DNA of 64,000 nt from positions 225,540 through 289,539 of the forward strand of contig NZ_LAHA01000002.1 of the NCBI RefSeq assembly GCF_002608075.1, written 5' to 3'. This DNA is from Nostoc linckia z4. GTDB lineage: Bacteria; Cyanobacteriota; Cyanobacteriia; Cyanobacteriales; Nostocaceae. Shown here piece by piece: positions 1-64,000 of the stretch (its first letter is position 1; every line of letters starts with the position of its first letter). Under the pieces are notes generated by a model. That model had not been told where the DNA came from. It ran no database searches and saw nothing but the letters and a program-made list of their open reading frames with translations. A program made the position numbers and the translations under genes.

Positions 1-2538
1 TGGAATATTGTATATTTGAGCAAGTTTTTCTCCTTCAAATCTGGCACAGGGAAGGTTATCTTCGGCATCTTCTACAGTGCCATATTTCAGAGGCATTTTA
101 TATAGAGTGCCACGTTGTTGACAAAATTCTAAAATTTGGCAACTTGGGGTATAACGAATTAAAAATTTATCTCCTAAATATTCCTGATATTCTCCTGTAG
201 GTAAAGCAGTAAATGGAATCTGATGGAGTAACAGGTGAGGTACTAAAATTAATTCTTCTATTCCTTGGAGATGTTGAGATATGAGTTCAGATATTTGTAG
301 GCGTTCAGCTAGTTCGCGGAGAATACTACTAATTTGAGTTTCCCATTTTTTGGGTTCATCTCTATATGGCAATAACCAATTTTGCTCAATCCAGCGTTGC
401 AAGGTATCTAATCCTTGTTCTGTACAGGTATGGAGAGTAATTTGGTTTTGCTGCACGACAAAAATATGGGTGTCGTTGTTAGTAGTGTAGAAACTGAGAA
501 TAGCTGTATTGGGTTGGTCAATTAGCTTTTGAATTTCTGATAATTTTAGGGGGGTAACTTGAATTTCTCCAGCTAACACCGGATCTTCGCGTCTGATATT
601 TTCCCAAACGTGTTGTTTTTGTCTTTCTAAAGTGGCGATCGCCTCATTATAAGCTTCCCATGCAGCACGTGTTTCACTGCGATTATTTTCAGATTTATGC
701 CCTTGGCGTTCTTGCTCAATTTGCCGTTGCAGTTCTTCGTATTGCTGTAATAATTCTTGGACTTTTGGGGGAATTTCTTCGCCTTGAGAGAGGTTGTAGC
801 TTGCCATTAAGTCTACAAGAAGTTTAGAGCGCGATCGCTCTGAATATTCAAAGGCTTTTTCTATTTGTCCAGCATTGATGCAAGCTTGCACCATGTTTTG
901 ATAAACATGAATAGCTTGTTCTAAAATTTCTTGACGACGCGATTCCGATTTTGCCCAACTGCGACTGGTTTCTACAGCTTCAATGGCTAAGCTATATCCT
1001 TCGATAGCTTCTAACCAACGCTTCGCGTTTGTAGCAATTTCACCTAGTTGGTTAGAAGCTGTAAAGCACTGTGAAGGAAAGGCTGTAGCCGTGAAAATTT
1101 CTAGGCCAAACCGACAACAAGCTATCGCTTTATCAATCTCTCCTAAATGTGTATATGCAATGGCCAGATTATTTTGGTTTTTAGCCCAATAATCGGGAAA
1201 ATTATCACGGGTAAAAACTTGGAAAGCTGCTTCATAATATTGAATTGCTTTATCTAAATTTTCTGCTTTGTTACCTATTCTCCTTTGGCTGTAGACAATA
1301 CCTAAATTTTTTTGAGCCATTGCCCAATCCATAGGAAAAGTCTCTTGACTGTAAATTTCTAAAGCTGCTTCAAAGGCTGCGATCGCTCGTTCTTGATTTT
1401 CCGTATAGTATATGTATGGCGGTTTTAAATATGCTATTCCCAAATTGTTTTGGGTCTTAGCCCATTCTATAGGAAATGTTTCTTTTGTATAAACCTGCAA
1501 AGCATCTGTGTAAGTTTGAATACCCGTTTCTAAATTGGCAATTTGGTTATCCTGAATTCTCTCACGATAGGCATTTGCTAGATTCATTGTTGTCTGCGCC
1601 CAATCATCAGGTAAAGCCTCACGGGTGCGGACTTGCAATGCTGCTTGAAAGCAAGCGATCGCCATTTCCAAATTTTCTGCGCGATCGCCATGAATTCGTT
1701 CAACAAATATAGCACCTAGAGTGTTGAGACTATTAGCCCATAATGTTTGAAAAGACTCTTTTGTGTTAACTTCTAACGCTGAACTAAGATACACTAAAGC
1801 CTTGTCCAAATTTTCTGCTTTATCACCCTTAACTCTTTGAAAATAAGCTTCTCCCAAATTGTGTTGTAGCTTTGCCCATTCTTTAGGAAATGATTCGCGG
1901 GTGTGAATTGGTAAAGCAGCCTTTAAAAGACTAATTGCCTGTTCTAAGTTATCAGCTTTCTCTCCATAAATACGGTAAAGGTAAGCCCGCGCCAAATTAT
2001 TTTTGATTGATGCCCACATTTCAGGCATATCTTCACGTTTGACGATTTTTAACGCTTCGTTGCAAGCTGATATTGCTTTTTCTATATTCTCGTGTTTATG
2101 TCCGTATATCCGGCTACTATAGGCTAAACTAAGATTGCATTGTATTTCTGCCCATAATAATTTTGCAAACTTTACTTTTTTATGGCTTATAAATTCAGCA
2201 CAAATTTCCCATCCGCTGACAGAAATCTCTAAGTTGAGTGCTTTATTACCTAAAGGAAAGTGGTGAACAATCTCACTAAAACAACAAACTCCTCTTATTA
2301 AAAAGAATGCTTTTTTTAAATCTATTTTAGACAGAGTATCTGGTATTCTTACCTGAAGCCACCTAACAAATTCATAATTCAACTTATCTAAATTTGCTTC
2401 TATAAATGGATATGCCATCTCATATTGATTAATATTTTTATAGCTTATATATGATGCTTTTTTTAGAAAAAAATAAAATTCAGTGTTGCGGTTTTGTCTA
2501 ACTTGTTTAGTTTTAGAAGTACGAAATGTTTTTCCCAT
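1..2538 (-). CDS. TPR-CHAT domain protein (partial, C-terminus beyond window)
   Basis: An open frame runs without a stop from an ATG at 2538 to the window edge, giving 846 codons. After about 130 N-terminal residues without clear motif come roughly nine tetratricopeptide repeats of 40-45 residues, each with a W-A-x-x-x-x-N-L-x-x-A-Y pattern and a spacer like G-x-K-A-E-N-L-x-x-A-I. The last part starts a CHAT (caspase-like) domain: LILVPHLLLHQIPFTALP followed by RYTPS. The catalytic His/Cys region lies outside the window, so protease activity cannot be judged. TPR-CHAT proteins are common in filamentous cyanobacteria and are generally thought to be protein-protein sensors coupled to a caspase-like peptidase. 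The 66-residue gene upstream ends 17 bp before this start, suggesting co-transcription. Confidence 0.88.
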   Translation of the reverse strand, partial: MGKTFRTSKTKQVRQNRNTEFYFFLKKASYISYKNINQYEMAYPFIEANLDKLNYEFVRWLQVRIPDTLSKIDLKKAFFLIRGVCCFSEIVHHFPLGNKALNLEISVSGWEICAEFISHKKVKFAKLLWAEIQCNLSLAYSSRIYGHKHENIEKAISACNEALKIVKREDMPEMWASIKNNLARAYLYRIYGEKADNLEQAISLLKAALPIHTRESFPKEWAKLQHNLGEAYFQRVKGDKAENLDKALVYLSSALEVNTKESFQTLWANSLNTLGAIFVERIHGDRAENLEMAIACFQAALQVRTREALPDDWAQTTMNLANAYRERIQDNQIANLETGIQTYTDALQVYTKETFPIEWAKTQNNLGIAYLKPPYIYYTENQERAIAAFEAALEIYSQETFPMDWAMAQKNLGIVYSQRRIGNKAENLDKAIQYYEAAFQVFTRDNFPDYWAKNQNNLAIAYTHLGEIDKAIACCRFGLEIFTATAFPSQCFTASNQLGEIATNAKRWLEAIEGYSLAIEAVETSRSWAKSESRRQEILEQAIHVYQNMVQACINAGQIEKAFEYSERSRSKLLVDLMASYNLSQGEEIPPKVQELLQQYEELQRQIEQERQGHKSENNRSETRAAWEAYNEAIATLERQKQHVWENIRREDPVLAGEIQVTPLKLSEIQKLIDQPNTAILSFYTTNNDTHIFVVQQNQITLHTCTEQGLDTLQRWIEQNWLLPYRDEPKKWETQISSILRELAERLQISELISQHLQGIEELILVPHLLLHQIPFTALPTGEYQEYLGDKFLIRYTPSCQILEFCQQRGTLYKMPLKYGTVEDAEDNLPCARFEGEKLAQIYNIP

Positions 2539-2555
2539 TTTTATTTAAATAATTT

Positions 2556-2756
2556 CTATTTATACTCTAATTCTAGAAAAATTTGCTGCCCATCTTCATC
2601 TTCTTCCCATGTTTCTAGCCAATCTCCATCAACATCATCACAATATAAATGGGCGGCTTCAAGCCCATACTTCATGATGTCATCCTGCACTTTTTGAGCA
2701 GCTTCTACAGCTTGTAAAAAGTTGTCTAATCTCTCAGAATGTTTTCCCTTAACCAT
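2556..2756 (-). CDS. Small acidic hypothetical protein, 66 aa
   Basis: ATG start at 2756. The protein is strongly acidic in its C-terminal half (DDVDGDW, TWEEDEDG) and predicted helical in its N-terminal half. No family was recognised. It lies 17 bp upstream of the TPR-CHAT gene on the same strand and 87 bp downstream of the antitoxin gene, so it may be the first gene of a CHAT operon. The composition is coherent for a real protein and the frame is not explained by a gene on the other strand. Confidence 0.6.
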   Translation of the reverse strand: MVKGKHSERLDNFLQAVEAAQKVQDDIMKYGLEAAHLYCDDVDGDWLETWEEDEDGQQIFLELEYK

Positions 2757-2843
2757 AAGTACTTACTTTGTTAAGTAATAATGTGGCTATACAAATTAAA
2801 TAAATTAAATTGACCGATAATTATAAATGAAATCTGTGTCATT

Positions 2844-3551
2844 CTAAATATCTGCCAACTTTTCTAGCAATTCTTCAGCTAAATCCAACAACTCAATCTC
2901 ATCAATTTCATCACTAGTTCCGCGATTACTTTCTCCACACAACACATTAGCAGCCAAAACATTTTTCACAGCGAAAATCCTATCTTCTTCCTCCGATAAA
3001 CTAAGACATTTTTCCAAGTCTACAGCAACTTCTTGAATTGTCCTTGAACCTAAACGTTGTCTCACTTTCACTGCTACTGCATCGTCACTTTCCAGCAGTT
3101 TTACCAAAGCTGTTCTCAGTCCATCATCCTCAGTAGAAAACTTCTCAACGGCTAGGCGTACATATTCGCGCACACTCATGTTTGCCGCCAATGCCTTTTG
3201 GAAAACTACATCTGGTACATCTACTAGCAACAGACCATCGTTATCGCTGGCTTGATATAAATCATCACCTTGTTTGACGGCTACCAGCAAATCTGCACCC
3301 AAGGCGTGTAAATAGTGCAACACTGATTCCAACTCATGCTCTTTTAACGCCGACTCCAATTTAGACACCGCCGCTTGCTTTACTCCCAGCTTTTCTGCTA
3401 GCTGTGTCTGAGTCAATCCTGCTTTATTACGTATTTCCCGCATAGCATCGGTAAGATAAAGACGCAAGTACTCTAACTTACCCGCCAAAATCACCTCTGG
3501 GTCATCGCTTACCTTTTGCTGCAACCAAGCTTGAAAATTAGGCTTTTTCAT
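2844..3551 (-). CDS. XRE-family HTH antitoxin with extended C-terminus (HigA-like)
   Basis: 235 residues from the ATG at 3551 (MKKPNF); the frame is open 7 codons further, but this ATG gives a 14-bp overlap with the upstream toxin gene, as expected for translational coupling. Residues about 40-85 form an XRE helix-turn-helix (LTQTQLAEKLGVKQAAVSKL). Typical HigA antitoxins are about 100 residues, so the roughly 130-residue C-terminal part, acidic and helical with no recognised motif, is unusual. Expected role: it neutralises the HigB-like protein encoded just upstream and represses the operon through palindromes at 3972-4016. The identity as antitoxin is inferred from gene order and HTH type. 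Confidence 0.8.
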   Translation of the reverse strand: MKKPNFQAWLQQKVSDDPEVILAGKLEYLRLYLTDAMREIRNKAGLTQTQLAEKLGVKQAAVSKLESALKEHELESVLHYLHALGADLLVAVKQGDDLYQASDNDGLLLVDVPDVVFQKALAANMSVREYVRLAVEKFSTEDDGLRTALVKLLESDDAVAVKVRQRLGSRTIQEVAVDLEKCLSLSEEEDRIFAVKNVLAANVLCGESNRGTSDEIDEIELLDLAEELLEKLADI

Positions 3552-3951
3552 GATTCCTCTGCTGCAATTCACGTAATCTTACTCTTGCAGGTTCTTTGTC
3601 TCTATCTTTGATAGCGTCATCATATTTTTTCATAAAGACGTGCAACACCACGAAACGCTGAGGAGTAGCAGCCGTTAAAATAAACCGTGGATTATGTTCG
3701 CTCTTGGTCATGCGTAACTCATACAAATCATCTTCCAGCTTCTCAAAGATGTCGCTGGTCAGTGACGCGAGTCCTTTGTTACACAGGTAGCCAAGATTAA
3801 CTTGCAGACGCCTGGTTTCGGAAGCACTCAGTAATGGTTTTGGTGGGTTTTCTGGTTGCTCCTCTTGGGGAATCATCCTGATGAAAAAAGCAAGCAAGTC
3901 TTTGGGGATTTCCCCATTGACATCTTGATAAAGTTCCCAAGTCCAAGTCAC
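3538..3951 (-). CDS. HigB-like toxin (phage Gp49-like / RelE-superfamily)
   Basis: 137 residues, ATG at 3951. The C-terminal half has the Gp49-like signature: an acidic-aromatic stretch (DDLYELRMTKSEHNPRF), then a hydrophobic strand with VVLHVFMKK and a basic helix rich in R and E. These proteins are ribosome-dependent mRNA interferases in characterised HigB families. It is the first gene of a toxin-antitoxin pair and overlaps the XRE gene by 14 bp. The N-terminal 40 residues (MTWTWELYQDVNGEIPKDLL) are longer than in minimal HigB proteins. The family call is fairly safe; toxicity is inference. Confidence 0.78.
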   Translation of the reverse strand: MTWTWELYQDVNGEIPKDLLAFFIRMIPQEEQPENPPKPLLSASETRRLQVNLGYLCNKGLASLTSDIFEKLEDDLYELRMTKSEHNPRFILTAATPQRFVVLHVFMKKYDDAIKDRDKEPARVRLRELQQRNHEKA

Positions 3952-3971
3952 TTCCTACCTCACAGTATAAT

Positions 3972-4016
3972 ATTCTTTATAAAGAATGTCAAATCAAATA
4001 TTCTTTTAAAGGAATA
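3972..4016. promoter_or_regulatory. Twin palindromes upstream of the toxin-antitoxin operon (candidate operator)
   Basis: Two similar palindromes lie 21-65 bp upstream of the toxin start: a perfect 16-mer ATTCTTTATAAAGAAT at 3972-3987 and an imperfect 18-mer TATTCTTTTAAAGGAATA at 3999-4016. Their centres are 28 bp apart. Placement and pairing fit binding sites for the XRE antitoxin, which normally autorepresses; this is inference. Confidence 0.6.
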
Positions 4017-4100
4017 ACATATAGAATAAGTAAGTGCAACTAAGGTAATAAAAGAATGAGGCATGAAAATGGTGCGTTAGGCTAAAGCCATAACGCACCC

Positions 4101-4233
4101 TACTGGCGTGTCAAAGCTAAAATAGTGCATTAGTAAACTCTTGTGGGGTGGGCATCCTGCCCGCCCGGACGGGTCTCCTCACCCGTCCCAGAATAAAATC
4201 TATTGCAACATTTAAGGCTTGCCACGCTACTAC
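4101..4233. repeat. MITE-like dispersed repeat, family B, copy 1
   Basis: The 60 bp at 4106-4165 match 44197-44256 with one mismatch. The outer ends form near-inverted repeats: TACTGGCGTGTCAAAGC on the left, and the reverse complement of the right end (about 4217-4233) reads TAGTAGCGTGGCAAGC. An internal hairpin GACGGGT/ACCCGTC lies at about 4167-4190. No coding capacity. The stretch 4053-4102 holds another hairpin (GGTGCGTTA with TAACGCACC). This fills the spacer between the TA operon and lysS. Confidence 0.65.
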
Positions 4234-4248
4234 TTAAGATTTAATGTC

Positions 4249-5934
4249 TCAACTCAGTTGTTCGTACTTAAATTTCCCTTTAATAAACTTGTTGAAATAT
4301 TGACCTTTGGATGGTGCATTATCTAAGCCTTCCTTGACACTGGGAGGTACTTTGAAATACTCATAAACACTTCCGCTATCAAATTCAATAGTTAGTGTTT
4401 GAGTTTTTACATCGTGGGTAAATTGCTTAATAACGTTGCCCTCAGGTTTGAGTAGGGGGAAAGCAATTACATCCCGAATACTGGGAGAATCAGTTAGTAA
4501 CATTACTAAGCGATCGATTCCAATTCCTAAACCACCAGTAGGCGGCATACCATATTCCAAAGCTGCCAAAAAGTCTTCGTCTACACCTTGCGCCTCTAAA
4601 TCACCAGCAGCTTTTCTAGCAGCTTGCGCTTCTAAGCGTTCTCTTTGGTCGATGGGATCGGTAAGTTCTGAGAAGCTATTGCCAGTTTCCCGCCCGACTA
4701 TGAATAACTCAAATCTTTCCACCAAACCAGGTTGAGAACGGTGGGGTTTTGCTAACGGGGAAATTTCCACTGGATAATCAATTACAAAGGTAGGCTGAAT
4801 TAACTTTTCTTCTACCTTTTGTTCAAAAGCTTCATTCAAGAGTTTACCAATAGATTGCACATCGTCTATTGCTTCCAAACCAGCATTTTTACTTGCTGTT
4901 TTTGCTTCTTCCAAAGTTTGGAAAGATTGAAAATCTAGCCCGGTAAACTCTTTAACTAAATCGTGCATCGTTACCCGTCGCCAAGGTGGTGTTAAATCTA
5001 TAGATTCACCTTGGTAGGTAATTTTTAGCGTGCCGAGTACTTCTTGGGCAACAGTGGTAATAATTCCTTCTGTTAGCGCCATCATATCGTTGTAGTCGGC
5101 GTAGGCTTGGTAAATTTCAATAGTTGTAAATTCGGGATTGTGTCGAGTCGAAATTCCCTCATTGCGGAAAATTCGCCCTAATTCAAACACTTTTTCAAAC
5201 CCACCTACGATTAACCGCTTCAGATGAAGTTCTGTGGCAATTCGCAGATACAACTCCATTTCTAAAGTGTTGTGGTAAGTGATAAATGGACGTGCATCTG
5301 CACCCCCAGCTTCACTTTGTAGAACTGGCGTTTCAATTTCTAGAAAATCCCGTTCTTCTAAATAGCGACGAATCCCGGCAGTGATTTGGGCGCGACGGCG
5401 GAAAGTTTGCCGCACTTCTGGGTTAACAATCAAGTCAACGTAGCGCTGACGGTAGCGCTTGGCAACATCCGTCAATCCATGCCACTTGTCGGGTAGGGGC
5501 AACAGAGATTTAGTCAGGATGGTGTATTGTTTGACGTAGACAGATAACTCGCCCTTTTCAGTCCGTTTGATAGTACCTTTGACTCCTAAGATGTCGCCTG
5601 CATCTGTGAGTTGTTTCAAGTGATTGAACGCATCGGCATCAATATCTGCCATGCCTTCTTGGATGCGATTTTTCTCTAAATAAAGCTGAATCGTGCCGGT
5701 TTCGTCTTGTAAGGTGAAGAAAGCCAATTTACCGAAAACCCGACGCGCCATAATGCGTCCGGCAATCGCCACTTCTAAATCAACTTCTTCACCACTGGCT
5801 AAATTGGCAAATTGTTCTTGTAACTGCGCTGCGTGATGGGTGGATTCCCAACGATAGGCGTAGGGATTAGTGCCTAACTGCTTTAGCTGATCTACTTTTT
5901 CCAGCCTCGCGGCACGGAGATCTTCTTCCGACAT
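4249..5934 (-). CDS. lysS: Lysyl-tRNA synthetase, class II, with C-terminal KTSC domain
   Basis: 561 residues, ATG at 5934. An N-terminal OB fold (about 60-150, with [20 protein letters not shown]) binds the anticodon. The class II catalytic core has motif 2 ([20 protein letters not shown]) and motif 3 ([14 protein letters not shown]). The enzyme charges tRNA-Lys using ATP. Beyond the normal end (about residue 495) is a 65-residue extension with VYEYFKVP and a basic end, matching the KTSC domain, which is named after the lysyl-tRNA synthetase C-terminus. The extension is typical of cyanobacterial LysRS but its function is unknown. The gene stands alone. Confidence 0.97.
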
Positions 5935-6022
5935 GGTAACGAACTAAATAGGGCAAGATTAATTATAGATGCTGCAAAAGTTGGCAGTAAGAGATATTTG
6001 TCCTTGAAAGCGCGGGCGTAGG

Positions 6023-6126
6023 CAATACGGTTCGGGGAAAGGGGAAAGGGGAAGGGGGAAAGGTTTCAAATACATCCAAATCCCCTTACCCCTTAACCTT
6101 TTCCCAGACAACAAGGGACGTTATCC
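6023..6126. repeat. MITE-like dispersed repeat, family A, copy 1
   Basis: Begins with CAATACGGTTCGGGG at 6023. 51 bp at 6059-6109 are identical to 27267-27317. The left end is expanded by GGGGAAA heptamers compared with the second copy. The right terminal inverted repeat seen in copy 2 is missing here. Non-coding; it lies between lysS and the small secreted protein gene. Confidence 0.65.
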
Positions 6127-6215
6127 TCCATCCCATTTCCGGAAATTGAAATTCACATTGGTAAATTATTTCCATAAGTGTGGCGATCGCAAACTTTAAT
6201 CTAAAAATAAAACCT

Positions 6216-6644
6216 TTATTTTTGATTGACTTTGAGCGAATAGCGAGATAGAGTTGCCTTCATTTTCAAGTTAGTAAACTTCAATATTGCGTCCACTAAT
6301 TCTTGCTGTTCTGGTTGTAACTTCAGTGTTTTGAGCGCTTGATTGATATTGTTACCAGCGCGGAGATTGCGAGCAAATTGGGCACGCTGAGATGAATTTA
6401 ATACTGCCTGAATTTCCTTGTTTCTTCTCTGACGTATACCCTGGAGTTGTTGGCGTTGTTGGGGAGTCAGGTTAATATCTGATATTAAAGTAGAATCGCT
6501 GACAGCTTTAGTAGTTTTGGCGACAAGAATACTCGAAGTATTATTTAGTTGAACGTTTGCAGCTAGGGCAATTCCCGGTATGAAGAAAATAAAAGCAAGG
6601 ATATTAAATAATACAAAAAGCCGTTTTATCAAGTAAATCGCCAT
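6216..6644 (-). CDS. Small secreted Spy/CpxP-like protein
   Basis: 142 residues, ATG at 6644. Residues 1-28 are a signal peptide: basic start, long hydrophobic core, cleavage near ALA-AN. The mature part contains LTPQQRQQLQGIRQRRNKEI followed by a second helix around SSQRAQF and a third around LQPEQQELV, the layout of LTxxQ-type helical proteins of the Spy/CpxP group. A periplasmic chaperone-like or envelope-stress role is possible from the fold type only. It stands alone between repeats. Confidence 0.75.
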   Translation of the reverse strand: MAIYLIKRLFVLFNILAFIFFIPGIALAANVQLNNTSSILVAKTTKAVSDSTLISDINLTPQQRQQLQGIRQRRNKEIQAVLNSSQRAQFARNLRAGNNINQALKTLKLQPEQQELVDAILKFTNLKMKATLSRYSLKVNQK

Positions 6645-6669
6645 GTTGAAAAATGCCTAATTTAATGCT

Positions 6670-6815
6670 CAGATATGGGCTGGGGGTTGGGCATGGGGCA
6701 TTGGGCATTGAGCATGGGGAAAGGGGGAAAGGGGAAAGGGAAAGGGGGAAAGGGGAAAGATTAAATTTATTCCTTTTCCCTCTAACCTTTTCCCCTGCCC
6801 CCTGCTCCCCACTCT
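6670..6815. repeat. STRR-type inverted repeat block
   Basis: Heptamer-like arrays: GGGCATT/GGGCATG units, then GGGGAAA units, then their complements TTTCCCC and CCCTGCTCCCC. The two arms are complementary and could fold as a long hairpin. A closely similar block lies at 53110-53245, including the shared AAAGATTAAATTT core. Read from the M48 gene (minus strand), the G-rich arm starts about 8 nt after its stop codon. Confidence 0.6.
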
Positions 6816-6824
6816 CTAGTCCTT

Positions 6825-7796
6825 TTACGAATTATTATCCGGCCTTCTCATTCTGTTAATTTCGCGTTGTAATTCTTCAATTTGACGGCGCAAAGCTTCT
6901 TTTTCATTTTCGGAAGAATCTGCAGGAACATTTACTGCTCCAGATGCGGGCGATCGCTGGTAGTTTCCTTGACGAATTTGCTGATACTCCTCTGATACCG
7001 CCCACTGTTGTAAGTAGTGCAAACGCTCCACAGGAAAAGGATGTGTCATCATTGCACCTTGAAACCCAGTGTACATTAAGAATTTATACACTTGGTTAAG
7101 TCCATCTTCATCAAGTGCTTGATAATTTTCAGACTGTTTCATAAATTCTTGTAAACTGCATTCGTGGGCATATTTGAAACTACCGCCCGTGACTTTCATC
7201 ATCGAACTCATCACGGGATTTAAGTCATCCATTACCAATAAAGCAGCCCGATCTGACGATAACTCAGCTTTACGTCGCCATTCGTAAAAAGCAAGCAACA
7301 AACCTTGACTAAGGAAATTACCAATGCCAAAGGTTAATTCCCCAACGGTAGTAGCTACACTCCTCGCCCATATCGCCATTTGAATTAAAATAGTATGACC
7401 ACATTTAATGTGCCCCAGTTCATGGGCTAACACCGCCCTAATTTCAACTTCGTTTAGTAAGTCTAATATCCCTGTATTTATGACTATGTAAGGATGCTCT
7501 TGTCCAAGTGCGTAGCTATTAGCTTGGGAATTTTGCTCAACAAACAGTGCGGGTTCTGGATAAATGTCCAAATCTCGGACGCATTCCCGAAAAATCTGGT
7601 AGATGGTGGAATATTGGCGCGGCCCGACTTGGATGGTGTTGCCCATTAAATAAACTAACTGAGGGCGTTCAGCGAAAAATTCCACAAATTTACGGGCTAA
7701 AAAATCAAATCCTGGTAAATTACGTAAAGCTTGCTCTGCTTGGCTATCCAGGGGATGCCTGAAGGCTTCGCTGGAAATTCCTGTGTAGGTTGGCAT
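6825..7796 (-). CDS. M48-family zinc metallopeptidase
   Basis: 323 residues, ATG at 7796. Zinc site HELGH at 125-129 with the third ligand Glu178 in AELSSDRAALL, the M48 (HtpX/Ste24-like) arrangement. A hydrophobic segment lies at about 132-170, so the protein may be membrane associated. The C-terminus (about 295-323) is charged and coiled-coil-like (EKEALRRQIEELQREINRM). The N-terminal domain before the HExxH is of the cyanobacterial and plant OMA1/M48 type. Likely role: membrane protein quality control; the substrate cannot be named. Single gene. Confidence 0.92.
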   Translation of the reverse strand: MPTYTGISSEAFRHPLDSQAEQALRNLPGFDFLARKFVEFFAERPQLVYLMGNTIQVGPRQYSTIYQIFRECVRDLDIYPEPALFVEQNSQANSYALGQEHPYIVINTGILDLLNEVEIRAVLAHELGHIKCGHTILIQMAIWARSVATTVGELTFGIGNFLSQGLLLAFYEWRRKAELSSDRAALLVMDDLNPVMSSMMKVTGGSFKYAHECSLQEFMKQSENYQALDEDGLNQVYKFLMYTGFQGAMMTHPFPVERLHYLQQWAVSEEYQQIRQGNYQRSPASGAVNVPADSSENEKEALRRQIEELQREINRMRRPDNNS

Positions 7797-8136
7797 AATT
7801 AGGTAATTGGTGATTGGTCATTAGTCATTGGTCATTAGTCATTAGTCATTAGTTTTAGATAAAGAACAAATGACTAAGCCCAAAGTTAAAAGCTAAGGCT
7901 TCTTTATATTTCAGACGCCAGTTGCTATCCTACGGTAACCCTAAGGGCGAACAAGCCCAAAGAAAGTCCTGTGGAACGCAGTGGCTCAAGGGCAGTTCCT
8001 TTAAGCGGGGGAACCCCACCAACGGACTGCCTGAACTCTGTAACAGAAGACAAATGACAAATGATCAATGACAAAGGACAACATAATAGAAATGGGGCTT
8101 TATTGGTAAAAGTCACTTTGTTATGGGATTAAAAGC
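7797..8136. repeat. Intergenic repeats: TCATTAG array and dispersed repeat
   Basis: 7801-7855 holds tandem 7-mers of the type GTCATTA/GTCATTG. 7930-8040 holds a composite GC-richer repeat (AAGGGCGAACAAGCCC, GGGGGAACCCC) of the kind scattered in Nostoc genomes, followed by more ATGACAA units. No credible gene is present. Confidence 0.55.
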
Positions 8137-8138
8137 GT

Positions 8139-9704
8139 GTGATTGAGGCAGAAGTTCATTTGTCACTACATAACTTTTTGCGATCGCAGGCGGGGTTCCC
8201 CTCCTGGCCCCATCATTTGACGATGGCACGGTTGGTAGCACGCGCCTTGCGCCTGGAACGTAGCGCCCTCATTCAAGTGGGGGCAGTTTGTGGGTATCAA
8301 GGACGATATCGTACCAGTTTCGTAGCATCAGCCCTGATGTGGCATGGCCCTGTAATTATTGTTGCTCAAGAATCAGTGCAACAACTTCTGTTGCGGGTGG
8401 AAATTCCCCGTCTACAGCAGTGGCTACCAGCCAACAAACCAATTAGGACAGGTGACGCATGGCCTGATGCCCAGTTCCAAGGGCTACTGTTGACTTCCCC
8501 TGAAGCTTGGTTAAAAGGACAGTTGGCTGATGGCGATCGCTTTCCCAAAGGTATTCCTACAATTATTGATGGCGTAGACGACCTCGAAGATTGGGTGCGT
8601 CATCAGCTCGCCCAAGAAATTCAACCCCATGATTGGGATCAACTCATGCTAGCTTGCCCAAACCAAGCTGAAGCAATTCGCGAAGCAAGGATACAACTGA
8701 CACACGAACTTTTTCAGCATCCTGCTAATCCCTATGAGTGCTATCTCATTTCTGGACTAGAAATAGACATTTTAAACCGTCTTTATTCTACTTTAGACAT
8801 CAGTAATATCCCAGAGAATTGGAAACATTTCTGGCAAGAATTTCAACTGCTAACAGAAAGTGTTTCACCCTCTGCCTCCCCTGCCCCCTCTGCCCTCTTC
8901 TGGGCGACTATCGCCCGTCGCCAAGGTTTATTTTCTTTGCACTACGCCCCAATGGAATTAGGAAAAATACTTTCCCCCATTTGGCAGCGACAACCAGTAG
9001 TTTTAATTGGCAGTGCTGTAGAACCAGAAACGGAGGCTCCCCTGTTCCGTCAGCGTTTAGGTTTGGAAGATTTAACTTGCCTGAAATTTTCTTCTGAAAG
9101 TCAAGCCGAAGCAATTCAGCTGTATGTACCTTATAAGTTACCCCTACCCAATACACCAGAATTTCAAGCGGCATTTATTCACAAAGTCCGCACTCTGGTT
9201 TGTCTGAGTGCTACAGCACCAGGGTTAACTGTGATTTTGGTGGGTGATGTCCCACTCAAGTCCCAAGTCGGCACAATTTTGGCCTCAGAATTTGGTTCGC
9301 GGGTGCAGGTGGAAAAAACTTGTTTAGATGAAAATGGTATTTTGGTAAGCGGTTGGGAATTTTGGCGAGAACATCAGCAAGTGTTACCTGCACCCCAGCT
9401 GTTAATTATTGCGACTTTGCCGCTACCATCTTTAGAAAATCCTCTAGTAGCTGGTAGAGTCGCTCGTTATAAGCGATCGCATCAAGATTGGTTCCGTTTA
9501 TATTTATTACCAACCGCCTTGAATGAATTACAACGAGCCATCGCTCCAGTGCGAGAAAGTCAAGGTATTGTCGCTTTGCTTGATAGTCGTGTAGTTAACC
9601 GCAGCTACGGCGCTCAAATTCTCGCAGCCTTAAGTCCCTTGGCCCGTATTAACTATCTCGATCCCAGTTTGTTTGCCAATACAAATGAGGAGAATTCGGC
9701 ATAA
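8139..9704 (+). CDS. DinG-like helicase C-terminal domain protein with degenerate ATPase motifs
   Basis: 521 residues from a GTG at 8139; the ATG at 8122 is closed quickly by a stop. The last 130 residues match the DinG/XPD-type helicase C domain: LIIATLPLPSLENPLVAGRV, a DWFRLYLLP segment, then an arginine-containing motif ending with ALLDSRVVNRSYG. The N-terminal half aligns in order with helicase domain 1, but the Walker A site reads CGYQGRYRTSF (no GKT/S) and the DEAH position reads IIDGVDDLEDW. ATP hydrolysis is therefore doubtful. It may be a structural or DNA-binding relative. Family membership is inferred from the C-terminal motifs. Confidence 0.75.
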   Translation: MIEAEVHLSLHNFLRSQAGFPSWPHHLTMARLVARALRLERSALIQVGAVCGYQGRYRTSFVASALMWHGPVIIVAQESVQQLLLRVEIPRLQQWLPANKPIRTGDAWPDAQFQGLLLTSPEAWLKGQLADGDRFPKGIPTIIDGVDDLEDWVRHQLAQEIQPHDWDQLMLACPNQAEAIREARIQLTHELFQHPANPYECYLISGLEIDILNRLYSTLDISNIPENWKHFWQEFQLLTESVSPSASPAPSALFWATIARRQGLFSLHYAPMELGKILSPIWQRQPVVLIGSAVEPETEAPLFRQRLGLEDLTCLKFSSESQAEAIQLYVPYKLPLPNTPEFQAAFIHKVRTLVCLSATAPGLTVILVGDVPLKSQVGTILASEFGSRVQVEKTCLDENGILVSGWEFWREHQQVLPAPQLLIIATLPLPSLENPLVAGRVARYKRSHQDWFRLYLLPTALNELQRAIAPVRESQGIVALLDSRVVNRSYGAQILAALSPLARINYLDPSLFANTNEENSA

Positions 9705-9881
9705 GGGCATGGGGTATTGGGAGTGTTGACTGTTGACTGTTAACTGTTGACTGAGGAATTATTCTCCTTGTCTCCCCCATCTCCCCATCTCCCCATCTCC
9801 CACCCTCCGGGTTCGCGCTAGCGTCTCTAAAAGAGAAGCTACATCTCCCCCATGCCCCATGCCCCATACCCAATACCTTAA
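9705..9881. repeat. STRR composite inverted repeat after a stop codon
   Basis: Starts at the base following the stop codon: GGGCATGGGGTATTGGG, then GTTGACT heptamers (9723-9752), AGGAATTATT, CTCCCCAT arrays (9772-9803), a GC-rich insert, and the complementary arm CCCCATGCCCCATACCCAA (9852-9876). The outer arms can pair in RNA. The same order of modules appears at 28327-28525 and 30020-30190. Confidence 0.65.
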
Positions 9882-9945
9882 TTGTCTATGACGACAATTC
9901 CTGGCAAGATAAAATTAGAGCTGAAGTTGATTTCAATTCCTAATT

Positions 9946-10161
9946 ATGGGTGAAGCAAAACGTCGGAAAACCGCACTAGGGGAAACATACGGTCAAGAAA
10001 CTCGCATCTTGCCTTGGGTTCCCATCAGCAAAAGTCAAGCGGAATTATTTGTAAGTTGGACTACTCGTGGTGCTTGGATAGGCATCGGTATTATGGTTAC
10101 AGCATGGTTAACCATCCGTTTTATCGGCCCTGCTTTTGGTTGGTGGCAAGTAGTTGCTTGA
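9946..10161 (+). CDS. DUF2839 family small membrane protein
   Basis: 71 residues, ATG at 9946. It begins MGEAKRRK, the hallmark of the cyanobacterial DUF2839 family, and has one hydrophobic segment (about 44-62, GIGIMVTAWLTIRFIG). Function unknown; probably a single-pass membrane protein. It stands alone between an STRR block and a terminator-like hairpin. Confidence 0.88.
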   Translation: MGEAKRRKTALGETYGQETRILPWVPISKSQAELFVSWTTRGAWIGIGIMVTAWLTIRFIGPAFGWWQVVA

Positions 10162-10593
10162 TAATGATTGAGTGTTTCTAACACTGGCTAAAATTAATGC
10201 GATCGCCTCTTGAGAGTGTTGTTCTAACATTGCTGCACTCAAAAGTTAAACTAAAACAAACAAGTTCCCATAATATTAATCGCTGATTGCAAGGGATCGA
10301 GTTTGCAAAATTTGCCTGTGGCAACCCCTCATTGTAAAATTTTCAGTTGCTATATTTTTCATACAAAAAGCCCAAGCATTGCTGCTTGAGCCTTTTCTAG
10401 ATTGAACTAACTTGTACTGATTATCTAAAATTGAGCAACAGATTTAAGCTGATACTAATGTTCGTTTTAATACTATTTCGGCAAATGAATGACACAAATC
10501 ATTTTTTCTTTTGCTCCTCTGCTCAAGAACTTATGGAGCTTGCCTCAATATATCAGCATTAAAGTGAAACAGTATTACTGGTGTGTAATTACT
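10162..10593. other. Intergenic region without recognised gene
   Basis: Between two convergent genes. It holds one HIP1 site (around 10199) and the terminator-like hairpin listed separately. Nothing else was identified. Confidence 0.5.
10364..10397. terminator. Bidirectional terminator-like hairpin
   Basis: Stem around CAAGCA-TTGC-TGCTTG extended by flanking AAAAG/CTTTT. It lies between the DUF2839 gene (+) and the RNA-binding protein gene (-), which converge, so it could end both transcripts. Confidence 0.6.
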
Positions 10594-10902
10594 TTAGTAA
10601 CGATTGCGGTTGTAACCACCACCGCCACGGTTTCCGCCACCAAAAGAACCACCTCTGTCTTCTCTGGGCTTGGCTTTATTTACTTTTAAGTCACGACCCA
10701 GCCATTCAGCACCATCAAGAGCTTCAATGGCAGCTGCTTCTTCAGCATCTGAACTCATTTCCACAAAACCAAAGCCCCGCAAACGACCTGTTTCGCGGTC
10801 TGTAGGCAACTGAACCCGCTTTACAGAACCATATTCTGCAAAAACAGCGCTCAGTGCTTCCCGTGTAACTTCATAAGAGAGGTTACCTACGTAAATTGAC
10901 AT
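10594..10902 (-). CDS. Glycine-rich RRM RNA-binding protein (Rbp family)
   Basis: 102 residues, ATG at 10902 with GGAG about 10 nt upstream. A single RNA recognition motif fills residues 1-80, with RNP2 IYVGNL and RNP1 RGFGFVEM. The tail is Gly/Arg/Asn rich (GGSFGGGNRGGGGYNRNRY). Cyanobacterial Rbp proteins of this layout bind RNA and many are cold induced. The upstream region is long (about 250 bp of AT-rich leader and spacer), which fits the leader regulation known for rbp genes, but no specific element was identified. Confidence 0.95.
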   Translation of the reverse strand: MSIYVGNLSYEVTREALSAVFAEYGSVKRVQLPTDRETGRLRGFGFVEMSSDAEEAAAIEALDGAEWLGRDLKVNKAKPREDRGGSFGGGNRGGGGYNRNRY

Positions 10903-11736
10903 GAAAGATCTCCAAAATCATAGAGTATGCAGAGATTTAGATTTCGGAGAGAAGTCTGTAATACCACAAGGAAAAAGCCTGTCAATACTAAGAACAAACA
11001 CTGTCGCCGAATTAATTCTCATTTCACTCACCATGATGACACATATAGTCAACTTTCCGGTGAAAAGGTTGAAAATTTTTAAAAAAATTTATGTTAACTG
11101 CCTCAGCAACCGTGTAAAGACAGAGGAGTAGGGGGTAAGAAAACTCGAAAAAATAAATTATTCCGCTTAAAGTGTTGAGTGTTGACAGTTGACTGTTAAT
11201 TGTGAATCGTCAACAGTCAACAATATCAATGAAATATTTTTTACTTGCAAGCCCCTAAATAATAACATCTCAGTTAACAGTCCATAGTCAATACTGCCGC
11301 TGCCCAACAAGTAAATGTTTACTTTTGCGATCTGGATACAGTTGACATTCTACTAAAAATACTAGTATTTTTAGTAGAATCAAGCTATTATCTAGAAATA
11401 AGGAAAATTTAATACCGCCATGTTTCAGCATGGGAAAAAAAGTTTCGTGTCTTATGGTAAAGCCAGTTTTCTCCTATGGGTAGATTACAGAAAACTGAAA
11501 AATATTTATACTAAGTTTATAATTGATTAGCTGCAAGAAGATTGTCTACCTCTTTATAAGAAGTAGAGCGGTGAGAATTTCGGGACTTTTATGGGAAAAC
11601 AGTAGTTTTCAGTTTATAGAAAATTACTGTTGGACAGCTTATTCGTTCTCGCCGTTTTTTATTAGAAATATCTCTCAGAATTACTTGGGAAAACACGGCT
11701 GTTTAATCCCAAAGCCTCCCCATAGGAGAAAACTAA
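10903..11736. other. Long divergent spacer between rbp and the RND efflux operon
   Basis: 834 bp without a convincing gene. It contains a GTTGACA/GTTGACT STRR inverted pair (11173-11224), a perfect 32-bp palindrome (11348-11379) and a 14-bp long-range inverted repeat (11467-11480 with 11719-11732). The small frames here have no recognisable protein features. Confidence 0.6.
11342..11379. promoter_or_regulatory. Perfect 32-bp palindrome next to a -35-like TTGACA
   Basis: 11348-11379 is a perfect palindrome whose left half is TTCTACTAAAAATACT. TTGACA sits directly before it at 11342-11347. It lies about 360 bp upstream of the efflux adaptor gene. The arrangement looks like an operator over a promoter, but the matching regulator is not in the window. 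Confidence 0.5.
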
Positions 11737-13230
11737 ATGATTTTGGACATAAATAAGCCGCACAAACAGGTGAAAATGACAGATTCCGTAACCAATACCC
11801 AGCTAATTAATATCGAGTTAGATTCAGTTGCAAAAACTGAGGTAGCCATGTCTGTAGTGGGCTGTGCCAACGCAGATGTCAAAAGCAAACTTGTGGCAAA
11901 AAATAGGAAGGGGAAAAAATATTTTTTTACCTCTCCTCCTTTGAAAACTTTATTAATTCCCTGTTTAGTAGGTATAGGACTACTAACAGTTAGCTGTGGA
12001 TCGCTGCCTAAGGAATCAGCCGAGGCACAATCTCAGAGTCCTGGTGCGCGGGGACGGGGTAATGGTGCAACACCTGTAGATGTGGCGATCGCTCGAACAG
12101 ACTTATTACAAACACAACCAGAATATACAGGTAACACAACACCCTTTCGCATTGTGTCATTGCGATCGCAAGTGGAAGCCAGGTTATTGTCTTTGAATTT
12201 AGATGTAGGCGATACAGTTACTAGAGGTCAGACTGTGGGGCAATTAGATGATGCCCTGTTACTAACAGCCTACAAACAAGCAGAAGCCGAACTTGCAGCC
12301 TTAAAATCAGAAGTAGTCAGGGCAAGTACTCAAGTAAGTAATGCCCGTGCTGATGTAGAACGAGCCAGACTAGAAGTGGTGCAAGCGCAGGCAGACTCGC
12401 AACGCCAACAGAAACTATTCCAAGCCGGAGCCATTGCTCAACAAGCTGCTGAACAGGCGCGTACCCAGGCGCAAACGGCTGCCCAGGCATTGCGGGCGGC
12501 TCAAGAGCAAGTACGTACAGAACAGCAAGCCGTCGCTGCGGCTCAAGGCAGAGTCCTAGCCCAACAGGCCTTGGTTGCAGAAGCCAAAGAACGCAGATCT
12601 TACGCTCGACTGATATCTCCCATCACTGGTGTAGTTACAGAAAAAGTTACAGAACCAGGCAATCTTCTGCAAGCAGGTAGTGAAGTCTTTAAAATTGGCG
12701 ACTTTAACCGCGTAAAAGTCGTGGTGCAAGTTTCCGAATTAGAACTGGCAAAAATTCAAGTCGGACAATCTGTAAAAGTCCGTTTAGATGCTTTTCCCAA
12801 TGAAACATTAATTGGTAGAGTAACGCGGATTTCCCCAGCTGCCGATGCCACAGCTCGCTTGATACCTGTAGAAGTGGTAATTCCCAACAGTGATAGCAAA
12901 ATTGGCAGTGGATTACTGGCGCGAGTCAATTTTGAAACCCAGACAACACAAAGGGTAGTGGTGCCGCAAACAGCAATTCAGAAACAAGCTCTTCAAAAGA
13001 AAAGCAACACAGCCAACACACAAAATCAAACTGGAACCTTGTTTGTTCTCAGCGATGCAGAAGGCAAAGCAAAAGTAACAGCGCGTACTGTCACCTTAGG
13101 AAAAAGAGCTGATAGTAAAGTGGAAATTTTATCTGGCTTGCAACCAGGAGAACGCTATGTTGTTCGTAGTGGTAAACCCTTAAAAGAGGGCGACATTGTA
13201 AGTCTCTCAATTCTGTCAGAAAAACAATAG
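11737..13230 (+). CDS. RND efflux periplasmic adaptor lipoprotein (HlyD/MFP family)
   Basis: 497 residues from the ATG at 11737, with AGGAG 8 nt upstream. A lipobox (LLTVSC, Cys87) follows a hydrophobic segment at 71-83. The 70-residue polar stretch before it is too long for a normal signal peptide, so a start at Met14 or Met38 is possible, but only Met1 has a good ribosome site. Then come a barrel-sandwich half, a long coiled-coil hairpin rich in Ala, Gln and Arg (about 155-285), the second lipoyl half (ARLISPITGVVTEKVTEPGN) and a beta-barrel. It links the permease downstream (75 bp) to an outer-membrane channel not present here. Confidence 0.93.
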   Translation: MILDINKPHKQVKMTDSVTNTQLINIELDSVAKTEVAMSVVGCANADVKSKLVAKNRKGKKYFFTSPPLKTLLIPCLVGIGLLTVSCGSLPKESAEAQSQSPGARGRGNGATPVDVAIARTDLLQTQPEYTGNTTPFRIVSLRSQVEARLLSLNLDVGDTVTRGQTVGQLDDALLLTAYKQAEAELAALKSEVVRASTQVSNARADVERARLEVVQAQADSQRQQKLFQAGAIAQQAAEQARTQAQTAAQALRAAQEQVRTEQQAVAAAQGRVLAQQALVAEAKERRSYARLISPITGVVTEKVTEPGNLLQAGSEVFKIGDFNRVKVVVQVSELELAKIQVGQSVKVRLDAFPNETLIGRVTRISPAADATARLIPVEVVIPNSDSKIGSGLLARVNFETQTTQRVVVPQTAIQKQALQKKSNTANTQNQTGTLFVLSDAEGKAKVTARTVTLGKRADSKVEILSGLQPGERYVVRSGKPLKEGDIVSLSILSEKQ

Positions 13231-13305
13231 TAGGGTGAGCAATAAACACCATACCAATGAAAAAAGTACTTAGTAGTCAGCACTTAGCACTTAGCATTTA
13301 GTATC

Positions 13306-16300
13306 ATGCAACAAGCAAATAATAATGGCAATAGCGGATTTAGTCTGAGTACGATCGCTATCCGCCAACACATTGGTACACTTATGCTCACCGTGGCAGT
13401 AATTGTCATTGGGATATTTTTTCTTACAACCATCCAAGTCGATCTCCTACCAGCAATTACCTATCCACGAATTGGCGTTCGGCTAGAAGCCCCTGGAATT
13501 TCCCCAGAAGTAGCGGTAGATGAAATCACCAGACCTTTAGAAGAAGCTTTATCTGCAACCGAGAATGTAGTACAAGTTTTTTCCCGTACCCGCGAAGGAC
13601 AGGTGAACCTGGATTTATACTTCCAGCCAGGGGGCGACATCGACCAAGCCCTAAATGATGCCACTGCTGCTTTCAACCGAGGGCGATCGCAACTGCCAGA
13701 TACGATAGAAGAACCGCGCTTATTTAAAGTCGATCCTTCCCAATTGCCAATTTATGAATTAGCACTGACATCTGCTTCATTGCCAGGTAAAGATTTACGC
13801 GTATTTGCTGATGAAGAGTTAACCCGTGAACTCAGTGTTGTGCCAGGAGTCGCATCAATTGATGTATCTGGTGGTGCGGAAGAAGAAGTACGAGTACTTG
13901 TTGACTTGAACCGATTACAAGCTTTGGGTGTGGGGTTAAACAATCTATTAGATGAATTAACAGCCCGAAACCAAGACACTTCTGGTGGTCGGATTCTGGG
14001 ACAAAATTCTGAACCATTGACTAGGACTATAGGACGCTTCCAAAGTGCTAGTGAAATTGAAAACCTTTCCTTGCGAGTTGCGTCTTCTTCTTCTACCACT
14101 ACCACTACTACGGCTGCACCTCCTCGACGCGTTTATTTAAGAGACTTTGCTCAAGTAATTGACGATACACAAGAGCAGCGAGTATTTGTTTACCTGAATC
14201 GTCAGCCAGCTGTGAAATTTTCAGTTAGAAAGCAGCCTGAGGCCAATACAATCACAGTTGTAGAAGCTGTTAAGCGGCGAATTGAACAATTGCGGCAATC
14301 GGGTTTAATTCCAGCAGACATGACTTTGATTCCCACTACAGATGAATCTGTCTTTATCCGCAATTCTTTAAATGATGTCATCTTTTCCGGCATTTCTGGG
14401 GCATTGTTAGCAGCAGCAGCAGTGTTGTTATTTTTGGGATCGTTTAGACAAACATTGATTATCAGTTTAACGATTCCACTGTGTACTTTGGCTGCGATCG
14501 CTTTGATGAAACTCTTTGGCTTAACTTTGAATGTTTTTAGTTTGGCAGGTTTGACATTAGGAGTCGGTCAAGCAATTGACACATCAGTTGTGATCTTGGA
14601 AAATATTTCCGAAAAAGTAGGCATGACTCCCAATCAAAGAGAGATGGAGGCAGAGGGAAAAAGGAGAAATTCCAAATTTTTTGTTGACACTGCTATTGAT
14701 GCTTCTCAAGAAGTAGAATCTGCCTTAGTTGCTGCCACAGGTGCAAACTTAGTTTCTGTAGTGCCATTCCTGTTAATTGGTGGCTTTATTGCACTACTAT
14801 TTAATGAACTGATTTTGACAATTAGTTTTGCAGTGGCAGCTTCCCTTGTGGTTGCCATTACAGTAGTGCCGATGCTGTCTTCTCGGCTTTTAGGAATTTC
14901 TTGGTCTAGTCGCATCAGCGAATTTTGGCTGCTGAGACAGTTTAATCATCGATTTGAAGATGCTACGCGCGGATACAGTAACTTTTTAACCAAGGTTTTA
15001 CGCTATCGGCTCCTCGTAGTAATTGTTGCTTTTTTAATTTTGGGTGGCAGTAGCTTCTTGATGTTTGGTCAAATTCCCCAAGAAATTTTACCCCGCATCA
15101 GTACCGGACAAGCTAGCTTGAGAGCGCAGTTTCCCGCTGGTACACCTCTAGCAACTTCTCAAAAAGTTATGCAAATTGTCGATGAGATTTTGCTCAAACA
15201 ACCAGAAACCGAGTCTACTTTCACAACTGTGGGTGGTAATTTATTTGGCAGCAACACTACAGAAAATCCATTACGTGCCAGTAGTACTATCAATCTCAAA
15301 CCAGGCGCGGATGTCGAAGCCTTTGTCAAAAAAGTAACTCAGGAATTTAACCAACTGAACTTAGCAGGAATTCTGCTGCGGCTCAGTCCTGGTCAGGTGC
15401 GGGGTTTAATTTTGAATAATTCTCCAGCGCAAGGCTCAGATCTGGACGTAATTTTGCAAGGTGAGAATGAAGAAAGCTTAACCCAGGCAGGTGCCCAAGT
15501 CCTCGAAGCATTACAAGAAAGGGCACAATTAGCGACATTCCGACCAGATGCCGACCCCCGACAACCGGAAATCCAAATTCGCCCTGACTGGGAACGGGTT
15601 GCGACTTTGGGGTTGAGCGCTCAAGAAATTGGTGCAACAGTCCAGACAGCAATTGAAGGTTCAGTTCCCACCCAAATTCAACGGGGTAATCGTTTAGTTG
15701 ATGTCCGGGTGCAGCTAAATAAAGAAGCTATTGGGCGTCCTTCTCAAATAGAGCAATTACCGCTATTTACTGAAAATAATCAATTAGTCCGCCTTTTTGA
15801 TGTTGCAACCATTCAAGAAGGCCAAGCGCCTGGTGAGGTGCAACGAATTAATCAGCGCCAAGCTTTTATTGTGGCAGGTAATCTCAGTGAGGGAGCTAGT
15901 CTTGGTGAAGCCATAGCAGAAGTCAACGAAATACTTCAGGACGTAGATTTACCTGATGGGGTTTCAATTGTGCCTAGTTCAGCTCAAGAAACCAATCAAC
16001 AACTCCAGGATGCTTTAAAAACTTTGGGAGCGTTGGCAACGTTCTTAATCTTTGTAGTGATGGCGGTGCAATACAATTCGCTGATTGACCCATTGGTAAT
16101 TATGTTCACAGTACCACTGGCCTTAGCTGGGGGAATTTTTGGACTTTATATTACCCAAACTCCAATTGGCGCAACTGTAATTGTTGGTGTAGTGTTATTA
16201 GTGGGAATTGTGGTAAACGCAGGGATTCTCATGGTAGAACTGGCAAACCAAATTCGAGAAGAAATTGGTTGTACTCGCCAAATTGCCATCGCCAAAGCTG

Positions 16301-16578
16301 CACCCCAACGCTTACGCCCAATTGTAATGACTACAGTCACTACGATTTTGGGACTGTTTCCCTTAGCATTAGGTATTGGTGAAGGTTCTGAGTTTTTGCA
16401 GCCTTTAGGAATTGTAGTTTTCTTTGGGATGGCGATCGCAACAATGCTGACGTTGTTTATCATCCCTTCTTTTTATGTCCTACTCCACGATTTGCTGGGT
16501 GGAAAATGGACAAAGCCAGTGTTAATCTGGTTACGTGGATTTAAGAAAAAACTTATTTCCATCACTGATAAAGATTAA
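13306..16578 (+). CDS. RND efflux permease (AcrB/HAE1-like)
   Basis: 1090 residues, ATG at 13306. Typical RND layout: first membrane helix at about 20-40, porter domain with PRIGVRLEAPGISPE, six helices, second porter domain, six more helices. The proton-relay helix reads QAIDTSVVILENI, with one Asp where AcrB has two. A Ser/Thr-rich stretch (about 260-272) interrupts the first large loop. It exports small molecules by proton antiport together with the adaptor encoded upstream; substrate unknown. Operon ends at a strong terminator 68 bp downstream. Confidence 0.95.
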   Translation: MQQANNNGNSGFSLSTIAIRQHIGTLMLTVAVIVIGIFFLTTIQVDLLPAITYPRIGVRLEAPGISPEVAVDEITRPLEEALSATENVVQVFSRTREGQVNLDLYFQPGGDIDQALNDATAAFNRGRSQLPDTIEEPRLFKVDPSQLPIYELALTSASLPGKDLRVFADEELTRELSVVPGVASIDVSGGAEEEVRVLVDLNRLQALGVGLNNLLDELTARNQDTSGGRILGQNSEPLTRTIGRFQSASEIENLSLRVASSSSTTTTTTAAPPRRVYLRDFAQVIDDTQEQRVFVYLNRQPAVKFSVRKQPEANTITVVEAVKRRIEQLRQSGLIPADMTLIPTTDESVFIRNSLNDVIFSGISGALLAAAAVLLFLGSFRQTLIISLTIPLCTLAAIALMKLFGLTLNVFSLAGLTLGVGQAIDTSVVILENISEKVGMTPNQREMEAEGKRRNSKFFVDTAIDASQEVESALVAATGANLVSVVPFLLIGGFIALLFNELILTISFAVAASLVVAITVVPMLSSRLLGISWSSRISEFWLLRQFNHRFEDATRGYSNFLTKVLRYRLLVVIVAFLILGGSSFLMFGQIPQEILPRISTGQASLRAQFPAGTPLATSQKVMQIVDEILLKQPETESTFTTVGGNLFGSNTTENPLRASSTINLKPGADVEAFVKKVTQEFNQLNLAGILLRLSPGQVRGLILNNSPAQGSDLDVILQGENEESLTQAGAQVLEALQERAQLATFRPDADPRQPEIQIRPDWERVATLGLSAQEIGATVQTAIEGSVPTQIQRGNRLVDVRVQLNKEAIGRPSQIEQLPLFTENNQLVRLFDVATIQEGQAPGEVQRINQRQAFIVAGNLSEGASLGEAIAEVNEILQDVDLPDGVSIVPSSAQETNQQLQDALKTLGALATFLIFVVMAVQYNSLIDPLVIMFTVPLALAGGIFGLYITQTPIGATVIVGVVLLVGIVVNAGILMVELANQIREEIGCTRQIAIAKAAPQRLRPIVMTTVTTILGLFPLALGIGEGSEFLQPLGIVVFFGMAIATMLTLFIIPSFYVLLHDLLGGKWTKPVLIWLRGFKKKLISITDKD

Positions 16579-16645
16579 CATTGCATCGTACTTTACCAAC
16601 AAATTAAACTTTTCAACACTTAGACAGTGAAATTTAAATAAATCT

Positions 16646-16678
16646 AATGTGCCAACGAGGTTTTTTCGTTGGCACATT
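16646..16678. terminator. Rho-independent-like terminator hairpin
   Basis: Perfect 13-bp stem: AATGTGCCAACGA pairs with TCGTTGGCACATT around a 7-nt loop. It lies between the efflux permease gene (+) and a convergent glycosyltransferase gene (-), so it may serve both. Confidence 0.75.
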
Positions 16679-16786
16679 CTGTTGGCTTTCTTAATGCGTA
16701 AATTGTGAATTCCTTTGAGTAAAGCTTACTGTGAATCCTATGCGTCGGCAGAAGTTAGTAAGAAGCCCTCTGAAGTATTCGTAGCA

Positions 16787-17860
16787 TCAGAGCGGGGAGT
16801 ACGTCACTTCACCATACACTGCTAATGTTTCCTGATGAACGCGGGCGACACTCAGCCGTTCTAGATTTTGATTTGCTCGTTGTTTCCATTCTTGCAACAT
16901 ATTACTATCGCTCAATAATTGCACTAAGACACCAGCCAAAGCACGACTATCTTTTGCTGGCACCAAAAGGCCTGCTTGACCATTATCTAAGGCTTCCGGA
17001 ATTCCATCTACCTGAGTCCCAACAATGGCAGTTCCAGCTTCTCTGGCTTCTGAAAGCACCAAAGGACAGGGGTCGCGGTGAGAAGCCAGCACAAATATGT
17101 CACAAGATTTTAGGTAGCGTTGGGGTTCTGGTTGAAAGCCTTCAAAATGAATGCGTTCGGACACAGAAGTTCCTTGTGCTTGTGTTTCAAATAGTTGTTT
17201 ATCAGGGCCATTACCTACCAAATAAAGATGGACTTGGGGAAAATCTGAAGCGATTTGTTCAAAAGCAGCGATTAATTCAGCAATTCCCTTGCGTTGATAC
17301 ATACCGGCTACGGTGGCAATGGCTGGACGTTGTAACGCTAAAGTTTGATAATCTCCTATTTGCTGGGTGCGGGGACTCCCTAACGTTCCATTGCATACCA
17401 CCCGCAACTTATTTTCTGGGATACCGCGCCGTGCCATAGAATCTCGCACCGCCTGACTGACAGCAATAACCCTGTCAGCTAAACCCATCAGTAGGCTAGC
17501 ACGCTGAAATTCATTGTGTACTGTGGAAACTAAAGCGTAACGATTTTGAAAAATGCGTGCGAGTAAGACTCCCGTCATCATGTGTGCGTGAACAATATCA
17601 GGTTGGAATTTTGTGGCGATCGCTCTGTAACCAATAGCTGCTTTAATCATATTTATTGGTTTGCGAGTTTGGTCTAGTTCGTAATGTTTAACACCATATT
17701 TTTTGAGTAATATTTCGTATTCACCACCACTAGAAATAACCGCTACCTCATGCCCAGATTTGGACTGTAAACAAGCCAAATCCACAGCCACATTCACAAT
17801 ACCGTTACCTATCTCTTGAATGTGGTTCAAAATATGTATAATTCGCATAGTTTTTGACAT
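16787..17860 (-). CDS. Glycosyltransferase, GT4 family
   Basis: 357 residues, ATG at 17860; Met5 (MRIIHILNH) is an alternative start. GT-B fold: N-terminal Rossmann part with DIVHAHMMTGVL, C-terminal nucleotide-sugar part with GMYQRKGIAELIAAF, VHLYLVGNGPD and LVLSEAREAGTAIVG. The usual E-x7-E motif reads D-x7-E here (DPCPLVLSE). It likely adds a sugar in cell-surface polysaccharide or lipid synthesis. It is a single gene; the next gene upstream is divergent. Confidence 0.9.
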   Translation of the reverse strand: MSKTMRIIHILNHIQEIGNGIVNVAVDLACLQSKSGHEVAVISSGGEYEILLKKYGVKHYELDQTRKPINMIKAAIGYRAIATKFQPDIVHAHMMTGVLLARIFQNRYALVSTVHNEFQRASLLMGLADRVIAVSQAVRDSMARRGIPENKLRVVCNGTLGSPRTQQIGDYQTLALQRPAIATVAGMYQRKGIAELIAAFEQIASDFPQVHLYLVGNGPDKQLFETQAQGTSVSERIHFEGFQPEPQRYLKSCDIFVLASHRDPCPLVLSEAREAGTAIVGTQVDGIPEALDNGQAGLLVPAKDSRALAGVLVQLLSDSNMLQEWKQRANQNLERLSVARVHQETLAVYGEVTYSPL

Positions 17861-18101
17861 ATGTATAAAAAATAAAGATAAGTAACTAAAAGTAGCCAGT
17901 AGCGTGTAAAATTTACAAATTGCTACTAACCAATAGCTAATTTATTCAGCCACTTAGCTTTAAAGACTTATTCAGTAACAACTTAATAAATCGGGATAAA
18001 AGAAGATAAGAATTAGGTAAACCCTGGGTGATACTTTACAAAAAATTTTGCAACATATTTATAATTAAATATGGACAACAAACTTTCATCAGGTCAAAAA
18101 T

Positions 18102-18419
18102 ATGACACACTCTTCACCAGAAAGAATAGTGAGACGTGGGAGAGTATTTCCGGAAATTCAATGGACAGATGCACAAAAAGCTGAAGACAAAGCCAGAAGA
18201 CAGGCATTTTATGAACGTTGTTGGGTGATTTTTGAGCGTTTAAAACCAGAAATACTAGATAAATACTATGGTTGGTATATTGCCATTGAACCTGATAGTG
18301 GCGATTATTTTATCCATCGTGATAAAGAAGTAGCAAGTAAAATGGCCAGAGAAAAATATCCTCATGTGATTCATCATATTTTTGGCATTAATGAAACCGG
18401 AGTTAGTGGCAGAATATGA
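18102..18419 (+). CDS. Conserved hypothetical protein, DUF5678-like
   Basis: 105 residues, ATG at 18102. The C-terminal half (KYYGWYIAIEPDSGDYFIHR then helix and HVIHHIFGI) resembles the short DUF5678-type domain. No catalytic motif. Its stop overlaps the start of the next gene by 4 bp (ATGA), so the two are translationally coupled. Function unknown. Confidence 0.75.
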   Translation: MTHSSPERIVRRGRVFPEIQWTDAQKAEDKARRQAFYERCWVIFERLKPEILDKYYGWYIAIEPDSGDYFIHRDKEVASKMAREKYPHVIHHIFGINETGVSGRI

Positions 18420-18784
18420 TTGAGGGGAGATTTGGAGAAAATGGACAAATTTATTTTGAAATTGATTTAATTGGTAAGGATGGTATTAGTTTTCCTGTAG
18501 AAACAATGTTAGATACAGGGTTCACTGAATTTTTAGCCATGAACAAACAAGATGTACAAAGTCTTGAGTGGGATTTTTTAAATCAAGATAAATTAAGAAC
18601 TGCTCAAGGAGAAACTGAATTTGATGTTTATAGTGGTAGGATAATAATAGATAATCAAGAATGGGAAATTCCTGTATTTGCTGGAGATGAAATACAGGAA
18701 ATTTTACTAGGTTCTCAATGGCTAAAATTATTGATATTGGTTGCTAATTATAACCAAAATCTAGCCACTTTAGAGTTAATTTAA
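18416..18784 (+). CDS. Retropepsin-like aspartic protease family protein (clan AA)
   Basis: 122 residues, ATG at 18416 inside the upstream stop. The motif TMLDTGFTEFLAM gives the Asp-Thr-Gly active site of clan AA; a single copy implies a homodimer. The C-terminal part ILLGSQWLKLL matches the conserved LLG-x-x-W/L turn near the end of such domains. It has no signal peptide, so it acts in the cytosol. The pairing with a small DUF protein is seen here and reminiscent of cyanobacterial two-gene modules; substrate unknown. Confidence 0.8.
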   Translation: MIEGRFGENGQIYFEIDLIGKDGISFPVETMLDTGFTEFLAMNKQDVQSLEWDFLNQDKLRTAQGETEFDVYSGRIIIDNQEWEIPVFAGDEIQEILLGSQWLKLLILVANYNQNLATLELI

Positions 18785-18924
18785 TCAAGAATTTCTATAT
18801 GGCGATCGCCACCCTGTGCAAATTGCGTAAGCCCTGTAAGTATGTCGTCAAATTTAGAACTTACGCATTGACAAAAATAGTTTGACTTCTGAATTCTGAA
18901 TTCTGACTCCTGAATTCTCCTCTA

Positions 18925-19869
18925 CTACGATTCAATCAACACAAGTTTACGAACTTGAGAATTTTTTCCCTGAGTGCGACGTGATAAAGTAGCACTGAGC
19001 AAAAACTTCCAAGACTGAGGAGAAAGTGCAGACAAATCAATCATTGACAGAAAGCTTTGAATATTTTTTTGCTTGAGCGCCACTATACTCCAATGTAGTT
19101 TGAGATAATTTTTTATATCCTGAAAACGGGGAATTTTTAGACGATGTTCTTCATTTACTAAAGCGTAAATTTTCTCTTTCATTAAAATATTTGTTGCCAA
19201 CCGTCGAGGCAAAGAAAATTTTTGATTATATGCACCAGGCCAGATAGTACGATAAGCAAGACATTGATTTAAGAAAATAGCATCACCAAATTGAGCAATC
19301 TTAATCCAAGAATCGATGTCATCACAATTAGCATCCAGTGTGGAATCCCAACCACCAGTTTTCAAAAAAGCATCGCGCTGACAAGCTACTTGTACGGGTG
19401 TACCAAAGGGTACAAGCTCTAACAGCATCCCGTAGTGAATATCAGCTTGTGGGATATAAAAAGCTAAACCAGGGCCAACTTCGGGAGTGCGGGAAAGTTC
19501 CACTTCATTAGCATCTACTTGAGCCGCAACACAAGAGCAGATTACAGCATCGGGACGAAGGGCGATGGCCTTGGTTATTTCTTCTATACAATTAGCAGCT
19601 AGATAATCATCATCATCGAGAAACTTAATCCAATCGCCACTAGCTTTGGCAACTCCAGCATTTACCGTCGCTGCATGACCTTGGTTAACTTCATTGCGAT
19701 GATAAACAATTTTATCGCCTAAGCTTTGAATATAGGCTTGGGTGTCATCAGAAGAACAATCATCAGCAACAACCACCTCACACTCAATGGTTTGATTGCA
19801 AGCCGAATCAATTGCTCTTTTGAGCAAATCCAAGCGATTATAAGTAGTAATCACAACACTAAATTTCAT
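18925..19869 (-). CDS. Glycosyltransferase, GT2 family
   Basis: 314 residues from the ATG at 19869 (MKFSVVITTYNRLDLLKRA), which is where GT2 proteins normally begin; the frame is open 8 codons further but adds nothing family-like. GT-A features: VVADDCSSDD, the DxD-type KFLDDDDYL, and DAVICSC. The last 70 residues are basic and helical. It probably transfers sugars to a surface polysaccharide. A short repeat of TTCTGAATTCTGA type flanks its 3' end (18885-18915). Confidence 0.9.
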   Translation of the reverse strand: MKFSVVITTYNRLDLLKRAIDSACNQTIECEVVVADDCSSDDTQAYIQSLGDKIVYHRNEVNQGHAATVNAGVAKASGDWIKFLDDDDYLAANCIEEITKAIALRPDAVICSCVAAQVDANEVELSRTPEVGPGLAFYIPQADIHYGMLLELVPFGTPVQVACQRDAFLKTGGWDSTLDANCDDIDSWIKIAQFGDAIFLNQCLAYRTIWPGAYNQKFSLPRRLATNILMKEKIYALVNEEHRLKIPRFQDIKNYLKLHWSIVALKQKNIQSFLSMIDLSALSPQSWKFLLSATLSRRTQGKNSQVRKLVLIES

Positions 19870-20101
19870 AAATTCATACCTGTGGTGTAGCATTTTGCAA
19901 TATAGCTTTCATTTTCAGGCTGTTGTATCAGTGAAATTAAGTAGAACGGCCTCAACATTGGTAGTAGAGGTAAGACACAAGGCAGTCCAGATAAAGCAAG
20001 TTTCACACCCAAACATGAAAGTAGTCTTTTCCCCATTCCCCACTGTCTAGTACTCTACCAACCCAAAAATGCGCTTCTTTCGGGCTTAGGAAAGGGTAAG
20101 G

Positions 20102-20157
20102 GATTTAAAACCTTTCCCCTTTCCCCTTTCCCCTTTCCCCTTTCCCCTTTCCCCTTT
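20102..20157. repeat. CCCCTTT heptamer array
   Basis: About seven tandem CCCCTTT/CCCTTTC units before rplS. The region 19894-20230 otherwise holds only AT-rich spacer and another half-array (20025-20100). No gene seen. Confidence 0.7.
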
Positions 20158-20230
20158 AAATGCGTGACAGCTTAGGATTATCGATTTATAATTGACGATT
20201 GTGAGTTTTTTTTCAGCAAACAGAAAGACT

Positions 20231-20593
20231 ATGAATGCTCAAGAGATTATCCGCTCCATTGAAGCGGAACACCTAAAATCAAATCTGCCCGATATATATG
20301 TGGGCGATACAGTAAAAGTAGGAGTAAAAATCAAAGAAGGCGATAAATACCGCGTACAGCCTTACGAAGGAGTGGTGATTGCCAAGCGCAACGGTGGTAT
20401 CAACGAAACTATTACAGTGCGTAAAGTTTTTCAAGGTGTGGGTGTTGAGAGAGTCTTTCTGTTGCATTCTCCCAGGATTGAGAGCGTCAAAGTCTTACGT
20501 CGCGGTAAAGTACGCCGTGCCAAATTGTATTATCTGCGCGATCGCGTCGGCAAAGCAACTCGGATCAAGCAACGCTTCGACCGTCCTTTGTAG
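20231..20593 (+). CDS. rplS: Ribosomal protein L19
   Basis: 120 residues from the ATG at 20231. The frame is open upstream to a TTG at 20192, but alignment with L19 places the start at [13 protein letters not shown]. The central [36 protein letters not shown] and C-terminal [18 protein letters not shown] are diagnostic. L19 sits at the 30S-50S interface. It is followed by a hairpin at 20634 and tRNA-Trp, the usual arrangement ahead of secE in cyanobacteria. Confidence 0.97.
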
Positions 20594-20633
20594 TTATCCT
20601 GATGATAAAGTATGGGAGAAATCTCAAGGCTCA

Positions 20634-20659
20634 AGCGGCATTTGCCGCTAGCTTGTTTT
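20634..20659 (+). terminator. Terminator-like hairpin after rplS
   Basis: AGCGGCA-TT-TGCCGCT stem followed by AGCTTGTTTT. The T-tract is short, so strength is uncertain. Confidence 0.55.
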
Positions 20660-20747
20660 ATCAATAAAATTCTGCTATGATTAAAATCTCGTGTTGTGTT
20701 AAAATAAAATTTAATTCAACGCGATAGCTGAATCCAAAACAGCTTGT

Positions 20748-20820
20748 GCGCTCTTAGTTCAGTTGGTAGAACGCAGGTCTCCAAAACCTGATGTCGGGGG
20801 TTCAAGTCCTCCAGGGCGCG
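20748..20820 (+). tRNA. trnW: tRNA-Trp (CCA anticodon)
   Basis: A 73-nt cloverleaf. The acceptor stem GCGCTCT pairs with AGGGCGC, with G as discriminator. The D-arm has AGTTCAGTTGGTAGA, the anticodon loop CTCCAAA reads CCA, and the T-arm has GGGGTTCAAGTCCTCC. The 3' CCA is not encoded. It lies upstream of secE, as in many bacteria. Confidence 0.96.
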
Positions 20821-20838
20821 CTCAAGAGCAAAAACAAA

Positions 20839-20894
20839 GCCCGAAATAATTACGCAAACTGCTAAAATAGCAGTTAGTGTTAATAGTTTCGGGC
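20839..20894 (+). other. Nested hairpin between tRNA-Trp and secE
   Basis: Outer stem GCCCGAAA (20839-20846) with TTTCGGGC (20887-20894); inner stem AACTGCTA (20857-20864) with TAGCAGTT (20868-20875). It could act in tRNA 3' processing or attenuate secE transcription. The rest of the 298-bp spacer holds AAAATCC/AAATTTTAG heptamer-like repeats. Confidence 0.5.
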
Positions 20895-21118
20895 ATAGCT
20901 ATTGCATTTGCAGTTGTTTTGTTTTCGGTAAGTAAAATAAAGTCGAAGTTGCAAACCAGGACGACTGAATTTTAGATTTTAAATTTTAGATTTTGGATTG
21001 AGAAGAAATCTAAATATTTAAATAGACGGACAAACTAAAATGTCAAGTTGAGCGTCCTTGCCCTCAATTGGGTAAATCCAAAATCCAAAATTGAGTAACA
21101 AACGGGGGATAAACGGTC

Positions 21119-21340
21119 GTGGCCAAAAAAAATGAAGCAGAATTGCCAGAAACCACAAACGGGTTTAGCTTCGGCAACTTCATACAAGGAACCAAAGAAG
21201 AACTTGAAAAAGTAGTTTGGCCTAGTCGCAAACAGATAGTGAGCGAATCCGCCGCCGTATTGTTAATGGTGGCGCTCTCGGCATCTTTGATATACTTGGT
21301 CGATGGATTGTTTGCTTGGGCAGCAAAACAGGTGTTCTAA
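21119..21340 (+). CDS. secE: Preprotein translocase subunit SecE
   Basis: 73 residues from a GTG at 21119. Single-helix bacterial SecE: KEELEKVVWPSRKQIVSES ahead of a hydrophobic helix (about 46-66). It clamps SecY in the membrane. The stop overlaps the nusG ATG by one base (TAATG). Start of the secE-nusG-rplK-rplA cluster. Confidence 0.95.
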   Translation: MAKKNEAELPETTNGFSFGNFIQGTKEELEKVVWPSRKQIVSESAAVLLMVALSASLIYLVDGLFAWAAKQVF

Positions 21341-21981
21341 TGAGTTTTGCAACAGAGGAACCACGCGACTCAACGTTGCAGTCAGAGGAAACAAGTGAAA
21401 CAGCAGAAACAGCGTCAAAAGAAGCACGTTGGTATGCTGTACAAGTCGCCTCAGGCTGTGAAAAGCGTGTAAAGACTAACTTAGAGCAGCGCATTCAAAC
21501 ATTTGATGTCGCTGATAAAATTATCCAGGTGGAAATTCCCCACACACCAGCGGTTAAAATCCGCAAAGATGGTAGTCGCCAGCATACAGAAGAGAAAGTT
21601 TTTCCAGGCTATGTGCTGGTGCGGATGAAAATGGATGATGATACTTGGCAGGTGGTACGAAACACCTCCCACGTGATTAATTTTGTTGGTTCAGAACAAA
21701 AACGTGGCAGTAGTAAGGGTCGCGGACACGTAAACCCCATACCACTGAGTGCTTCAGAAGTAGAACGCATCTTCAAACAGACGAGCGAACAAGAGCCGGT
21801 CGTTAAAATCGACATGGCTACTGGTGATAAGATAATTGTGCTTTCTGGCCCATTCAAGGACTTTGAAGGCGAGGTGATTGAAGTCTCTCCAGAGCGGAGT
21901 AAGCTTAAAGCCTTACTCTCGATATTTGGTAGAGATACACCAGTAGAATTGGAATTTAATCAGGTAGAGAAACAGAGCTAA
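21340..21981 (+). CDS. nusG: Transcription termination/antitermination factor NusG
   Basis: 213 residues from the ATG at 21340, which overlaps the secE stop. After a 30-residue acidic N-terminal tail comes the NGN domain (RWYAVQVASGCEKRVKTNLE, FPGYVLVRM) and a C-terminal KOW domain (GDKIIVLSGPFKDFEGEV, with VELEFNQVEK at the end). It binds RNA polymerase and couples it to Rho or S10. rplK follows after 4 bp. Confidence 0.97.
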   Translation: MSFATEEPRDSTLQSEETSETAETASKEARWYAVQVASGCEKRVKTNLEQRIQTFDVADKIIQVEIPHTPAVKIRKDGSRQHTEEKVFPGYVLVRMKMDDDTWQVVRNTSHVINFVGSEQKRGSSKGRGHVNPIPLSASEVERIFKQTSEQEPVVKIDMATGDKIIVLSGPFKDFEGEVIEVSPERSKLKALLSIFGRDTPVELEFNQVEKQS

Positions 21982-21985
21982 ATAA

Positions 21986-22411
21986 ATGGCGAAGAAAGTA
22001 GTGGCGGTCATTAAACTGGCCTTAAATGCTGGAAAAGCCAACCCAGCACCGCCAGTGGGCCCCGCCTTGGGTCAACATGGCGTCAACATCATGATGTTCT
22101 GCAAAGAGTACAACGCCAAAACAGCAGACCAAGCTGGAATGGTGATACCCGTAGAAATTTCGGTTTTTGAAGACCGGAGTTTTACATTTGTACTCAAAAC
22201 GCCACCAGCGTCAGTATTGATTCGCAAGGCGGCGAAGATAGAAAGAGGCTCTAACGAACCCAACAAAAAGAAAGTTGGTAAAATCACCAGAGCGCAATTG
22301 CAAGAAATAGCCCAAACCAAACTTCCTGACCTCAACGCCAACGACATCGAAGCGGCGATGAAGATTGTGGAAGGAACCGCTAAAAATATGGGTGTAACGG
22401 TAACGGATTAG
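21986..22411 (+). CDS. rplK: Ribosomal protein L11
   Basis: 141 residues, the normal length. Begins [20 protein letters not shown] with the conserved [20 protein letters not shown] and the C-terminal [15 protein letters not shown]. It binds 23S rRNA at the GTPase centre with the L10-L12 stalk. Lies 4 bp after nusG. Confidence 0.98.
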
Positions 22412-22445
22412 TCATTGGTCATTAGTTAATAAACTAAAGACCAAA

Positions 22446-22491
22446 AACAAAAGACAAAATCTAAAATCCAAAATCTAAAATCCAAAATTGT
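22446..22491 (+). repeat. AAAATC(C/T)A heptamer array in the ribosomal operon
   Basis: Tandem CTAAAAT/CCAAAAT units between rplK and rplA. The same or complementary units occur at about 20970-21000, 21066-21095, 23250-23290 and 23340-23366, so most spacers of this operon carry them. Confidence 0.6.
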
Positions 22492-22535
22492 ATCGGGGGA
22501 GAGGCAAGGCTTCGGAATTACCCCAGGAGAGAAAA

Positions 22536-23252
22536 ATGACAAAGAAAGTATCGCGTCGTTTGCAGGCGCTACAAGCGAAAGTAGAAGATAGGGATTATCA
22601 ACCCCTAGATGCTCTAGCCCTGTTAAAAGAAACAGCAACAGCAAAATTTTCCGAAGCCGCAGAAGCGCATATCCGGCTAGGAATTGACCCCAAATATACA
22701 GACCAACAGTTGCGGACAACGGTAGCACTGCCCAAAGGTACAGGACAAATTGTGCGAGTGGCGGTGATTGCTAGAGGTGAAAAAGTAACAGAAGCAACAA
22801 ACGCTGGTGCTGATATCGCAGGTTCGGAAGAACTAATTGACGATATTCAAAAAGGCATGATGGACTTTGACAAGCTGATTGCCACACCCGATGTTATGCC
22901 ACAGGTAGCGAAGTTAGGTAAATTGCTTGGGCCTCGTGGTTTGATGCCATCACCCAAGGGTGGAACGGTGACATTTGACATTGCAAGTGCGATCGCTGAA
23001 TTCAAAGCTGGTAAATTAGAATTTCGTGCCGATCGCACTGGCATTGTCCATGTTATGTTTGGTAAGGCATCCTTCTCGCCTGAAGATTTGTTAGTCAACC
23101 TCAAGGCGTTGCAAGAAACAATTGACCGCAACCGTCCTTCAGGTGCTAAAGGTCGCTATTGGCGGACGTTTTATGTATCTGCTACTATGGGGCCAGCAAT
23201 TAAAGTTGATATCAGCGCCCTACGAGATTTGAAACTAAGCGAAGCAGCATAG
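22536..23252 (+). CDS. rplA: Ribosomal protein L1
   Basis: 238 residues from the ATG at 22536, preceded by AGGAGA; the frame is open upstream but family alignment starts at [13 protein letters not shown]. Diagnostic segments: [32 protein letters not shown] and the C-terminal [19 protein letters not shown]1 forms the mobile L1 stalk and is usually an autogenous translational repressor of its operon. Confidence 0.98.
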
Positions 23253-23367
23253 AATTTTAGATTTTAAATTTTAGATTTTAGATTGGAGGCTCATCACAAG
23301 AGACTGAAAATTTTAAAGATTTTCAACTTCTTATCTGAAATTCAAAATCCAAAATCCAAAATTAAAT

Positions 23368-23515
23368 AGTCAAAGCCGGAGACAGCAGGTGCTAATAGCT
23401 TAATATCCTGCCGAGGTGAAAACTCTAATTGCCAGAATTCCCACCGATAAAGGTGCCAGAAGTATGGCCTCAGAAGTTTTACTAATCAACCCCGGCTATG
23501 TTAGCTGGGGTTTGT
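23368..23515 (+). promoter_or_regulatory. L10 leader (ribosomal protein leader) with terminator-like hairpin
   Basis: The segment GCCGGAGACAGCAGGTGC, then CCTGCCGAGGTG, has the sequence and pairing (CAGCAGG with CCTGCCG) of the bacterial L10 leader, which binds L10(L12)4 and regulates rplJ-rplL. A hairpin AACCCCGGCTA/TAGCTGGGGTT with T-rich flank (23488-23514) follows and could be the attenuator. It lies 70 bp before the rplJ start. Confidence 0.8.
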
Positions 23516-23587
23516 TGTTTTCGATTTAGTTAAGAAAAAACACAAAAGTAGGGAAACGGCTGATTGTTTTGAGGAGGTGAGATAGGA

Positions 23588-24139
23588 ATGGGTAGAACGC
23601 TAGAAAACAAAAAAGAAATCGTAGCTGACCTCAAAGAAACTTTGAGCCAGTCAAGTTTGGCACTGGTAATTGAATATCAGGGGCTGACCGTTGCTGAAAT
23701 TACTGACTTACGGCGGCGGCTGCGTCCCAGCGGTGCTGTTTGCAAGGTAACTAAAAATACCCTGATGGGCATTGCCATTCAAGATCAGGAAAAATGGCAA
23801 CCATTGTCAGAACTGCTCAAAGGTTCTTCAGCTTTTTTGCTAGTCAAAGATGATTTTTCATCTGCAATTAAGGCTTACCAAGACTTCCAAAAAGCCACCA
23901 AGAAGACAGAACTTCGCGGCGGCGTGATGGAAGGTCGCCTACTCAAAGAAAATGATGTCAAGGCTTTAGGTGACTTACCATCTAAGGAACAACTCATGGG
24001 ACAAATTGCTGGTGCAATCAATTCCTTGGCGACCAAGATTGCTGTGGGTATCAACGAAGTTCCAGGTTCGCTGGCTCGTGCTTTGCAGGCTGTAGCCGAT
24101 GCAGAAAAAGACGGTAGTAGCGAAACTGCTGCCGAATAG
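23588..24139 (+). CDS. rplJ: Ribosomal protein L10
   Basis: 183 residues, ATG at 23588 with GGAGG upstream. N-terminal rRNA-binding domain with [40 protein letters not shown]-terminal helices binding L7/L12 dimers ([20 protein letters not shown]). Forms the base of the ribosomal stalk. Confidence 0.98.
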
Positions 24140-24253
24140 ATTTCACAGATGTATCGATAGGTCAATAGTCAAAACTCAACAGTCAACAACTAATGACTAA
24201 TGACTAATGACCAATGACCAAATAAATAATCAGAAATTACAGGAGTTATATCA

Positions 24254-24643
24254 ATGTCAACTGCAACCGATGAAATTTTGGAAAAACTCAAAGGCTTAAC
24301 TTTACTCGAAGCTGCTGAATTAGTTAAGCAAATTGAAGAAGCTTTTGGTGTGAGTGCTGCTGCACCTGTTGGCGTGGCCATTGCTGGCCCTGGCCCTGCT
24401 GCTGCTGTTGCTGAAGTAGCAGAAGAAAAAACCGAGTTTGACGTGATTCTTGAATCAGTTCCAGCTGATAAGAAGATTGCCGTACTGAAGATTGTCCGCG
24501 AATTGACCGGTCTAGGACTCAAAGAAGCTAAAGACTTGGTGGAAGCTGCACCCAAACCAGTTAAGGAAGGTATTGCTAAGGATGCTGCTGAAGACGCTAA
24601 GAAGCGGATTGAAGAAGCTGGTGGTCAAGTAACAATTAAGTAG
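24254..24643 (+). CDS. rplL: Ribosomal protein L7/L12
   Basis: 129 residues, ATG at 24254 with AGGAG upstream. N-terminal dimer domain ([20 protein letters not shown]), Ala/Val/Pro-rich hinge, and the globular C-terminal domain ([40 protein letters not shown]). Recruits translation factors. In contrast to many bacteria, rpoB does not follow, as usual in cyanobacteria. Confidence 0.98.
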
Positions 24644-24671
24644 TTCCGATTAAATTACTACTTTTTTATCG

Positions 24672-24702
24672 AGAAGCTTGAATAATTCAGGCTTCTTTTT
24701 TT
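24672..24702 (+). terminator. Rho-independent terminator of the rplJ-rplL operon
   Basis: AGAAGCTTGAA pairs with TTCAGGCTTCT (one G-U), followed by seven or more T residues. About 29 bp after the rplL stop. Confidence 0.85.
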
Positions 24703-24862
24703 GGTGCCGGTCAAATTAGGAACTGACAAGTAACAAAATATTTCATTGATATTGTTGACTGTTGACTGTTGATTGTTGACTATTGGCTGATGGCGATCGC
24801 ACTAAAGAAATCATTACACTTAAGTTAGTTGCCCTGCTAGTATTGACCGTCCCATAGAATCG

Positions 24863-26056
24863 ATGACTCAACAAACTTCTAGAATCTGCATCCTTGGTGG
24901 AGGCTTCGGTGGTCTCTACACAGCCTTGCGTTTAAGCCAGTTACCTTGGGAATCTACACAAAAACCCGAAATAGTTTTGGTAGATCAAAGCGATCGCTTT
25001 CTATTTTCCCCCTTACTCTACGAATTACTCACTGGCGAACTGCAAACCTGGGAAATTGCCCCACCATTTGAAGAACTTTTACAAGGTACAGGGGTACGTT
25101 TTTATCAAGGAGTGGTATCTGGAATTGACATCGACCAGCGGCGGGTAAACTTACACGAAGGGCCACAAATCTCCTACGAACGATTAGTGCTGGCACTAGG
25201 AGGAGAAACACCACTAGATTTAGTACCTGGTGCAGCAGCCTACGCCTACACATTCCGCACAATTTCCGACGCCTATCGTTTAGAAGAACGACTGCGATTT
25301 TTAGAAGAATCCGATGCTGATAAAATTCGAGTGGCGATCGTCGGGGCTGGTTACAGTGGTGTAGAGTTAGCTTGTAAGTTAGCCGACAGACTAGGCGAGA
25401 GAGGACGCTTTCGCATCATTGAAATTGCCGACCAAATCTTGCGAACTTCCCCAGAATTTAACCGTGAAGCAGCCAAAAAAGCTTTAGATGCACGTGGCGT
25501 GTTTCTCGATTTAGAAACCAAAGTCGAATCCATCGAGCAAGATACCATCTCCCTAGAATATAAAAATCAAGTAGACACAATTCCCGTCGAATTAGTAATT
25601 TGGACAGTGGGAGTTCGAGTTGCACCAGTGGTGAAATCCCTTCCCCTCAAGCAAAATCAGCGCGGTCAAATCACCACCACATCTAACCTACAAGTCTTTG
25701 AGCATCCAGAAATCTTTGCCTTGGGAGATTTAGCAGACTGTCACGACGCAGAAGGACAACAAGTACCCGCCACCGCCCAAGCAGCTTTCCAACAAGCTGA
25801 TTACGTTGCTTGGAATGTGTGGGCTTCTCTTACTAATCGTCCTTTACTTCCCTTCCACTATCAAAACTTAGGGGAAATGATGACATTGGGGAAAGACAAC
25901 GCTACCCTCGCTGGCTTAGGAATCAAACTAGATGGGTCTTTGGCATACATCGGTCGTCGTCTTGCTTATTTATATAGGTTGCCAACTTTAGACCATCAGC
26001 TTAAAGTGGGTTTTAATTGGTTAGTGCGTCCTATTATAGAGACACTTTCTAAGTAA
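24863..26056 (+). CDS. Type II NAD(P)H dehydrogenase (NDH-2 / NdbB-like)
   Basis: 397 residues, ATG at 24863. Two Rossmann dinucleotide motifs: ICILGGGFGGLYTAL (FAD) near the N-terminus and VAIVGAGYSGVELACKL (NAD(P)H) near residue 155. ALGDLADCHD near residue 290 is the FAD-ribityl contact. The C-terminal 50 residues form an amphipathic membrane-anchoring region. It passes electrons from NAD(P)H to a quinone. Length and motifs resemble the cyanobacterial NdbB branch, which acts on demethylphylloquinone, but the subfamily is not proven. Confidence 0.85.
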   Translation: MTQQTSRICILGGGFGGLYTALRLSQLPWESTQKPEIVLVDQSDRFLFSPLLYELLTGELQTWEIAPPFEELLQGTGVRFYQGVVSGIDIDQRRVNLHEGPQISYERLVLALGGETPLDLVPGAAAYAYTFRTISDAYRLEERLRFLEESDADKIRVAIVGAGYSGVELACKLADRLGERGRFRIIEIADQILRTSPEFNREAAKKALDARGVFLDLETKVESIEQDTISLEYKNQVDTIPVELVIWTVGVRVAPVVKSLPLKQNQRGQITTTSNLQVFEHPEIFALGDLADCHDAEGQQVPATAQAAFQQADYVAWNVWASLTNRPLLPFHYQNLGEMMTLGKDNATLAGLGIKLDGSLAYIGRRLAYLYRLPTLDHQLKVGFNWLVRPIIETLSK

Positions 26057-26200
26057 CATTGGGCATAGGGCATAGGGTATTGGGCATGAGAAGAGGACAA
26101 GGGGGACAAGGTAGCAATTCTTTCTCCCTTGTCTGCCTTGTCTGCCTTGTCTCCCTCATCCCCCTCATCATGATGCCCAATGCCCCATTCCCCAGTCCCC
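26057..26200. repeat. STRR inverted repeat block after a stop codon
   Basis: CATTGGGCATAGGG begins at the base after the stop; then GGGGGACAAGG units and the complementary CTGCCTTGTCTGCCTTGT array, ending with ATGCCCAATGCCCC. The outer and inner arms can pair. Confidence 0.6.
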
Positions 26201-26203
26201 ATT

Positions 26204-26851
26204 ATGGAACAACCGAAAGTTATTTTTTTAGATGCTGTGGGCACACTGTTTGATGTTAAAGGCAGTGTGGGTGAAGTTTATAGTCAAATAGCTGAGGAAT
26301 TCGGCGTTACGGTTTCCCCTGAAACATTAAATAAAACCTTTATCCAAAGTTTTAAAGCTTCGCCACCGCCCATATTTCCAGATGCAGAATTGCAAGATAT
26401 TCCCCAGCGTGAATTTGATTGGTGGAAGATAATTGCCTTGAATACTTTTGAAAGTGCAGGAGTTCTCAAGCAATTTTCTGACTTTTCGGCTTTTTTTAGC
26501 GAACTTTACATTCACTTTGGAACTGGCGAACCTTGGTTTGTCTATCCTGATGTCCTACCAGCTTTAATTAATTGGCGACAGTTGGGAATTAGTTTAGGAG
26601 TTTTGTCTAATTTTGACTCTCGAATTTATTCTGTATTGCAAAGTTTGGGATTGAGAGAGTTTTTTAGTTCTATAACTATTTCTACCCAGGTGCGTGCAGC
26701 TAAACCCGATCCGGAAATTTTTGCTATTGCTTTAAAGAAACATAAATGTCCTCCAGAAGGCGCATGGCATGTTGGCGATAGCATCGTCGATGACTATTAT
26801 GGAGCCAAAGCCGCTGGTTTGAGAGCTGTTTGGATTAACCGTAGGAAATGA
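26204..26851 (+). CDS. HAD-superfamily hydrolase, HDHD3/DREG-2-like
   Basis: 215 residues from the ATG at 26204 (MEQPKVIFLDAVGTLF); upstream codons fall in repeat sequence. Motif I reads DAVGT, with Val where the second Asp normally stands, as in the HDHD3/DREG-2-like branch. Motif II is LGVLSNFDSR, motif III Lys in AAKPDPEIF, motif IV HVGDSIVDDYYGAKAAG. Cap domain type I. A phosphatase-like activity on a small molecule is expected, but loss of the general acid makes it uncertain. Confidence 0.87.
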   Translation: MEQPKVIFLDAVGTLFDVKGSVGEVYSQIAEEFGVTVSPETLNKTFIQSFKASPPPIFPDAELQDIPQREFDWWKIIALNTFESAGVLKQFSDFSAFFSELYIHFGTGEPWFVYPDVLPALINWRQLGISLGVLSNFDSRIYSVLQSLGLREFFSSITISTQVRAAKPDPEIFAIALKKHKCPPEGAWHVGDSIVDDYYGAKAAGLRAVWINRRK

Positions 26852-27465
26852 TTGAGATGCGGCCAAGGAAAATTAAACAGGACTTACGGGAAATCATGAA
26901 AAAACAAACTGCAAAGGACGCATAGACACATTAGCGAAGCGGTAGCGACGTTCGCGCAGCGTCTCGCAGAGAAGGAGCGTCAGTAGCTTCCCGCAGGGTA
27001 GGACACAAAGAAATAAGAGTTTCAGAGAGTTTTTGCGTAAGTTCTATTAAATCTATGGACTTTGCAACTCCTAATTTCAGTATCCAAACCAGATAAGCGA
27101 TCGTGCAAAATAAGTTATTTATTTAGGCAAGGAAACTCTTAAGGAATACAGCGATTTCTGTTGGATAAAAAGGCGAACTTCAGATATTCAGCGATAAAGC
27201 CAGATATTCAAAAATAGGCTTGAGATAAACATTTTTGCTCCCCCTGCCTCCCAATACGGTTTGGGGAAAGGTTTCAAATACATCCAAATCCCCTTACCCC
27301 TTAACCTTTTCCCAGACCACAACGGAAGTTCATAGTGCTTATCCGAACCGTATTGCCCTGCCTCCCCTGCCTCCCACTCCCTACTCCCTTATTCCCCATG
27401 CTGACCTAACACTCGTATGATCGAGATATCAGCAAAACATAACAACCAGGTTTTTACAGTCAAAC
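26852..27465. other. Repeat-rich spacer without gene
   Basis: 26939-27002 carries a GC-rich dispersed repeat (AGCGAAGCGGTAGCGACG) also present in inverted form at 60006-60066. 27252-27355 is the complete family A repeat. No credible coding sequence. Confidence 0.6.
27252..27355. repeat. MITE-like dispersed repeat, family A, copy 2 (complete)
   Basis: 104 bp bounded by 13-bp terminal inverted repeats, CAATACGGTTTGG and CCGAACCGTATTG (one mismatch). The internal 51 bp (27267-27317) are identical to 6059-6109. No open frame for a transposase, so any mobility would be in trans. Confidence 0.7.
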
Positions 27466-28326
27466 ATGGGCAATATTTGGGAAATCGATTTTTACTCTCG
27501 TCCGATTTTGGACGACAATCAAAAAAAAGTTTGGGAAGTCTTAGTCTGTGAAAGTCCTTTGGATGTCAATAAACAAGCAGATTCTTTGTTTCGCTATGCT
27601 CAATATTGCCCCAGTAGCCAGGTAAATTCGGGCTGGTTGCGGACTGCATTGCAAGAAGCTATTAACCAAGCTGGAAAAGCGCCAATTAAAATTCGCTTTT
27701 TCCGCCGCCAAATGAACAATATGATTACGAAAGCTTGCCAAGATTTGGGAATTCCCGCCCAGCCAAGCCGCCGTACTTTAATTCTCAACCAATGGTTACA
27801 ACAGCGGATGCAGGACGTGTATCCTCAAGAACCAGGGTATCAAGGAGGTACTAATCCCTCTGTCCGGTTAGAGAAACCTTTGCCGCAACGTTTACCAGAT
27901 GCTTTGGAAGGACAGCAGTGGGTATTTGTGAGCTTAGCTGCGGAGGATTTGGCAGAAATGTCAGAGTGGGAAATTAGCTTTGGAGAAGCTTTCCCGCTAG
28001 AGTTGGCACAAGTATCACCTGAAACTCGTATTCCTGGTGTTTTATTTTTCTCACCTAGAGCCTTACCGTTGGCGGGTTGGATGTCTGGTTTAGAGTTGGC
28101 TTTTTTGAGAGTTGACACCAATCAAGAGACAAGATTGCTTTTAGAAACTGGTGTGAGTGAAAGCTGGATTGTGGCAAACATCAAAAAGCCTCAAACCTTA
28201 GCAGAAGCCAAAGGTTTTGAAGAAGCCAAGCAAAAAGCGAATGGAGTACATTTTCTGGGAGTACAGTCCAATCCCCAAGCGGAATCATTTGCTGGTTTTT
28301 GGCTGTTGCAAGAGGTTAGTCTTTGA
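27466..28326 (+). CDS. Tab2/Atab2-like RNA-binding protein
   Basis: 286 residues, ATG at 27466. The whole length fits the Tab2/Atab2 family (DUF1092), shared by cyanobacteria and chloroplasts: N-terminal WEIDFYSRPILDDNQKKVWE, central IRFFRRQMNNMITKAC and QPSRRT, and C-terminal AEAKGFEEAKQKANGVHFLG. In plants and algae, Tab2 is needed for translation of photosystem I (psaB) mRNA. The same role in cyanobacteria is inferred. Confidence 0.93.
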   Translation: MGNIWEIDFYSRPILDDNQKKVWEVLVCESPLDVNKQADSLFRYAQYCPSSQVNSGWLRTALQEAINQAGKAPIKIRFFRRQMNNMITKACQDLGIPAQPSRRTLILNQWLQQRMQDVYPQEPGYQGGTNPSVRLEKPLPQRLPDALEGQQWVFVSLAAEDLAEMSEWEISFGEAFPLELAQVSPETRIPGVLFFSPRALPLAGWMSGLELAFLRVDTNQETRLLLETGVSESWIVANIKKPQTLAEAKGFEEAKQKANGVHFLGVQSNPQAESFAGFWLLQEVSL

Positions 28327-28525
28327 AAATGGGGAATGGGGAATGGGGAATGGGGCAAGGGGCAAGGGGCATAGGGCATAGGGCATAGCGCATTGAGAGT
28401 GTTGAGTGATGACTGTTGACTAAGGAATTATTATTCTCTTCTGCCCCTCAGACCATCTCCCTCATCCTCCTCATCTCCCCATACCCAATGCCCAATGCCC
28501 AATGCCCAATGCCCAATGCCCAAAA
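28327..28525. repeat. STRR composite inverted repeat after a stop codon
   Basis: GGGGAAT units start 3 nt after the stop, followed by GGGGCAA, GGGCATA, GTTGACT, AGGAATTATTATTCTC, CTCCTCATC and the complementary CCCAATG array (28482-28522). Same module order as at 9705 and 30020. Confidence 0.65.
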
Positions 28526-28567
28526 ATTGCGATCGCATAAGAAACGTTGAGACATGACAATGATTTG

Positions 28568-28690
28568 GGATAATTATCTGCGTCTATCAGCGTCGATCTG
28601 TGGTTGAAAATTGCAATTGCAAAAAGGGGCTGATGATTTTTTGGATAATTATCTGCGTCTGTTGGCGTTGATATGCGGTTCAAAATCCAC
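28568..28690 (+). repeat. Direct repeat pair just before the TldE-like gene
   Basis: GGATAATTATCTGCGTCT occurs at 28568-28585 and 28643-28660, each followed by a diverged GTTGAAAA/GTTCAAAA stretch. The spacing is 75 bp. The second copy ends 16 bp before the likely start codon. Confidence 0.6.
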
Positions 28691-28705
28691 AATTCACTAA
28701 GGGTC

Positions 28706-30019
28706 ATGGGTTCTGAAAATTTGTCAAAAGATACACTAGCAGAAGAACTGCTGGAACTAGCGATCAAATCTGGTGCGGAAGCAGCTGAGGTGTATCAATC
28801 ACACTCTCTTTCTCGTCCAGTTTTTTTTGAGGCAAACCGACTCAAGCAGCTAGAAACCAGCCAATCTGAAGGTACAGCGCTGCGGCTTTGGCGAAATGGG
28901 CGTCCAGGACTAACGGTGGCTTACGGTTCTGTCCCAGCCCAAGTGATGGTGGAAAAAGCTTTGGCTTTGAGCCAACTAAATCAGCCGGAAGCAGTGGAGT
29001 TAGGATCTAATTTTCAGCCATCTTACCCAGATTTAGGGGAAAGTGTGCCAATAGAGGTTATGGTGGATTGGGGCAAGGAAGCGATCGCCCTTATCCGCGA
29101 TGTCTATCCGGATGTTGTCTGCAATGGTGATTGGGAATGTGATGTTGAAACCACCAGGCTAGTCAATACTAAAGGTTTAGATTGCCACTACACTGACACC
29201 ACCCTCAGTTGCTACATTTCGGCGGAATGGGTGCGGGGTGATGATTTTTTAAGTGTTTCTGATGGTCAAACCCAGCGCGGAGAACTTCATCCAGACAAAT
29301 TGGCTAACCAAATTTTACAGCGATTAATTTGGGCAAAAGAAAATGTTTCATCTCCCAATCGCCGCGTCCCAGTTTTGTTTACTTCTAAAGCCGCCGATAT
29401 GCTTTGGGGTACTGTGCAAGCAGCTTTGAATGGTAAGCGAGTTTTAGAAGCAGCTTCACCTTGGGCAGAACGCTTGGGTAACCTAGTCATAGCACCAAGC
29501 CTCACCGTCTACCAAGATCCCCAAGCCGGCCCTTACAGTTGCCCTTTTGATGATGAAGGCACTCCGACTCAATTTTTAGTATTTATCCAAAACGGAACTT
29601 TAGAGAATTTCTATGGCGATCGCACCACCGGTCAGCAATTAAATACTCACACCACTGGAAATGGTTTTCGCCCTAGTTTAGGCAGCTATCCCACCCCTGG
29701 TTTATTTAATTTTCTCATCCAACCAGGATCGTTATCGCTACAAGAGTTGATTGAACAGTTGGATGATGGCTTAATCGTGGATCAAATGTTGGGTAATGGC
29801 GGCAGTATTTCTGGAGATTTTTCCATCAACGTTGATTTAGGCTACCGCGTCCAAAATGGTCATGTAATTGGACGCGTTAAGGATACTATGGTGGCAGGTA
29901 ATGTCTACGCAGCTCTCAAGCAATCAGTGACACTCGGCAACGATGCTGATTGGAATGGTTCTTGTTATACTCCATCTCTCATAGTGGAAGGATTATCTAC
30001 CACTGGGAGAAGTAATTAA
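28706..30019 (+). CDS. TldE/PmbA-like protein (TldD family)
   Basis: 437 residues from the ATG at 28706 (MGSENLSKDT); an ATG 33 bp upstream lies inside the direct repeat and is less likely. It has the TldD/PmbA fold markers: AEVYQSHSL, EGTALRLW, GNGGSISGDFSINVDLGYRV and the C-terminal SLIVEGLSTTG. The HExxxH zinc motif of TldD proper is absent, so this is the TldE/PmbA-type partner. TldD/TldE complexes process peptides; the TldD partner is not in the window. Confidence 0.87.
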   Translation: MGSENLSKDTLAEELLELAIKSGAEAAEVYQSHSLSRPVFFEANRLKQLETSQSEGTALRLWRNGRPGLTVAYGSVPAQVMVEKALALSQLNQPEAVELGSNFQPSYPDLGESVPIEVMVDWGKEAIALIRDVYPDVVCNGDWECDVETTRLVNTKGLDCHYTDTTLSCYISAEWVRGDDFLSVSDGQTQRGELHPDKLANQILQRLIWAKENVSSPNRRVPVLFTSKAADMLWGTVQAALNGKRVLEAASPWAERLGNLVIAPSLTVYQDPQAGPYSCPFDDEGTPTQFLVFIQNGTLENFYGDRTTGQQLNTHTTGNGFRPSLGSYPTPGLFNFLIQPGSLSLQELIEQLDDGLIVDQMLGNGGSISGDFSINVDLGYRVQNGHVIGRVKDTMVAGNVYAALKQSVTLGNDADWNGSCYTPSLIVEGLSTTGRSN

Positions 30020-30190
30020 ATGGGGCATGGGGCATTGGGCATTGGGCATTGGGAGTGTTGACTGATGACCGTTGACTGATGACTGTTAACTGATGACCGA
30101 GGAGTTATTATTCTGCCCTACCCTTGTGCCCCATCTCCCCCATACCCCATATCCCATGCCCCATGCCCAATGCCCAATGCCCCATGCCCT
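30020..30190. repeat. STRR composite inverted repeat after a stop codon
   Basis: TGGGGCATGGGGCATTGGG begins 1 nt after the stop, then GTTGACTGATGACCG units, AGGAGTTATTATTC, and the complementary arm CCCCATGCCCAATGCCCAA (30157-30183). The arms are long enough for a hairpin of more than 20 bp. Confidence 0.7.
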
Positions 30191-30204
30191 AACCCCTAAA
30201 AATT

Positions 30205-32904
30205 ATGTCTCATCCTATCCTCAATCAGCGCTTTCGCACTTGGTGGCAGCCTAGAAGAGGTTTGGCGATCGCTGAAGCTTGTGTTATCGGTTTGGTTGCG
30301 GCTTTATCTGCGGTGTTGCTGAAAGTGGGTTCGGGATGGCTGGGGACGTGGCGAGTCCAAAGTACTAGACTGTTACCTGTATGGCTGGCACTGCCGATAG
30401 TTGGTCTTGTGCTGGGGTTTGTGGCTGGTACTTTGGTGGAAAGGTTGGCACCAGAGGCTTCTGGTAGCGGTATCCCCCAAGTTAAAGCCAGTCTGGCTAA
30501 TGTACCCATTAGGTTATCTTGGCGTGTGGCTGGTGTAAAGTTACTCAGTGCCATCGTTACCATCGGTTCGGGTATGACTCTGGGACGCCAAGGCCCCACT
30601 GTGCAAGTGGGGGCGGGTTTGGCAGCAGGGATGAGTCGGTGGGTTCCCACTTCTCCAGATCATCGGCGGCAAATGATTGCAGCGGGGGCGGGGGCGGGTT
30701 TGGCGGCTGCTTTCAATGCCCCCATTGCTGGTGTTTTATTTATCGTGGAAGAGTTACTCCACGATTTGTCGGGGCTGACTCTGGGAACTGCCATTATCGC
30801 TTCCTTTATTGGTGGGGTGATATCCCGGCTTTTAGGTGGTGGCAGTTTCGATTTGAACCTGCAATTGGTGGAATCTACTAGTCAATTTTCTATCCCTGAA
30901 ATTCCTTTTTTCCTGGTGTTGGGTATTTTGGCGGGTTTATTCGGTGCATTATTTAATCGGGGAATTATATTTAGTATTAAATGTTATCAACGATTGCATA
31001 TTAGTTTACCGCTGCGGGTGGCTTTGGCTGGATTTATCTCTGGTGTTGTGGTGGCAATGCTACCAGCTTCTTTCCGGGATAATACTGGTTTAAGAGAATA
31101 TGTCATGACTGGAGTAGCCCATCCCTCGGTAGCAGCGATCGCTTTTGGGGCACAATTCATCCTCACACTGGTAGCATTTGGTTCGGGAGCGCCAGGGGGT
31201 TTATTCGCTCCTAGTCTGATTTTGGGTTCTTGTTTGGGACACATCATTGGAGTGTTTGAGTTCTACATCACGGGAGGAGGTTCCCCCACTACTTATGCTC
31301 TGGCGGGTATGGGTGGATTTTTTAGTGCTGTCTCCAAGGTGCCAATCACAGCAATTGTGATTGTGTTTGAGATGACTACAGATTTCAATCTGGTACTACC
31401 TTTGATGATTGTTTGTGTAGCAGCTTACTTGGTTGCAGATAAGGTGATACCTGGTTCCCTTTATGAGAAACTTTTGGAATTGAAAGGTATTACTCTCAGT
31501 CAAGAAATTGCTGTGGAGGGAGCATTAACTAAGTTAACTGCCAAAGATGTGATGCAAGAACGGGTGGAAACTCTGGACGCAGAGATGAGCTTAGAAGAAG
31601 TCATGCAAGCTTTTAGCCGTTCCCATCATCGGGGTTTTCCCGTAGTAGAAGCTAATAAATTAGTAGGAATTGTCACGCAAACAGATTTGCTGAAAATTCG
31701 CGAACGCAATTTAGCCAACGATATTTCTTTAAAAGAAATTATGACGCCTGTCCCAATGACAGTAACACCAATCCACAGCTTGAGCAATGTTTTGTATTTA
31801 CTCGATCGCTATCAAATCAGTCGCTTACCAGTGGTGGATGGACGAAAACTGATTGGGATTATTACCCGTGCAGATATCATTCGGGCGGAAGCAGATCATC
31901 TCAATGGTGATGACAGAAAACCGAAACTGCGTCCAGAACCTTCTTATGTAGTTTATCAAACGCGATCGCCCAGCATTGGTAGAGGTAGATTATTAGTACC
32001 GATAGCTAACCCGGAAACAGCAGCTATATTGTTGCAAATGGCAACAGCCATTGCCCGCGATCGCCATTATGAAATAGAGTGCATACAAGTAATATTAGTA
32101 TCGCGCCACAGTTCTCCATCAGAAACACAAGTCAGAACAGCAAAAAGTCGTCGTCTCCTCCGTAAAGCAGAAGTCTTAGCGAAAAAGTGGCGAATTCCCC
32201 TGCACACACAAATTCGAGTTACCCACGATGTCGCCCAGGCAATTTTAGAGGCAATTAACGAACAACACATTGACCTACTATTAATGGGGTGGAAAGGTAA
32301 CACATCTACTCCAGGACGGATTTTTGGCAACGTTGTAGACACAATAATTCGCCAAGCCACTTGCGAAGTAGTTTTAGTCAAGTTAGGCAAAACTCACCAA
32401 GACGCTGTGACAAACAGACGCAAAGACAACAGGAATTTATCACAAACACTCTCCGCGTCACCGCGTCCCCCACTCTCCGCGTCTCCTTCCTCTCCCCACT
32501 CCTTTAACAGTTGGTTAGTTCCGATGGCTGGCGGCCCGAATTCACGAGTAGCGATTAAATTACTCCCGGCTTTAGTCACCTTGGGGAATAACCCAAAAAT
32601 TCGTCTGACACAGGTGTTTAAACCATCCCAGTTGCAGCCAAACATGGCAGTTTTAGAAAATGCCATACGTGAGTTAATGCGCCGCCGCAAATTATCTAGT
32701 ACTGTTGTTGGTGTACCAGTACAAGCTAATTCAGTTGCCGAAGGTGTGATTAAATTAGTGAAAACTGAAGGTTATGATGTCGTAGTTTTGGGAGCTTCCC
32801 GCGAGGGATTGTTGCAGCAGGCAATTCAAGGTAATATTCCAGAAGCGATCGCCTCTGGTGTAGAAAGTACAGTAATTCTCGTCAGAAGTGCAATTAGTAG
32901 TTAA
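30205..32904 (+). CDS. ClC chloride channel/antiporter with CBS pair and two Usp domains
   Basis: 899 residues, ATG at 30205. The ClC core (about 20-430) has GSGIP at 87-91, GRQGP at 127-131 and GGLFAPS near 333. The gating Glu of the usual GREGP is Gln129 here, while the internal Glu pair (FIVEEL, 182-183) is kept. A CBS pair follows (about 445-565: TAKDVMQERVETLD, LKEIMTPVPMTV), then two UspA-like domains (about 590-735 with LLMGWKG, and about 765-898 with VVVLGASREGL). The design suggests chloride transport regulated by adenine nucleotides. Transport mode is inferred. Confidence 0.93.
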   Translation: MSHPILNQRFRTWWQPRRGLAIAEACVIGLVAALSAVLLKVGSGWLGTWRVQSTRLLPVWLALPIVGLVLGFVAGTLVERLAPEASGSGIPQVKASLANVPIRLSWRVAGVKLLSAIVTIGSGMTLGRQGPTVQVGAGLAAGMSRWVPTSPDHRRQMIAAGAGAGLAAAFNAPIAGVLFIVEELLHDLSGLTLGTAIIASFIGGVISRLLGGGSFDLNLQLVESTSQFSIPEIPFFLVLGILAGLFGALFNRGIIFSIKCYQRLHISLPLRVALAGFISGVVVAMLPASFRDNTGLREYVMTGVAHPSVAAIAFGAQFILTLVAFGSGAPGGLFAPSLILGSCLGHIIGVFEFYITGGGSPTTYALAGMGGFFSAVSKVPITAIVIVFEMTTDFNLVLPLMIVCVAAYLVADKVIPGSLYEKLLELKGITLSQEIAVEGALTKLTAKDVMQERVETLDAEMSLEEVMQAFSRSHHRGFPVVEANKLVGIVTQTDLLKIRERNLANDISLKEIMTPVPMTVTPIHSLSNVLYLLDRYQISRLPVVDGRKLIGIITRADIIRAEADHLNGDDRKPKLRPEPSYVVYQTRSPSIGRGRLLVPIANPETAAILLQMATAIARDRHYEIECIQVILVSRHSSPSETQVRTAKSRRLLRKAEVLAKKWRIPLHTQIRVTHDVAQAILEAINEQHIDLLLMGWKGNTSTPGRIFGNVVDTIIRQATCEVVLVKLGKTHQDAVTNRRKDNRNLSQTLSASPRPPLSASPSSPHSFNSWLVPMAGGPNSRVAIKLLPALVTLGNNPKIRLTQVFKPSQLQPNMAVLENAIRELMRRRKLSSTVVGVPVQANSVAEGVIKLVKTEGYDVVVLGASREGLLQQAIQGNIPEAIASGVESTVILVRSAISS

Positions 32905-32977
32905 ATGGCAATAGGCTAATCAGGGTTTGAGCCTAGTTTGTTTTGATTTACATAGTTACCGTATTCAATTGCTTGAA

Positions 32978-33169
32978 TTAGTGATAGAAGACACCAATAA
33001 TCAGAGTAAAAATTATTGGTATTAAGATTGGGATAGCAACTACAAGTCCCCACTTGCCAAACTTAATTTCTTCACCCTCAGATTTTAAAAACGCAATCCA
33101 GCCTACAACTCCCATCAAAACCCAAATAAAGCCAAAAACCAGAAATATAACAAACACTGAATCTTGCAT
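32978..33169 (-). CDS. Small two-helix membrane protein, hypothetical
   Basis: 63 residues, ATG at 33169. Two hydrophobic segments (about 5-27 and 42-61) separated by a charged loop (KSEGEEIKFGKW). No family recognised and no clear ribosome site. The clean two-helix pattern supports it being real. Confidence 0.5.
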   Translation of the reverse strand: MQDSVFVIFLVFGFIWVLMGVVGWIAFLKSEGEEIKFGKWGLVVAIPILIPIIFTLIIGVFYH

Positions 33170-33213
33170 TTTTCAAACTACACAAGTAGAACGGTGTAAA
33201 TAATTAAAGGTTT

Positions 33214-33259
33214 GTAGTAAGGACTTTAGTCCTTATTAGAGGACTAAAGTCCTTACTAC
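33214..33259. repeat. Perfect 19-bp inverted repeat (GGACTTTAGTCC type)
   Basis: GTAGTAAGGACTTTAGTCC (33214-33232) pairs perfectly with 33241-33259 around an 8-nt loop. A related element with two inner hairpins is at 43972-44030. A dispersed cyanobacterial repeat type, non-coding. Confidence 0.75.
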
Positions 33260-33391
33260 GAACTAAATGCCGAGCTTTTTACATTCATTTACATAGTTTG
33301 GTTTTTTCAAATCGTTCTACATAATTATTTTCTGAAATTTTCACCAATCTAAGTTAATAGTAAGTGGCACTCCTTGTTTCAATCCATGTTT

Positions 33392-34621
33392 TTAAGTGTG
33401 GGTGTCTTCTGCCTTCTGCCTTCTGCCTTCTGCCTTCTGGACTGTTACCCCGACCTTATTTTCTACTAAACCAAATAAGTTGGCTAATCTGGTACGAAAC
33501 TGGCTAAATTCATAAGCTTCAAGAGTTTTTTGTCGCAGATATTCTGGCTGATAAACCACTGAATTAGAGTAATTACCTTGCAAGATTTGAATGAGCTTGT
33601 CAGCAATTTCTTCTATATTATCAGGGTCAACTAAACATCCCAATTTACCTTGGGCTAATGGGTCTACAGAACCATCTTGATTACCAGCCAATACGGGTTT
33701 GCCACAAGCTAAGGCTTCGAGATAAACAATACCAAATCCTTCTCCTTTACTAGGCATAGCAAAAACATCGCAGAGATTGTAATGAGCGCGCAATTCTTCA
33801 TCTGGAACAAATCCAGCAATGGTAATGGAATCTTCTAGGTTTAAGCTGTTAACTAAAGCTTTAATTCTAGGTAAGTCATCTCCTTTACCTACAAGAATAA
33901 AGCGGACATCTGGAATTTGCGATCGCACTTTCACTAATGCATGAATAATTTGGTCATAGCCTTTATATTTTGCCATGCGTCCCAGGCGGGTGACGGTGAG
34001 AATTACAGGCTGGTTATCTTTTAAATTGTAGCGTTTTAGCAAGTCAGTAGGTTTTGGTTTGATTTGAAATTGTTTAGCATCAAATGTATTTGGCAAAACT
34101 ACTATTTTTTGAGAATCAATATCTGTTTCTGCAAGCAAGCGCTGGCGAGTGTAGTTACTAACGCTAATAATTCTGTCTGCTTTTTTTAAAGCTAATTTTG
34201 TAATTTTGTTATCAATTTCCCATACTTCTAAGCCGTGAGCAACTACCCAATATGGAATTCCTGTTATCAGTTTGAGAACATAACAAGCGGTGGCATAGTT
34301 GACATGGGTTGAGATAACTATGGTAGGACGTTGCCAAATACCCAAAATGATTATTTTGATGGCAAGTAAAAGAGTTTGAAATAATCTTGGTAAATGTCCA
34401 AAATAATGAAATTTAGTTACATCTAAAAATTGTAAATTTCGCTCTTGTTTTAAATTGTGTTTATCGTATTTGAGAAATACATCATAATTAGCTTCTGGAT
34501 ATAAATCTTGTAATGCTTTCAGCAAAAATATTGAATAAACTTGAATACCACCCTTAAAACCAAATATATTGGGAAATATTAAGTGGAAATGATATTTTTT
34601 TCTCATTTTTGTGTTCAGCAT
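33392..34621 (-). CDS. Glycosyltransferase, GT4 family
   Basis: 409 residues, ATG at 34621 (Met6, MRKKYHFHLIFPN, is an alternative). GT-B fold with FGFKGGIQVYS near the N-terminus, TVTRLGRMAKYKGYDQIIHAL, RFILVGKGDDLPRI and the E-x7-E motif EGFGIVYLEALACGKPVLAG. The last 17 residues (KAEGRRQKAEDTHT) are encoded by CTTCTGC heptamer repeats, so the C-terminus has been replaced or extended by repeat DNA. It sits 39 bp downstream of a polysaccharide ligase/polymerase-like gene, suggesting surface polysaccharide synthesis. Confidence 0.9.
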   Translation of the reverse strand: MLNTKMRKKYHFHLIFPNIFGFKGGIQVYSIFLLKALQDLYPEANYDVFLKYDKHNLKQERNLQFLDVTKFHYFGHLPRLFQTLLLAIKIIILGIWQRPTIVISTHVNYATACYVLKLITGIPYWVVAHGLEVWEIDNKITKLALKKADRIISVSNYTRQRLLAETDIDSQKIVVLPNTFDAKQFQIKPKPTDLLKRYNLKDNQPVILTVTRLGRMAKYKGYDQIIHALVKVRSQIPDVRFILVGKGDDLPRIKALVNSLNLEDSITIAGFVPDEELRAHYNLCDVFAMPSKGEGFGIVYLEALACGKPVLAGNQDGSVDPLAQGKLGCLVDPDNIEEIADKLIQILQGNYSNSVVYQPEYLRQKTLEAYEFSQFRTRLANLFGLVENKVGVTVQKAEGRRQKAEDTHT

Positions 34622-34660
34622 TGCAACTAATTTAACCTGTTAGCTAAGATGACAAAATTA

Positions 34661-35989
34661 TTAAATTTCAGAATTAAGTAGTGGAGTCAGCGATTGCATT
34701 TGGGAATTTGATGACACAATTTTCCTCGAATTGATGGCTGCTGCTAGAAAATAAAATTCAATAGTTGTAAAGGTATAATCTTCGGCAAAAAAATCTGGTA
34801 ATTGAGATGCTAAAAACATCATAATTGGAGCGATCGCCACAGGATTAGCTTGTTTAACTTTCGATGCAATTATCACTAAAAAGTTAACAAAAATAAGTAA
34901 TCCCGGAATTCCTTCTTCTACTAGCACATTTAAAAATATATTGTGTGCGTGAAAACCTTTAGGGCCAAAAACTTTGGTTCCTATATGTTCTGCAAAAACT
35001 CCTACACCTATACCAGTAAGTGGTCTTTTAATAGTTTCAATAATCGCTGCTTTCCAAAGGGCAAATCTTGACAAAGCTGTTCCCACAGGACTAGGAAGTA
35101 CAATATCACTCGGACTTCTGGAAAATAAATTAATTAATGGAAATATCTTACTATCTCCTAAACCGATTCTATATGTAGATACTGGTATAGTCACAATACA
35201 CAAAAGCCATAAACTTAAAATAACAATCATCTTTTTGAAATCAATAATTTTATATGTTAATAAAATTATTAAACCAAAAATAAAAATTAGCCAAGCGTTT
35301 CTGCTAGCAGACAAAGCAAGGGAAATTAAAAAAATAAATTCACTAATATATAACTCAATTGTAGAAATTTTCTTTTGTCTTTCTAAAGTTAAACTCAAAC
35401 ATAAACCAATACCCATTATCACCCCAAATTGATTGGGGTTTTGCATTATTGAACCAATTTGAGGATAAAAGCTAGGAAACTTTAATAGCTCAAAAATCCA
35501 GTGATTTGGAACTAAAGCCTCTAAAAAACCCAAAATTCCAATTATTTGTAGCAAATACAATATACAACGATAATAAAACGTTAAGGATGAATTTTTCATC
35601 TTTCTAAACGTTAAAACTAAAAAAGCAAAAAATAATATAAAATAGCTTGAATATTTAGCGCTGTAAGTAATAGCAGTACGAGGAAATTCACTAGTTAAGG
35701 AAGAAACCCACATCCAGATATATAGTAACCCCAAAGATATCAAAATAGTCTTATTACTTTTGACAACTTCTCTTGTTTCTTTCCAAGAGCAGCTAATTAT
35801 ACCAAAACTCAAAGCAGGCAGTAATAAATAATGAATTCCAATATTGAGTCCCGGAAATTTAATTCGCCCTAACAGCGAAGAAAACAGTATCAATAGGAAA
35901 AATATATTAATCATAAATTCTAAATTTGGCGATTTTTTTGACAACAAAAATTTTACATTATACCAATTTGAAAAAAGAATGTGACACAT
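34661..35989 (-). CDS. O-antigen ligase/polymerase-like membrane protein (Wzy/WaaL type)
   Basis: 442 residues from the ATG at 35989, which has GAGAGG 8 nt upstream; Met at 35914 (MINIFFLLIL) is a plausible later start. About ten to twelve hydrophobic helices. The long periplasmic loop and the motif GPKGFHAHNIFLNVLVEEG with following helix are typical of the Wzy_C/O-antigen ligase family. It likely polymerises or ligates surface polysaccharide. Composition is AT-rich compared with neighbours. Operon with the GT4 gene downstream. Confidence 0.83.
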   Translation of the reverse strand: MCHILFSNWYNVKFLLSKKSPNLEFMINIFFLLILFSSLLGRIKFPGLNIGIHYLLLPALSFGIISCSWKETREVVKSNKTILISLGLLYIWMWVSSLTSEFPRTAITYSAKYSSYFILFFAFLVLTFRKMKNSSLTFYYRCILYLLQIIGILGFLEALVPNHWIFELLKFPSFYPQIGSIMQNPNQFGVIMGIGLCLSLTLERQKKISTIELYISEFIFLISLALSASRNAWLIFIFGLIILLTYKIIDFKKMIVILSLWLLCIVTIPVSTYRIGLGDSKIFPLINLFSRSPSDIVLPSPVGTALSRFALWKAAIIETIKRPLTGIGVGVFAEHIGTKVFGPKGFHAHNIFLNVLVEEGIPGLLIFVNFLVIIASKVKQANPVAIAPIMMFLASQLPDFFAEDYTFTTIEFYFLAAAINSRKIVSSNSQMQSLTPLLNSEI

Positions 35990-36376
35990 AGACAAGACCT
36001 CTCACCAACCCTCGCCTTAGTAAGGGTGGGGTGTCTGTCGCAAACATTTTTTGAATCGGTATTACTTTGTGTCCCTACCTTGCGGGAACGCCTAACGACA
36101 AATGCGTTTCCAAATATTATCTGTACCTCACTTAACTGGGAATCTCTATATCAGCTAATGCACATTGAAATTGCATAATTATTCCTCTCCACGTTCCTAT
36201 CTCCTCATCCCCCTAGATTGAACTGAAATTTCAGGACACAGATTAGTATTGAGCGTAGATTTTAATATTGTTGCAACTTGAAAATTTTAATCCCTTGTTT
36301 AATTCCTTGGAGGATATTATCACAATATAGTCCTCCACGGATATCAGGACGACAATTAATTTTTTACGATCGGCTT
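35990..36376. other. Intergenic region between polysaccharide genes and the kinase gene
   Basis: Contains the repeat fragment GTCGCAAACATTTTTTGAAT (36037-36056), also near 48413-48434 with one change, and the TTGCGGGAACGCC repeat motif. No gene seen. Confidence 0.45.
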
Positions 36377-38464
36377 TTATTGAACTGTCTGCCAAATTTT
36401 TAAAATATTTTCACCACTTCCACCACCAGCAATAGTCTGTCCATCTGGGCTGATAGCAACAGCATAAATATATCCAGAACCGGTTTCTAAAGTGCGGATT
36501 TTTTCTCCTGTAACTGGATTCCAAAGTTTGATAGTCCTATCACTGCTGCCACTGATAAGGGTGATATTATTGAAAGCTGTTTTTGGCAAAAAAGCAATGG
36601 AGTTAATCTTATCATTATGTCCCTTTAATGTGTAAATTAACTTTCCCGTTTGTAAATTCCACAATTTAATTGTTTTGTCATTACTACCACTAGCTAGAGT
36701 TTTGCCATCAGGAGCAAAAGCAACGGAAAGAACGGAGCCGCTATGTCCATTTAAGGTGCGGATTAATTTTCCAGTTTCTAAATTCCACAGCTTAATTGTT
36801 TTATCCCAACTACCACTGGCGAGGGTTTTACCATCAGGACTGAAAACCACAGACTGAACGCCATTGGTATGTCCTTCGAGAGTGCGGATTAACTTTCCTG
36901 TGTCTAAATTCCACAGTTTGATTTTCGTATCTTTACTAGCACTTCCACTGGCGAGGATTTTACCATTGGGGCTAAAATTCACCGAGGTAACTCCATCGGT
37001 ATGTCCTTCGAGAGTGCGAATTAAGTTACCTGTTTCCACATTCCACAGTTTAATTTTCGTGTCCGCGCTTCCACTGGCGAGGGTTTTGCTATCGGGACTA
37101 AAGGCTACAGTCCAAATCCAATTAGAATGGCCTTCAAGGGAGCGAATTTCTTCTTTACTTGCGAGATTCCATAGCTTGATTGTTTTGTCATCACTAGCAC
37201 TACCAAGGGTTTTACCATCAGGACTAAAGGCTACGGAATTCACATCGCTGGAATGTCCTTTGAGAGATTTGGCTAAATAAGGGACTTCCAAGATGTTTTT
37301 TACTGGGGAACTAACAGGCTGAGAAATTGGTTCAGAAAGCTGGTTGATTTCACTGGGACGACTTTGGAAATACCAAACTCCCCCTAGTCCTAAAACCAAA
37401 ACGCCAGTACCTAACAGCAGGGGAGTTTTGAGTTTGTTATTTAGTTTTGGTGGAGGGGTGGTATTTGCTTTGTTATTTGGTTTTGGTGAAATTGGGGCTG
37501 TATTTGCGGAAGTACTTTTAAATGTTGCTGTGAGTATAGTAGGGGGTACTTGTACTGAGGATGTTAAGTCCGCGAGAACTTCATCAGCTGATTGATAGCG
37601 TTTTTGAATGTCGGGTTGTAAAAGCTTGTCCAAAACTTCAGCCAACTCCGCAGATAAAGGAATTGCGTCTCTACCTGAAGGATTCAAATATTGTCGCCAG
37701 GATGTAGTCCAACCATAACCCTGTTGCATCCACAATTGAGATGGGCGGACTCCAGTTAGTAGATGAAAACAAGTTGCTCCCAAACTGAATAAATCACTGG
37801 CTGGGTAAGCTTTACCATCTTGCATTTGTTCCAGTGCTGTGTAACCGTGGGAGCCTATGACAGTGCCAATTTTAGTCTGTACTCTTGCTGTTAGTTGCTT
37901 AGAAGCTCCAAAATCAATTAAAACTAATCGCCCATCAATTTGGCGGCGAATAATATTTTGTGGCTTGATATCTCGATGAATCACTCCTAGTGCGTGAATA
38001 AATTTCAGCACCGGCAATAAATCTAGCAACAGTTCTTGAATCTCTATTTCGTGATAGTTTCCGCGCTTTTCCCATTCTTTGAGCAAATTCTGTCCATTAA
38101 TAAATTGCTGTACTAAAAATAAATAGCCATTCTGCTCAAAATAAGCCAATAAAGTAGGAATTTGTGGATGTTCAGCCAATTGTTGAAGTCGGCTGGCTTC
38201 TTGTTTAAATAATTCAATAGCTTTTGTTAAGGGGCCGGTTCCTTGAAGTTTTGGTGCAAATTGTTTGACAACGCAGCATTCATTCAGCTTGTGGACATCT
38301 TCCGCTAGATAGGTTCTGCCAAACCCGCCCTCATCTGATAATACTTGAGTCGGACGATAGCGACCTCCCAGTAGGGGTATCAGTTCCGCTCGACAATTGT
38401 GGCAATACTTGTTTTCATCAGGATTTAGGGGTTTTTGGCAGTCGGGATTCACACAACAAAGCAT
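36377..38464 (-). CDS. Ser/Thr protein kinase with zinc ribbon and seven WD40 repeats
   Basis: 695 residues, ATG at 38464. Residues 4-24 form a CxxxxC...CxxC zinc ribbon (CVNPDCQ, CHNC). The kinase domain (35-300) has the glycine loop GGFGRTYLA, Lys67, HRDIKPQN (Asp165) and DFG (184-186), so it should be active. A Pro/Asn-rich linker leads to one membrane helix (347-366). Seven WD40 repeats of about 42 residues follow, each ending in IKLWN, forming a beta propeller on the other side of the membrane. Typical Hanks-type kinase of filamentous cyanobacteria. Target unknown. It shares its N-terminal layout with the PP2C protein at 56148. Confidence 0.95.
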   Translation of the reverse strand: MLCCVNPDCQKPLNPDENKYCHNCRAELIPLLGGRYRPTQVLSDEGGFGRTYLAEDVHKLNECCVVKQFAPKLQGTGPLTKAIELFKQEASRLQQLAEHPQIPTLLAYFEQNGYLFLVQQFINGQNLLKEWEKRGNYHEIEIQELLLDLLPVLKFIHALGVIHRDIKPQNIIRRQIDGRLVLIDFGASKQLTARVQTKIGTVIGSHGYTALEQMQDGKAYPASDLFSLGATCFHLLTGVRPSQLWMQQGYGWTTSWRQYLNPSGRDAIPLSAELAEVLDKLLQPDIQKRYQSADEVLADLTSSVQVPPTILTATFKSTSANTAPISPKPNNKANTTPPPKLNNKLKTPLLLGTGVLVLGLGGVWYFQSRPSEINQLSEPISQPVSSPVKNILEVPYLAKSLKGHSSDVNSVAFSPDGKTLGSASDDKTIKLWNLASKEEIRSLEGHSNWIWTVAFSPDSKTLASGSADTKIKLWNVETGNLIRTLEGHTDGVTSVNFSPNGKILASGSASKDTKIKLWNLDTGKLIRTLEGHTNGVQSVVFSPDGKTLASGSWDKTIKLWNLETGKLIRTLNGHSGSVLSVAFAPDGKTLASGSNDKTIKLWNLQTGKLIYTLKGHNDKINSIAFLPKTAFNNITLISGSSDRTIKLWNPVTGEKIRTLETGSGYIYAVAISPDGQTIAGGGSGENILKIWQTVQ

Positions 38465-39176
38465 ACTGGGAATCCATTTCCATGTTGGGGGTATATATTC
38501 ATTTTAAGTCATGCAGTATAATCTCTCTTGTTAGTTAATCTTACTGAAACACCATACAAATCGCTAATTTCCTTACCTCATCAGGTATTCCACAATTTAC
38601 ATAGCTTGAAAAAAGTTGCGATCGCACTATGCCTTTTCAGCAATTGATTGGCATTAATTCCACATATCTATACATGTATGTATTCTCCGTTTAAGAGTCA
38701 GACACCATCGCCTGAGTTACACAAAAATATCTCGACAAAAATCCGAAAAGCTGTAATTTCAATTTGGAGGTCAGTATATACCTACCAACTTGGAATTAAC
38801 TCTGGTGGTTTAAATTGAAATCAGAATTCAGAATTCAGGAGTCAGAATTCAGAATTCAGGAGTCAGAATTCAGGAGTCAGAATTCAGGAGTCAGAATTCA
38901 GGAGTCAGAATTCAGGAGTCAGAATTCAGGAGTCAGAATTCAGGAGTCAGAATTCAGGAGTCAGAATTCAGGAGTCAGAATTCAGGAGTCAGAATTTAGA
39001 ATTTAGATGCAATCAGTTTAGAGTAAGACTCAATAGTGTATGTTGTTAACTACTGAATCAAAAATTTAGTTTGCTGTTTTATCATTTCTTCAACAGCCAT
39101 TAAACTCCCAACTCCCAACTTCTAACTCCTAACTCCTAACTTCTAACTTCCCAACTCCTAATTTCCCAACTAAAGT
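38465..39176. other. Spacer with tandem repeats between divergent genes
   Basis: 712 bp. 38820-39000 is a 15-bp tandem array (listed separately); 39103-39172 is rich in AACTCCTAACTT-type repeats. One HIP1 site lies near 38620. No gene; the open frame across the array is only repeat. Confidence 0.6.
38820..39000 (+). repeat. 15-bp tandem array, unit AGAATTCAGGAGTCA
   Basis: About eleven GGAGTCAGAATT units, the last nine or so at an exact 15-bp period and nearly identical. The first units also contain an extra GAATTCA. No spacers, so not a CRISPR array. The perfect period points to recent slippage expansion. Confidence 0.9.
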
Positions 39177-40775
39177 ATGGCGATCGCAATCGATTTTGGC
39201 ACTAGCAACACAGTCATTGCTCGTTGGAATTCTGTAACCCAACAGCCAGAAACCTTGAATTTACCTGGTTTATCAATTAAACAAAGTCTCAATCCACCGC
39301 TGATTCCGAGTTTAGTTTATATTGAAGACGCAGCAGCAAGTAAAATCTTAGTGGGTCAACAAGTACGCGATCGCGGTCTCGATCTCAAGGGCGAAACTAG
39401 ATTTTTCCGCAGCTTCAAGCGCGGTATTGGTGCAAATATTCAAGGTTTTTTACCTGAGTTAGATGGACAAATTGTCACTTTTGAGCAGGTTGGGCAATGG
39501 TTTCTCACTCAAGTAATTGCAGAACTAGCACCCCTAGAAGGTGGCTTAGATTCTCTGGTGTTAACAGTACCAGTAGATAGTTTTGAAGCCTACCGTCATT
39601 GGTTAGGAAAAGTTTGCCAGTCTTTAAAAGTCGAACAAGTGCGAATGCTGGATGAACCCACAGCCGCCGCTTTGGGTTATGGCTTGGCAGATCGAGAAAT
39701 TATCTTGGTAATTGACTTTGGTGGCGGTACTTTGGATTTGTCCCTTGTGCGGTTGGATCGAAGCGTGCAAGCAACTACAAAACCGGTGGGATTTCTGCTG
39801 AAATGGGGTAATAAATCTTTAGCTGAAGATTCTAAACAAAAAGTCAAAACAGCCCGTGTATTGGCGAAAGCTGGACAGAATTTAGGCGGTACTGATATTG
39901 ATAATTGGTTAGTAGATTACTTTGCCAAAAATCAAGGACTGGCGGTTAGTCCTTTGACAACAAGATTGGCGGAAAAAGTGAAAATTCAGTTATCAACTCA
40001 AAATCAAGCCAGTGAAGTTTATTTTGATGATGAAACATTTGAAAGTTATGAATTGGAATTAAACCGCGAAACTTTTGAAAATGTCCTCAAAGAACACGCA
40101 TTTTTTGAGTTATTAGATGAATCCATGACGACGCTGTTGCAACAAGCAAGACGCCAAGGAATAGAAATTGCAGATATTAATGCAGTTTTATTAGTTGGTG
40201 GAACTGTACAATTGCCAGTAGTGCAGACATGGATTAAACAATATTTTGAGCCAGAAAAAATTCGTTGCGAACGTCCCTTTGAAGCCATTGCCCAAGGTGC
40301 GTTACAAATTGCCCAAGGCATTGAAATCAAAGACTTTCTCTACCATAGCTATGGTATTCGCTACTGGGATCGCCGCAATCAACGCCACCATTGGCATCCC
40401 ATAATTAAAGCTGGACAGCCATATCCCATGAGTCAGCCAGTAGAATTAGTTTTAGGGGCTTCTGTGGAGAATCAGCCAAGCATTGAATTAATTATGGGAG
40501 AATTGGGAGCAGACACAGGTAATACTGAAGTTTATTTTGATGGCGATCGCTTAATTACTCGTCGTCTTGAAAGTAGTGAAATCAGCGTCAAACCCCTCAA
40601 TGACAAAGAAGGCGCTAGAACAATAGCCCAACTCACACCAAGCGGATTTCCAGGGAGCGATCGTATTAAAATCTTCTTTCAAGTTGATGAACAACGCTTT
40701 TTGCGAATCACCGTTGAGGACTTGTTAACCAATGACACGCTTTTAGAAAATCAACTCGTAGCACAGTTGAGTTAA
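39177..40775 (+). CDS. Hsp70-family (DnaK-like) protein
   Basis: 532 residues, ATG at 39177. The ATPase domain has the phosphate-1 motif IAIDFGTSNTVIARW, the phosphate-2 motif LVIDFGGGTLDLSLVRL and the adenosine motif AVLLVGGTVQLPVVQ. The C-terminal 150 residues form a short substrate-domain-like part without the DnaK lid. At 532 residues it is shorter than DnaK (about 635), a divergent Hsp70 type frequent in cyanobacteria. Substrate unknown. Confidence 0.92.
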   Translation: MAIAIDFGTSNTVIARWNSVTQQPETLNLPGLSIKQSLNPPLIPSLVYIEDAAASKILVGQQVRDRGLDLKGETRFFRSFKRGIGANIQGFLPELDGQIVTFEQVGQWFLTQVIAELAPLEGGLDSLVLTVPVDSFEAYRHWLGKVCQSLKVEQVRMLDEPTAAALGYGLADREIILVIDFGGGTLDLSLVRLDRSVQATTKPVGFLLKWGNKSLAEDSKQKVKTARVLAKAGQNLGGTDIDNWLVDYFAKNQGLAVSPLTTRLAEKVKIQLSTQNQASEVYFDDETFESYELELNRETFENVLKEHAFFELLDESMTTLLQQARRQGIEIADINAVLLVGGTVQLPVVQTWIKQYFEPEKIRCERPFEAIAQGALQIAQGIEIKDFLYHSYGIRYWDRRNQRHHWHPIIKAGQPYPMSQPVELVLGASVENQPSIELIMGELGADTGNTEVYFDGDRLITRRLESSEISVKPLNDKEGARTIAQLTPSGFPGSDRIKIFFQVDEQRFLRITVEDLLTNDTLLENQLVAQLS

Positions 40776-41095
40776 GAAATTATACTTCAATACCTTTGGT
40801 GTTAAGTAAAATAAAAACCCCTCCCCGCAGGCGGGGAGGGGAGACAAAGCGTAGCTTTGGCTCTTTGGGGTGCAATGGCTGTGGGAATTATCACTAATTA
40901 TGCGGACATGATATTATACTAATTTGTATTTACCAAACGTAATTTCATCATTTCTATTCCCCATCTATCCATCTCCCCACTTGCCACCCAAGTTACTATT
41001 TTTAAGTGCAACTTAGTATGAAGTATTTTTTTGTTGTTTTTTGAGCTTACTTTATAAAGTTCTTGATTTTTGAACTGACTGTAGTTCTAGCAGTG
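40776..41095. other. Convergent spacer
   Basis: 320 bp between the Hsp70-like gene (+) and the candidate mcdB (-). It contains the terminator-like hairpin at 40818-40841 and a small CAAAGC/GCTTTG hairpin at about 40845-40859. No gene seen. Confidence 0.5.
40813..40841 (-). terminator. Strong terminator-like hairpin
   Basis: Perfect 11-bp stem CCCCTCCCCGC/GCGGGGAGGGG with a 2-nt loop (40818-40841). On the minus strand it is followed by TTTTTATTTT, so it fits a terminator for the mcdA-mcdB-like operon, 255 bp past its end. Confidence 0.65.
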
Positions 41096-41701
41096 CTAGT
41101 CATAAAGCCAAGTATTTTCTGCAAAATCATCATTTGTTGATGTTTGTCGTTCTGCTAGTTTTTCAGATGAACGATGTGATTTTTTATAATTTAGTGGATT
41201 GTAGTTTTCCTTTACTGGTTTGATAGCACTAGTTTGTTTAGCAACAACTTGAGATTTAGTTTCTGCTGCTTGTTTGAAAGCATTAATTTCTTCTATCAGT
41301 TTGGAATTTGCTTCTGCAAGTTGTAGTGCTGTTTTTTTGGTTTCGTCAAGTTCTTTTGTTAGCTGTTCTGCTAAAATTTTTTGTTCCGAGACTAATGTTT
41401 TTTGTTGTGATAGTTTTGATTTCAAATCTACTATTTCTTGTTCTAGAGCAGCTTCCTTTTGATGACTTTTTTCGAGATTGTTTGTCAATTCTTTGACAGT
41501 TGCTTCTAAATCAGCTTTTGTAGGATTTGTGCGCCTAGTAGTAGTTGGTTCGGGTATTGGTGGTGAAGATTCTTCATCAGTTGTAGCCTCTTCCGGGGCT
41601 ATTTCTTGAGCGGAAACTTCAATCACAGATTCATCTTCTGGAGATGTAAATTTTTGTGCTTCTTGTTGTAGTAAATCTGATAAACTTTGTTTTTTAGCCA
41701 T
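41096..41701 (-). CDS. Coiled-coil protein, candidate carboxysome-positioning McdB
   Basis: 201 residues from the ATG at 41701, which overlaps the ParA stop by one base (TAATG) with GGAGG upstream. N-terminus MAKKQSLSDLLQQEAQKF, an acidic and Pro/Thr-rich disordered part (about 18-65), a long Glu/Lys/Leu coiled coil (about 65-155), a basic linker, and the C-terminal end NTWLYD. McdB proteins of cyanobacteria are small, disordered, with a coiled coil, and carry a conserved Trp within the last few residues; all these are seen here. Partner of the ParA-type ATPase. The name is an inference from architecture and context. Confidence 0.65.
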   Translation of the reverse strand: MAKKQSLSDLLQQEAQKFTSPEDESVIEVSAQEIAPEEATTDEESSPPIPEPTTTRRTNPTKADLEATVKELTNNLEKSHQKEAALEQEIVDLKSKLSQQKTLVSEQKILAEQLTKELDETKKTALQLAEANSKLIEEINAFKQAAETKSQVVAKQTSAIKPVKENYNPLNYKKSHRSSEKLAERQTSTNDDFAENTWLYD

Positions 41702-42333
41702 TATTTCCTCCAATCACGCTGTAATTCATCAGCTGCGCGGCGATAGTCTAACTCCGCTTCCCGTGCATTTCCTCCTCGCCATTGAGTAATCGCTACACCT
41801 TCAAGCGCGGCTCGTTCGTGAGCTTTGTAAGTGCGAATCAAGGTATTAAAAGCAGGAATACCTAGCCGTGTCAGAGTTTTTTTTGCTTCTAGTGCTTCCC
41901 CGATGCTGCGCGTATCGACTTTAGTGAGCAATACCCGATGGGGGGTTCCCAGGGGGATAACGGCTTCCTTGACTGTTTCCACGAGGACAGCTAAATCCAT
42001 TGCAGACGGGGGTGTAGGCAAAACTAGATAATCTGCGATCGCAACTACCGCTACTAATGCTTCAGAGCGCAGCGCGGGAGGCGTATCCACCACTACTAAA
42101 TCGTAACCTTTTATTTTTCCCAAATCACCTAAAAGTGTTGGATCTGTTTCTTGAGATAAATCAAATCCCATTCCTTGCTGACTACGCCCGAACCACCAAC
42201 TGGCAGAACCTTGAATATCTGCATCAATCAGCAACACCTTTTTTTTCTTCGCGAAGTTTGCAGCTAAGTTGATTGCGGTAGTCGTTTTACCGACTCCTCC
42301 TTTACCGTTGAGAATAGCGATGATTTTTGACAC
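41701..42333 (-). CDS. ParA-family ATPase, candidate McdA
   Basis: 210 residues, ATG at 42333. Deviant Walker A NGKGGVGKTTT with the signature lysine Lys11, switch region VLLIDADIQGSASWW, Walker B DLVVVDTPP. It is short, lacking an N-terminal HTH, like orphan ParA proteins that position protein cargo on the nucleoid. With the coiled-coil gene directly downstream and translationally coupled, this fits the McdA (type 2) position in carboxysome distribution. A plasmid or chromosome ParA role is less likely since no ParB or parS is present. Confidence 0.85.
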   Translation of the reverse strand: MSKIIAILNGKGGVGKTTTAINLAANFAKKKKVLLIDADIQGSASWWFGRSQQGMGFDLSQETDPTLLGDLGKIKGYDLVVVDTPPALRSEALVAVVAIADYLVLPTPPSAMDLAVLVETVKEAVIPLGTPHRVLLTKVDTRSIGEALEAKKTLTRLGIPAFNTLIRTYKAHERAALEGVAITQWRGGNAREAELDYRRAADELQRDWRK

Positions 42334-42351
42334 TGCTTGCTTCCGATGCTG

Positions 42352-42402
42352 AGTGTTGAGTTAAGAGTTAGGAGTTAAGAGTTAGGAGTTAAGAGTTAGG
42401 AG
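42352..42402 (+). repeat. GTTAGGA/GTTAAGA tandem array
   Basis: AGAGTTAGGAGTTA units repeated at 14-bp spacing between the mcdA-like gene and the P450 gene, followed by CCAGTC/CCCAGT units (42429-42470). Non-coding. Confidence 0.7.
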
Positions 42403-42557
42403 TGATTTTTGTCCTTGTTCTCTTTAGTCTTCCCAGTCCCTAGTCACCAGTCTCCAGTTCCCAGTCCCTAATGATGAATATACCGCTTTCTGTGACCCGC
42501 AATCACATAAAAACTCGTAACAATAAAATTTAGCAGCTATTAATTCCACGAATTTCT

Positions 42558-43940
42558 ATGACAACAACTTACAATCTACCTGATGGGCCTCAAATACCGC
42601 GCTGGCTGCGGACGATCAAGTTTATTAGTCAGCCTGTAAAATATGTGGATGATTTTGCGAAAATTTACGGCGACAGTTTCACTATTCAAAGTAATCCTTC
42701 AGACAACCCCATTGTTTACTTTAGTCAACCAGAAGCACTTGAGCAGATTTTTACATCTGATTTGAGTAGTTTTGAGGTTGGCAGGGGCAATACGGGGCTG
42801 AGATTTTTACTTGGCGATCGCTCTTTCATGCTATCAGATGGCGAACGTCACCAGCGGCAAAGACAATTATTAGCTCCTCCTTTTCATGGCGAGAGAATGC
42901 GGGCTTATGGCGAGGATATCCGTCAAATCACACAACAGGTAAGCCATCAATGGCAAATGAACAAGCCTTTGAAAATACGTAATTCCATGCAAGAAATCAC
43001 TTTGCGTGTTATCCTGCGGGTTGTGTTTGGTTTGGAAGCAGGAGAGCGATTTGAGGAATTAAGGCGATCGCTAAGTGATTTACTAGACTTCATGACTTCA
43101 CCTTTAATGTCTAGCGCCTTCTTTTTCAATTTCATGCAAAAAGATTTTGGTACTTGGAGTCCGTGGGGTTGGATTCTCCAACAACAAAAAAAAATCGATG
43201 AACTTATTTATACTTTGCTTCGGGAACGTCGCGCCCAACCCCAGCAAAATCGCCAAGATATCCTTAGTTTGATGATGGCTGCTCGTTATGACGATGGTCA
43301 AGGGATGTCAGATAAAGAATTGCACGACGAATTAATGACTCTTTTAGTCGCCGGACATGAAACTACAGCTTCGGCTTTAACATGGGCATTTTACTGGATT
43401 GATTATTTACCACAGGTGCGTGAAAACTTGCTGCGGGAACTCCCCACTGTTGCTGCTAACACAGATTTGAGTACCATTGCTAAATTGCCTTATTTGACAG
43501 CAGTTTGCCAAGAAACATTGCGAATTTATCCCATTGCCATGAATGCTTTCTTCCGAATTGTTAAAACCCCAATTGAAATTATGGGTTACAAACTACCAAA
43601 AGGAACCCTAATTATTCCCAGCATTTATTTAGCACATCATCGCGAACAAGTCTATCCACAACCCAAACAATTCAAACCAGAAAGATTTTTAGAAAGACAA
43701 TATTCACCTTATGAATATTTACCATTTGGTGGTGGTAATCGTCGTTGTATTGGCATGGCATTTGCTATGTATGAAATGAAAATTGTCTTGGCAACTATTT
43801 TGTCAGAATTTCAATTATCCTTAGTCAATAAACGTCCCGTGCGTCCCGTGCGCCGTGGTTTAACCACCGCCGCACCGGCTGGAATGCGAATGATTCCAAG
43901 CCCTCAAGTAAAACTAGCAAATACACCAGCGTTAGTTTAA
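42558..43940 (+). CDS. Cytochrome P450, CYP110-like
   Basis: 460 residues, ATG at 42558. I-helix AGHETT at 265-270, ExxR at 319-322 (ETLR), PERF at 374-377, and heme loop FGGGNRRCIG with Cys397. N-terminus PDGPQIPRWLRTIKFISQP has no membrane anchor. The sequence type matches the cyanobacterial CYP110 family, whose members oxidise fatty acids or terpenes in Anabaena and Nostoc. It needs ferredoxin as electron donor. Substrate unknown. Confidence 0.93.
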   Translation: MTTTYNLPDGPQIPRWLRTIKFISQPVKYVDDFAKIYGDSFTIQSNPSDNPIVYFSQPEALEQIFTSDLSSFEVGRGNTGLRFLLGDRSFMLSDGERHQRQRQLLAPPFHGERMRAYGEDIRQITQQVSHQWQMNKPLKIRNSMQEITLRVILRVVFGLEAGERFEELRRSLSDLLDFMTSPLMSSAFFFNFMQKDFGTWSPWGWILQQQKKIDELIYTLLRERRAQPQQNRQDILSLMMAARYDDGQGMSDKELHDELMTLLVAGHETTASALTWAFYWIDYLPQVRENLLRELPTVAANTDLSTIAKLPYLTAVCQETLRIYPIAMNAFFRIVKTPIEIMGYKLPKGTLIIPSIYLAHHREQVYPQPKQFKPERFLERQYSPYEYLPFGGGNRRCIGMAFAMYEMKIVLATILSEFQLSLVNKRPVRPVRRGLTTAAPAGMRMIPSPQVKLANTPALV

Positions 43941-43971
43941 CAACTAATGGTCTATCGCATTAATTTTGATG

Positions 43972-44030
43972 AGTTTGTAGTAAGCACTTCAGTGCTTAAA
44001 AATCAAGGACTAAAGTCCTAACTACAAACT
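43972..44030. repeat. Cruciform-like dispersed repeat
   Basis: Outer stem AGTTTGTAGT (43972-43981) with ACTACAAACT (44021-44030). Inside are two hairpins, AAGCACTTCAGTGCTT and GGACTAAAGTCC. Related to the repeat at 33214-33259. Confidence 0.7.
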
Positions 44031-44180
44031 TATTTATCTCTCAGAACTAATAGGACAGACCACTAGTGGTCTGGCAACCCAAAATTGCTGGGTTTGTACT
44101 GGGAAAAGGGTAAAGGGGAAGGGGGAAAAAATCAAAACCTTTTCCCTTTACCCCTTACCCTTTACCCCCCAAAGTTGACT

Positions 44181-44256
44181 TGCCACGTTAGTAGTAGCGT
44201 GTCAAGGCTAAAATAGTGCATTAGTAAACTCTTGTGGGGTGGGCATCCTGCCCGCC
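44181..44256. repeat. MITE-like dispersed repeat, family B, copy 2
   Basis: The 60 bp at 44197-44256 match 4106-4165 with one mismatch. The left end TTGCCACGTTAGTAGTAGCGTGTCAA forms a palindrome in which a right end abuts a left end, as if two elements met there. The right end of the element is missing and the acyltransferase gene ends 9 bp away. 44100-44170 holds GGGGAAA/TTTCCCC heptamers. Confidence 0.65.
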
Positions 44257-44264
44257 GTAACATT

Positions 44265-44879
44265 TCACAAATGATTTGTGATTGCTATAGAACTACTTGG
44301 AATTTCTTGTTGCTCGGCAAGTTTTTCATAATGTTCTTTATCGCGATATTTAATTACTCTCATAGGTTGATTTCCAACAATTGCTAAAGGTTCTACATTA
44401 GCAGTGACCACTGTCCCTGCTGCCACAATTGCACCATCGCCAATGGAAACTCCGGGAACAATTAAAACATTTCCACCAATCCAAACATTGCGGCCGATGC
44501 TAACAGGCTTATGAATATAAACGTTATGTTCGTATGGCAAATTATTACTTTGATAGTCGTGATTTGCAGACAGAATCACAACATTAAATCCCAGTGTTGT
44601 ATTATCACCAATTGTGATTCCGCCACGTCCATCTAAAATAACATCTTGTCCAATGTAAACTTTATTTCCCAGAGATACATTTTGCGGATGTTCAATTCTC
44701 ACATCTCGCTTAAATCGTAAACCTGAGCCACCAAATTTTAACTGACTCTTCAGTTGTTGATGCTTATATCTCTTGATTTTGCTTTCTAAATATTCTTCCC
44801 ACTTTACCAAATGAGGTATTAATCGTCGTTCAAATACTTGCTCTAATTTATTGATAATTTTTTCTTTTATTTGTTTCAT
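44265..44879 (-). CDS. Hexapeptide-repeat acyltransferase (WcaF/maltose O-acetyltransferase-like)
   Basis: 204 residues, ATG at 44879. A basic amphipathic N-terminus is followed by left-handed beta-helix repeats (NKVYIGQDVILDGRGGITIG, IGRNVWIGGNVLIVPGVSIG). The catalytic His is in VILSANHDY. The family acetylates sugars using acetyl-CoA, often in exopolysaccharide synthesis. The C-terminus (about 180-204) is polar. The 3' end nearly touches a family B repeat. Confidence 0.88.
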   Translation of the reverse strand: MKQIKEKIINKLEQVFERRLIPHLVKWEEYLESKIKRYKHQQLKSQLKFGGSGLRFKRDVRIEHPQNVSLGNKVYIGQDVILDGRGGITIGDNTTLGFNVVILSANHDYQSNNLPYEHNVYIHKPVSIGRNVWIGGNVLIVPGVSIGDGAIVAAGTVVTANVEPLAIVGNQPMRVIKYRDKEHYEKLAEQQEIPSSSIAITNHL

Positions 44880-44948
44880 AAAACCTTACATAAATTTGAT
44901 TCCCCTCTACTTTCAACCAGGAAAATAAAAGAAAGAAGGGACTTTATT

Positions 44949-45061
44949 TAGTCATTAGTCATTAGTCATTAGTCATTAGTCATTGGTCATTGGTTATGAA
45001 TTATTCTCTTTGTCTCCCTTGTCTCCCTTGTCTCCCTTGTCTACCTTGTCTCCCTTGTCTA
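44949..45061. repeat. STRR arrays TCATTAG and CCCTTGTCT
   Basis: GTCATTA heptamers at 44949-44997, then TCCCTTGTC 9-mers (six or so) at 45009-45061. The latter is complementary to the GGGAGACAA array at 55320-55391. Confidence 0.75.
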
Positions 45062-45091
45062 AAAACTGCTGTAATTTTATGTAGTTATTTA

Positions 45092-46105
45092 TCAATCCAG
45101 ATTAATAACAACTTTGCCAAAGTGAGCCGCACTTTTGAGATAACGATATGCTTCTCGCGCTTCATTAAATGGAAAAACTCTATCGATAATTGGTTTAATT
45201 TGATGTTGTTGTATTGTCTGATTCATAGCCTCAAACATTTCCCGACTGCCAACGTAGATTCCCTGAACTGTTAAACTTTTAAAAAGTATTGGCATGGGGT
45301 CAATTTCACTTCCTCTACCCGACAAAACGCCGATTAAACTAACACGTCCGCCTATGCGGACTGCTTGCAATGATTTTGGTAGAGTTCCAGCACCACCTAC
45401 TTCAACTACATGATCTACACCTGTGCGATTAGTTAATTGGTAAACTTGCTTTTCCCAATCTGGTGTTGTTTTGTAATTGATTGTTTCGTCAGCACCAAGC
45501 TGTTTGATTCGTGCCAACTTTTCATCGCTGCTAGAAGTGGCGATCGCTCTAGCACCATGTATCTTAGCAAACTGGAGAGCAAAAATCGAAACTCCCCCAG
45601 TACCTAGTAATAAAACGCTATCACCAGGGCTAATATTGCCTTTTGTCACCAATCCATGCCAAGCTGTAACTGCTGCACAGGGTAATGTCGCTCCTTCAGC
45701 ATAGGATAGATGGTCTGGTAAAATTACTAAGCCATCTTGGTGTAATATGACATACTCAGCTAACATACCATCGATACCGCCTCCCAGATCGGATTTCATT
45801 TGTTCTCTAGTTAAAGAGCCATAAATCCAATCTTGGAAGAAAGTAGCAGCGACGCGATCGCCTATTTTCACCCGTGTTACACCTTTGCCCACCGCCACAA
45901 CTTCCCCCGCACCATCAGACATGGGAATCAACGGATATTTCTGTCCAGCACCGTAGGCTCCTTCAATGACGAGCAAATCACGGTAATTTAAAGATGTTGC
46001 TTTCACTTGAACCAAAACTTCACCAGCTGCGGGTTTTGGTTCCGGGCGATCGACTAATGCTAGGGCATCAATACCGGCATTGCTTTGAATTTCGTAAACT
46101 TTCAT
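45092..46105 (-). CDS. Zinc-free MDR-family NAD(P)-dependent dehydrogenase
   Basis: 337 residues, ATG at 46105. Medium-chain dehydrogenase/reductase fold: N-terminal GroES-like part (SLNYRDLLVIEGAYG, MSDGAGEVVAVGKGV) and Rossmann part with the nucleotide motif LLGTGGVSIFALQFAKIHGA. The Cys ligands of the structural zinc lobe are missing. It resembles quinone-oxidoreductase/enoyl-reductase-like members. Substrate unknown. The SDR gene lies upstream on the same strand (135 bp). Confidence 0.88.
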   Translation of the reverse strand: MKVYEIQSNAGIDALALVDRPEPKPAAGEVLVQVKATSLNYRDLLVIEGAYGAGQKYPLIPMSDGAGEVVAVGKGVTRVKIGDRVAATFFQDWIYGSLTREQMKSDLGGGIDGMLAEYVILHQDGLVILPDHLSYAEGATLPCAAVTAWHGLVTKGNISPGDSVLLLGTGGVSIFALQFAKIHGARAIATSSSDEKLARIKQLGADETINYKTTPDWEKQVYQLTNRTGVDHVVEVGGAGTLPKSLQAVRIGGRVSLIGVLSGRGSEIDPMPILFKSLTVQGIYVGSREMFEAMNQTIQQHQIKPIIDRVFPFNEAREAYRYLKSAAHFGKVVINLD

Positions 46106-46239
46106 AGTTCATAATAGTAAATGGGAAAAAAGCCAAAAGCTAAGGGAACTGCAAAAAATAAATTATTCCAGTGAATGCGTTGAAAGTTGGAGGTTCACAG
46201 TTAACAGTCAACAGTCAACAGCGAACAATTGCTCAATTT

Positions 46240-47085
46240 CTAATTTTCAAAATCAGTATTTGCTGCTACTGCTTCCCATGCATCCAATTCAGTAGTTAAT
46301 GAAGCAATTTTCTTGCGGAACTTGCTGTAAGCGTACTTACCCAGCACCAAACGCAATGGCGGATTTTCTGATTCCACAACCTGAATTAATACCTCAGCAG
46401 CTTTTTCTGGATCGCCTGGTTGAGTGCCTTCAATTTTTTCTAGAAACTCTAAGAATTTTCCCACAGTTGGTTTGTAGGCGTCCATGCTATTGGCTGCGCG
46501 GTCAAGCGATCGCCCAATAAAATCAGTACGGAAAGGCCCTGGTTCGACAATTGTCACTTTGATACCCAAAGGTGCAACTTCGCCATGTACAGCTTCCGAC
46601 ACTCCTTCTAAAGCGAACTTAGCACCACCATAGATGGAAAAACCGAGTTCATTGTTGAATCCAGCAATTGCAGACATATTGATAATATGCCCACTTTTTT
46701 GCTGTCTCATAATTGGCAATACTGCCCGGATCGTGTTAATTGCACCGAATAAATTAGTATCAAAATTACGCCGAATTTGCTCATCACTGACCTCTTCCAG
46801 CGCTCCAATTAAACCATATCCAGCATTGTTAACTAGCACGTCAATTTGTCCAAATGCTTTGAGGGCTTCATCTACTGCTGCTTTGACTTGCACAGGATTA
46901 GTAACATCTTGAGAAACTGCCTTAACTGTATCTGGGTATTCATTGACCAAATCTTGAAGTTGCTCAGGCTTACGGGCAGTGGCAATTAAGCGATCGCCTC
47001 TTTTCGCTACTGCTTGAGCCAAATTGCGCCCAAAGCCGCTAGAACTACCAGTAATTAACCAAACTTTAGTATTTTTATTAGACAC
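46240..47085 (-). CDS. Short-chain dehydrogenase/reductase (SDR)
   Basis: 281 residues, ATG at 47085. Cofactor motif TGSSSGFGRNLA, NNAGYG motif near residue 85, catalytic Ser in NMSAIAG and YxxxK as YGGAK. The C-terminal extension beyond 250 residues places it with the classical SDRs acting on larger substrates. Substrate unknown. GTTGACT heptamers begin about 15 nt after the stop. Confidence 0.9.
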   Translation of the reverse strand: MSNKNTKVWLITGSSSGFGRNLAQAVAKRGDRLIATARKPEQLQDLVNEYPDTVKAVSQDVTNPVQVKAAVDEALKAFGQIDVLVNNAGYGLIGALEEVSDEQIRRNFDTNLFGAINTIRAVLPIMRQQKSGHIINMSAIAGFNNELGFSIYGGAKFALEGVSEAVHGEVAPLGIKVTIVEPGPFRTDFIGRSLDRAANSMDAYKPTVGKFLEFLEKIEGTQPGDPEKAAEVLIQVVESENPPLRLVLGKYAYSKFRKKIASLTTELDAWEAVAANTDFEN

Positions 47086-47159
47086 GATAGATTCCGCTGA
47101 GTTTCCATCAGTATTTTAGCTATTGAGTAACAATACTGGGCATTGGACATTCTTGTAGA

Positions 47160-47300
47160 AGTCGGGAAAAGGGGAAAGGGAAAGGGGGAAAGGTTTGGTA
47201 TTTTCTCTTTTTCCTTTGACCCCTTCGGGGTTCGCCAGTCGCTCATGGGGGAAACCCCCAAGACCGCGCTGGCTCACCTTTTTCCTTTGACCACAAGAGT
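47160..47300. repeat. Composite repeat between SDR and GNAT genes
   Basis: GGGGAAA heptamers, TTTTCTCTTTTTCC complement, then a GC-rich repeat (GACCCCTTCGGGGTTCGCC, GGGGGAAACCCCC) of a dispersed type. Non-coding. Confidence 0.55.
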
Positions 47301-47332
47301 GCAAAAGGTCTATTAAAAAAGCGGAATATGGG

Positions 47333-48274
47333 TTATCGCCAATCATCCACAGCAAAAACATCCGGGCGATTAAATCCAGGTTCATTAGGTCTGTGCATTG
47401 CAACTCCAATGATTTCGCTGCGAAAACCACGAGCCAACATCCTGCGATAAGCTTCATCTCGACTGGTATTAACACCAGCGATTAAACGTGACATCCCTTG
47501 AGCCACAGTCAATGCTTCACACAAATCTAATAATTCCTCGAAACGTTCCCCCGCATTGTTTCCAGAATATACAGCACCGAATCTCACAAAGCAAGTATTA
47601 CTACCAGCTTCGGTTCCTGGGCCATAATGACAAACTGCAAATCCTGACAAGCCTGTGTCATTCCATAACAATACTGTATCCCCCAGTCCTTGAGCCTGGA
47701 CTGTCTGAATTTCTCTTGATAAATCCAGTCCTTCATAAATAGAATTGCTGAGTTGAACAATTGCCTCCAGAGTTTGGGCGCGTTCGTTCTCACTGAGAAG
47801 TGAATATCTATTTCTTTGGGGTATTGGCTGTAATTGTTCTACTTTTTTTGCCAAAATTGCAGTTAGAAACCGCAGACGAAAACCAAATTTTTGATATAGG
47901 ATGTGATGCTTGGGACTTTGAGCAAAAGTAAACAGTCCCATCATGGAAGTATTAGCTTCAGTAAGGTAAGCAATGGCAGCTTCAACAAGATGTTGACCTA
48001 CTTTTTGGTTCCAAAAGTCTGGATGAACGCTCAACGGCCCAAAGTAGCCAAAACTTCCCCAATCTATTGCTAGGTTAGACCCAATTAATTTTCCATCAAT
48101 CTCAGCAGCAAACACTGAATTGGGGTTGGCTTTCCACCGATGATGTATATAAGCAGCATCCCCGTAAAACTCAGTTGGTTCAGGTAGTCCGATAAAAGTA
48201 CCAAAAGCCAACCGAAAAATATGGTCAGCAGCAGCTAATTCATTTTCTTGGAGTAATCTAATAGAAACACTCAT
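47333..48274 (-). CDS. GNAT-family N-acetyltransferase
   Basis: 313 residues, ATG at 48274. First GNAT domain (1-140) with IGSNLAIDWGSFGYFGPLSV, the acetyl-CoA loop HPDFWNQKVGQHLVEAAI and the C-terminal YQKFGFRLRF. The second half (about 150-313) looks like a partial second GNAT fold ending in RRMLARGFRSEIIGVAMHR. Acceptor unknown. Confidence 0.87.
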   Translation of the reverse strand: MSVSIRLLQENELAAADHIFRLAFGTFIGLPEPTEFYGDAAYIHHRWKANPNSVFAAEIDGKLIGSNLAIDWGSFGYFGPLSVHPDFWNQKVGQHLVEAAIAYLTEANTSMMGLFTFAQSPKHHILYQKFGFRLRFLTAILAKKVEQLQPIPQRNRYSLLSENERAQTLEAIVQLSNSIYEGLDLSREIQTVQAQGLGDTVLLWNDTGLSGFAVCHYGPGTEAGSNTCFVRFGAVYSGNNAGERFEELLDLCEALTVAQGMSRLIAGVNTSRDEAYRRMLARGFRSEIIGVAMHRPNEPGFNRPDVFAVDDWR

Positions 48275-48331
48275 CTGTTAAATATAGTGGTTTTTAATTG
48301 AATGGAATACACATTTGAAAATTGAATCATT

Positions 48332-48359
48332 GTAGGGGCGCACAGCTGTGCGCCCCTAC
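48332..48359. repeat. Perfect 28-bp palindrome
   Basis: GTAGGGGCGCACAG with its exact complement, no loop. It lies about 90 bp after the TPR gene (-) and upstream of the GNAT gene. This GTAGGGGCGCAC type is a dispersed repeat in cyanobacteria and could work as a terminator. Confidence 0.8.
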
Positions 48360-48447
48360 TGTAGTCTATTCAACTTCAAATTGCCATAACTGCCGTTAGG
48401 CGGGTGGGAAGTCTGTCACAAACATTTTTTGAATCTAGTTCATCAAG

Positions 48448-49470
48448 CTAGAGAGAATTCATGAACTGCTGTACCTTTTCTAACAGTGGCCGATGTTCAA
48501 TTTTATCAGCTAACTGTTGGGCATTTTGATAGCATAATCGTGCCATTTGTTTGCGTTTGGTTGTGGCGTAAAGGCTTCCCATATTCAATAAAGTAGAAAT
48601 TTCTCCCAGAGAATCCCCCAGTTCTTGATAAATGGCAATGGCTTGTTTGTAGAACTTCATGGCTTGGCGGTGTTGGGTGAGGATAGTGTGGGTAAAACCA
48701 ATGTTGTGAAGGGTTGTTGCTTCACCCGCTTTGTCGCCAATGGCTCGACGTGTCAAAAGAACTTGATAATAAAGTAGTAGGGCTTGTTTGGGTTTTCCTA
48801 AATCGCTATAAACTGAAGCAATATTATTCAAGGTGGTTGCTTCAGCAACTAAATTTTTCACAGCTCGTTGAATCGGCAGTGCTGCTTGAAAATATTCTAG
48901 AGCTTGGTCAAACTTGCCTAAAACGCTGTAAGCAAAACCAATACCATTTAAAGTCGTTGCTTCACCAGAAAAGTCACCAAGCAATCGACGCATTGTCAAA
49001 ATTTGGTTTTGTAGCAGCAATGCGCGTTTTGGTTCTCCCAATCGGGTATAAATCAGTGCTACATCATTGAGAGTAGAAACTTCTCCTTGGATGTCTTGCA
49101 ATTGTCTGAAAATGAGAAGCGCTCGATCAAAATATTCTAATGCTTGGGAAAAACGTCCCAGACGGCTGTAGGTAGAACCTAAATTGCTCAGTGCAGTTGC
49201 TTGTGCGGAGGCGTTGTTGATTTCAACAGCCACACTCAGCGCTTGTTGAAATCGCTCTAATGCTCTTTGAGGTTGCCAGCAACCCAGATAAGCTAAACCA
49301 AGGTCGTTCAATGTGTAACCTTCCCTGGCTCGGTCTGGAATTGCCCTTGCTAACTGTAAATTCTTAGTCACAAGATCGAGATACTCTTGAAATTTTCCCC
49401 GCTGGTAATAGTGGTTTGCTTCATCGCGGCGTTGTTCCCACTCTTTGACAGGATTTAAAGATTGCGTCAT
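48448..49470 (-). CDS. Tetratricopeptide repeat protein
   Basis: 340 residues, ATG at 49470. Seven or so TPR units of exactly 40 residues with the pattern A-T-x-L-N-x-x-G-x-x-Y-x-x-L-G-x-x-x-Q-A-L. No signal peptide, enzyme domain or membrane helix. Likely a protein-protein adaptor of the Rapsyn/LGN-like class seen in cyanobacteria; partner unknown. Confidence 0.9.
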   Translation of the reverse strand: MTQSLNPVKEWEQRRDEANHYYQRGKFQEYLDLVTKNLQLARAIPDRAREGYTLNDLGLAYLGCWQPQRALERFQQALSVAVEINNASAQATALSNLGSTYSRLGRFSQALEYFDRALLIFRQLQDIQGEVSTLNDVALIYTRLGEPKRALLLQNQILTMRRLLGDFSGEATTLNGIGFAYSVLGKFDQALEYFQAALPIQRAVKNLVAEATTLNNIASVYSDLGKPKQALLLYYQVLLTRRAIGDKAGEATTLHNIGFTHTILTQHRQAMKFYKQAIAIYQELGDSLGEISTLLNMGSLYATTKRKQMARLCYQNAQQLADKIEHRPLLEKVQQFMNSL

Positions 49471-50097
49471 CTGACCTCAGTTGCACTCTGCGATAAATAG
49501 GCAAGATATTTCTTGGGATGAACTTCTCTTAGGTTTCCCAAATTTTAGTTAATCTATATCTTCTACCTTTAGATATAAGACGTAAAGAGAGAAGTATGGT
49601 AATCTTTCATACTTAAAAGTATACCCATGAAGTAATTAATACAAACACACTAGTGAAGATTGATGACAGTTGACTGTTGACGGTTAACTGTCAACTGTTG
49701 ACGTAAAATTTCATCTATTTGAACCACAATCCCTGGTAGGGGCGAACGGCCGTAGCCTACGCCTTTACAATGTGGTTTATTTACCTGGAAATTGCTGTAA
49801 GAGTGGTAAGACTGACGCAAAAATCATGTAATTTCGTCATTAAGAGCAATAGAGAAGTAATCCGCCCTGACGCTGGGATTGCTTTCCTACACTACATTCT
49901 GGTGGCAATGACAATATCGGCGTTGCGTAAGTCCTAAGAGCCAAATTTTTACTCGAAATCAGTGTGCGTACTTGACGATCGCAAAATGTGAAGCAGTGAA
50001 AACAAATAGATTAATATTGTATAGTGTTTGACTATGCAATTGAACTAACAACTGTTAAAAGTGTGTTTTTGCCAAACATGAATATAATGCTCTTATT
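49471..50097. other. Divergent spacer between TPR gene and ABC exporter gene
   Basis: 627 bp. 49667-49702 holds an inverted pair of GTTGACTGTTGAC heptamers. A GGGGCGAACGGCCGTAGCC repeat fragment lies at 49738-49760. A TTGACT (50026-50031) is a possible -35 for the ABC gene. No gene seen. Confidence 0.5.
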
Positions 50098-51981
50098 ATG
50101 AGCATCTACCAATCTCTCAACAAAAAATCATACACACAACACGGTCGCGGTGAAAATGACTGGCGGTTGTTTTTGCGTTTAGTGCCTTATGCCCGTCGCA
50201 GTGGCACACTGTTGGCACTTTCAATGTTCTTACTCGTACCGCTTGCCATCGCTAATGCCGTACAACCGCTGTTAATTGGACAAGTGATTTCCCTAATTCG
50301 TAAAGAATCGAGTATTTACGAATTCCTGAGGAATCGTCCATTCCCACAAGCGCTAAATATTTTAGAAGGGTTATTGCTGATTTCAATCGTCATCCGCTTG
50401 GTGTTGACAGGTTATCAGGGTTATCTCGTACAAAAGTTAGGGCAACAAATTACCACAGCAATTCGCCAGGATTTATTCCAACATGTAACATCTCTGGCGG
50501 TACGTTTTTTTGACAGGACACCAGTAGGGAAATTAATTACTAGAATTACCAGTGATGTGGAAGTGTTAGGCGATGTCTTTTCCACGGGAGCCATCGGTAT
50601 CCTGTCCGATTTCTTATCGATGCTGGTAATTATTGCTTTAATGTTTTCTATTCAATGGCAACTTGCTTGCTTGTTACTATTGATGTTGTTACCAATTAGT
50701 TGGGTAACAATTTATTTACAAAAACAGTATCGCAAAGCCAATTATAAAGGGCGGGAAGAACTTTCGATACTTAATTCACAACTACAAGAAAATGTAGTTG
50801 GTATTAATGTAGTGCAGTTGTTCCGCAGAGAAAAATTTAATGCCGAATTATTTCGTGCCACCAACAACCGCTACACTCAACAAGTAGATAAAAACATTTT
50901 TTATGATGCAGCTGTTTCTGCCACTTTAGAGTGGATTGGATTAGTAGCGATCGCGGGTGTTTTGTGGTTGGGTGGTTTGATGCTTTTGGATAAAGAGTTG
51001 ACTTTCGGTACTTTATCGGCATTTATTTTATATGCCCAACGATTATTCGATCCATTAAGGAACTTTGCCGAAAAATTTACCGTAATTCAAGCTGGTTTTA
51101 CTGCCATTGAACGCGTCGGCGATGTATTAGATGAACCGATAGAAATCCGCGATCGCACTAATGTGCGCTACTCAATTCTTGATGCCAAATTCGGCTACAT
51201 AGACGAAATAGTTGCAAATTTAGAATCTCCTGACCTCGAATCACCACCGGAACTCGGAGAAATTCGTTTTGAACACGTTTGGTTTGCTTATAAAAACGAT
51301 GATTATGTCATTAAAGATTTAGATTTCACCATTCATCCTGGTGAAAAAATTGCATTAGTCGGCCCCACGGGTGCGGGTAAAACTTCCATTATTCGCCTGT
51401 TGTGTCGTCTTTACGAACCCACACAAGGACGCATTCTCATTGATGGCATAGATATTAGAGAAGTGCCACAAGCAGAACTGCGGCGTTATATGGCAGTAAT
51501 TTTACAAGATGGTTTTGTGTTTGCTGGTGATGTGAAAAGCAACATTTCCTTAGGAGATGGTTATACAATTGAGCAGATTCAACAAGCAGCAGAAAAAACC
51601 AACATTGCCCAGTTTATAGAAGAGTTACCTAATAGCTACGATACCCAACTCCGAGAAAGAGGCACAAATCTTTCTAGCGGACAAAAGCAACTTTTAGCCT
51701 TTGCCCGTGCAGCCATTCGCGATCCTCAAATATTAGTATTAGATGAAGCCACAGCAAGTTTAGATGTTGGCACAGAAGCTTTAATTCAAGAAGCATTAGA
51801 CCAGCTTTTGTTCAGACGCACCGCAATTATTATTGCTCACCGTTTATCTACAATTCGCAATGTAGACCGGATTTTTGTTTTGAAGCGGGGGGAATTAATC
51901 GAAGAAGGAAGTCACGAACAATTACTCCAACAAGGTGGACTTTATGCTACTTTACATAACTTGCAGATGTTGGGAAGTTAA
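50098..51981 (+). CDS. ABC exporter, fused permease-ATPase half-transporter
   Basis: 627 residues, ATG at 50098. Six membrane helices (about 35-330) and a nucleotide-binding domain with Walker A GPTGAGKTS (422-430), Q-loop ILQDGFVF, signature LSSGQKQLLAFARA (about 524), Walker B ILVLDEATASLD and H-loop IIAHRLSTI. It works as a homodimer or with another half-transporter, in the MsbA/MDR type. Cargo unknown; single gene. Confidence 0.95.
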   Translation: MSIYQSLNKKSYTQHGRGENDWRLFLRLVPYARRSGTLLALSMFLLVPLAIANAVQPLLIGQVISLIRKESSIYEFLRNRPFPQALNILEGLLLISIVIRLVLTGYQGYLVQKLGQQITTAIRQDLFQHVTSLAVRFFDRTPVGKLITRITSDVEVLGDVFSTGAIGILSDFLSMLVIIALMFSIQWQLACLLLLMLLPISWVTIYLQKQYRKANYKGREELSILNSQLQENVVGINVVQLFRREKFNAELFRATNNRYTQQVDKNIFYDAAVSATLEWIGLVAIAGVLWLGGLMLLDKELTFGTLSAFILYAQRLFDPLRNFAEKFTVIQAGFTAIERVGDVLDEPIEIRDRTNVRYSILDAKFGYIDEIVANLESPDLESPPELGEIRFEHVWFAYKNDDYVIKDLDFTIHPGEKIALVGPTGAGKTSIIRLLCRLYEPTQGRILIDGIDIREVPQAELRRYMAVILQDGFVFAGDVKSNISLGDGYTIEQIQQAAEKTNIAQFIEELPNSYDTQLRERGTNLSSGQKQLLAFARAAIRDPQILVLDEATASLDVGTEALIQEALDQLLFRRTAIIIAHRLSTIRNVDRIFVLKRGELIEEGSHEQLLQQGGLYATLHNLQMLGS

Positions 51982-52097
51982 GTGACGAGTTTATTTGTCT
52001 AATTCTTGATTAGTAGGCATTGCAGGGTAACGAATTATATTAACCGTTCTTTCAATCGAAAGTAGATGATATCATGTCCGGTAAGTTACTTGTGATA

Positions 52098-52209
52098 TGT
52101 CATTGCGAGTGCAACGAAGTGGAACGACGCAATCGCAAGAATTCTGCGATTACTTCACTTCGCTATCGCTACGTACCCTGCGGGAACGCCAAGGGCGAAC
52201 GTAATGACA
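52098..52209. repeat. Dispersed TGTCATTGCGAG repeat
   Basis: About 112 bp starting TGTCATTGCGAG and ending in the near inverted CGTAATGACA, with internal complementary AACGAAGTGGAACGA / TTCACTTCG segments. A widespread bacterial repeat type. The open frame across it is not a gene. The rest of the 51982-52423 spacer holds only the small 47-codon frame below. Confidence 0.7.
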
Positions 52210-52239
52210 AGCATTTAGCTGGACTTGATATGAAACGAA

Positions 52240-52383
52240 CTAAATACTTTTTTGTTGGCATACAAACTCCCTAAGAAGGCCCGACTGTTGCGATGAATGC
52301 TCTTGTATCTGGAAATGATTATTAGCTAATACAACAAAAAGTAAAACAGCAACTCCACCACCTAATAACTGAAGTTGCCGCAT
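52240..52383 (-). CDS. Possible small membrane peptide, 47 aa
   Basis: ATG at 52383, stop at 52240. The N-terminal part (MRQLQLLGGGVAVLLFVVLA) is a clean hydrophobic helix, followed by a polar tail rich in Gln and Ser. It starts 40 bp after the purQ stop on the same strand. No ribosome site and no known family, so it may be chance. Confidence 0.35.
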   Translation of the reverse strand: MRQLQLLGGGVAVLLFVVLANNHFQIQEHSSQQSGLLREFVCQQKSI

Positions 52384-52423
52384 TTTCACGAAAGTCTACT
52401 TTGGCTGATTGAAAACCTCTAAT

Positions 52424-53101
52424 CTAAGCCAACGCCGCTACTTTCTCTAACAATCCTTGAAACAACTTTAAGCCATCGCTGTTGCCCAACATGGCATCAG
52501 ACGCCCTTTCTGGGTGCGGCATCATACCCAAAACATTGCCTTGGCGATCGCAAATCCCCGCAATGTTGTTCAATGAACCATTGGGGTTCTCTCCAACATA
52601 GCGAAACAACACTTGGCCGTTATCTTCAATTGCTGCCAAAGTGTCTGCATCAGCATAGAATCGTCCTTCGCCGTGGGCAATGGGCAAAGTGATAACTTCA
52701 TCACTGTGATAAGCTTGCGTCCAAGGCAGATTGGTACGCTCAACTTTCACAGGGACGCGATCGCAGATAAAATGCAAATCTCGATTTTTAGTCAACACCC
52801 CCGGCAACAAACCAGCTTCAGTTAATACCTGAAAACCATTGCAAATACCGAGGACAAACTTACCCTTTTGGGCATGTTCGATGACCTGCTGCATCACAGG
52901 GGAAAACCGCGCGATAGCACCACAACGGAGATAATCCCCGTAACTAAAGCCACCAGGTATAACAATAACATCCAAATCAGCAATGTCCGTATCTTGATGC
53001 CAAACCATGCGAGTTGGTTGCCCTAACAAGTCTCTGGTGACATAAGCAACATCGCGATCGCAATTAGAACCGGGAAAAACAACAACACCGAATTTAGTCA
53101 T
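52424..53101 (-). CDS. purQ: Phosphoribosylformylglycinamidine synthase subunit PurQ
   Basis: 225 residues, ATG at 53101. Class I glutamine amidotransferase: nucleophile Cys87 in LGICNGFQVL, oxyanion GGFSYGDYLRCGAIAR, and His/Glu in MMPHPERA. It provides ammonia for FGAM synthesis (fourth step of purine synthesis), with PurS and PurL. purS lies 148 bp upstream on the same strand, separated by an STRR block; purL is elsewhere. Confidence 0.97.
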   Translation of the reverse strand: MTKFGVVVFPGSNCDRDVAYVTRDLLGQPTRMVWHQDTDIADLDVIVIPGGFSYGDYLRCGAIARFSPVMQQVIEHAQKGKFVLGICNGFQVLTEAGLLPGVLTKNRDLHFICDRVPVKVERTNLPWTQAYHSDEVITLPIAHGEGRFYADADTLAAIEDNGQVLFRYVGENPNGSLNNIAGICDRQGNVLGMMPHPERASDAMLGNSDGLKLFQGLLEKVAALA

Positions 53102-53109
53102 TTGTCAAT

Positions 53110-53245
53110 TGGATTAGGGAATTGGGCATTGGGCATTGGGCACGGGGAAAGGGAAAGGGGTAAGGGGAAAAAGGAAAAGATTAAATTTTTCCTTTTCCCT
53201 TTAACCTTTAACCTTTTCCCCTGCCCCCTCTGCTCCCCATGCCCA
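53110..53245. repeat. STRR inverted repeat block between purS and purQ
   Basis: GGGCATT/GGGGAAA units and their complements around AAAAGATTAAATTTTTCC. Nearly the same block as 6670-6815. Read from purS, the GGGCATGGGGAGCAG arm begins 5 nt after its stop. Confidence 0.65.
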
Positions 53246-53249
53246 GTCT

Positions 53250-53528
53250 TTAAAACACCCCAGTCTGTGATTCAACTTCAATCAAATCAAAGCGATAATT
53301 TTCAATCACCGTATTTGCTAGCATTTGGTCACAGATGTTATTGAGGTCTTGACGCGCTTTTTTTTCATCTGGGGAGACGATGGTGAGTTCAATGTACTTA
53401 CCAATCCTCACTTGCTCAACGGTAGTGTATCCCATTTGCTGAAGACCGGATTGTACAGCCACACCAGCAGGGTCTAAGACTGAAGGACGAAGTGTCACGT
53501 GAATTTTGGCTAGATACTTCCTTTGCAC
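53250..53528 (-). CDS. purS: Phosphoribosylformylglycinamidine synthase subunit PurS
   Basis: 92 residues, ATG at 53528. The family pattern is complete: KIHVTLRPSVLDPAGVAV, VEQVRIGKYIEL and the C-terminal NTVIENYRFDL. PurS bridges PurQ and PurL in the three-part FGAM synthase of cyanobacteria and Gram-positive bacteria. It is divergent from the Fur-family gene (145 bp apart). Confidence 0.96.
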   Translation of the reverse strand: MQRKYLAKIHVTLRPSVLDPAGVAVQSGLQQMGYTTVEQVRIGKYIELTIVSPDEKKARQDLNNICDQMLANTVIENYRFDLIEVESQTGVF

Positions 53529-53673
53529 GGCTTTTTGCTGAATGCTGCGATCGCTATACTATAACTTTCTGTTCCAAGTGAGTGAAAATAAGATTACGAA
53601 GCAGTTAGGGTTAATTTATTAATTAGCCAGTCCAACAGCTTCAAATTCCAGTGGCATATTTAAATAATTGTCT

Positions 53674-54057
53674 ATGACAGTCATACGCACCCGCAGTCAA
53701 GAGCGTATTTTGAACCTGCTAAAAAGCATCAAAAAAGGCATTTCTGCTCAGGATATTTATGTAGAATTACGTAATAGCAATCAAGGTATGGGTTTAGCGA
53801 CAGTTTACCGTTCCTTAGAAGCCTTAAAACTAGAAGGTATGGTACAAATGCGGAATTTGGCTAACGGTGAAGCCCTTTACAGCCTAACCCAGCAAGACAA
53901 ACACCATCTGACTTGCTTGCAATGCGGTACCTCAATTCAAATTAATCAATGCCCAGTCCATAACCTAGAAGACCAGCTAGAAACCAACCATAAATTTAAA
54001 ATTTTTTACCACACCTTAGAATTTTTTGGCTTATGTAGTCAATGTCAAACTTTGTAA
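53674..54057 (+). CDS. zur: Fur-family metalloregulator, probably Zur
   Basis: 127 residues from the ATG at 53674; a TTG two codons earlier is unlikely. Winged helix with ISAQDIYVELR and ATVYRSLEALKLEGMVQ; metal site residues in DKHHLTCLQCG and the second CxxC in LCSQCQ for the structural zinc. The short N-terminus (RTRSQERILNLLKS) and HTLEFFGLC end resemble the cyanobacterial Zur/FurB branch rather than Fur or PerR. The zinc-responsive role is inferred. No clear Zur box was found in the adjoining spacer. Confidence 0.85.
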   Translation: MTVIRTRSQERILNLLKSIKKGISAQDIYVELRNSNQGMGLATVYRSLEALKLEGMVQMRNLANGEALYSLTQQDKHHLTCLQCGTSIQINQCPVHNLEDQLETNHKFKIFYHTLEFFGLCSQCQTL

Positions 54058-54222
54058 GGGGCATTTGGTATTGGGCATTGGGCATGGGGCAAGCAGGAAG
54101 TGTGGGAGGGGTGGGAGGTGTGGGAGGTGTGGGAGGATGAGGAAGAAATCTTTCCCCCCACACTCCCCACACTCCCCACACTTCCCTATCCCCTCATCTC
54201 CCCATCTCCCCATCTCCCCACT
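54058..54222. repeat. STRR inverted repeat between two convergent genes
   Basis: GGGGCATTTGGTATTGGGC starts directly after the zur stop; then GTGGGAGGT units (54101-54134), the complement CCCCACACT (54156-54184), and CTCCCCATC units. On the minus strand GGGGAGATGGGGAGATGG follows the stomatin-like stop at once. Confidence 0.7.
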
Positions 54223-54224
54223 CC

Positions 54225-55232
54225 TCACCCAACGCGATTATTCCCCGTGGATGTTTCCGCGCTAAATAACTGGTTAGAGTTTCCATTAGTAGCCTCGGCA
54301 ACAATGGAACGCATTCCTTCTAAGGTGGCGGGAATAGTGCGGGGATCCATAAACATGACTTTGCTGCTGTCGCTGCTGCCAATTTTGGTACCCATTTCTA
54401 GATAATTTTGGGCAAGTAAGAACTGCAACGCTTGTTGTGCGTTGGTTTCAGATTTGAGAGTATTGGTGATAATTTGCAATGCCTCTGCGGTTGCTTGGGC
54501 TTTGAGAACTTGTTGCTGACGTTCCGCTTGCGCTTGCAAAACAATGGTTTTTTGTTGCGCTTCCGCTTGCAAAATTGTTGCTTTTTGGCGAGCTTCTGCA
54601 TCTAAAATTTGTGCCTCAGCTTTACCTCTGGCGGTATTAATGGCAGCTTCTCGTTCCCCCTCAGAATTGAGAATTGCTGCCCGTCGGCGTCGTTCTGCTG
54701 ACATTTGCAATTCCATTGATTCTTGGACTGCTTGCGAAGGAATAATATCGCGCAGTTCTACCCGCGTCACTTTCACGCCCCAAGGATCGGTAGCAATGTC
54801 CAAATCCCTTAACAATAGTTCATTAATTTGGGTACGAGCAGTAAAAGTTTGATCTAACTCTAGTTGTCCCATTTCCGAGCGAATTTGAGTTAGCACCAAA
54901 TTCACCATCGCCGACTGGAGATTTTCCACTTTATACCAGGCTTTTTCCATATCCACGATGCGCCAATAAACCACAGCATCTACTTCAATGCTCACGTTGT
55001 CGCGGGTGATGCATTTTTGGGGAGGAATATCTAAAACTTTTTCGCGGATAGTTTCTTTGTAAACAATTTTATCTAGAAAAGGAATAACAAAATTCAAACC
55101 AGGTTCTAGCTTTTTGTTATAACTACCCAACCTTTCCACCAAAGCTTCATTACCTTGATTTACGACTTTCACAGACCCCGCTACAGCAGAACCGCCAAGG
55201 GCTAAAAAGACGAGTAAAAATAATTGTTCCAT
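54225..55232 (-). CDS. SPFH/Band 7 stomatin-like protein (paraslipin type)
   Basis: 335 residues, ATG at 55232. N-terminal hydrophobic anchor (1-22), SPFH domain (about 25-190) with [21 protein letters not shown] and [15 protein letters not shown], and a long Ala/Gln/Glu coiled coil (about 195-280). The C-terminal part (290-335) has [16 protein letters not shown]. These proteins form membrane-bound oligomers. The nfeD-type gene upstream on the same strand is the usual partner. Confidence 0.94.
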
Positions 55233-55319
55233 TTTGAATCTCCTGATTTTTTAATTAAATATCTATCACTAGAAAGGGGAAATATCGGGGAATGGGGAGA
55301 TAGGGAGGTAGGGAGAGGG

Positions 55320-55477
55320 GGGAGACAAGGGAGACAAGGGAGACAAGGGAGACAAGGGAGACAAGGGAGACAAGGGAGACAAGGGAGACAAGGGAGAAAG
55401 ATTGCTACCTTGTCTACCTTGTCCTCTTCCCATGCCCAATGCCCCATGCCCCATGCCCAATGCCCAATGCCCAATGC
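55320..55477. repeat. GGGAGACAA 9-bp tandem array plus STRR arm
   Basis: Eight exact GGGAGACAA units (55320-55391), then the short complement CTACCTTGTCTACCTTGTC, then CCCAATG/CCCCATG heptamers (55433-55477) that end at the nfeD stop codon. The array sits inside the nfeD-stomatin gene pair. Confidence 0.92.
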
Positions 55478-55912
55478 CTAAGAATGCAACAAATTTTCTG
55501 GTATCACAATTAAAGTCGTGCCTTCTCTTCTGACCACATACACTTTTTGATGGGGCGCTATGCTGAATTTGTCGTCGTCACATCGTGCTTGCCAAGAATT
55601 TCCCTCGTACAGGACTCGCCCTGTTTTTCCAGGTGGAATTTCTGTTAGGGTTTCAGCGGTGACTGCATTTTGAATTTTTGAATTGCGTCGTCGCGGTTGC
55701 AAAAAGCGACGAGAAACTACAATTAGCGTTGTGGAAAGCAACAGCCAAATGAGAATTTGCAACCATAAATTTGTTAATCCGACTCCAGACAACAGCGCCA
55801 CAACAAAAGCGCTAATTCCCATCATGAAGGCAACGAAAGCAGATGGTAAGAATAGTTCTGTTAAACATAGAACTGCTCCTGCAAGAAGCCAAATTAAAGT
55901 AAAACTTGGCAT
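55478..55912 (-). CDS. NfeD-family membrane protein
   Basis: 144 residues, ATG at 55912. Two to three membrane helices (about 5-70: LIWLLAGAVLCLTELFLPSA, FMMGISAFVVALLSG, QILIWLLLSTTLIVV), then a small OB-fold domain (about 85-140) with GKTGRVLYEGNSWQARC and VYVVRREGTTLIV. This is the short NfeD form without the protease domain. NfeD and stomatin genes are usually paired, as here. Confidence 0.92.
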   Translation of the reverse strand: MPSFTLIWLLAGAVLCLTELFLPSAFVAFMMGISAFVVALLSGVGLTNLWLQILIWLLLSTTLIVVSRRFLQPRRRNSKIQNAVTAETLTEIPPGKTGRVLYEGNSWQARCDDDKFSIAPHQKVYVVRREGTTLIVIPENLLHS

Positions 55913-56147
55913 AGCGCTATCCTATGACTCTACATTGACGTAAATGCATTTATAAGATTAGATACACCCAGATGTAAGCTATTAACGGAAAGCAAAATTT
56001 GATTTTTTTACATAATTCTTTGATTAATTTCAGTAACAAGGTGTAACCAGGGGTACACAAGTCCAGTCTATTCTAGCCTTCAAGTTGTTGACAGCTAAAT
56101 TTAATTGAAATTCATGAGTTGATTTGTTTCTTTTCATTTATACCTTT

Positions 56148-58139
56148 ATGATTTCTATTCAACCAAAAATTTATTGTATAAATCCGAACTGTCAAGACCC
56201 CATTAATCCTGAAGAAAATGCTGTTTGTGCCAGTTGTCAAACTCCCCTAGTTCGCCGCTATCTCTGGGCTGTAGGCTCGCTACCCGCTAAAATACCACCA
56301 GGGACAAAGGTAGCAAATAGATATGAAGTAATTAGATATCAAGTTTGGCTCGATAGTCAACCAGGACTGCCACCAGATGTACCTGACAAATTGCCAAAAG
56401 CAATAGTTCCTTACTTACGGTTGTATCAAGAAAGATTACATTTACCCCAGGTTTATGGGTTTGCTCGTGGGGTTGAGGGGAGTGCAGGTGATATCCTTTT
56501 GTTGGAAAATGTACCCATAGATGAAACGGGACATATTTACCCAAGTATTGCTGAGGTATGGGAGCAAGCAACGGCTGTACGACAAGTTTATTGGCTGTGG
56601 CAAATTCTTCAACTGTGGAAGCCTTTATCTGAATTGGGACTTAGCCGCAGTTTATTAATGCGAGATAATTTGAGAATCCAAGGTTGGTGTGTGCGATTGT
56701 TGCAACTTTATCAAACACCAACAGCTGAGGAAGTGAGTTTGCAACATTTAGGACTATGTTGGCAGCCTTGGCTAGCATCTGCCAAAACATCTATAGCTAA
56801 ACGATTGCAGAATATAGTCCAGCAAATGTGTGAAACTGATGTGGAGTTAGATGATATTGCTACTCAACTCAATAATTTATTATTAGCATCTGCGGCAGAG
56901 TTACCGTTAAGTCTCAAGATGACAGGCTTGACGGATACAGGGAAAGTGATGGTGCAAAATGAAGATTCTTGTTACCCTAATGAACTGAGTGATTTTGACG
57001 ATCGCTTACTACCCCACTTATCAATTGTTTGCGATGGCATTGGCGGACATGAAGGTGGTGAAGTTGCTAGCCGCTTGGCAGTGGAGTCTGTGAAGTTGCA
57101 AATTCGCGTTTTGTTGGCGGAGATAGCAGCACAAAATCAAGTTGTATCGCCACAATTGTTACAAGAACAGCTAGAAGCCAGCTTGCGAGTGGTTAATAAT
57201 GTGATTTGTGCCCGCAATGACGAACAAAAACGTCAAGGCAGAGAACGCATGGCCACAACTATTGTTATGGCTGTGCAAGTTCCACAAAGAATTGAAACTA
57301 TTTCTGGTCAGCCATCAAACAACAGCCACGAACTATACTTAGCTCATGTTGGTGATAGCCGTGCTTATTGGATTACTCCAAATTATTGCCAACTATTAAC
57401 AATAGATGATGATGTCACAGCGCGGGAAGTACGTTTTGCCAAAAGCTTGTATCGTCAGGCACTTTTAAGACCAGATGCTACTGCCTTGACTCAAGCTTTG
57501 GGAACAAGAGATTCTGAATCTTTGCGTCTGACAACTCAACGTTTCATCCTAGAAGAAGATGGTATCTTATTGCTGTGTTCTGACGGTTTAAGCGATCGCA
57601 ACTGGGTTGAACAATATTGGTACGATTACACAAAACCTATATTTGCAGGTATGGTGACACTGGAAGATGCTGCCCGCAATTGGATTAACCTAGCAAATGA
57701 AAAAAATGGGCGTGATAATATCTCAGTTGTTCTAACTTATTGCCGTGTTTCCCCAGAACACATAGCACCTGTTACTCCCACACCGCCAGTTGAAGTTCTA
57801 GAACCAGAAATTGAACAACTACAAGAACAAGAAGAATTACAAGAATTAGAAGAAGAACCAATTTCTTTTATAGAAGATTCGCAAGAATCACTAGAATTAG
57901 ATTTAGATTTGAATACTCCAGAGGAACCAGTTCCAACCCCTACAACCCCAGAAGAAATTCCACCAACTTTAATTAAAAAACCTGCTTTGCGTAAACGTTT
58001 ACTAATGCTTGGGGGGTTGTTGGCTTTCCTTGCAGGGGGTACAAGTATGGGATTAATTGCTTGGCGACAAATTAATCCTCAAGGTTTTGAACAAGTGTGT
58101 CGGCAAATACCTGCAATGCAGCAAATGTGTTCTGAATAG
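56148..58139 (+). CDS. Zinc ribbon-pseudokinase-like-PP2C phosphatase membrane protein
   Basis: 663 residues from the ATG at 56148; the frame is open 8 codons further. A zinc ribbon at about 10-34 (CINPNCQ, CASCQ) is followed by a region (about 50-260) that keeps the order of a protein kinase fold (NRYEVI, LLLENVPI, LLMRDNLRIQGWCVRLL) without the HRD or DFG catalytic residues. The PP2C domain (about 265-545) has TGKVMVQNEDSC, CDGIGGHEGGEVAS, LAHVGDSRAYW, LLLCSDGLSDRN and GRDNISVV, complete for two metals. An acidic linker and one membrane helix (about 622-642) end it. Likely a counterpart of Hanks-type kinases. Confidence 0.9.
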   Translation: MISIQPKIYCINPNCQDPINPEENAVCASCQTPLVRRYLWAVGSLPAKIPPGTKVANRYEVIRYQVWLDSQPGLPPDVPDKLPKAIVPYLRLYQERLHLPQVYGFARGVEGSAGDILLLENVPIDETGHIYPSIAEVWEQATAVRQVYWLWQILQLWKPLSELGLSRSLLMRDNLRIQGWCVRLLQLYQTPTAEEVSLQHLGLCWQPWLASAKTSIAKRLQNIVQQMCETDVELDDIATQLNNLLLASAAELPLSLKMTGLTDTGKVMVQNEDSCYPNELSDFDDRLLPHLSIVCDGIGGHEGGEVASRLAVESVKLQIRVLLAEIAAQNQVVSPQLLQEQLEASLRVVNNVICARNDEQKRQGRERMATTIVMAVQVPQRIETISGQPSNNSHELYLAHVGDSRAYWITPNYCQLLTIDDDVTAREVRFAKSLYRQALLRPDATALTQALGTRDSESLRLTTQRFILEEDGILLLCSDGLSDRNWVEQYWYDYTKPIFAGMVTLEDAARNWINLANEKNGRDNISVVLTYCRVSPEHIAPVTPTPPVEVLEPEIEQLQEQEELQELEEEPISFIEDSQESLELDLDLNTPEEPVPTPTTPEEIPPTLIKKPALRKRLLMLGGLLAFLAGGTSMGLIAWRQINPQGFEQVCRQIPAMQQMCSE

Positions 58140-58543
58140 GGTATTGGGCATGGGGCATGGGGCATTGGGCATTGGTTGAGTTTGGAGAGTGGTTACAGCC
58201 AACTCCGGAGTGGTGTAGTCAAAATTTAGAAGCGATCGCACTACATATAACTTTACATAACTTTGACAAGGGCGATCGCACTACACATCTTCAAGCATTG
58301 AATAAAGTAACGTTTTTTAACTCATAGGCGCTGAATCCATATTCCATATTTTGCCATCAGGGTAGTTTATGAGTCGAAAAACCGAAAATTAAGTATTTAT
58401 TAAATATTTGCTTAACTGTCTTAAATGTCTTAACTGTCCTTGCGTTGTGATTAAAAATCTGAGATTTTCAGACAAAGTAACATTATATATTCCTATTAAT
58501 ACTTAATAGTCTTCATGCCATTGTCTTCATTGATGTCGAGCGA
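58140..58543. other. Spacer before the carotenoid oxygenase cluster
   Basis: GGTATTGGGCATGGGGCATGG (58140-58160 region) follows the PP2C stop at once. Two HIP1 sites lie at about 58232 and 58272 in a duplicated GCGATCGCACTACA context. 58380-58540 is AT-rich and could hold the promoter of the cluster. No gene seen. Confidence 0.5.
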
Positions 58544-59974
58544 ATGTATACAATCAGCGAACAGTCAACCAAAAAAGCTTGGGCAGGTGCGATCGCCGAA
58601 CCAGCCAAAGAATTTCCTCTTACCCAACTGCCAATTATCTCTGGTAAAATACCGGATGGCTTACGTGGCAAACTTTACCGCAATGGCCCCGCACGACTAG
58701 AACGTGGCGGTAGGCGGATGGGGCACTGGTTTGATGGAGATGGAGCAATTCTGTCTGTAAATTTTACTGATGCAGGAGCCACCGCAGTTTATCGCTACGT
58801 GCAAACAACTGGCTACAAACAAGAAGCCGCAGCAGATAAACTGCTTTACGGTAACTATGGTATGACTGCGCCAGGAGCTTTTTGGAATCAATTGCTCAAA
58901 CCAGTGAAAAATGCTGCTAATACTTCTGTCATCGCACTTCCAGATAAACTCTTAGCACTGTGGGAAGCTGGTAGACCCCATGCCTTGGATTTGCAAACTT
59001 TAGAAACTTGGGGCGAAGATGATTTAGGAGAGTTAAATAAAGGATTACCCTATTCCGCACACTACAAACGCGACGACCAAACAGGTGAGATTTTTAACTT
59101 TGGTATCATTCCCGGATTAAATGCCAAACTAAATATTTATAAGAGCGATGCCACTGGCAAAATTATCCAACAGACAACATACCCTCTGGATGGCATACCA
59201 ATAGTGCATGATTTTGTTTTAGCAGGACAATATCTTGTATTTTGCATACCGCCAGTGCGGCTGAATTTCTTTCCTGTATTGCTAGGAAGCAGCTTTGGTG
59301 ATGCCCTAGAGTGGAAACCTCAGTTGGGAACTCAAATTTTAGTCTTCGATCGCCAGACATTATCTCTAGTAAGTCGTAGTGAAACCAAGCCTTGGTTTCA
59401 GTGGCATTTTGTCAACGGTCATTTAGATGCTAGTGGTTCAGCAATTATAGATATTGCCTGCTACGAAGACTTTCAAACAAACCAATATCTTAAAGAAGTA
59501 CCCACAGGTAAAACTCATACCTCTGCTCAAAGTACACTAACACGAGTACATCTTCAACCCCAAACTGGCAAAGTTACATCTATTGAGCAAATACTAGACC
59601 AACATTGCGAGTTCCCAAAAGTACCAGACCAAAATGTAGGGCAAGCCTCTCGGTATACATATTTTTCCTCATTTTCCAAAGGAACAGATATTAGCCAAGA
59701 AATAGTAAACGCCATTGCCCGTTTTGATTTCCACACCCAAACCCTTGTGGAAACAAACCTCAAACCAAATCTTTATCCTTCAGAACCACAACCTGCTCAA
59801 GATGCCCAAAACCCTCAGCAAAGTTGGGTAATAACTGTGGTCTACGATGGTAATTCTCATAGTAGTGAAGTTTGGGTATTTGATAGCGATCGCCTAGACG
59901 CAGAACCTGTTTGCAAACTGGGATTACCAAGCGTTATTCCTCATGGTTTCCACGGCACTTGGAATTCTGCATAA
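58544..59974 (+). CDS. Carotenoid cleavage oxygenase (CCD/RPE65 family), cluster gene 1
   Basis: 476 residues, ATG at 58544. Seven-bladed propeller type with all four iron-binding His: 173 (YSAHYK), 222 (IVHDF), 288 (FQWHF) and 470 (GFHGTW). N-terminal GKLYRNGPA and FDGDGAIL are family hallmarks. No signal peptide. It cleaves C=C bonds in carotenoids or apocarotenoids with O2. About 60% identical by eye to the next gene, so a tandem duplication. Confidence 0.93.
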   Translation: MYTISEQSTKKAWAGAIAEPAKEFPLTQLPIISGKIPDGLRGKLYRNGPARLERGGRRMGHWFDGDGAILSVNFTDAGATAVYRYVQTTGYKQEAAADKLLYGNYGMTAPGAFWNQLLKPVKNAANTSVIALPDKLLALWEAGRPHALDLQTLETWGEDDLGELNKGLPYSAHYKRDDQTGEIFNFGIIPGLNAKLNIYKSDATGKIIQQTTYPLDGIPIVHDFVLAGQYLVFCIPPVRLNFFPVLLGSSFGDALEWKPQLGTQILVFDRQTLSLVSRSETKPWFQWHFVNGHLDASGSAIIDIACYEDFQTNQYLKEVPTGKTHTSAQSTLTRVHLQPQTGKVTSIEQILDQHCEFPKVPDQNVGQASRYTYFSSFSKGTDISQEIVNAIARFDFHTQTLVETNLKPNLYPSEPQPAQDAQNPQQSWVITVVYDGNSHSSEVWVFDSDRLDAEPVCKLGLPSVIPHGFHGTWNSA

Positions 59975-60005
59975 AACAGAATTGAGAATTGGTGAATACT
60001 CTATT

Positions 60006-60066
60006 TCAGATGCGACGCTCGTTCGCGCAGCCTGCCGTAGGCAAGACTCGCTACCGCTGTGCTATC
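60006..60066. repeat. Dispersed GC-rich repeat in the oxygenase cluster
   Basis: GCGACGCTCGTTCGCGCAGCC and CGCTACCGCTGTGCTA; the inverse of the type at 26939-27002. Non-coding. Confidence 0.6.
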
Positions 60067-60150
60067 AACCACTCGTACAGAATTCATGACTTTATTATGA
60101 CTCAGGATTTGCTGAATTCTCCTTATAAAGAAAATTTCTATTGATTTGAG

Positions 60151-61587
60151 ATGACTACAATCGATCGACAATCAACCAAAAAAGCTTGGGCAAAGGCGAT
60201 CGCTAAACCTGCAACGGAATTTCCTCTTACCAAATTACCAGTTCTCTCTGGTAAAATCCCCGATGGTTTGCGCGGTACACTTTACCGTAATGGCCCAGCA
60301 CGCTTTGAACGTAGTGGTATACGTGTGGGACACGTGTTTGATGGTGATGGCGCAATTTTGGCTGTTCATTTTACCGATGCTGGAGCCACTGGAGTCTATC
60401 GCTATGTGCAAACAGCAGAATACCAAGCGGAAACACAAGCCGATCGCTTCCTCTATGACGTTTATGGAACGCACAAACCAGGCCCGATTTGGCAGCGTTG
60501 GTTCCAGCCGATCAAAAATGCAGCTAATACCTCAGTTTTGGCTTTACCTGATAAATTATTAGCTTTGTGGGAAGCAACTCATCCCTATGCCCTGGATTTA
60601 CAAACTCTCGACACCATAGGCTTAGATAATTTAGGAGCCTTACCCAAACAATTACCTTATTCTGCTCATTACAAACGCGATGCACACACAGGCGAGATTT
60701 TTAACTTTGGTGTCAGTATCGGCACTTCTGTACAACTGAACCTTTACAAAAGCGATAACACTGGCAACATTATCCAAAGAAATACTTTCAATTTAGGTCG
60801 CTACTCTATCATCCATGATTTTGTACTGACGCAAAAATATCTTGTGTTTTTCATGCCACCAATGAGCATGAAATTACTACCATTAATTCTCGGTCTGACC
60901 ACCTTTAGTGATTCTCTGTTGTGGAAGCCACATTTAGGAACCCAAGTTTTGATTTTTGACCGCGAAAACCTATCCCTAGTTAGTCGTGGTGAAACCGATC
61001 CTTGGTTTTCTTGGCACGTTGGCAATGGATATGAGGATGAAGAAGGCACAATAATTCTAGATTTGGTGAGATATTCAGACTTTGAACAAACTAATGAATT
61101 CTTGAGAGAATTTGCCACTGGTGAAACACACACACTTTCTCTGAGTACGCTGTGGCAAATACGTCTCAATCCCCTAACTGGTAAAATTATCAGCGCCCAA
61201 GAAGTTGTCAACCGTAGGTGTGAGTTTCCAGTAGTACAGCGATCGCAAGTTGGACAACCTTGGCGTTACACTTATGCATCTTTAATCGGAAAAAATGCCG
61301 ATGCTAGCAAAGAATGGTTCGGCACGATCGCACGTTTTGATTACCAAACTGAAACTCTCACCGAAGCAGACTTAGGAGAAAATCGCTATGTCACAGAACC
61401 CATCCACGCCCAAGATAGCCAAAATCCTGAACAAGGTTGGGTGTTAACAGTAGTCTACGATGGTAATTCTCATAGTAGCGAAGTTTGGGTATTTGATAGC
61501 GATCGCCTAGATGGAGAACCTGTTTGCCAACTGGCATTACCGAGCGTCATTCCTCATGGTTTCCACGGCACTTGGAATCCTGCGTAA
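60151..61587 (+). CDS. Carotenoid cleavage oxygenase (CCD/RPE65 family), cluster gene 2
   Basis: 478 residues, ATG at 60151. The four iron His are at 173, 222, 289 and 472 in the same contexts as in gene 1. The N-terminal 50 residues are nearly colinear with gene 1 (QSTKKAWAKAIAKPATEFPL). The most divergent parts are 100-125 and 235-260, which line the substrate tunnel in known structures, so substrate choice may differ. It lies 176 bp after gene 1. Confidence 0.93.
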   Translation: MTTIDRQSTKKAWAKAIAKPATEFPLTKLPVLSGKIPDGLRGTLYRNGPARFERSGIRVGHVFDGDGAILAVHFTDAGATGVYRYVQTAEYQAETQADRFLYDVYGTHKPGPIWQRWFQPIKNAANTSVLALPDKLLALWEATHPYALDLQTLDTIGLDNLGALPKQLPYSAHYKRDAHTGEIFNFGVSIGTSVQLNLYKSDNTGNIIQRNTFNLGRYSIIHDFVLTQKYLVFFMPPMSMKLLPLILGLTTFSDSLLWKPHLGTQVLIFDRENLSLVSRGETDPWFSWHVGNGYEDEEGTIILDLVRYSDFEQTNEFLREFATGETHTLSLSTLWQIRLNPLTGKIISAQEVVNRRCEFPVVQRSQVGQPWRYTYASLIGKNADASKEWFGTIARFDYQTETLTEADLGENRYVTEPIHAQDSQNPEQGWVLTVVYDGNSHSSEVWVFDSDRLDGEPVCQLALPSVIPHGFHGTWNPA

Positions 61588-61702
61588 AATTTAGCTTTTG
61601 TGGAGTTTCCTGATTCCACAAACAACTATTAAGGCTAAAGCTAAATATCACATTTTTTCGTTTCAACTGACAATTCAAAAAAAAATCAATCTTTAAATCA
61701 TC

Positions 61703-63994
61703 ATGAATAATCTCAAGCTTTTTCAGGTTAGTGGACGAATTTACGAAGCCGAAAGTAATTGTGGTATTCCTAACTTAATTATCGAAGCCTTTGACAAAGA
61801 TGTTGTTAAGAACGATAAATTAGGGCAAGCAAAAACTAATAGCGATGGAGCTTTTGAAATTGCATACTCCGAAGCAGATTTTAAAGGCAAATTTGAGATA
61901 TTTGAAAGCAGTCCCGATTTATATATTGTAGTCAAAACACCTGATAAGAGTAAAATCTTGTACAGCAGCGAAAAGACTATTCGTAATAATGCAAAAAATC
62001 ATGAGCATTTTAATGTAGCGATTCCCCAAGCTATCTTACTTGCAAGTAGAGAAAAAGCTGCAAAAGATGATAAGCAATTATTAAAGCTCCTCGTTGGTAT
62101 TGCCTGGATCGATGGAGAACTCGAACCAGGAGAACAAGAATTCTTGCAACGAATGGCAAAGGAGAAAGGACTGGCTGACGATCCAGAGATTAAATCCTTG
62201 TTATTGTCCGATCGGCCAGTACCGCTAGAAGAATGTTATGGCTGGTTACAAACCTATTTAAATAGTGAAAACAAAGATTTTCAGGAGTTGTATGAAGCTA
62301 TAAACTCACTGATGCATAGCGATGGTGAGTTGGATAGTGAGGAAAAGGAACTTTTAAAAGAGCTGACAGCCACAGACATAGGGAACAACTCCAGCCGCCA
62401 ACTGACTCTACAGCGTCGATTCATGAGCATGATGCTTGATAGCAAATTCCTGGCGGGCGTAGTTCAGATGGAGCGATCGTCAATGGTTAATCAAACAGCT
62501 TTAGGGACTGGCTATTATGCTCGCGTTCCCTACCAAGCGATCAGTCGCTTCAGCTTCACTGCGAATATCAAAACTCTCGCGGATGATATGGCGAAGCTTT
62601 ATTTAACTGACAACTTCGCTCCAGTCAAAAAAGAAATCACTGCTGATAATCTCATAGTAGAAGGCGAACTTCCCAAAGAATTAAAAGGGATGTTTCTCCG
62701 CAACGGCCCCAATCCCCAATTTAAGCCTACAGGACTTCATCACTGGTTAGATGGAGATGGAATGCTCCACTGTGTAGAGATGAGCAATGGCAAAGCTAGC
62801 TACCGCAACCGTTACATCCGCACAGATGGGTTTAAAGTCGAGCAAACTCAAGCCAAAGCAATTTGGCCTGGACTGCTAAACTTGCCAAGGTTTGACGCAC
62901 CCCACGGCTTGATGATGAAGAATACCGCCAATACTTCATGTGTATTCCATGCTGGTAAATTATTGGCTTTGTGGGAAGCTGGCGCACCCTATGAAATCCG
63001 GCTTCCAGATTTAGAAACTGTTGGCGTATATACCTTTAACGACAAACTCGCTTCCACCTTTACAGCACATCCCAAAATTGACCCAGTGACGGGTGAAATG
63101 ATTGTGTTCGGCTTCGCACCCATCGCTCCACCTTATCTTGAATATAGTGTCATTTCCAAAGAAGGGGAATTAAAGCGCACCGTTCCCATTGATATACCAG
63201 CCCCGGTGATGATGCATGATTTTGCCATTACTGAACACTACACCATCTTCCTAGATATGCCGCTCACCTTCAAACCGATGCGAATCATGCAAGGTCAGCT
63301 ACCTATTAAATTTGAGGCTCAAAACCCCAGCCGTATCGGTATCCTACCCCGCCACGGGGATAATCGAACAATCCGTTGGTTTAAGGTTTCTGCCTGTATG
63401 CTCTACCATGTGGGCAATGCTTGGGAAGAAGGTGACGAGGTGGTACTCTTGGCTACCCGAACACCCGATACCTATCTGTTTATTCCTCAAGAAGACAAAG
63501 GTGAAGGTGGGGAAACTGAGTTTGAACAATTCCGCCTGTATCGCTATCGAATCAACCTAGTGACGGGTGTTGTGAAAGAAGAACCTTTAGATGATGTTGC
63601 TACAGAATTTCCCCGCATCAACGATGATTTCACGGGGCGGAAAACACGTTATATGTATGCTTCACGGCAAGCAACATATATGAGACCCAGACTATTATTG
63701 GATGGTCTGATTAAGTATGACTTGGAAACTGGTAGCTCCCAAGTGCATGAATTTGGACGTGGGCGCTTTGGTGGTGATAGTGCGTTTGCACCTCGCCCCG
63801 GTGCTAGTACTGAAGACAATGGTTGGTTGCTGACGATGGTCTGGGACGCGGTAGCCAAGCAGTCTGAATTACTGGTTATTGATGCCCAAAACTTTACATC
63901 CGAACCTGTGGCGCGGGTAATTATGCCTGGGCGCGTTCCTTACGGATTTCATGCTACATGGATTTCTCAAGCACTTGTAGCAACTCCTAGCTAG
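61703..63994 (+). CDS. TTR-like/TerB-like/carotenoid oxygenase fusion, cluster gene 3
   Basis: 763 residues, ATG at 61703. Residues 1-105 form a transthyretin/Cna-B-like beta domain (FQVSGRIYEAESNCGIPNLI, FEIAYSEADFKG). Residues about 124-223 look like a TerB-type helical domain with two acidic loops, AWIDGELEPGEQEFL and MHSDGELDSEEKELL. After a linker, residues about 300-763 are a complete oxygenase with His456, His505, His569 and His750. Normal family members are about 450-500 residues, so the 300-residue N-terminus is extra. It is more distant from genes 1 and 2 than they are from each other and lies 115 bp after gene 2. Confidence 0.9.
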   Translation: MNNLKLFQVSGRIYEAESNCGIPNLIIEAFDKDVVKNDKLGQAKTNSDGAFEIAYSEADFKGKFEIFESSPDLYIVVKTPDKSKILYSSEKTIRNNAKNHEHFNVAIPQAILLASREKAAKDDKQLLKLLVGIAWIDGELEPGEQEFLQRMAKEKGLADDPEIKSLLLSDRPVPLEECYGWLQTYLNSENKDFQELYEAINSLMHSDGELDSEEKELLKELTATDIGNNSSRQLTLQRRFMSMMLDSKFLAGVVQMERSSMVNQTALGTGYYARVPYQAISRFSFTANIKTLADDMAKLYLTDNFAPVKKEITADNLIVEGELPKELKGMFLRNGPNPQFKPTGLHHWLDGDGMLHCVEMSNGKASYRNRYIRTDGFKVEQTQAKAIWPGLLNLPRFDAPHGLMMKNTANTSCVFHAGKLLALWEAGAPYEIRLPDLETVGVYTFNDKLASTFTAHPKIDPVTGEMIVFGFAPIAPPYLEYSVISKEGELKRTVPIDIPAPVMMHDFAITEHYTIFLDMPLTFKPMRIMQGQLPIKFEAQNPSRIGILPRHGDNRTIRWFKVSACMLYHVGNAWEEGDEVVLLATRTPDTYLFIPQEDKGEGGETEFEQFRLYRYRINLVTGVVKEEPLDDVATEFPRINDDFTGRKTRYMYASRQATYMRPRLLLDGLIKYDLETGSSQVHEFGRGRFGGDSAFAPRPGASTEDNGWLLTMVWDAVAKQSELLVIDAQNFTSEPVARVIMPGRVPYGFHATWISQALVATPS

Positions 63995-64000
63995 AAACCA

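What the first reader, a model, noticed from the sequence alone, without database searches (positions are those of the whole stretch)
61703..63994. Carotenoid oxygenase fused to a transthyretin-like and a TerB-like domain
The oxygenase part is complete (four His), but it is preceded by about 300 residues with a beta-sandwich and a helical domain bearing two D-G-E-L-E/D-x-x-E loops, the TerB pattern. TerB-like domains are linked to metal or membrane stress responses. Fusing one to an iron-dependent oxygenase suggests regulation by metal ions, membrane binding or assembly with other stress proteins. I do not know of a described system of this kind.
Basis: partly seen in the sequence, partly recalled or inferred. 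Interest (0 to 1): 0.7.

Follow-up and report, generated by a model that had tools for sequence, protein, structure and literature searches.

The report
Carotenoid-cutting enzyme with added front module
Some Nostoc-like cyanobacteria carry a carotenoid-cutting iron enzyme with two extra domains in front, one of them shared with a cyanobacterial fatty-acid-oxidising enzyme, which suggests a common add-on that positions or regulates enzymes working on oily substrates; what the front domains do is untested.

Summary
ORF 61703-63994 (+, 763 aa) joins a transthyretin-like beta-sandwich (1-108), a TerB-like helical domain (about 115-225), a poorly modelled linker (226-300) and a complete carotenoid oxygenase (305-755; H456, H505, H569, H750). 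It is no artefact: 22 intact fused loci were found in 21 of 217 genomes of the family, and each front segment is under purifying selection in six comparisons. Their oxygenase parts group together (bootstrap 90), beside ordinary ~470-aa enzymes of 54-60% identity, taken here to be NosCCD-type. The sandwich matches the N-terminal beta-domain of Cyanothece-type lipoxygenases (hhalign E 3.7e-12), and that lipoxygenase is its best fold match in the PDB. The TerB part matches a small TerB protein widespread in the family. Loop 1 is invariant in 22 of 22 fused proteins; loop 2 has drifted but stays mostly acidic, so metal control is possible and untested. A crtW ketolase adjoins the fused gene in 5 of 25 loci (three gene contexts), so ketocarotenoids are plausible substrates. 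Front module and oxygenase core of the window gene have different closest relatives, so they have recombined. Best reading: a NosCCD-type 9,10-cleavage paralogue with a front module for placement or assembly. New variant of a known kind.

The parts
61703..63994 (+). Complete fused ORF, 763 aa: TTR-like, TerB-like, linker, carotenoid oxygenase
   Evidence: 22 intact fused loci, the window included,
61703..62026 (+). Residues 1-108, transthyretin-like beta-sandwich shared with the N-terminal domain of cyanobacterial lipoxygenases
   Evidence: model; Foldseek best hit 5ek8 E 8.2e-6; hhalign E 3.7e-12 to lipoxygenase N-termini, control E 0.23
62045..62377 (+). Residues 115-225, TerB-like helical domain
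   Evidence: Pfam TerB 27.0 bits over cut-off in the N-term alone; hhalign to unfused cyanobacterial TerB proteins E 1.1e-40
62111..62134 (+). TerB acidic loop 1, D137-G-E-L-E-P-G-E144; D137, G138, E141, E144 in 22 of 22 intact fused proteins
62321..62344 (+). TerB acidic loop 2, D207-G-E-L-D-S-E-E214; E214 in 22 of 22, acid at 207 in 20, G208 in 12 of 22
62378..62602 (+). Residues 226-300, linker predicted as helices at low confidence; a recombination breakpoint lies near its end
   Evidence: pLDDT mostly under 50; identity profile
62615..63967 (+). Residues 305-755, carotenoid cleavage oxygenase (RPE65 family)
   Evidence: Pfam; PDB by sequence; Foldseek best hits Osmanthus CCD1
63068..63070 (+). 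Iron ligand His456 (role from family knowledge)
   Evidence: conservation
63215..63217 (+). Iron ligand His505 (role from family knowledge)
   Evidence: conservation
63407..63409 (+). Iron ligand His569 (role from family knowledge)
   Evidence: conservation
63950..63952 (+). Iron ligand His750 (role from family knowledge)
   Evidence: conservation
58544..59974 (+). Unfused carotenoid oxygenase, 476 aa, first of three tandem genes
60151..61587 (+). Unfused carotenoid oxygenase, 478 aa, second of three tandem genes; ends 115 bases before the fused gene

Best explanation
It is a paralogue of the NosCCD (NSC1) type of cyanobacterial carotenoid 9,10 / 9',10' cleavage dioxygenase that gained an N-terminal TTR-TerB module within this family of cyanobacteria, most simply once with later losses. 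Shown by sequence: the fusion, the intact iron site, the grouping of the fused oxygenases, and homology of the beta-sandwich with the N-terminal beta-domain of Cyanothece-type 9R-lipoxygenases. Inferred: the oxygenase cuts bicyclic, probably keto-bearing, carotenoids as NosCCD does; the module does for this otherwise soluble enzyme what N-terminal beta-plus-helical parts do for lipoxygenases, that is, hold it on or next to a membrane or partner and keep it catalytically competent; the TerB helices may add an ion-dependent contact.
For: Fused oxygenases fall in one group of 27 rows (bootstrap 90, SH-aLRT 100), 24 of them fused or part-fused, beside the ~470-aa enzymes. The nearest solved enzymes by sequence and by fold are plant carotenoid 9,10-dioxygenases. 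The review PMC5133782 (passages) states that NosCCD is soluble and lists echinenone and 4-ketomyxol-2'-fucoside among its substrates. A beta-carotene ketolase crtW over the NCBIfam cut-off adjoins the fused gene in 5 of 25 loci, in three gene contexts and both orientations, against 0 of 65 unfused genes in genomes with a listed crtW; 5 of 21 against 0 of 65 gives p 5.8e-4, and 3 of 19 with near-copies merged p 0.010, a test made after the pattern was seen. Beta-sandwich and lipoxygenase N-terminus: negative control; three of the four lipoxygenases also hit Pfam TTR-52 at E 0.003 or better, under its cut-off. The review PMC10889196 (passages) says of the Cyanothece enzyme that the beta-strand domain matters for catalysis and an N-terminal helix for liposome binding. 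In six pairs dN/dS is 0.12-0.36 over the three front segments and 0.06-0.16 over the oxygenase.
Against: No activity, location or metal data exist here. In the Cyanothece enzyme the beta-domain was reported as not important for membrane binding, and the TTR-like domain also begins ORFs not recognised as oxygenases, so membrane placement does not follow from it. The TTR-52 match is under Pfam's cut-off, and the 5ek8 fold match has low TM-scores (0.26 and 0.12), the shared domain being a part of both chains. The relative placement of module and oxygenase is not modelled (pLDDT under 50 over most of 216-288). 20 of 25 loci lack crtW within the stretch examined, the window among them. One relative lacks the TTR part yet keeps TerB plus oxygenase, and several copies are broken or truncated, so the gene is dispensable. 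The labels fused and unfused need four changes on the tree, not one. That the ~470-aa enzymes are NosCCD orthologues is inferred; the NosCCD sequence itself was not compared.
Confidence: 0.42

Rival explanations
1. Metal-responsive switch: the TerB domain binds divalent ions through its acidic loops and turns the iron oxygenase on or off during metal or membrane stress.
For: Both loops are intact in the window protein. Loop 1 is kept in 22 of 22 intact fused proteins and holds an acid (E141) where 31 of 32 unfused TerB proteins have Gln; loop 2 keeps an acid at 207 in 20, 211 in 20 and 214 in 22 of 22. A heavy-metal P-type ATPase (Zn/Cd family for the one scanned, from G001) lies directly upstream of the fused gene in G001, G013 and G014, and one of the same gene cluster lies downstream with three genes between in G204.
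Against: Loop 2 has drifted (D207 in 13, G208 in 12 of 22) while unfused TerB proteins keep S206, D207 and E214 in 32 of 32. The three adjacent ATPase loci are near-copies, so they count as about one event; 21 of 25 loci have no gene of this cluster in the stretch examined. Metal sensing by TerB itself is recalled, not tested.
Confidence: 0.25
2. Assembly scaffold: the module makes the oxygenase oligomerise or dock to the neighbouring oxygenases or to CrtW, channelling a carotenoid; it has no role in membranes or metals.
For: Three oxygenase genes in tandem in the window and one unfused oxygenase gene before the chromosomal fused gene of G214; crtW beside it in five loci; front module and core have been exchanged between fused lineages.
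Against: Neighbours differ between lineages; no complex was predicted.
Confidence: 0.23
3. Passive add-on: the N-terminal part is a tolerated accident of fusion without function.
For: dN/dS of the front segments exceeds that of the oxygenase in 17 of 18 segment comparisons; one lineage lost the TTR part; broken or truncated copies exist.
Against: dN/dS 0.12-0.36 in every front segment of all six comparisons and 54 invariant residues over 17 N-termini with identities to the window down to 42%.
Confidence: 0.1

Closest known systems
NosCCD / NSC1 type carotenoid cleavage dioxygenase (unfused ~470-aa enzymes of the same family of cyanobacteria, taken as this type)
   Same: Neighbouring group in the tree, 54-60% identity over the oxygenase for the listed full-length ones, same four His
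   Different: No N-terminal module; separate group; none of 65 unfused genes examined lies within 5 kb of a listed crtW
Cyanothece sp. PCC 8801 9R-lipoxygenase (PDB 5ek8; taken to be CspLOX1)
   Same: Homologous N-terminal beta-sandwich in front of a non-haem iron oxygenase
   Different: Unrelated catalytic domain; no TerB match in the four related lipoxygenases scanned; a helical extension at its N-terminus (review passage)
Small cyanobacterial TerB-family proteins, 133-161 aa in 31 of 32 aligned
   Same: 35-44% identity over the TerB part, D137, G138 and E144 of loop 1; hhalign E 1.1e-40
   Different: Stand alone in the frames examined; Gln in place of E141; stricter loop 2
Transthyretin-like TTR-52 family
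   Same: Fold match 3uaf E 1.7e-3, rank 5; Pfam hits in 12 of 17 members at E 0.01 or better
   Different: Under Pfam's cut-off in the window protein; the best fold match is the lipoxygenase
Long RPE65 protein of Chlorogloeopsis fritschii, WP_016873878.1 (PMC7029182, section 12 read)
   Same: Described as a much longer RPE65 protein with homology to a protein in Nostocales; possibly a relative of this architecture
   Different: Said to hold only two of the four His; its sequence could not be compared here

Membership tests
Carotenoid cleavage oxygenase (RPE65, PF03055) | Profile match over cut-off across the whole propeller | tested here: met
   502.7 bits against 27, positions 1-469 of 469
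Carotenoid cleavage oxygenase (RPE65, PF03055) | Four iron-ligand His | tested here: met
   H456, H505, H569, H750 in 24 of 24 fused rows
Carotenoid cleavage oxygenase (RPE65, PF03055) | Three second-shell Glu (positions recalled) | tested here: inconclusive
   E425 and E635 present; the third place is D692 in the window, D in 14 and E in 10 of 24 fused rows
Carotenoid cleavage oxygenase (RPE65, PF03055) | Oxidative cleavage of a carotenoid | not testable with these tools
   needs an enzyme assay
NosCCD / NSC1 orthologue group | Falls inside the group of unfused ~470-aa enzymes | tested here: not met
   Separate group of 27 rows, 90/100: a paralogue; NosCCD itself not in the tree
8'-apo-carotenoid 13,14-cleaving dioxygenase (NF052295) | Score over the equivalog cut-off | tested here: not met
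   356.2 bits against 675
TerB (PF05099) | Profile match | tested here: met
   27.0 bits against 24.4 in residues 1-302, but 23.7 in the full protein; hhalign E 1.1e-40
TerB (PF05099) | Two acidic loops (recalled as metal sites) | tested here: inconclusive
   Both in the window; loop 2 drifted in part of the fused family
Transthyretin-like (PF01060) | Profile match over cut-off | tested here: not met
   18.6 and 20.4 bits against 24.9
Transthyretin-like (PF01060) | Seven-strand sandwich fold | tested here: met
   Model and Foldseek
Beta-domain of cyanobacterial lipoxygenase | Profile homology to the domain | tested here: met
   hhalign probability 97.6, E 3.7e-12, 66 columns

The most novel reading that the evidence does not exclude
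Cyanobacteria use one interchangeable front cassette, a TTR-like sandwich with optional helical parts, as their counterpart of the eukaryotic PLAT/C2 domain, fitting it to unrelated iron oxygenases of polyene lipids (lipoxygenase and carotenoid oxygenase); in the carotenoid enzyme a TerB domain makes the cassette ion-responsive and directs turnover of ketocarotenoids made by a neighbouring CrtW.
Probability: 0.2. Interest if true: 0.65.

Novelty: new variant of a known kind. Interest (0 to 1): 0.45.

Why it matters
[quoted passage not shown] A defined N-terminal module, present in some paralogues and absent in others, gives a direct way to ask how a soluble oxygenase reaches membrane-bound carotenoids and whether ion or stress signals control their breakdown. 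Sharing a beta-domain with a lipoxygenase suggests that cyanobacteria may have solved substrate access for two oxygenase families with one part.

Tried and rejected
Annotation artefact or frameshift fusion: rejected, 22 intact fused ORFs and purifying selection in the linker too. Designed TIM-barrel hits (7osu, 7a8s, 8r8n) rank above 5ek8 in one or both PDB sequence searches, and 25 of the 32 rows are ABL-type kinases; none of these has a single stretch that passes alone, and the rows shown of the fold search do not hold them, so I took them as chance or composition. 13,14-cleaving and lignostilbene equivalogs: far under cut-off. A conserved operon: not found; neighbours change between lineages. 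Metal-ATPase linkage: mostly one close group of genomes.

Literature: searches in the held open library listed no paper that I recognised as describing this domain order. These are listings and not all bear on it; the one paper holding the three terms (on CylK, PMC8916777) was not opened. Passages were seen of PMC3299332, PMC5437038, PMC5133782, PMC10889196, PMC6612559 and PMC7029182 (of the last also section 12). The primary Cyanothece lipoxygenase paper is not held; its findings are cited from a review.

Full report
What is there. The ORF at 61703-63994 (+) encodes 763 aa without internal stops. It lies on contig C40 of a 9.0-Mb genome. Pfam gives RPE65 over 305-755 far over cut-off, TerB just under cut-off in the full protein and TTR-52 under cut-off; with residues 1-302 alone TerB passes (27.0 against 24.4 bits) and TTR-52 does not (20.4 against 24.9). 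AlphaFold2 on 17 sequences models a seven-strand sandwich (6-107) and helices from 109, with 205-302 poor. On the full protein with 64 sequences the oxygenase is mostly good, and most of 216-288 stays under 50, so the relation of module and oxygenase is unknown. The full model's best PDB matches are Osmanthus CCD1 and then other enzymes of the family; by sequence too the best are entries named carotenoid 9,10-dioxygenase.

The fusion is real and belongs to one family in the genomes seen. In 53 genomes of the genus the full N-terminus was found fused in G000, G001, G010, G013, G014, G017, G023 and G031, without the TTR part in G041, and frameshifted in G003; most others show only a small TerB protein, and three show no match. 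In 217 genomes of the family (up to 10 candidates scored in each, so counts are lower bounds), 22 intact fused loci in 21 genomes were collected. In 386 genomes drawn over the phylum (up to 6 candidates scored in each), the four full-length matches all lie in this family; the other matches listed are TerB-like or TTR-like stretches. A scan of one genome per species gave six loci, all cyanobacterial, at the reach of a single-sequence query. Public annotation calls one such gene, on a Nostoc plasmid, a carotenoid oxygenase family protein. Broken or reduced copies occur: G003 frameshifted and G041 without TTR, G215 with an in-frame stop, G055 as two fragments, G155 truncated and G180 at a contig edge.

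Oxygenase part. A tree of 46 sequences places the fused oxygenases in one group of 27 rows (bootstrap 90, SH-aLRT 100) beside unfused ~470-aa enzymes. The three unfused rows inside it are the G180 contig-edge copy, the truncated G155 copy, and one long-branch enzyme (L130) without a detectable module in the flank held. The label fused needs four changes on this tree, at least three of them forced by well-supported branches; one gain with later losses or truncations is my reading. In a search with the window's oxygenase part, 118 of 118 family genomes examined had a match, and unfused full-length enzymes at 54-60% identity were listed for most of them. I take these as NosCCD type by size and distribution; the NosCCD sequence was not compared. 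According to a review, NosCCD is soluble, cuts at 9,10 and 9',10' and accepts echinenone and 4-ketomyxol fucoside (PMC5133782, passages).

Front module. The sandwich is homologous to the N-terminal beta-domain of cyanobacterial lipoxygenases: profile hit to 5ek8 (E 0.0066), best fold hit 5ek8 (E 8.2e-6, 118 columns, low TM-scores as each chain holds more than this domain), and hhalign E 3.7e-12 against the N-termini of four such proteins, which Pfam places over cut-off in the lipoxygenase family; an unrelated profile gave E 0.23. The same TTR profile also matched several other cyanobacterial ORFs, of which the two scanned hit no Pfam family, so the domain is a general module, not a lipid-oxygenase signature. 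The TerB part matches small cyanobacterial TerB proteins (hhalign E 1.1e-40); all 33 sequences of that alignment, the window's among them, hit Pfam TerB at E 0.01 or better. Loop 1 is kept in 22 of 22 intact fused proteins and holds E141 where 31 of 32 unfused proteins have Gln. Loop 2 has D207 in 13 and an acid there in 20, G208 in 12, an acid at 211 in 20 and E214 in 22 of 22; unfused proteins have S206, D207 and E214 in 32 of 32. In six pairs (of 21 possible with the window) dN/dS is 0.12-0.36 in the front segments and 0.06-0.16 in the oxygenase; dS exceeds 1 in several.

Neighbours. In 25 loci examined (one of them the G055 fragments), crtW (over the NCBIfam equivalog cut-off in all five) adjoins the fused gene in five: convergent in G200, G211 and G164, same direction in G204 and G208. 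G164 shares no other neighbour cluster with G200 and G211 apart from crtW and the oxygenase. Of unfused oxygenases in genomes with a listed crtW, 0 of 65 lie within 5 kb. The 65 include L130 and the G155 copy and leave out fragments and the distant 500-aa type. That call's fused denominator (13) was incomplete; the fuller count, with G001, G003, G013, G014, G017, G041, G142 and G173 added from the loci, is 5 of 21 (p 5.8e-4), or 3 of 19 after merging near-copies (p 0.010), unfused rows not merged. The test was made after the pattern was seen. Fused loci in genomes without a listed crtW, such as G023 and G031, were left out, and the crtW list is cut off at the end of its output. In the window no crtW is near (the genome's over-cut-off crtW is on C83); instead two unfused oxygenase genes stand directly upstream.

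Mosaic origin. Against L052 the window gene is 82-90% identical in DNA over residues 1-300, 56-78% over 281-660, and 89-91% over 681-763; against L038 it is 81-87% over 1-340, 89-96% over 321-700 and 79% over 721-763 (sliding windows of 60 residues). Trees agree: by residues 1-225 the window joins L052 and L051 with L038 (grouping window and L038 instead with the lineage that their oxygenase joins is rejected, p-AU 1.3e-7); by oxygenase it joins L038 and that lineage (grouping with L051 and L052 is rejected, p-AU 0.009). The groups were named after seeing the identity profile. So module and core have been recombined near the linker.

Mechanism. Shown: fusion, iron site, homologies, selection, recombination. 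Inferred: NosCCD-like 9,10 cleavage; keto-carotenoid substrates; a placing or assembling role of the module. For the Cyanothece lipoxygenase a review reports that the beta-domain matters for catalysis and a helix for liposome binding (PMC10889196, passages). This argues that the sandwich alone need not bind membranes, and that the helical TerB and linker part is the better candidate. Metal control is possible through the acidic loops but is not needed to explain the data.

Verdict. A real, patchily spread domain architecture, not seen described in the searches named under Tried and rejected; a new variant of a known enzyme family rather than a new kind of system.

Noticed in passing
window 61703-63994: The gene is a mosaic: front module and C-terminal end closest to L052, oxygenase core closest to L038, with breakpoints near residues 280 and 680.
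   Followed up: yes
window 58544-61587: Two further carotenoid oxygenase genes in tandem directly upstream, 476 and 478 aa, distant from the fused one; G214 has one such gene before its chromosomal fused copy.
   Followed up: partly
L010:5941-7974 (same gene as L017): A relative keeps TerB plus oxygenase but lacks the TTR part, as if that domain had been removed.
   Followed up: partly
L095-L098: Lipoxygenases of 664-669 aa with the same TTR-like N-terminal domain.
   Followed up: yes
L099, L100, L101, L102, L103, L106: Other cyanobacterial ORFs bear the same TTR-like domain near their start; L099 and L100 look alike; L101 and L102 hit no Pfam family.
   Followed up: partly
L105:1571-7900: A 2109-aa ORF with the TTR-like domain near its start that looks Tc-toxin-like (recalled likeness); described only.
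   Followed up: no
L149:5877-6623 and its counterpart in L150: A fatty acid hydroxylase-family gene follows the fused gene in G017 and G023, where the other members of that subclade (G164, G200, G211) have crtW.
   Followed up: partly
L130: Long-branch unfused oxygenase inside the fused group: either a loss of the module or a line from before the fusion.
   Followed up: partly
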